In this document: one piece after another, positions 1-38,760 of the stretch | Position numbering within the stretch: the first letter of the stretch is position 1 | Layout of the letters: each line of letters opens with the position of its first letter | Origin: Ectocarpus siliculosus | Lineage: Eukaryota; Sar; Phaeophyceae; Ectocarpales; Ectocarpaceae | Reading direction: 5' to 3' | Assembly: GCA_000310025.1 (NCBI GenBank) | Contig: FN649741.1 | Location: 4,972,841-5,011,600, forward strand | Length of the DNA stretch: 38,760 bases | Notes under the pieces: model-generated | The model's input: the letters and a program-made list of their open reading frames with translations, nothing else | Database searches by the model: none | What the model was told of the DNA's origin: nothing | Position numbers and translations under genes: made by a program

Positions 1-118
1 CCTGCCCCCAAGGGGGGCCCCCCTGGGGGATGGGGGGTGGCTTCCCCCCCCTTTCGTTGGGGGGGGGGGGGGGGGCCCCACCCGGGGACCCCCCCCCCCC
101 CCCCCCCCCCCCCAGCGT
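1..118. repeat. C/G homopolymer-rich low-complexity DNA
   Basis: This stretch is dominated by runs of C and G, including a G run near 61-75 and a C run of about 25 bases near 88-112. Any reading frame through it is an artefact of composition. Such tracts are hard to sequence and assemble, so base counts here are unreliable. Confidence 0.8.
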
Positions 119-121
119 TTC

Positions 122-367
122 TCAGAGGCTTCCGGTTGTGGCACGGGCGCGGATCCTGGGATTAAGGTCTACCGCGGCGTCCACCGGGGCCACCCATACG
201 GGGACCATCGCCCCCAGCTGCCGGGCACAGTCAGCGGGAACGAGGATTGTTTCGGGGTCTGTTATGTTTACCAGGGGGCGAAGGGGCGGAGGCGGCGCCG
301 AATCATCACCAAAAGGGACTCCATGCAACTCCGTGGTACCCCGTGCGCGCCCCCATGGTTTGTTGCC
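122..367 (-). other. Open, protein-like fragment, unidentified
   Basis: On the minus strand this frame is open for about 80 codons between two stops. It has balanced, non-repetitive composition, including VNITDPETILVPADCARQLG followed by a hydrophobic VPVWVAPVDAAVDL segment. No in-frame ATG starts it and no convincing splice acceptor was found upstream. It could be one exon of a minus-strand gene running off the left edge, or a relic of a mobile element. I do not recognise the family and assign no function. Confidence 0.25.
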
Positions 368-370
368 CTA

Positions 371-1680
371 TGGTACTACAGTATCTGGCCAATGCCGTTG
401 TCACAGCTGGTGCTCCCCGCACAGGTGGCTTACCACGTGTTATGAAACCAGCTGGAGACCTCAAGCATGTTATGTTCTACACGTACGTGCAGACCTTTGA
501 TACGCCCTGGTTTCGCTCCGAACCTGGCAGATACCGCGCCATCAAAAGTGAATGCGTTGTCGATTCATGCCCGTTTCGAACCTCTCAGCACCAAACTCCC
601 ATCGGCAACACAGCGCGGAAGAGCTCGCCCGAGAATCCACGTAGGCATCGAAGGGTTGGCGCAATCTTTGATGACTGCCCCTGCGACGAGGGTCTTTCCT
701 GTGAAACTCTAACCGCCCACCATCCCGCGGCAACGGCAGCGGCTGGTGAGCCTCGCACCCCCCGAAGTTGCCAACAACGCCACCGACCCGCTTTCTCCCT
801 CACACAAGAAGGACAAAGGACGTCGCCGCTGCATCTCCCCGCGTGGAGAAAAACCTCATCCGCGAGGCGGTCGTCGCCGACGGTATATAATATAATATTC
901 CCAGCTCCACCCCCCCAGCGGGGTCCTCCGCCTTCTTCTTCTCGCCGTTGGACGTCCCATCCCGCCGGCCGAAAACAAGCTCTCGACCTGGCCCGACGGC
1001 AAGATCTCCGCGTCTCGCCGGAGGAAGAGAAAGGAAGGCGGGCCGGCTGCCCTGATCGCCCGTGTGCTCGCCGTCCTCATGTTGTGCAGCGGCGGTGCTC
1101 GTGCCGGTGCTGGCGGCCGCCACAGTCCCGGTGCCGAAACTCACGCCTGGGTTCTGTGGGAAGCGAACACATCCCGCCCTCCCGGAAAAGGCAGTAGGGC
1201 GTTCGCAATGGTCAACAAACAGCGACGCCTAAAAGCACGTCGAAAAATGAGACCGGCCAAACCTGGGTATCTGGAGGGGGGGGGGGGGTGTACTCATAGT
1301 CGTGCATGCCGTAGTCGTTAGACCATTGACCTCGCATCCCTACAAAGCCGGGACGGAGAATGCCGGGTTCTCAACGGACCAGGCTCTCACATCACCAAGC
1401 GCGAAGCGCCGTGAGGTATTCGGCGAGTCGCATGAAGGGTGCGCTGCATCCTGCTAAGGGTGTTCGGCATCTTGTGCTTACTTCCTTGCCTACGGATGGC
1501 AGCTGCGTATGACTTAATTTATTTTCTGGTGCTTTCACTTCCAGAGACAGCTTTAAGCGGTGTGTAACTGCCTCGAGGGTGCTTGACCAATATTAACACA
1601 ACGTGCGATTATCCCCTTTGCGCGGAGTGAGGGTTCTCGATCCCGCACAACATAATCTACTCGACCCCCATTCATGGTTA
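371..1680. other. Intergenic, no supportable gene
   Basis: Several frames are open for 60 to 300 codons, but their translations are Arg/Pro/Ser-rich and match no family I know. A TATA-like A/T stretch lies at 884-897 inside GC-rich DNA and a G run at 1277-1287. There is no clear start or exon chain downstream of the TATA-like stretch, so it is not called a promoter. Confidence 0.5.
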
Positions 1681-1685
1681 CCGCC

Positions 1686-1716
1686 AAAAAAAAAAAAAAA
1701 CGAAGGAAAAAAAAAA
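1686..1716 (+). repeat. Poly-A tracts
   Basis: Two A runs (about 15 and 10 bases) are separated by a short purine spacer. The run might be a retroposed tail, but no matching processed sequence is visible immediately upstream. Confidence 0.6.
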
Positions 1717-1751
1717 GAGCGGTAACCTGGTTGCCGAGCTCACGAAGTGAT

Positions 1752-1881
1752 CGGCTTGTTTTACAACATCGCTGCCAAGCGACGAAAACCCAACCTCGAT
1801 GGCAAACACCGGGGGCGGCGGCTTGTTTTACAACGTCGTTGCCAAGCGACGAAAACCCAACCCCGATGGCAGACATCGGGA
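1752..1881 (+). repeat. Two-unit tandem repeat, 67-base period
   Basis: The unit begins CGGCTTGTTTTACAAC at 1752 and again at 1819. The copies share GCCAAGCGACGAAAACCCAA and then GATGGCA, and differ by a handful of substitutions. Function unknown. Confidence 0.8.
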
Positions 1882-2499
1882 GGGGAGGGGGGGAGGGGTC
1901 TGGAATCTGGATCCCTCCGGCCAGACCAAAGCTGTTAGGGTACTTGGCCATTTTGTTTTGGGGTGGGGCAGCGAAAGCATTCTGTACTTACAGCAATTCT
2001 TTCAGCGTGAAGCTGCCATTCGGCAGTTGGTACGGGTGTTGGCCAGGATGCAACGGTGGCACATTTTGGCGTTTGCTTGGGGAAACACATCAGAGTAGGT
2101 GGATTGATGCCATTAAAATACAAACATGGAGTACGGTAGACCGCAGAAAGCACAGTTGATGTCGCCCACCGTGCTTCTTGCCGATCAAGGGAACAGACCT
2201 TGACAATATGCAAAATCAATTGCACCGTGTCGTCAATGTTTCTTTGACGTGGGAATCTTCGTGGAAGAACCTAACTGTGTTAGGTGAGATGAGATGAACA
2301 AGGTGCTTTGAAACCCCGGCGGATGGGTGATGGTACAGTACCTCTAAGAAACGAAGATTTAATACTTGAAGTACAGTAGTTAATCAAGAACGTGGCAGGT
2401 AAAGTCGGCCGGCACTGTGCTCGCATGCCGTCGTCTCTTGGTTGAGACCCGATTTCATGGAGCCTTCATTCAGCGGGATCAACCTTCTAGACTAATGGT

Positions 2500-2905
2500 G
2501 CAAGTAGGCGGAACTTCGGCAACGCGTTATTCCACCGCTTGTTGGTGTGCAACGGACAACGGACACGGCCTGATGATCGCTTTCGAGATCTCCGAATAAA
2601 AAAATTTAGTATTCTCTACATACAGTAGTTCCGCGAGTAAACGGAAGCCAGCTTCGGCAACCCATTCCGCCGCTTGTTGGTGTGCAACGGATGAGGCACA
2701 GCTGGTGAGGCATGATCGTTCTCGAGATCTCCGAATATCGTCGCAAAACGAAAGTCAGCGTTAGCAACCCATTTCGCCGCTTCTTGGTGTGCAGCGGACA
2801 GGGCATAGACATGGTCGTTCTCCAGATCTCCGAAGATCCTGGTAAAACGAAAATCAGCGTGGGCAACCAATTCCGCCGTCTATTGGTGTGAAACGGATAC
2901 ATAGT
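2500..2905 (+). repeat. Degenerate tandem repeat, about 100-135 base units
   Basis: Four diverged units share a GGCAACNNNTTCCGCCGCTT-like block followed by TTGGTGTGCAACGGA, and then GATCGTTCTCGAGATCTCCGA. The conserved GCTT (diverged to GTCT in the last unit) recurs near 2537, 2672, 2779 and 2878. The unequal spacing shows later indels. No gene is apparent in it. Confidence 0.75.
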
Positions 2906-3448
2906 CTACATGTAACATGTTGCTGGGTGTGTGGCAAATATTTACCACAGTTGCACGCGGTCATTGCAGCACAACACGAAAGCTTGATCTCACCATCACC
3001 ACGTTTTCTAGTCCTCCTTGGTGGTACTTTAATAGACTAGATCTTGAGCGTGAGATCGTTCGATATGCCAGCCGCACCTACGTAGCGCAATGAACCCAGC
3101 TGGCACGGGCATATTCGTTTCATTGTGACTGGTTTTTCGTAACAATGTAGCCTATGTGGTTACTCAAGGTAGCTTGTTGGCCACTCAAAGTACAAGTGCA
3201 TATAGAGACTTGGCCAGTCAGAAGGGCATGCACACCTTTGTTTACAATACCTGTTCTATCTATGCAACCTCTGGAAAAGCTTCGGCCGGACGCAAAAAAC
3301 TGGCATCTCCCGAAATCTTCGATTCACTATGTATGTTTGCAGTCCGCGGTTGTTGGAGACTTTGGCTCGTGAGGGGGTCGCTCAGAGGGCTCGTACTCAT
3401 GAATGGTGCGAGAACACGCACGCGGACTGTAGATCGTCGTGGTCGGGT
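2906..3448. other. Intergenic, nothing recognised
   Basis: Short frames only, with no family match, no splice-consistent exon chain and no repeat that I could detect. Confidence 0.5.
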
Positions 3449-3680
3449 GTTGTGAGGTTTACAAATCCCTGAAGACCCTGATGATGATTTGCTTGTTTAT
3501 TCATTTTTCAGTTGTAGTGCTTGCTGTCTCCTTGCTCTTTGGATGCACTGAACAGAAGGGGGGGCTCTCCTTGTACCGAGGGTCCTCTAAGGCAATAAAT
3601 ATCTCCTCGATAATTACAGCTCCTGCCATAACCTCTTGATCTTGCCTAGAACTACCGTTGTTCAGATCCTTGTACTCAAA
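3449..3680 (+). repeat. Dispersed repeat, copy 1
   Basis: It shares ordered blocks with the segment starting near 5739: GTTGTGAGGTT, AATCCCTGAAGACCCT, GCTTGCTGTCTCCTT followed by CTCTTTGGAT, GAAGGGGGG, CTCTCCTTG, GTTGTTCAGATCC and CCATAACCT. The order and spacing are preserved with many substitutions. This fits two old copies of the same mobile or satellite-like sequence. Confidence 0.7.
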
Positions 3681-4959
3681 TCCCATAGCACTAGCCCACC
3701 CCGGATGCTCGTATATGCAGATACGTATATGGAAACCCCAGGATATGAACAAGTCAAATCCAGAATTCGAAAATGAATCGAAGACGCGAAACTCCACAAC
3801 ACAATCACCTTCCCACACCTCACATCAGATGGACAAAGGCCATCCTCGTAAAACACGAATGTGAGAGCACGAACTACATGTACAAGGTAAGGAAAATATC
3901 CGGGGGGAAACCCCACAAAGAAAGGAATATAGTCTACCGAGTCACCAGATAACAGCAGTGCCTGCGGAAAAAAACTCCGCGGACGCGACGGCGTACATGT
4001 CAGCATGTCTACTGAATCGGTCGGTGAAGAACAAAGTAAGGCGTCACGCCGAGGGGTAGTCGGTAGGGTTGCCGAAAATAATCGCTACTCACGGATAATG
4101 CCAGGTCTGGATGGTAACGGCATGCTCAACATAGGCCACCGCGCGGTTTTCCGATGTGTCTTGCGAGCTCGGTAGCGAAGACAATGACGAACCCACCATT
4201 TAGCAGAAACGCTCATGCCCACCAATTCAAACCTACGTACAGAGTGTGCGAGCCGCACAGGGTGACTCGTGATGCATTAGCATGGCCAAGCCGCTCGGGC
4301 ACATCAACACAGGAGCGAAAAATCTGACAGGTTCATCGTTGAGGAGGCGCGCTGCACGCCCACCAGGGTACGTAGATGCAGCAACGGGGGGCTAGTAGGT
4401 TTCCGTACAAGGAGAACCGCGTCGTCATCGACGACATGCAAACGGTTTTTAATGGCCAGTTTGCGGACGTGCAAAAACGATGGCCGGCGATGTGACGGAA
4501 ATTGGTTTAGCTAACCAGGTGGCAAATCCGACGGTGGGCCGAGTTGAAGAGTAACGGTGTGGCATCACACACCGGTTCGGTCCGTTGTTCTAGCGCCCGA
4601 TCGGAGTGAGAAAACTTTCGACGGAAAACTTTGCCCGGAAAGTCCGACGGAAGGTCCAAATACAGCAAGTTAGCCACCAAAGGACTGCCGTCAGGAGCTT
4701 TCGAACAGGGTCCAACAGCCAAAACTTCGAACGGACCAGTTCAAAGCAAATACAGCTTCGCTTTGACAATCTTATCATTCGTACTGACCATTGCTGGCCC
4801 TCACAACCTTGGCGAAGGGTGTGGATTCAGACCTACAAACCCAAACCCAACTGCCGACGGTTTGAGTCGGATGTTAGTTTGCTCAAACGCAGATAGATGT
4901 CTTCAACCGAAGAAAATTTCGTCGCCCATGGCAGATAGCGTGTACCGTTGGCGGGTGCT
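3681..4959. other. Intergenic, nothing recognised
   Basis: Both strands carry only short frames with unremarkable translations. One plus frame near 4631-4966 is open for about 110 codons and has a short hydrophobic stretch, but no start context, splice partner or family resemblance supports it. Confidence 0.4.
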
Positions 4960-5560
4960 TCGAGTTTAGAGCCCGGAGACGTTCTGGGTACCGCTTCTGC
5001 GCCATTCTCCAAGTACCTCTTAGCGCCATCCCTCGCGACGATTTGAGCGCCGGGCTTCAAATCGCCGCCGTTCCGCGGGATCTTGCTTCTGATGCCCCCA
5101 ATTCTGCTGATTGCATCCGATCCCTTGTCCTGTCTTGCCCGACGGCTACCCGCGTTCTGCCGTACACCGACAACTAATCCGTTTGCGTCTAATCTGCAAT
5201 TAGCGCTTTGTCAAAGTTTCAAGAGCGGTATGTGGTGAAGGGTCTCTAGATGACATCTTCGCTCCGCCTCCGCAGGCTCTTATAGAACGTTTGGCTCCGA
5301 AACAACGTGACGGTTTCTCCCTCATGTGGGCCAAGCACCCTCTCCGTTTGCTAGAAATTGCGTTCCATTTTCTCCATGGCCCTGGTTGAACGCCTGACGT
5401 TATCACCGAATGACGTACCAGATGTTTTGTGCGAATACCACAACGTGTTTTCCCGGCCTCTTACGGGCTTCGGTTCATGATCGTCGTCATCTTAGCTACA
5501 TGATGAGCGACCGGGGCCTCATAAAAAACGATCAGGTGGCCCAATAATGATCGGATAATG
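4960..5560 (+). pseudogene. Decayed coding fragments, possibly retroelement polyprotein
   Basis: Protein-like runs occur in different plus frames, broken by stops and shifts. One reads SLDDIFAPPPQALIERLAPK and continues through MWAKHPLRLLEIAFHFLHG to a stop near 5388. After a frame change comes VERLTLSPNDVPDVLCEYHN followed by VFSRPLTGFGS. The latter resembles the segment ahead of reverse transcriptase in Ty3/gypsy polyproteins, where a 'leucine-rich, then ...EYxDVF' stretch is common. No RT, RNase H or integrase motif was found, so this is a weak inference. Confidence 0.3.
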
Positions 5561-5738
5561 ATCGGATTTTTTGTTGCCGCGTCGGCGTTGAATATTTTTT
5601 CGTTCGGTTACGACCCCTTTTCTCGTCTTTCTGGCGATCGATATGTTGCCATTTGGTATGCATTTGTCGCTTCGTTCTACGGGTTACATAGTCTCTTTTA
5701 TTTTGCCGCGATTTACGTATTGCGACCGACAACGCCAA

Positions 5739-5960
5739 GTAAGTGTTGTGAGGTTGACGCGCGTAGCAATCCCTGAAGACCCTCAGAATACTCACATGTT
5801 TTTAGTCTGAGCAGCAGCTTGCTGTCTCCTTACTCTTTGGATAGACCGAAGAGAAGGGGGGAGCGGACCTCTCCTTGCGGGGAGGAGCCGCTATGGTTTG
5901 ACAATATCCTTTGCACCAATCCTACTGTAGGGAGTTGTTCAGATCCGGCCATAACCTGAA
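5739..5960 (+). repeat. Dispersed repeat, copy 2
   Basis: This is the partner of the copy at 3449-3680, offset by about 2.29 kb in the same orientation, with the same ordered blocks. It lies about 600 bases upstream of the receptor gene. Confidence 0.7.
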
Positions 5961-6577
5961 ATCTTCCCCATAAAACGTACATACATGTAGTACCGTTCCG
6001 GTCCTTGCACAATAGAGGTCCTTGTTTGGTGCCGGTTGAATAGTGCCGGTGCCCGGTGTTATCGGCGGGCATAGAGTAATTTTCAAAGTCATTCTCACAT
6101 TTCTTCAATAGCGCGGGTCCGGCATGGTGCCGGTGAATTTTGGGCATATCCCGGCAGTAAAATAAACAGGGACCTCTGCGGGTGTACTTGAATGTGCTCA
6201 AAATCCTTACATGTCATAGTGTAGAACACCGGCTTCTTGCTAAAGGTTCTTCCATGGTTTCCAGCGTCGCAATGCCAACAAGGGCGGCGCCTACATATCT
6301 GCACTCCGCATCCCTCCACACACGCAAGCACGTCATTGGAGTTGCTGTGGTAAGGGCGGCGTCAAGCTGCCAGGTAGGGCGTGTGACGTCATCAGACAAG
6401 CGTCGCACCGTTCCAAAGAAGAGAGCCGTACGTACACGTGCACAGAAATTTCTGGAGATGGGGTTATTTTCTCCGCATGGGGCATGTATTTATGATTTCC
6501 CTGGCGCGTTACTCTGCCGGTCCACCTGTGCCTCTGTCTCCCCTTCATGCATCTGGAGAGGTTGTCTATTTAACAGG

Positions 6578-9500
6578 ATGGCCGTTTCGTATCTTAGCTC
6601 GAGCGAACAGGATGGTTTGCTGGCGGCTGCTCAGGCCTGCGCCACGTTCTCCCTTCTAGGCTCCCTCTTCATCATTTTTTGCTACGCCCGATACAAGCAC
6701 CTGCGAAAGCTGAGCTTCACCTTGGTCCTCTTCCTCGCGATCAGCGATGTCGGTGAGCCGTGGGTTTGTTGGGGTCAGCTGCTCGACCGCGTCCCGAGGC
6801 CTGGCTGTTTGCGTTGTACACAATTGACATGGCCTGCCGCACGCGCTCATTCCTCTTTAGAACTGCCTGCTACTACCCTGTACGCGCATGAACACTACAG
6901 TTCGATTTGCACAACTCTTGCTTCACCTGCCTGTTGCCTGTTCCGTGTAGTCTAGCCCGCGAAGAATGGCATGGCCGTCTCCACCTTTCAAGTCCTCGAC
7001 AAGGGGGGTGCCAGAGTACGCGGGGAGCGCCATAGATTGTCTAGTGCGGGTGTTAGACAGAAGGAGTAGAAGGGTAGTCCCAGGAGAACCGCGGAACGAT
7101 ACCGCAGGATCAACGCCGAAGTTGCGCCGCGTGTCCCATCTGTGCTTTGTTGGCGCTGTGTATGCATGCTGCACAGCAGTACTGCGTAGAAGGGGAGGCG
7201 CGGAAGAGCACCCCATCCACCGATGGGAGCCAACGGGCAACCTACTGAGCTTGGGCGTCGAGGTCTCGCTTTCTCGCTAGAGGGATGTCTTTAAGCCTCC
7301 TTTTGTGCCCCGCTTACAAGGCTGGTGCCAGATGTTGTCTACTGCTGTCCGACACTGCTGTGCACCTACTGCTTGTACAGCGGTAGGCTAAATAGCCTCA
7401 TGTTCTAGTACTACATGTACCTGAAGACAGAATTAGTCTATGCAGTCTTGTATGGCTTTTGGACACGACACGTCTCAGGTGAGGAGAGTTTGCTTCACCC
7501 CTGCATACATACATACATACCTGGTTTAGTAAACACAGGCAAGATTGATACTTTTTCACACACTGGTAACCGGTGTATGGTCTTGACGATTGTATGGTAA
7601 CCTGCCATCTTCGTTTATTATAGTTTTGCTGAAAGCTTTAGTGTGACTGCGGAAACAGGTGACGCTTCGTCTGCAACATGTGTTTGTCTACGAATAGGAA
7701 CGGCTTTGCTGTTTGTTTACGGCCCAATTCAAAATGTTTTTGGTCTCTGGAAATATCATGCTCATGAGGCCATGAGCGCCATGAAGGAACAACGCCCAAA
7801 ATTGGCGCGGAAGGATATCGGCGATGTTGTACATCATGGTTCTGCAGCATCAACATGAACGAACAGAACGGCAGCATAGCATGGATATAGAAGGATGCGC
7901 TGGAAAATGTACAAACAAATTCCATGTGTTTCCTCCGCGTTGGTCGATCGGCCCTCCAACAACACATTCATATGGCAACCTCAGCAGGGTTTTTAGCTAA
8001 CGCCCTGTTCGCGTCTTGGCCCTCCTCGTGCATGCGTGTCCGCACATTGTCAACTCCCACAATCGGAGACCCCTTAAAGCGGCAAGATCGGGCACGCCTT
8101 CCACCCACCGACTATTGTGGCAGACTGCTCCCGCCTCCACCACGTGATCGATATGGTGATGCTACCTCGCCCATGTACCCCCAGCACTGATTCTGTTTTA
8201 TCTCGGTTTGCTGCGGTTGTTTTCGGATGCTACTGCTGCAGGCGCTGACATCACGTACTTCATGGGCAACCCCGAGGACAACAGGGCGGCCTGCGTGGCC
8301 CAGGGGGCCCTCCAGCAATTTTTCCAGGTCTGCGTGTGCGTTCGTCTTTTGTATGCCGTTGAGGTGTGCTTTAAAATCGGAATCAACGGCAAAGAATAGC
8401 GGCCGACTACATGAATGTCGGGGTGGACACGATGAAGGTAATTGAACGCTCTGGTCTGCCGGCTCTCGGGCCAGTGATGTGTGTATCTGATTGAGGTGTT
8501 TGATTGGCTAGAATGGACCATGCCAAGCGGCTGGCAGATGCACAACCATTCATCCGTTGTACGCGCAAACTTTGAACTAAAAAATCATATGTAACTAGCG
8601 AAAGAGCGTGCATTCTATTTTCAAGCACCGACCGCAATAGACGGTCGACCAACCTATATTGACCGTGCATGTGTTGTGTGTGTGTGCCATGCTTGGGGAA
8701 GTTAACAAATATCGGGAATACCCGGTGGTTTCACAGCAAAGAGGAACACTTCTTCATCAGTGCAGCACAGCGCCTACAGGTCAAGCAACAACTCTAAATC
8801 ACCTTCTACGTATCACGGACGCAGCACCACTCCTTGCGATCCTCGCCCTCCATCCCAAGTCACCCCCCCCCGCCCCCCCAACTCTCCATTTATCTTTCCA
8901 GATGGCTCAGATTCTGTGGGCAGTGGCGATAGCCTGCGTGCTGCGCGACGTGACGGTGAACCTGCGCATGTACCACCCACACGAGCAAAGCGCCCTCATG
9001 CGCCGCTTCCACGTCGCCGTGTGGGGCTCCGCCCTCTTGAGCACGCTGCTCCCGTTCACCACCGACAGCTACGGCTCCACGGGGTCGTGGTGCTGGATCG
9101 AGACGAACCCGGGGTCGGACGTCGACGTGGGCACGATGTGGAGATACCTCGTGCTGTACTGTCCTCTTTGGGCGGGTGAGTCGGTGTGGTCGCGGCAGAG
9201 CCCGTGTGGGGAGAGGCGGCAGGAAGAAGGATGGCGATGAGGCGTTTTGAGTGCGGGCGAGGGGGGGAAAGGGGGACGGCAGGCCAAGCTGGCCGGCTGA
9301 TGAGAGTAGGGACGAGGGGGAGGCCCGATAACAAGAGAAAATGGGGCATGGGCGAAACCAGCAACGGTTGAGCAGCTCGTCAGTCTTCTGTGGCCTTTAA
9401 ATTGGAACAGCAGTTTCCACGCTGGTGTTGACCCCTATCTGACCATGACCGCACACGTCTCCTGTTTGTTTGGGTTTCGCTCGGCGTTCGATGTCTGCAC

Positions 9501-12242
9501 CTCAGAAGAACAGGAAGCACTGTTTCACATTTGACTTTCACCATCCTCATCGTAGCCTTATTTCGTGTTTGTTCCTGCCACAGATCACAACCGATATTTT
9601 TCCGTCTGTACCTTCGGGCAATGCAGACGCCAGTCTCTCTCACCACACCCCATCCCGCCCCATCCCGCCCCCCCCGGTCTTTTCTTTCGTCGTTTGTACC
9701 CCTCAATCCTCTTGTCCGACCCCGTTCTACGCGGTGGATGAAACTCCGTTACGTTCCTGTTTCGATCTCCTGCGGACCTTGCCATTCTTTTGTGCGATGG
9801 GCGGAAAATGGGCGTCGGTTCTCGCAGCTATTGTGTTCAACATTAAGGTCTACGTGCGGATCTTCAGCGTTGTTCGAAGGTGCCTCAGCCGCAGTAGCAG
9901 CAGCGGCAGCAGAGTCTGGTGTACACATGTACACATCCTTCTGTATCGTAGGAGTGCATTTTTTAGTTCTCTTTTTGAACAGCAGTGTGGCAACGTGTCT
10001 TGTTTCGTCCACCACTTCATTGATGACAGGCTACGGCATTCTGGCGATAGACGGATGCGAGCAACAGCAACAACGCGAACAACTTCCAAAACCTGTTACG
10101 GCAACATGTCATGTTCGAGACCGTTTCATTCCTACGCAATTCACCTCCTGTTGTGATTGACGCCGGACGCTTCAACCGGGTGCCAACCAAGCACCGTCCG
10201 TTGCGTCGAGTATCTGACCATCGGCGAGACGAGAAAGGATAAGGCGAATTTGAGCGACGTAGAGCTGCCGTATTGAGAGTTTTTTCACCCCCTTCGTGTT
10301 CTACCGTATACTCCCACGTGCCGGCTTTCAACTCAGTACCAATCTTGTGTGGCACCGGGTCGGATTCCTGGTTGTTGGATGTTCGACACCCGAGATGAGT
10401 TAGAATACGTTCCTCGACATCACGTGTACGTTGGAATTTCGCATGAATCATTTGACAGGTTCTCGACGGAGATTGCCGGTGGCGCCTCCGCCGTGGGGCC
10501 GTCGGCGGAACAACAAACGAGAATGACCAAGTTTTCGAAGCGACTGGTTTGGTACCCGGCGGTGCTCATCGCCTCCTGGACCTTCGCGACCATCAACCGC
10601 ATCCAGAACGCCATAGACCCGGACCACCCCGTCTTCGGGCTATTTCTGCTGCACGTGAGAGGAGTACGCAAACGCCGAAAGGCTAGGAGCCAGGTGGCCT
10701 GGGCGTTGGACGAAGAAGAGTTGCTCATTATGATAGCTCGGTTCTGCGATTGTCGGCAAAACGTAATCTGACCATGTTTATCGGAGGGTGGCCGAATTCT
10801 GTTTTGGAAACGTTTTGGGCGAAAGCAGTCATCAACGGTGCTTGTATGGCTTGGCTTTGCGGGCGAGGTTTGGGTGTGCATATATCTGGGCACAACGAGT
10901 CTCCAGGAGAGGCGCAAATAGCTAACCCAATGGGTCAAGGGAACTACCGGAATCCGTTTCGGTGGGGACGACGGCCTTCGAATTGTTTATCAGGACGGAA
11001 ACACGCGCAAGAAACCGCGTAAGTTCTGTCATAGGAACGTGTCGGAAAGAGCGGGAGCCCATGGCCGGCAAAGGGTCCGATGGAGAGATCAGCAATCAAA
11101 CATAGCACAAGACACAAGTCCAACGCGCAAAAGTTATACGCCGCCTTTGTAACCCATCCACCACCTCTCCCTTGTCCCTCGCCCACGCCTTGTGTTCCTC
11201 CGGCGCTTTTTTTTTTTTATTGGCCGTGCCTCACCTCGTCTCGTCCCGCAGACGAGCCTTGTAGCGTTTCAGGGTTTCTTCAACGCCCTGGTGTACGGCT
11301 CGACCGACGCCGTCAAGGCCTCGGTCGTGCAGGAGCTCCTCGTGGAACGGTGCCTAAAGGCCAGCGGGGCCTGCCGGGGCGGCAGGGGAGAGTCGGGGCA
11401 AAGAGACAACAACGGTCTCGACCCGGAGGACGCTGAAGACAGCTCTATGGGCATGGGGACGACGGGAAATAGGTGAGAGACAGGCCAGCTTGAGCGCATT
11501 GATAGGAAGGATGCCCTTCTTCACCTGTAGGTCTGTGGTAACATGTGATGCTACCGCACGTGTGTTCTATTTTGAGACCTTTGTCGCTGTGTGTGAGGCG
11601 TTTGGGTGGTTCCTAGTGTCTCGGTGGGGCAGCTGAAGCTATTAGCGGAGATGCCCCGCCATTTTGACCCGGTACATACCGACCAATTTTCTGTCTCAAA
11701 GAGTCTTTGCACGTGTGCACCGCTTGTCTCGTGTTTGGAACCCGGGAGCGTCGTCAGTGTCTGACCCGCCCACGCACGCGAACGCTTGGCCCCACTTGGG
11801 GACGACGAACTGTGCCCACGCCTGCGATGTCACAGGCTTCGGGGGTAGAGGAAGCGATCAGCCCTAGACGTAGCTAGCTAGCTAGCTTCATCCAACTCGG
11901 TGTCGTGAGATGCCGTGCCTCAGTGTCACAGCGGCAGAAACCTCTGGGGCCCCTGCGTGGTGTTGTGTCGAACCTCCCCGTCCCCTCCCTTTTTGCAGAT
12001 TTTGTTCTAACGTTTGTCGCTGCCCCTCTCAAATCCCCAAACGACGAAGGTACAACGATGAGTCTCTCGGCGGCTTTGGGGACGGCGAGATGGACGCCAC
12101 GGGCGAGCACGAGCACGGGGGTAGCGCTAGCGGGGCGCGTGTGAGCGGAGTTGATGCGACCGGCATATCGAACGATCTCAAGACCAACGACGACGACGAG
12201 TCGGTCGAGGTGTATAGCGGTACCTCCAAGCAGGGCTGGTGA
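6578..12242 (+). CDS. cAMP-receptor-like (cAR family) seven-TM G-protein-coupled receptor
   Basis: Predicted exons are 6578-6752, 8242-8327, 8902-9175, 9828-9879, 10459-10654, 11252-11472 and 11999-12242. All introns are GT-AG and every junction keeps the frame, giving 415 residues. The protein should span the plasma membrane seven times and signal through heterotrimeric G proteins; the ligand is unknown. Likely segments: TM1 14-36, TM2 46-66, TM3 76-101, TM4 123-139, TM5 167-191, TM6 224-247, TM7 254-277. Family marks include the GSWCWIE turn before TM5 (Cys151, probably paired with Cys76), PLWAAIVFN in TM5, TINRIQNAI ending TM6 and FQGFFNALVYG ending TM7. The tail is hydrophilic, acidic and Ser/Thr-rich. 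ATG 6578 is chosen because it puts a short outside N-terminus before TM1; the frame is open upstream to 6182, so a longer start is possible. The donor of intron 2 (GTCTGC) is weak. Confidence 0.88.
6753..8241 (+). other. Intron 1 of the receptor gene
   Basis: This is the longest intron of the gene (1,489 bases), with a GTGAG donor and a CTGCAG acceptor. It contains a short (CATA)n run near 7503-7519 and no recognisable nested gene. The exon pair it joins reads SDV-GADITYFMG across the junction, within TM2. Confidence 0.8.
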
Positions 12243-12626
12243 GCAGGGTAGAGATGAGATCCGAGCTTTTGTTGTGTTGCGCAGCGACGGCAGCCGCACA
12301 CTTTAGCCATCGACATGAGCGATTGTACACGACGGTATATATATTATTTTGTCTAGATGCAATTGGTATTCGATGAGTTAAGTGTTTTAGGCAGAAATTG
12401 CATCGACGTAGTGAGTCTACGCGAGTCCAACGTATAGGAGGTTGTGTTTTGGGTCTTTGTATGGTTGGGCTAACCTGTCCGTGGGGAGCGAAACCAAATT
12501 TCTACTCAGTATGTGCAAGCACGCGCCCGTTTACTCAGGCTGGATTTGTGCGGTGTTCACGGTACAAAGGCCATGGTAATGCCGCAACCTATCGAGTGCG
12601 ATGAAGCCAGCCTACTTCGTACAAGT
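12243..12626. other. 3' flank of the receptor gene
   Basis: Nothing recognisable was found. It contains a short A/T-rich ATATATATTATTTT stretch near 12337-12350 and should include the 3' UTR, whose end cannot be fixed from sequence. Confidence 0.4.
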
Positions 12627-15120
12627 GCATTTTGCTCTTGGACGAGGTGGTGCGGGGATAGGGGAGGAGCGGCCGGGGCCCGAATACAGCAGATAATCAG
12701 GGAAACGGCCATCCAACAAGGGTGTCGCAAGAATCGCCAGTCAGTACATTGCCACACCGAAATGTGCAGATCCTAGCATGCTTTCAAAATGCGCAGTTAT
12801 GGTCTGCGTACTTGGCTTCATGACGGTGTCCTAGCCGTTTGTTTTCCAGGACTTGGGAGAGTGCCCAGATGTCGGCGTTCTTTGAAATAGAAGACGAAAA
12901 CCTCACCACAGGTGTCGGGTCTCCTCTTTCATGGGGGTGGACGGGAATGAGAACGCTGAAGATATATCCCCAAGTATATAGGGTTGAGTACGGGGTCGCT
13001 TATTGTAATGGAGGCGCCCATTGTACTTGGTCTACAATGTGGTCTTGAGTAGGGGAGGTCGTGTCTGGCCGTCGAGAGTCATCGGGGGGGGGTCGTGTCG
13101 TGGCACCGACGTCGCGTTGGTCGAAAATATCACAATACCGGTTGTGCCGTTTCGGTATTTTTTTCCTGTTCGCACACTATGTAGCTCAAACGCTGCCGAT
13201 GTGGTTATTTCAGCCTGTCGACTACCAGGTAGCCGATGACTTTGCTAAATAGCCATCCACCCGACATCGGCGACGATAGTAGATCATGGTGTGAAATCTT
13301 TCTTGCTTTATCACAGCAACCCACATCATTCGCGACTTCAGTGCCTTGACTTCTGTCGACTGTCTCTGTCCATCTCTACAGTTTCATGGCATCAACTAGA
13401 AGTACGACCACACACCTTCCCAGATGCTCTATCCCTTGCCACCCTTCTCACCAATACTATCCCCGATTTGCTCCAATCCTCAGTCGACACCCACCACGCG
13501 ACATGGAGCAACTTGTGTTCCCCACATCCAATTCCTCTTTTCCCGAATATGTACAGTAGTTCTCCCCCCGCTACCCCCGACATTGGCACGCCAGCTTTCA
13601 GTGAATCGCTGTCCATAAGCACACACCGCCCAAGGGAAGCTAAGCGTCTCGTACTAAATAGATGAAGACAACAAGAGAGCAGACATGCTTCATGGCGGGT
13701 TCAGAAATGATTCCAAGAAGATTTCACTTTCAAACCACCAGCAAAGTGTGAGTGTATTTAGATCTGCACCATACGGCTCTGCTCGTTTCCTAGAGGCACA
13801 CATCGTCGATCGACATAACGGCAAATAAACGGGGTTCAAAACAAGAGCATTGCAGCCACGGTGAAGCGAAGGTAAACGCAGTCCATTCAATTCTCCCTTT
13901 CCGCTTCCCCTATCCCCATCGCCGCGAAGAAGCGTTGCAAGTGAGTACTACAGCCACCGTCAGTGCTGATTGACTGAAGAAACGCGAGGACACTACATGG
14001 TCGCCCTCGCAACCAAAACCAAACGGACAAGCTGGATAGCACGCAAAACCTCTTCATCGTGCTCGTCCACAACAACCTGCAAGGAAAATATTTCATGAAG
14101 CATCCTGGGACGTCCACCCAAGAGTCCTCTCCAAACCTTCTTCAACGTCGCCTACATGCCATCTACACCCTAGCCCCACCAAACACTCGTGGGCGTTCCG
14201 ACTGTCCCTAACCCGCCCCCCCTCCCCCCATTCCCTCCATCCATTGCTCCTCTCATTTCACGTCTTCAGAGGGAAAATTGGAAATTAAAGGTCGTCTTGA
14301 CCGCCGATGCCTTAGTCTATTAATTAACGCCAAATACCCTCATTGGCAGCCTGACAGGTCCGACAATGCCGGTCGAACAAGCAGACCGGTTTTCTTCGTT
14401 ACGTGTATGCAATAGGCACTAGCCCAATAAACGAGAGCTTGAACGGCGTGCGCAACGTGCAATACTAACTAGATGGCGTGCTCTACTGCAGCTTTTCAAC
14501 ATCTGATCAACAAGTGAGAGCACGGAAGCAAACACATCACCAACCACCATGAATAACGTCTATCGACACCAGATCTGCACAGGCCTCGTCCAACAAAACC
14601 TCAAACAAAATCAGAGTTGCAACCTGGTCCTTCTAAACGAATTGATCATACTGCGTGCCACCCTGTCTCGCTATGGGGGCGTCGACACCCTATTCACAGC
14701 GGGCAGAGTTAACGTAGGGCCTGACCCGGCCTGGAGGTGGAGCCACCCGTGGGTGACACTGTTGCAACCGCAGCCGCAGCTGCAGCCGCCGCCATCGCCA
14801 TCGCCGCCACCGCCTGAAGCACGACGGGTAGCCGCGAGCGTAGGTGAAATGATGGGGAGCAGCGCACCCAAACGAAGGAAGGGGAGAGGGGACACAACGG
14901 GCGGGGGTCACGTGTCTTTGCAAATAGTCTACTGCGCAAAATACAACAACGAGCGACGTGAAAGCTGAGGTTGACAACATTTATCATGACAGCCACGACG
15001 AAGTTCAGCAACTTTGTAGAACAACATTGTGCGGTACAGCATAACGCTACCGGATTCTTCATCATCACACGAGGATACACACCATCGACAAAGGAGGGAA
15101 CTATTTCATCAGGGATCGTC
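12627..15120 (+). repeat. Large diverged direct repeat, copy A
   Basis: The segment aligns collinearly with 18916-20645. Shared landmarks include TGCATTTTGCTCTTGGACGA, CCCAGATGTCGGCGTTCTTT, CCCGAATATGTACAGTAGT, CAAAACCAAACGGACAAGCT and CAAACGAAGG. Copy A is longer because of insertions, for example about 290 bases after 12905. It ends within the left arm of the inverted repeat. No intact reading frame is shared by the copies. It behaves like a non-autonomous mobile element or segmental duplication. Confidence 0.8.
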
Positions 15121-15234
15121 AGTGCAGTATGGGATGCCCAAAGCCCTCTACCGTATGTGGGATCGAAACAAATGATGCGCACAGGTGACATTGTCAACAA
15201 ACCACGGACAACGGACAAGCAAACGACGTTAGGG
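14803..15234 (+). repeat. Long inverted repeat, left arm
   Basis: The reverse complement of this arm recurs at 15957-16366, with the inner 200 bases about 90 percent alike by eye. The arm starts around a GCCGCCACCGCCTGAAG block and ends at ACGACGTTAGG. A frame inside it (14971 onward) gives protein-like text such as VGSKQMMRTGDIVNKPRTTD, also present in the other arm with replacements. Differences between arms do not look constrained to synonymous sites. Confidence 0.85.
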
Positions 15235-15956
15235 TCAGTCAGGTTTACACATGCATGGCCAGCTAGATGGGAGTCTCCTCTGCTGCACTCTCCACCGGCC
15301 ACAACACGCCCGTCACGTGGATTGAGGGGGGGGTGACTAGATATATCGTGACAAGCTGCTGCGCCTGCGGTCGAGTAAGCACCTCCCGTTCATGGGAGAG
15401 GGCGATTGTTCTCCTACCTTTCAACGGGCGATCGTCGAGCTCGCTACAATGATACTCAATTTTAGAGACCGGGAATACATGTTGAATGTACAGACGACGC
15501 CCGCGGATCATACACGATAACCGACGTTCAGCAGTAACGCCATGCGCGGCCCATCAGGAAGCCCTTACGCTCTTCGGATTGGCCAGACATCCCGGACAAT
15601 ATGCGAAACGGAATGTCTGTACCGGGAAGCTACCTGCAGATTGAGAATGTCTCCCGCCGACATGCACGCCTTGGGTTATTCGTTGTGACACATTTTCCTT
15701 CGCACCACCGGGTGACAGCGGCACGAGTGCTGTTCCAGTGGCTGCATTTGCGAGCTCTACGGCCACGGTCGACTTCCTTACAGGCGCTGACAACATTCAA
15801 GAAACCAACCGCACGTGCGATTCCAACCGCTACCAGGACCGTAGTCTACATATGGATGTTGGGGCCCATACTATTGTACTCGGAGTATGTACAGGTCAAT
15901 GTCCATAACGCAATCGTGCCTACTCTTAGGTACGATTGCGTTGTGGACATCCATCG
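15235..15956 (+). other. Spacer of the inverted repeat with coding-like fragments
   Basis: The 720-base spacer holds broken frames with protein-like composition, for example RAIVELATMILNFRDREYML near 15424 and a Ser/Thr-rich stretch containing ADNIQETNRTCDSNRYQD near 15790. None is complete and no family is recognised. It may be captured or decayed cargo of a foldback-type element. Confidence 0.35.
15901..15948 (+). other. 22-bp stem hairpin with 4-base loop
   Basis: Positions 15901-15922 pair with 15927-15948 around the loop CTCT. The two mismatches at DNA level become G:U pairs if the plus strand is transcribed, so the RNA stem would be unbroken. Flanking AGGTC and GACCT can extend it past an internal loop. 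It sits just outside the inner end of the right inverted-repeat arm. Confidence 0.8.
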
Positions 15957-16366
15957 ACCTAACGTCGTTGCTTTGTCCATTGTCCGTGGTCTGTTGACAA
16001 TGTCACCCGTGCGCATCATGTGTTTCGATCCCACATACGGTAGAGGACTTTGGGCATCCCGTACTACCCTACTGAAATAGTTCCCTCCTTTGCCGATGGT
16101 GTGTATCCTCGTGTGATGATGAAGAATCCGGTAGCGTTATGTTGTACCGCATAAGGTTGTTCTAATTGCCGAACTTTGTCGTGGCTGTCACGATGAAAGT
16201 TGTCAACCCCAGCTTTCACCTCGCTAATGTTTCTCGTTGCACGGAAATTTGCAATGACACGTGACCCCCGCCCGTTGTGTCCCCGCTCCCCTTCCTGCGT
16301 TTGGGTGTGTTGCTCCCCATCTGCCTACGCTCGCTGCTACCCGTCGTACTTCATTCGGTGGCGGCG
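15957..16366 (-). repeat. Long inverted repeat, right arm
   Basis: This is the inverted partner of 14803-15234. It runs from CCTAACGTCGTTG to TTCGGTGGCGGC. A third, more diverged copy of the arm, in the orientation of the left arm, lies at about 20271-20645. Confidence 0.85.
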
Positions 16367-17809
16367 CCGGCCAACATCGCCAAGGCCAAGAAGACCAAGA
16401 AGTGCAAGCAGCCGCAGGCGAGTATAAGTCCCCCCCCCCACCCTGCGCCCCCGCAAGTGCTCGACGGGATGCAATACAACACACCCGAACCTACCCCACA
16501 TTAGCATCTTCACTTCACGCATCATCACTCACCTGTATGGCCCTCTTGCTTCCTGACAGATCTGTGAATTGAAGCATTTTTTGCCCGAAAGAAAATATAC
16601 TTCTAGAAGTATACTGTAGGAAAAACCTGGCTACCCTGGCGGATGTTAGCGTCGACTACACATTTCGAATAGAGCAGACATTTGGTTCTTCCCTAGCGAT
16701 TTGAAAGTTTGTGAAGAGATGTGTGTCATCAACGGTCAGCAGGGATCACATGCGTGATTCCAAAGGGCGATTCCAAAGGGCGATTCCTCGGCACATGCAG
16801 ACCGCCCATGATAATCAACAAGAATGCTACTATCTATTTGACGACGCCGCACGAAATGTTTCAAACCCACATCCTCTGTGCCCCTATGGCTCTCAGCTGT
16901 CGCGCAAGCCCTCGTTCGTCCCATAGTGACAGGTAGTTACCGAGATACGCCGAAGAATGTGGCCGCAGCACCACCTCGGCGGTGTCGTAAACAAGTCCGC
17001 CCTCATTTACGACACCGCCAGACACGGCCCGAGAACACGTCCAATGGGCAAAACATTTTGCTGTGTTCCCACGACTCCCGGCTGTCGTGGAAGTCCTCAT
17101 TCGGCCGAAACCAGCATACGGTTGCCGCTCACATGTAGGCGGGCATGTTACCTTTCTTAAGACGCCCGACTGAGGGCGCACGGTGGATCGGCTCCATGAT
17201 CCACACAGAAGACTTCATGTATCTCCATCGCTGCATGCAAACGAATGGGAAACCTGGCCACGTTGGAAAGCATTTTCGTCAGCACATTGGCCAGCGCACA
17301 GCACATACGCGTTGTGGAACGGCCCCGACTACCAAGGCGTCAGCGTAAATCTCGGTGTCGGAAGGAGTGGGGGGCGTAAGCGAGGGTACCCCTTGTTTCG
17401 TGGACCAACATCAGCAAGAGCGTGCGGGTCAGAAACGTCTTCGGACGGTGGATAGCTTTCGGAGAAGGGCTGGAAGAGAAGCGGTTGACAGATGGCATTT
17501 TCCTCCCCTGCCAAAGTTGGTTTATCATAGGGTATGTCTCCAATACCACCGAATCGGCCGCGAATTTCATGGACGGAAGGGAGTGAAATTAACCAGGCCC
17601 ATTTTCATGGAGTCCAAATGTTTTACCTACATGGTACAATATTTCCGTGGAATGTTCTGTTGGTTTCGCAGAAATTTCACATCCAGTTCTTCACCAGCGG
17701 TGTGATACTGAGGTACCAAAACTGCAGAGTTTTGACTGTGCAACATATATTGGGCAATGATGCCCTGCGATGGTATGCTTATGATTCGATCAAACCAGAG
17801 AGATATACG
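16367..17809. other. Repeat-island interval without a gene
   Basis: It contains a short duplicated 12-mer (near 16757-16783), a hairpin at 16978-17019 and a diverged duplication of about 190-base spacing, visible as CTCAGCTGTCGCGCAAGCCC near 16890 against CCCGGCTGTCGTGGAAGTCC near 17080. The plus frame 17534-17869 is open for about 110 codons, but runs into the tandem array and matches nothing I know. Confidence 0.45.
16978..17019 (+). other. Perfect 14-bp stem hairpin
   Basis: GGCGGTGTCGTAAA at 16978-16991 is exactly complementary to TTTACGACACCGCC at 17006-17019, with a 14-base loop. No role is evident. Confidence 0.8.
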
Positions 17810-18885
17810 CGTCTGAGTCAGGACTCCACTTCACACCGGGACTTCGGGCACAAACAGCGCTCGATATGAATGACTGGACAAGAATGAAGGAGTGAAGTTT
17901 TTACGTAGGTCACATTTATCAAAGGAGTCACGACTCGGCTTCACAAGGAGACTTTGGACACAGAGAGAGCCCTCGATATGAATATCGTTGTTAGTTGTAC
18001 TCAGAAGTACCACTGTAGATACGGATACACGGAGATGTAAGGGTTTTGTGTATCACTTTGTCGGTATTTGTTGTGTGGAGCGACGGTCCCCCCTCTACCT
18101 GCATAGCAGGCTTGCCTTGTTCACTCGGTAAACTCGGTAAAATCAAAGGTCTTGAGCCAACCTTTCCTCCACAGCCTTTGACGCTAGGCACCCGCTACCC
18201 AACAAGAATGAAGGAGTGAATTTCTCACGGTGAGATATACATTTCCAAGGAGTCAGGACTCGGCTTCACACGGGCGGGGGCTTCGGGCACAGACAGCCTT
18301 CGACATGAATGTCATGGACAAGAATGACGGAGTAACGTTCTCACGTAGGGGTTGCATTTTTCAAATCAGTCATGACTCGGCTTCACATCGGGACTTCGGG
18401 CACAAGCAGCCCTCGAAATGAATTTCATGGGCAAGAAGGATTGAGTGAACTTCTCACACTCGGTCACATTATTCAAGAGAGTCATGACCCGGCTTCACAC
18501 GGAGACTTCGGGCACACACATCCCTCGATATGAATATCATGGACAAGAATGAAGGAGTGAAGTTCTCACGTAGGGCTTCATTTTTCAAACGAGTCATGAC
18601 TCGGCTTCACGCTGGGACTTCGGGCACAGACAGCCCTCGATGTGGATTGTCATGGGCAAGCATGAAGGGGCGAAGTTCTCACGTAGGGTTACATTTTTCA
18701 AAGGAGTCAGTACTCGGCTACAAACTGGAGCTTCGGGCACAGACAGTCCTCGATGCGAATTGTCATGGACAAGAATGAACATACGGCCACGAAGAGGTCC
18801 GACAGTCACACGGCATGTTTCGAAGGAGTCGAAACTCGGTTCAACACAGGAACTTCAGACACCGAATGCCCTTGCCTATGAATGC
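17810..18885 (+). repeat. Tandem array, 113-base period
   Basis: CAAGAATGAAGGAGTGAA or close variants begin near 17879, 18203, 18319, 18432, 18544, 18657 and 18770, at spacings of 112 to 116 bases. Each unit also contains AGTCATGACTCGGCTTCAC, then GACTTCGGGCACAGACAG, then CCTCGATATGAAT. The array is interrupted at about 18000-18190 by unrelated sequence. Units differ by roughly 10 to 25 percent. This is minisatellite/satellite organisation; no spacer diversity pattern suggests anything else. Confidence 0.9.
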
Positions 18886-18915
18886 CCTTGACAAAGAACA
18901 TCGTGAAGACTGGTG

Positions 18916-20645
18916 TTGCATTTTGCTCTTGGACGAGGTGGTGCGGGGATAGGGGAGGAGCGGCCGGGGCCCGAATACAGCAGATAATCAGGGAAACGGC
19001 CATCCAACAAGGGTGTCGCAGGAATCGCCAGTACATTGCCACACCGAAATGTGCAGATCCTAGCATGCTATCAAATGTGCAGTTGTAGTTTGCGTACTTG
19101 GCTTCATGGCGGTGTCCTAGCCGTGTGTACTCCAAAACTTGGGAGAGTGCCCAGATGTCGGCGTTCTTTGAAATAGAAGCCGAAAAACGCGCTGCCGGGT
19201 AATGTAGGTGTTTCTGCCTGTCGACCACCAGGAAGCCGACGACTTCCAAAATAGCCTACGACCCGACATCGGCCACGAAAATAAATCGATGTGTGCAATC
19301 TCCTTGCTGTATCACGGCCACCCACATCAGTCGCCGCGACTTCACTGCCTTGACTGCTGTCGACTGAATCTGCCCATCTCTGCACTTTCATGGCATCACC
19401 TACGACCACACCTTCCCAGATCCTCAATCCCTTGCCTCATATCCTCACCAATACCACCCCGACTCTGGTCCACAGTCCACAACCACCACGTGACATGCAG
19501 CAACCCGTGTTCCACACACCCAACTCCTCATTTCCCGAATATGTACAGTAGTACTCCCCTCTACGCCCGACATTGGTACGTTTCAGTGAATCATCTGCCC
19601 ATAAACACACACCACCCAAAGGAAGCTGAATGTCTCGTCCTTGATGAAGACAAGAACAGAGCAGAAATGCTACACAGCGAATCTATTCAGATCTGCACGA
19701 TATCACTTTGTTCGTTTCCGAGAGACATACATCGTCGATCGAGATAACGGAAAACAAACGTGGCTAAATTCAAGAGAATTTCAGCCAGTGTGAAGCTATT
19801 GTAAACGCTGTTCATTAGCTTCTCTCCTTTGCGTTTATCCCCTTTACTCGTCGGCGGAGAAGCGTTGGAAGTGAGTACTGCAGGCACCGTCTGCGCTGAT
19901 TGACTAGAGCAACGCGAGCACAACTACGTGGTTGTCCTCGAAACCAAAACCAAACGGACAAGCTGGATCGCACGCAAAACCTCTTCATCATGCTCGTCCG
20001 CAAAATATCTGCCACGACAACATATCATGAAACATCCTCTGGGTCTATTCAAGAGTCCTTTCCAAACCTTCTTCTCCCCCCTATTTGTATATGCCACACA
20101 TCGCCAACAACCACGAACAGCGTGTATAGGTACCACATCTGCACAGGCCTCGTCTAACATCATCTCAAACAAAATTAGAGTTGCAACCTGGTCCTCCGCT
20201 GTCTAAACGAACTGAATGTACCACGTGCCACATTGTCGCGCTAGGGGGCTGCTAACACCTATTGAAGGTGGGCAGTACTAACGTTGGGAGGTGGAGCCAC
20301 CCGTGCGTGACACTGCCGCCACCGCAGCCGCGGCCGCCAAAGTCGCTGCCGTCGCCTGAAGTACGATGGGTAGGGGCGAGCGTAAGCGAAACAATTGCGA
20401 ACATTGAACCCAAACGAAGGGAGGGAAACGAGAGGACCGATGGCGGGGGCCCGTGTCTTTGCAATTTGGCGCGAAGACAACAACGAGCCACATGAGAGCT
20501 AGGGTTGAGAGTTTGATCGTGGCAGCCACAACGGGGTTTGGAAACTAGATGATCTTGTGGGGTACAGGCAGTACAACGCTTCCGCATTCAATAATATACC
20601 AGGGTACACACGATCAGCAAAGGAGGAGAGCATTCGATGAGGCAT
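18916..20645 (+). repeat. Large diverged direct repeat, copy B
   Basis: Partner of 12627-15120. The first 120 or so bases differ at about one substitution and one 4-base indel; the rest is roughly 75 to 85 percent alike. It follows immediately after the 113-base tandem array. Its 3' end (20271-20645) is the third copy of the inverted-repeat arm. Confidence 0.8.
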
Positions 20646-22193
20646 CATCAGTCAGCACAGGAAAATCAATGGCCTCTGCGTGGGGTCAGGCAACGAAACA
20701 TGTGCACACATTATTCGCCCATGGAGCTTGCCGACAGGCTTCACTACCATTTGATTTCGAGTGGTTGAAATCAACGACAACACCAACAACAACAACAACA
20801 TCCCCGGAAGCACGTACTTTGCTCCGGCTGGGAATGAGTCTGTCCAGCCGGCAACGTGTGGCGTGCACCGTTCGTCGCGGAAGAAGCAGACTGGTGGCCA
20901 CGCACCGTGCACCGAAGCCCATCTACAACGTTTGAGGAAGATTTACGTCAGGCAAGACAGGCTGCCCCTCATCATAGTCAACACAGATACAGCTGTGTAA
21001 TGTGCTTGGCAGCGCTACCATCCTGTGATTGTCGTACCACATGCTCAAGTTTCCAATATCTTATCCTTCCATGGCCAGTTAGTTGGTCAAACGCTGTAGC
21101 TTTTCGTTGCACTCATGGAAGCACCTCTCGAAAGGAATACACGACTTGCTTCTTCTCGCCGACATTCTGTGCCTCGCCGAGTACATATGTCTGGCGGCGC
21201 TTTAGCGTTAGCAAACACGACAGCGTACGAACGAACTTGCCGGCCGCGTGATCGCGTTCATTTCTTGTTCTTTCGCGTCGCGGCGAGGGCCATGCGGACG
21301 GAAGCACCCATGATATTTATTGGCAAAAAAGGCCGCCGAAAAATCAACGGCCGCAAGGGTTGTCTCGGGTGCATCATGCCAGGTACGTTCCTCCAACAAA
21401 ACCTAGGCTGGAATTTCGGATCCTGACGATTTTTTTTCTTCTTTTCGTGCTTGCAAACAGCAACACAACATGACCACATACTGCCTGCTGCTTCGTGACT
21501 ACACTGCTCACTGCTAAATTGTGAGTCGTTCGTTCGTCCCATTATTGATGCGGTTTGTTCTCAGGCATGATTCGGGTCTTCGGATGAATCAGTGAATTTT
21601 GCAAAAAGCTTGTTTGATGTGATTAAAAGAGGACCCGCAGTGCGCTCGATCGCTCATTATCTTGGTTGGGTCTCTGGCCATCGGAGTAAAGCACCGAAAA
21701 GGGCACCGTTGGCAGCGTACAACATGTGACGCCTGGTACTGGCCCTCTCTCGAAACTAACATGTACAGGGCTCGGTGAAAGAGGATCCAACTCCTCAGAT
21801 GTCAAGCTTGGTATGAATACGGAAAGCCAACCGCACCGTTTGGATGCCTCATGGTTACTCGAGGTCCACTACAATCTGCACCAGAGGCGCGATAATCCAC
21901 ACACAAAAGAGGAATTGTAGATGGTAGGCGCCAACATTCTGGTCGCATAGTCGTGCCACCCCTACAGAGGGAACCTCGCGCCCTCCGTGGTCGCCATCCA
22001 CCCCTACCCTTCCATGCTTAACCAGCCCGGCTGCGCCACCATCCGGCGGTGCTGTACCGTTACTACTTGGCCGGCACCGACCCCGCATAACACCAAACCA
22101 TCCCACACAACTAACACCGGCTTAGGCGCTTCAGACTCGTTCGAAATCAAGTTAAACCACATTATTCAAACATAAGCCAAATAAATCATGACA
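20646..22193. other. Intergenic, nothing recognised
   Basis: It includes a short (CAA)n run near 20779-20798. The plus frame around 21290-21423 reads a basic segment MIFIGKKGRRKINGRKGCLG, but has no splice partner or family match. The right end should hold the 3' UTR of the minus-strand complex I gene. Confidence 0.4.
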
Positions 22194-25100
22194 CTAGAAC
22201 TCCCATGTGCTGGCGGTCTCGCGGTGCAGCGCGGAGGTCTTCGCCATCGTCACAGATGCCCTGGAGACAGCGTCCGTGCGGTAGAAGTCGTGCACGAGGG
22301 GGCCCAGGGTAGTCTCGTGGACCCGAATCTCCCCCTTGGGTGGGCCTGGAATTGGGCCGACCTGTTGAGTTTTTCGAAAGAGGGAGGGAAGAAGAGGGTG
22401 GAAAACTTGGATATTCTCTTGTGTGTATATAAAAAAAAGTGAGCTAGGACAGGACGGCAGAGCAGAAATACGACTGTATATCGACCATGGCTTGCAAAGA
22501 CAGGATATTGAACAGCACAGACAAAAACTCTGACAGAACCAAATCCCCACAGCTCGAGCCAGCCGAAAAATAGCTCGCCAACAAGCCGACATATGCCACC
22601 GCTGCTCCCAACACCTTTACCGACCCCCGTGTACCTGAGAGTGAGACAGCTCGTCCATGTTGAGGGTGAGCGGTACGAGGGTCTGCACGCGCTCCTCCAT
22701 CTCCTCGTCGTCGCTGTATGGGAGCGTTACCCCGACGAACTCCCCCAGCGCGCGCACGATCTTCCAGTCCTCACGGGCAATTCCTGGAGGCGGGAACACA
22801 AACGCGGACCTGCGGAACCGTGGGGGGGGACCAATCAGCGGTGTAGAAAAGAGTCTCAATTGATTTCAAGCATGAAACAACAGAAAGCATCCAGCCAGTA
22901 TTTTATCCGCCGGACGCGCGAACCAAACTGGTTTCCTGAAAACACTGCAACTACCACGTGCTCGCAGAGAACGAATTCTGGTCGGCAAGAAGACATGTTT
23001 CCACCAGCTTTGCCTGGTCGTCCAGGAAAAAAAAACACCGCAAAGCCTCCTACGCCACCCCCGGTCGTTGAGAAACCCCTCTCCCGAAACGAAGGATCCC
23101 CCAAAACTGGTGACGTCATAGCTACTGCCCCGGACACGAGATAGTCCCCAAAAACACAAAAAAAATGGCCACAGCTGACACTTGATGTATGAGCAGGGGA
23201 CTAAAACTCGCACCGAACGCAGACTGGATGCGCGAGAACAAAGATAAACAAAAAAAGGGGAAGGAGCCCGAGGTGTGGCACAGCACCATGTCACTCCGGA
23301 ACAGGAGCTACACCCGAGAGGGGCCAACTTCATCCACTCGACGGGTCGACGCAAAACAGAGCTGCTGCTCGTGCATCTAAAGAGCGTGATACGGGATGGC
23401 AGGTGGTGGCCAGAAATTGAAAGACCTTTTCAGCCGCGCGTCTGTAAAAAAACGTTCGCCCTTGCGACAAAAGTTTTTTCATTGTGCAACCACAACAAAA
23501 AAGAGCAAAACGAGATGAGACCAAAACGAACCGCCGTGTGCCAACGGGGAGGGGGCTACTGGCAAGACAGTCGTTGAAACGAATTCCTGTATGCTAGGCG
23601 TGAAGCTGCGTGGGTGCACTTTCGTCGTCCTATCGACTGTTACCCGCCTATCTAAAACGCAGCACCTTACCGTAGCGTCTTCACATGAACAGCTACGATC
23701 GGGGTGACGCACAATGGTTTCTCGACGGCGGCTTCAGCCCCGATATATACTTCTGCGAGAAGGGGCCCAGATCTTGTTTCCTCGACACTACGTCGCCCGT
23801 GCTCGCAAGCCATCGATCATTCACCTCTGTGGTCTCCCTTCGGTGTTCACGTAGGTCCCCTCCTTCTCCACGAAGGTCGCGCCGGGCAGCAGCGCGTCCA
23901 CCTCACCCAGGTTCTCGTCTCCGTGCGTGCCCTGTCCGTCGACACGATTCCACCACGCACCGAAAGAAGGATTCGTATCGAGCACAGGATGGCCGCATCG
24001 TTGTACTATATAGGTACAAGAGGAGGTGGTTATCTATCCAGCAACAGGCCAACCCGCGTATGTCTGGCTTGGCTGCCATGAGGCGACCGGCACTGTGATT
24101 GCGCAAACGTCGCATGCACCGGGGGTGTCGTAGAATGGGAGAGAGGGGTGTGCATATCCGGTGGATAGGGGCACCGTGGTGGACACGAGCGACAGGGTAG
24201 GACTCGGCGGCGCGGAACTCAAGCAAGCGTGTCGGTGCTACAGCATGTTTCAGCAGCCCTGTCGAATCACCTGAAGGTCGAAGGTTGACCATGGCAAAAA
24301 GGACATCCACACCGCCGCTGCTGCTGCTATGCCAGAAAGCAACAACTGGCGCCTGAAACCAACACCGTACATCGATCCACACTCGTGCGACATACCAGAA
24401 CATGACCTTGGACTCGCCGTCAGACTGTTTCGTAGCCAGCTGGATCGCCGTTGCGACCACGATCAAAGCGCAAAACGAAGCGCTCGCTTCGTCTACATAG
24501 CCTCCAACCCCCCCGGTCAACAACCAGAGGAGCCTTGACACACATCTTCTCCTCCTGTTCCTCACCTGGTAGACGACCGCCTTCCCCGCCTCCTTGAGCT
24601 CCGCCGCCAAGGCGGAGTCGGCCAGGTCCACCAGGTAGAACGTCTCCGCCACGTCCGCGCGTGCGGGCCCCCGCGGGAGAGGGTCCAGGTGGAGGGCCGT
24701 CAGCCCCACGTCGTTCGCGTGCGAGCTGACGAGGTGCACGCAGTCCTGCGATTCACCGGCCTGTTATTTATTTATTTATCGTCACGAGACGAGGAAAAGA
24801 AAGTGGACAATCACATCGGGGGTGTGGACAGACAGGGTTGCACGCAACGACAGAGGTGGGGTGGGAAGGAGTGGGGGGGGAGGGAGGGATCGAGGTGGGG
24901 GCAATGGTGGGGAGAGAGTCGCAATACCTGGCACAGAAGTCGTGCCGGAGCATCAGCAGGCGGCGTGTAATTTGAGCCCCGCCGACTTCGGGCTCAGGAG
25001 TAGGAAAATTCATTCAAGACGAGCAAATAAAAATAGTGAATGTGAGGAACGCGGTTGGCAAGGTTGAGGGAACCGGGGGAGGGGGTACCCACACAGGCTG

Positions 25101-28100
25101 AACCGCCAGAGAGACTCTTTCAACACTTGTTCTTGAAGCAACACCAAAAGCTTTTCTAGGCGCTTGATTTCTGGGTCCGCCAGGGGACCAAAGCAATCGT
25201 TCCTGTGACTTTCTTCCCTCCACACACCTTGGTCTGAGCGTTGAGGCTCTTGAGAAGCTTCATGATAGACGCCGAGTCGTCCCGTTCCAGCACCGCCGAA
25301 CCGTAGAGGATGAGAGGCTTCTCGGCCGCGGCGAGCGCCTTGCAGAAGGGGTGCTGGCGGCGATCGGTGATCGGCATCAAAGAAAGTAAACCACAAGGGG
25401 GGCGGGGAGCGAGGGATAAAGGAGCAATTATTGGTCCGTGTCGAGCGTGTGTGTCGTCCCGTTTGTATGTGTTTGGTCTCTAATCTGTGTCATGGATGGC
25501 ATCAAATCGCCATCTTCTACAAATACCCCCATCCTGTTCTCATCACATAACAACAAGCACACGTGACACAACCACAGGCGAAAAACTACACGAAAACGGG
25601 AAAACAAAAATACCATCGCCACAGTCCAGATTTTTGCACCAAAGAACGTACAACCAGCAGGAACAAAAACGTCTGCAGCATGAAACTACCCAACAGCACC
25701 AAAAAACGTAGCAATGCACCTCTGGGCCTACGCCATACGCGAACGCCGTTATTCACGCCCCCCCAAAAGGCAAAGACTGAAACTCATTCGCGCGTGGGTG
25801 CTTGGGGGGGGGGGGACAATCACCTTGCCCTCCGCTAGCTCGACGAGGGACGCAGGCGTCAAGCCGAGGTTCTCAGCGTCGTACGTCAGGCGGACGGGGG
25901 CCCCGATGGTGCCCACGGTAAGCCCACCGCGCAGCCAGCGCTGGCGGATGCGGACGTTGAGCATGGTGGCCTCCAGGCGGGCGTTGAGGCCGACATGCAG
26001 GATGAGATCCGCCTGTCGTCGTGGCATTGCCGGCATGCAATTCACCGTGAAATTAGACAGGTAAAAGGAGGTTTGGCATGGCATGAGACTGGCGGTCTGT
26101 GCTTCACCTCCACATGCAGCATGATAAAGATCTGCCTGCAGTTTGTACCTCTTTTTTTTCCGACGAGGGAGAGAGGGAGGCAAGGACGCGTGCGTTGTTT
26201 CGTCCGGTCTATTCGTCTTCACATAAAGGGAAAGGCGAGGCAAAGGCAGCGTCGCTCGTCGCAGCAAAATAGGAGCTACCGCAGGGAGAGCAACAGTGGG
26301 CAACAGGAGGGGGCGGGGCTGGCGAAAGGGGCATGCGAAAACACACAACTAGTGAAAAAAACGGAGCTGAATGGTGTCTTGACGAAGGGTTACGGTTGGC
26401 AGGACATCGCATGCGTTGCTTGGAGGAGGCCACTTAAGGGACGACATTTTGAGCCCCCATCACCCCCTTGTCTGAACAATACAACAGTCACTGAGTGTAT
26501 CCGTGCACCGACATTGTGAGACTTCTGCTCACGACCCAACTAGAATCCACAACAGAAACACGTCCAATTCACGACATCGCACAGACTTGCGTTTGTTGGA
26601 AAGTTCCTGAGTGTATGGGCTAACTGATTCGCAATACAGACGGCATCTCTTTGCATCTCGGACGAGGTTCTCGCACATTGTGGAGCTGCGCCTGGTGTGG
26701 GCGAAAAGTTAGTGGGGGGCTCATGTCGGCTCCCATCACCCCAAGGCAAGGGGAATTCTTCCATATTTTCGAGCAACAACAAACAACAACAAAAACAGCG
26801 GGCCGTGACACCGCCCGGCACTTACGTCGTCGACGTCCGCGAGCTTGAGGTGGTTGGGGTGGTCCTCGGCCTCGATGCCACCCTCCTTGTACACGGCGGC
26901 GTTGCCCATCCTCAGGGCCAGGTCCTTCACCGCCACGGCTGTCTCGAGGTCCACTCCGCGCCCGACCACGAAGGCCGTGGGCCTGTGGGAGAGCGGCGCG
27001 GGAGAGCGGCGGTCGGTCGGTCGGTCGGGGGGGGGGGAGACGTGAGTGAAGAAGACAGCGACGAAGGGCATGCCATGCCATCACCAAAAGCAAGGCAAGA
27101 ATACGCATGGACACTCACTCACTCAGTCGCTCCAGAAACAACAAACACAAATAACAAACAAAAATAGGTGACGAGTTGCCTGCTAAGTGATGGACATCGG
27201 CACCACGCGTTGCCCCCTATTATACCACGTTGTCGTTGCAACAGAACTAACATCTTCCAAACACAAAAAACACTAAATAAACCCAAGCAACGAAGCTTGG
27301 CTGGGCGGCGGTAAATTCGACCGCAAGAGCCTTTTCTTCGCTTTCGGTTGACGCACCTGTCGACAAGGCCTGCCACGGCCTCGAGCCCCTGCTTCCACGT
27401 CACAGGGGCCAGGGACGCGCTGCCGTCGTCGCCCATGAGGGTGGCGTAGGGCCTGTCCAAGCGCTGCCGCTTGAGACCGTCGTAGGAGAAGCGCGCCTTG
27501 TCGTGGATCCACTCCGAGTTGATTTCTTCGTTCTCACGGGGCAGCACGCGCATCACCTCCGTCTCCTGTACCGGTTTACGACGCCGTTGGGTGGGTAGCA
27601 GCGCAGAGTGTTACCAGGAGAACGCGCCCGGCGGCCACTGCAGGAGAGAGGTGTCCGCGTCTACGCAGACACGGCAAACACAGCACTACAGCCCGAGAAA
27701 CACGTTCGCCCTTTTCATGTTGTGTGTGAGGGCGTCGGGTGAAGCAGGCAGCAGTCGTGGTCACCCCAAGAGAGACTTGGGGGGGGGTCGTGGCGACAAG
27801 GGAGGCAGACAGCAGCGCCAAAGAGCAGCCGATTCCACGAACCTAACTGGCTCGTATTGGATGTAGAACCGCCTACTTTAGCAACATGGTAGAGTTTTAC
27901 CCTGATGAACAAATGGGCTCGACGGCAACTTTGCTGGCGTGTGGGGAGGTGCCATGAGGGGAAAACTTGCTTTTTGCCCAGCCCTCCCCGGGAGATTCGG
28001 GTCGGAAATGCGCGTTGTGTGGTGAAAATCGATGACACCAGAGTACACAGACGCGATGAATATAAAATGACAGGAAAGACATGCAGTGAGGAAACCCACA

Positions 28101-29153
28101 GGGCAGACGAAGACGGAATTTATTTTCACGCGCAAATGTCACGAGCGCTTCTCTTCGGGATACTATTTTCACATCCGCTATTTCACTGCTGTTTACCAAG
28201 AGGAACCCGAGCGATACCCGCCCAGTCGCAGGCCGGGCTCTCTTGCACAAACGAGAGCCTGCCCTATGAGACGGCAAACAGACGCGCGGGTGTATGTGGA
28301 TATGTATGTTGGCATGTTTTCTGGCTATGAAAATCGGGAATGCCTTACACAGCGAGGAAGGAGGCTCTTGGGCAACACGCGGTTTGCGGCGCGCCTAAAC
28401 ACCGGCTGTTCCCACCTCCCGCTGCGCGCAGTTGCTATGCATGCCACATGGCACTTTGCACGACACTGCCGTAGGGGAGAAATCAGAAACCAGGGGTGCA
28501 CACACATGTGCATGCAGATACTGCAGCAATACATGTACAGCAGTAGCTGTGGATGCATACGCCCTCCTCCGCCTGTACGAAAGGCCGCTTGGAAGGAAAC
28601 ACGTTACCATCGTGGCTACGGCAGGCAAAGACGTACGGCAAACAGACAGCGCACGTGTGTTGCACACCAGAGTACGCAAGCGCAACATGCCACCGCTAAA
28701 GCCCTAAAGTGCAAGCAGCTCGCACGTCGCGCGGCGGCACGCCCCGTCGCCCACCTTGTAGTCCACGCGGATGTTGCTTCCCACCCCGTCCGAGACATCG
28801 ATGCTCTCGGCATGTCGGAGCTCCCAGGGCCTCGCCTGGAAGGCGTAGGGCTTCGAGGTCAGCGCTCCCACGGGGGCGATATCTATGCTGTTCTCCTGGA
28901 CCCGCAGCACGCCGCCCTTGCTAGCCGCCCCCGCTTCCCGCTCCACTTCCCCCCCTCCCTGCCGCTTCGCAGGCAACGCGTTGTTTGTCGTTGCGAACGC
29001 TGAGTAAGAGAGCGACGCGCGAGGGGCACTGATTGCGCAGCTGAAACTGCTGCTGCTGCTGCTGCCTGCCACTGCCCCGCACGCCCTCGTTGCCGCAGCA
29101 GTCGCGCGGGCCGAGCCTCCAACCCTGGAGATCATGGCAATGGAGCCGCTCAT
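22194..29153 (-). CDS. NDUFS1: Complex I 75 kDa subunit (NDUFS1/Nad11), C-terminal domain only, nucleus-encoded
   Basis: Exons in transcript order are 29153-28755, 27565-27357, 26982-26826, 26012-25824, 25353-25228, 24760-24566 (or from 24745), 23931-23825, 22809-22635 and 22361-22194. All are GT-AG and in frame, giving about 574 residues. The mature protein is part of the matrix (N-module) arm of NADH:ubiquinone oxidoreductase. Residues 87-132 ([16 protein letters not shown], then [13 protein letters not shown]) match the junction after the Fe-S domain; then come [76 protein letters not shown] and [17 protein letters not shown], all in NDUFS1 order to the usual C-terminus. The whole N-terminal 2Fe-2S/4Fe-4S domain is absent and replaced by a Ser/Ala/Arg-rich presequence. 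This fits stramenopiles whose mitochondrial nad11 encodes only the Fe-S domain. In-frame ATGs at 29273 and 29297 offer longer presequences. Confidence 0.92.
28755..29153 (-). other. Exon 1: mitochondrial presequence plus vestigial Fe-S junction
   Basis: Residues 1-65 are rich in Ser, Ala, Thr and Arg, nearly without acidic residues ([20 protein letters not shown], then [15 protein letters not shown]). That is the composition of a mitochondrial targeting peptide; cleavage near SYS/AFA is plausible but inferred. Homology to NDUFS1 starts at about residue 87. Ala93 (codon at 28877-28875) replaces the Cys of the usual [14 protein letters not shown] motif, a ligand of 4Fe-4S cluster N4 in complete 75 kDa subunits. 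Confidence 0.85.
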
Positions 29154-31167
29154 CGCTGTGCCGTGGTCCACTACAAACTGCCCCGAAGGACTTGCGCGTG
29201 TGAGTGTGAAGAGCGGCAACACAGCGGCAGCTGCAAGACGGTTCGCACGCAGACCGGGACGCCGTATCTGCATGATGGGGGGGGTATACAATATCATTGG
29301 CGAGACCCCCTCGGCCGCCCCTGCCGCCGCTCGTGTCGTTGCGTGCTTTGTTTGTGATTTCTCAAGGGCGAGAGCGAGAGAGAGCCTAGTGTCTTCGAGG
29401 AGGGACCTTCAGGGAGAGGTGGTGACACCCGTAACTCCGTGTCTGGGAGTTATTTTTACAGAAGGGTAGTCGTCAGGGTCGACTCTTGCTTTGGGCCAAA
29501 AAAAGTCAAACGGTTGAACGCGGGATAGGGGGGAGAGCAGCCTTGGAGGGTGGTGTACTTGGCTTGCTGCTGCAGGAGCGGCGAGAAAGATGGAAGCGAT
29601 TGAAGACGCGGTAAGCTCTACATGCCTACAGAGGACCCGCGTGTTTTTCTCGGCTTGGCGACCCCATGTGGGAACCGACTGCAGCAACAACGTTGTCAAC
29701 AGCAGCGTTTCATAGTCTGTTGTGTAACACCACCGCTATAGTACTACTATGCACTCTCGTGTCTTGGGGAGATGGAAATCCCGTTGCATATTTGCCCAGG
29801 GCCTGCTGTGATCGGCACCGCTGGGGGTAACAAAGACCAACTCCTCCCGGATCGATGATCCCCGGGTTATCTCTGTAGCCAGCAAGGAGAGGGAACCACC
29901 CGTGGAACGATGTAGGCATTCTCCACAATTGATCGAAAACCATGCACACGCACAACACTCACTCAATCAGCATGATGTTCCTACAAGCAGCAAGCATTCA
30001 CGCCTACAGCAGTGCCTGGGCGGCATTACCAGCGTTGAGGGTGCCTGATCTGATGGACCTCTTGAGAGACTAATTGATGACTCTGGTGTTCCGGGTTTGC
30101 TGCCGTGATTTTGGTCGAGCTTCCAGAGCAAGGTGCTGCTGCCCTTGGTGCATTCCTTTTTCGCTGATGTTTTGCCTTCAGCTTACCCCCGGTTCTCGAG
30201 ATTTGGCTTCACAATCGTGATCTGCTGAGTACCGCCGTACCCTAGAGCAGCGAGAGGGAAACAAACCCACGGGTTGAGCGAGATGCGTAGATGTAACGAA
30301 GAGCAGGCAGTTTCGTACCAGTGTTATGCATATGTTCTTAGGTTCGAGGACCGAATTTGGGGTGTTGGGTAGCAAGTTGCGCGAGATTCCACGCCCCCTG
30401 GACCGATGTTTCAAGGTTCGATTTCTCCACGGTGAGGAGGATTCCAAACTCAACCGACACGTTTTCGGAAAGCTCTCGACGAGACGATTCAAACGCCCAC
30501 CGCCATTGTCGGCACCGCCGCTTTTCTGCTTTTTTTGCTGCCGAGAAAAGGTCGAGCTTTTAGAACTGGTCCAGGGGGTGTGGTATCTTACGGAATGTAC
30601 GGCAGGTTTCCCAATGTTTGTGTTGCTGCTATCTGTTCAAAACAGACGTGAGAGCACGCGAACCACCATTGTCCATGACTGCTCTACAGTCTCGTTTACG
30701 CGACGCAAATCACGCTGCTCGCATGTAACAAGGACAGCATCAAAACGCGCCAGCAACCTCAGAAGGAAGTATTAACAGATGTGAACAACAGACAGCAGTG
30801 GCCGCGCAGCATTAGAGTAGGAACCTCTCATGTTTTGGTTTGTGGCCGTATCCATTCAAAACTCAAACCTCTCTCTCACGCCTTGTCGCACAATCAGTCC
30901 GTCATCGATCCACGTGGCTGTTCGGAGTACACCTCACGGCTTCTCTTCCCTGGATCGCGCGCCCTGGTGCACGAATACCTCCGTTTTCGCGGAAACTAGA
31001 CGTAAGCTTTCTTCGCTCCGGCTCAACAACAGCGGTATGCCGAGCTTTCAGGGTATTGTTTACAGCAGCACTACCCAGACAGCCCGCCTTTTCACCCCCC
31101 ACACCACCCCCAACCACCCTTGTTTGCCCACCTCTGGCGACGTTTGGCCATGTTTGTGTGTGTGCAG
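29154..31167. other. Divergent intergenic region
   Basis: About 2 kb separates the starts of the minus-strand complex I gene and the plus-strand CENP-C gene, so both promoters should lie here. I see no clear TATA box. Plus frames near 30326-30775 and 30830-31285 are open but give unremarkable translations. A box-B-like GGTTCGATTT occurs at 30416-30425, without a tRNA fold around it. Confidence 0.5.

Positions 31168-38760
<7,593 letters not shown>

Follow-up and report, generated by a model that had tools for sequence, protein, structure and literature searches.

Nuclear and mitochondrial genes for complementary halves of the complex I subunit Nad11/NDUFS1 in Ectocarpus siliculosus

The stretch of Ectocarpus siliculosus DNA analyzed here (38,760 nucleotides, hereafter the window) contains a nuclear gene whose product resembles only the rear part of the complex I subunit Nad11/NDUFS1, raising the question of whether the gene is complete as it stands and, if so, where the front part of the subunit is encoded. 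The gene runs on the minus strand from 29153 to 22194 in nine exons, exactly as the initial annotation had placed it. Homology guided the placement of exon cores by eye, and splice borders were restricted to the AG and GT/GC types. Of the 9472 open models, the one with the highest score encodes 569 amino acids with GT and AG at 8/8 introns, and the second-best, which uses the other exon 6 acceptor, encodes 574 amino acids; in this spliced-model scoring the product length (569–574 amino acids) is accordingly set by that acceptor. The exons are as follows.

Exon 1, 28755..29153, minus strand: putative presequence, then start of the homologous part; donor gtgggc; start codon 29153, 29273 or 29297
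Exon 2, 27357..27565, minus strand: extends to GLVDR; second part of PF22151 and start of PF00384
Exon 3, 26826..26982, minus strand: homology-placed core
Exon 4, 25824..26012, minus strand: homology-placed core
Exon 5, 25228..25353, minus strand: homology-placed core
Exon 6, 24566..24760, minus strand: alternative acceptor starts the exon at 24745
Exon 7, 23825..23931, minus strand: homology-placed core
Exon 8, 22635..22809, minus strand: homology-placed core
Exon 9, 22194..22361, minus strand: stop codon and PF09326 C-terminal motif

Three domains occur in order along the product, PF22151 (residues 112–162), PF00384 (168–484; E = 3.1e-62) and PF09326 (536–560), all above their curated cut-offs, and this succession assigns it to the C-terminal half of the NuoG/Nad11/NDUFS1 family. 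From ENSIDI on, the nuclear half aligns to residues 221–712 of 6g2j_G, a mitochondrial NDUFS1, almost end to end; this chain is also its best match among solved structures (E = 7.2e-103, query residues 2–477 of 488), and the homology is far above chance level. Against the NuoG profile TIGR01973, the nuclear half covers positions 188–606 only (283 bits). Positions 1–187 are absent, in agreement with the earlier claim that the Fe-S part has no counterpart in this gene.

The front half of Nad11 is present in the same assembly, as an open frame of 213 codons on the minus strand of contig C295 (820–1461), between nad6 and nad3 (gene names from our reading of the open frames). The frame carries the domains PF13510, PF10588 and PF22117, covers positions 1–195 only of TIGR01973 (296 bits), and ends GGVIELCPVCWIKLNIN-stop, matching the prediction of a short mitochondrial nad11 that ends near ICPVGALT. 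Neither half alone (283 and 296 bits) reaches the TIGR01973 cut-off of 470 bits for the whole subunit, as expected because the subunit is split. Queried from its first ATG, a start that omits the frame's initial 53 residues, the mitochondrial half aligns to 6g2j_G residues 77–229. The expected ligand places in it all have cysteines.

Ligand-place residues, C295 frame 820–1461, minus strand: C41, C52, C55, C69; H101 with C105, C108, C114; C153, C156, C159, C203

We take these residues to be the ligands of clusters N1b, N5 and N4, and on this assignment only the mitochondrial half carries ligands of the three clusters. No ATG occurs in the frame before codon 54, by which point two N1b cysteines out of four (C41 and C52) have already been passed. 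A non-ATG start is therefore needed, and a CTG at C295:1440, two bases past the stop of the nad6-like frame, fits this role. Such a start is consistent with those reported for nad11 in Ectocarpales, which are TTG, GTG or CTG, with CTG in E. siliculosus (PMC5695614).

Contig C295 (31,036 bases) is taken as the mitochondrial genome of the organism in incomplete form. By reading of their translations, its frames correspond to nad1–nad6, nad9, cob, cox1–cox3, atp6, atp9 and ribosomal proteins, and it also carries 20 tRNAs and part of the large rRNA. The contig is incomplete: it is cut inside the large rRNA, its ends do not overlap, no small rRNA match was found on it, and the nad7 family has no match anywhere in the assembly. 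Two minus-strand frames of the contig have unusual interiors. An open frame of 1279 codons (5876–9715) resembles cox2 at both ends, with a very long insert between them; brown algae carry long cox2 inserts. The nad6-like frame (1443–2360, 305 codons) contains a long hydrophilic middle stretch.

The complementary coverage of TIGR01973, 188–606 in the nuclear gene and 1–195 in the mitochondrial one, supports the proposal that the subunit is built from two polypeptides encoded in two genomes; with complementary halves in two genomes, one core complex I subunit therefore corresponds to two polypeptides. Very probably, the nuclear gene encodes the C-terminal, molybdopterin-oxidoreductase-like half of Nad11/NDUFS1, the N-terminal half is made in the mitochondrion, and the imported nuclear product pairs with it to rebuild the subunit. 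The assembly directly shows the gene with its domains, the short mitochondrial gene complementary to it and the junction between the halves.

Could the nuclear gene instead be full length, its Fe-S exons having escaped notice further upstream, with the short mitochondrial gene left as a relic? We searched the assembly (189 Mb, 492 contigs) with procedures that read it exon by exon and score the best candidates only. The three Fe-S family models (PF10588, PF13510 and PF22117) gave one match each assembly-wide, all in the C295 nad11 frame, whereas the positive control PF22151 (51 residues), although interrupted by intron 1, was recovered above its cut-off in both pieces. Sensitivity was not uniform, and some complex I families did escape detection: of the yardsticks, the neighboring complex I family PF01512 gave one match (contig C21), and PF01257 and PF00346 gave none across the assembly, so that a negative family search here is no proof of absence. 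A protein search with the mitochondrial half listed, besides C295 itself, just C479:931167-931226 (E = 0.026) and a place on C6 (E = 0.18). The former was rejected as a nuclear Fe-S half, being part of a mitochondrial insert (155 aligned bases, 86% identical to C295:717-870, running from the last part of nad11 into the first part of nad3) that is too short for an Fe-S domain; the latter was taken as chance. Within the window, tblastn with the mitochondrial half returned 12 matches at chance level (best E = 0.95). An upstream nuclear exon for the Fe-S domain was thus sought on the nuclear contigs with both family models and the mitochondrial protein and was not found, within the limited sensitivity of such searches in an intron-rich genome. 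Nor does the mitochondrial copy look like a relic, its frame being open and every expected ligand kept. The unsettled 5′ end of exon 1 is a further point in favor of missed upstream exons; taken with the searches, we nonetheless regard a full-length nuclear gene as highly improbable.

The reciprocal search gave a corresponding picture. The nuclear half listed ten stretches in the assembly, nine of which are the exons of the gene and the tenth of which has E = 0.066. On C295 the C-terminal half gave one match only (E = 6.2 over 9 residues), and neither a full-length nad11 nor a C-terminal half was found on this incomplete contig. Around the gene, ten of the 55 open frames in the window that reach 150 codons (37538–38758, 166–1194, 33132–33983 and seven others; five upstream of exon 1, one of those on the minus strand) were scanned with Pfam, and 0/10 had a match at E 0.001. 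Separately, about 440 bases from exon 1, an ATG on the plus strand opens a 21-base stretch that runs to a donor-like gtaagc site (29590–29616); a divergent gene may begin with this exon.

The initial annotation had also placed a targeting-type presequence in front of the homologous part. The stretch in question is rich in A and S, with some R and few acidic residues, a composition compatible with that proposal; the argument is one of composition, and the helical moment from Met 29153 is weak. Counted from Met 29153, the initial 60 residues contain 4 R/K and 0 D/E, with a helical moment of 0.29. Two further in-frame ATGs lie upstream, at 29273 and 29297, with no intervening stop, and the 60 residues from 29273 (7 R/K, 1 D/E, moment 0.48) are more presequence-like than those from 29153. 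Given this weak amphipathic score from 29153 and the better one from 29273, any of 29153, 29273 and 29297 may be the start codon. The mitochondrial import machinery of Ectocarpus has been described by an in-silico survey (PMC3097184).

The junction itself can be placed closely, as the two halves share about eight residues, corresponding to 6g2j_G residues 221–228. One codon on the nuclear side of this overlap differs from the aligned NDUFS1 chains.

Codon GCC (alanine), 28875..28877, minus strand: aligned NDUFS1 chains have the cysteine of CPVGALT here

This cysteine is presumably the fourth and last ligand of cluster N4. The nuclear half still holds about eight residues of the Fe-S domain's end (NSIDI-A-PV), in which alanine takes the place of the N4 cysteine, whereas the mitochondrial half retains VIELCPV including the cysteine (C203), then diverges into an unrelated tail and stops within a few residues. 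The nuclear half has two cysteines in 488 residues, and because neither is at a ligand place, the sites of all three clusters belong to the mitochondrial half. One reading of this complementary junction, which we hold to be evenly balanced between true and false, is that the nuclear copy was once longer and that each copy lost what the other kept, such that the N4 site would now lie where a protein made in the mitochondrion meets an imported one. We found no description of a shared junction with the ligand on one side only in the literature searched, outside which the primary papers of 1999 and 2011 lie.

In the two-genome arrangement that we favor, the mitochondrion would still encode and make the N-terminal half, which carries the ligands of the three Fe-S clusters N1b, N5 and N4, and the nuclear product would be imported by means of its putative N-terminal presequence; the imported half would then pair with the mitochondrial one, restoring the subunit in the matrix arm. 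We infer that the nuclear half is expressed, imported and assembled into complex I. A different possibility is that the nuclear half no longer functions in complex I, the Fe-S half working alone and the nuclear protein having another role or being in decay. A precedent of sorts may exist in diplonemids, for which, in the portion of PMC12699882 consulted, no C-terminal counterpart was retrieved; against decay or another role, the frame is intact across all nine exons, their borders are usable, and homology extends over the entire half, C-terminal motif included, leading us to consider this possibility very unlikely. Least credible of all, and to be given virtually no weight, is that C295 is a contaminant or misassembly and not the mitochondrial genome of the same organism: it is a separate 31 kb contig with a GC content of 0.33 (a 3 kb segment of C479 gives 0.49), but it has the cox, nad, cob, atp and ribosomal protein frames, tRNAs and partial large rRNA described above, and the C479 insert in the same assembly, which resembles its nad11–nad3 junction, suggests the same lineage.

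A core complex I subunit derived from two compartments bears on the retention of genes in organelles and on the assembly of complexes of dual origin. The principle has already been described for brown algae and, in other forms, for eustigmatophytes, diatoms and Euglena; the contribution of the present assembly is to provide both halves side by side, together with the exact junction. In brown algae the split between nuclear and mitochondrial genomes is already known. For Pylaiella littoralis, the text of PMC3999925 (citing Oudot 1999) gives a mitochondrial nad11 with the Fe-S domain only and a nuclear molybdopterin-like domain, and that of PMC3423374 (citing Oudot-Le Secq and Green 2011) gives the same split for E. 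siliculosus, so that the earlier statement that brown algal mitochondrial nad11 is limited to the Fe-S domain is in print. The arrangement found here is the same, the comparison being with published descriptions and not with nuclear sequences: the mitochondrial gene stops after the Fe-S domain, and the molybdopterin-like half is nuclear and was not found on the mitochondrial contig, itself incomplete. Most stramenopiles are said to have a split Nad11 (PMC6723347, in the part consulted). The initial annotation was mistaken, however, in extending the brown algal pattern to diatoms, in which, as far as the relevant parts of PMC3423374 and PMC8987724 describe it, nad11 is whole or is split with both parts mitochondrial. 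The nad11a/nad11b of diatoms and dinotoms share the fission at the domain border, but both parts stay in the mitochondrion and many diatoms are unsplit, unlike the gene here. Nannochloropsis likewise keeps one half per genome, with transfer in the opposite direction, the Fe-S half being nuclear and the molybdopterin-like half mitochondrial (PMC3999925, same portion). In the solved complex I of Euglena gracilis (8iuf and related structures), the subunit is also made of two chains, NDUFS1A and NDUFS1B, both of which are nuclear according to the available passages of PMC10884005, in contrast to the split described here. The break in Euglena comes later, as 8iuf chain 1A still matches residues 2–91 of the nuclear half used here, and its C-terminal partner is called a recruited protein in the section of PMC12699882 consulted, whereas the E. 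siliculosus gene is a plain NuoG relative.
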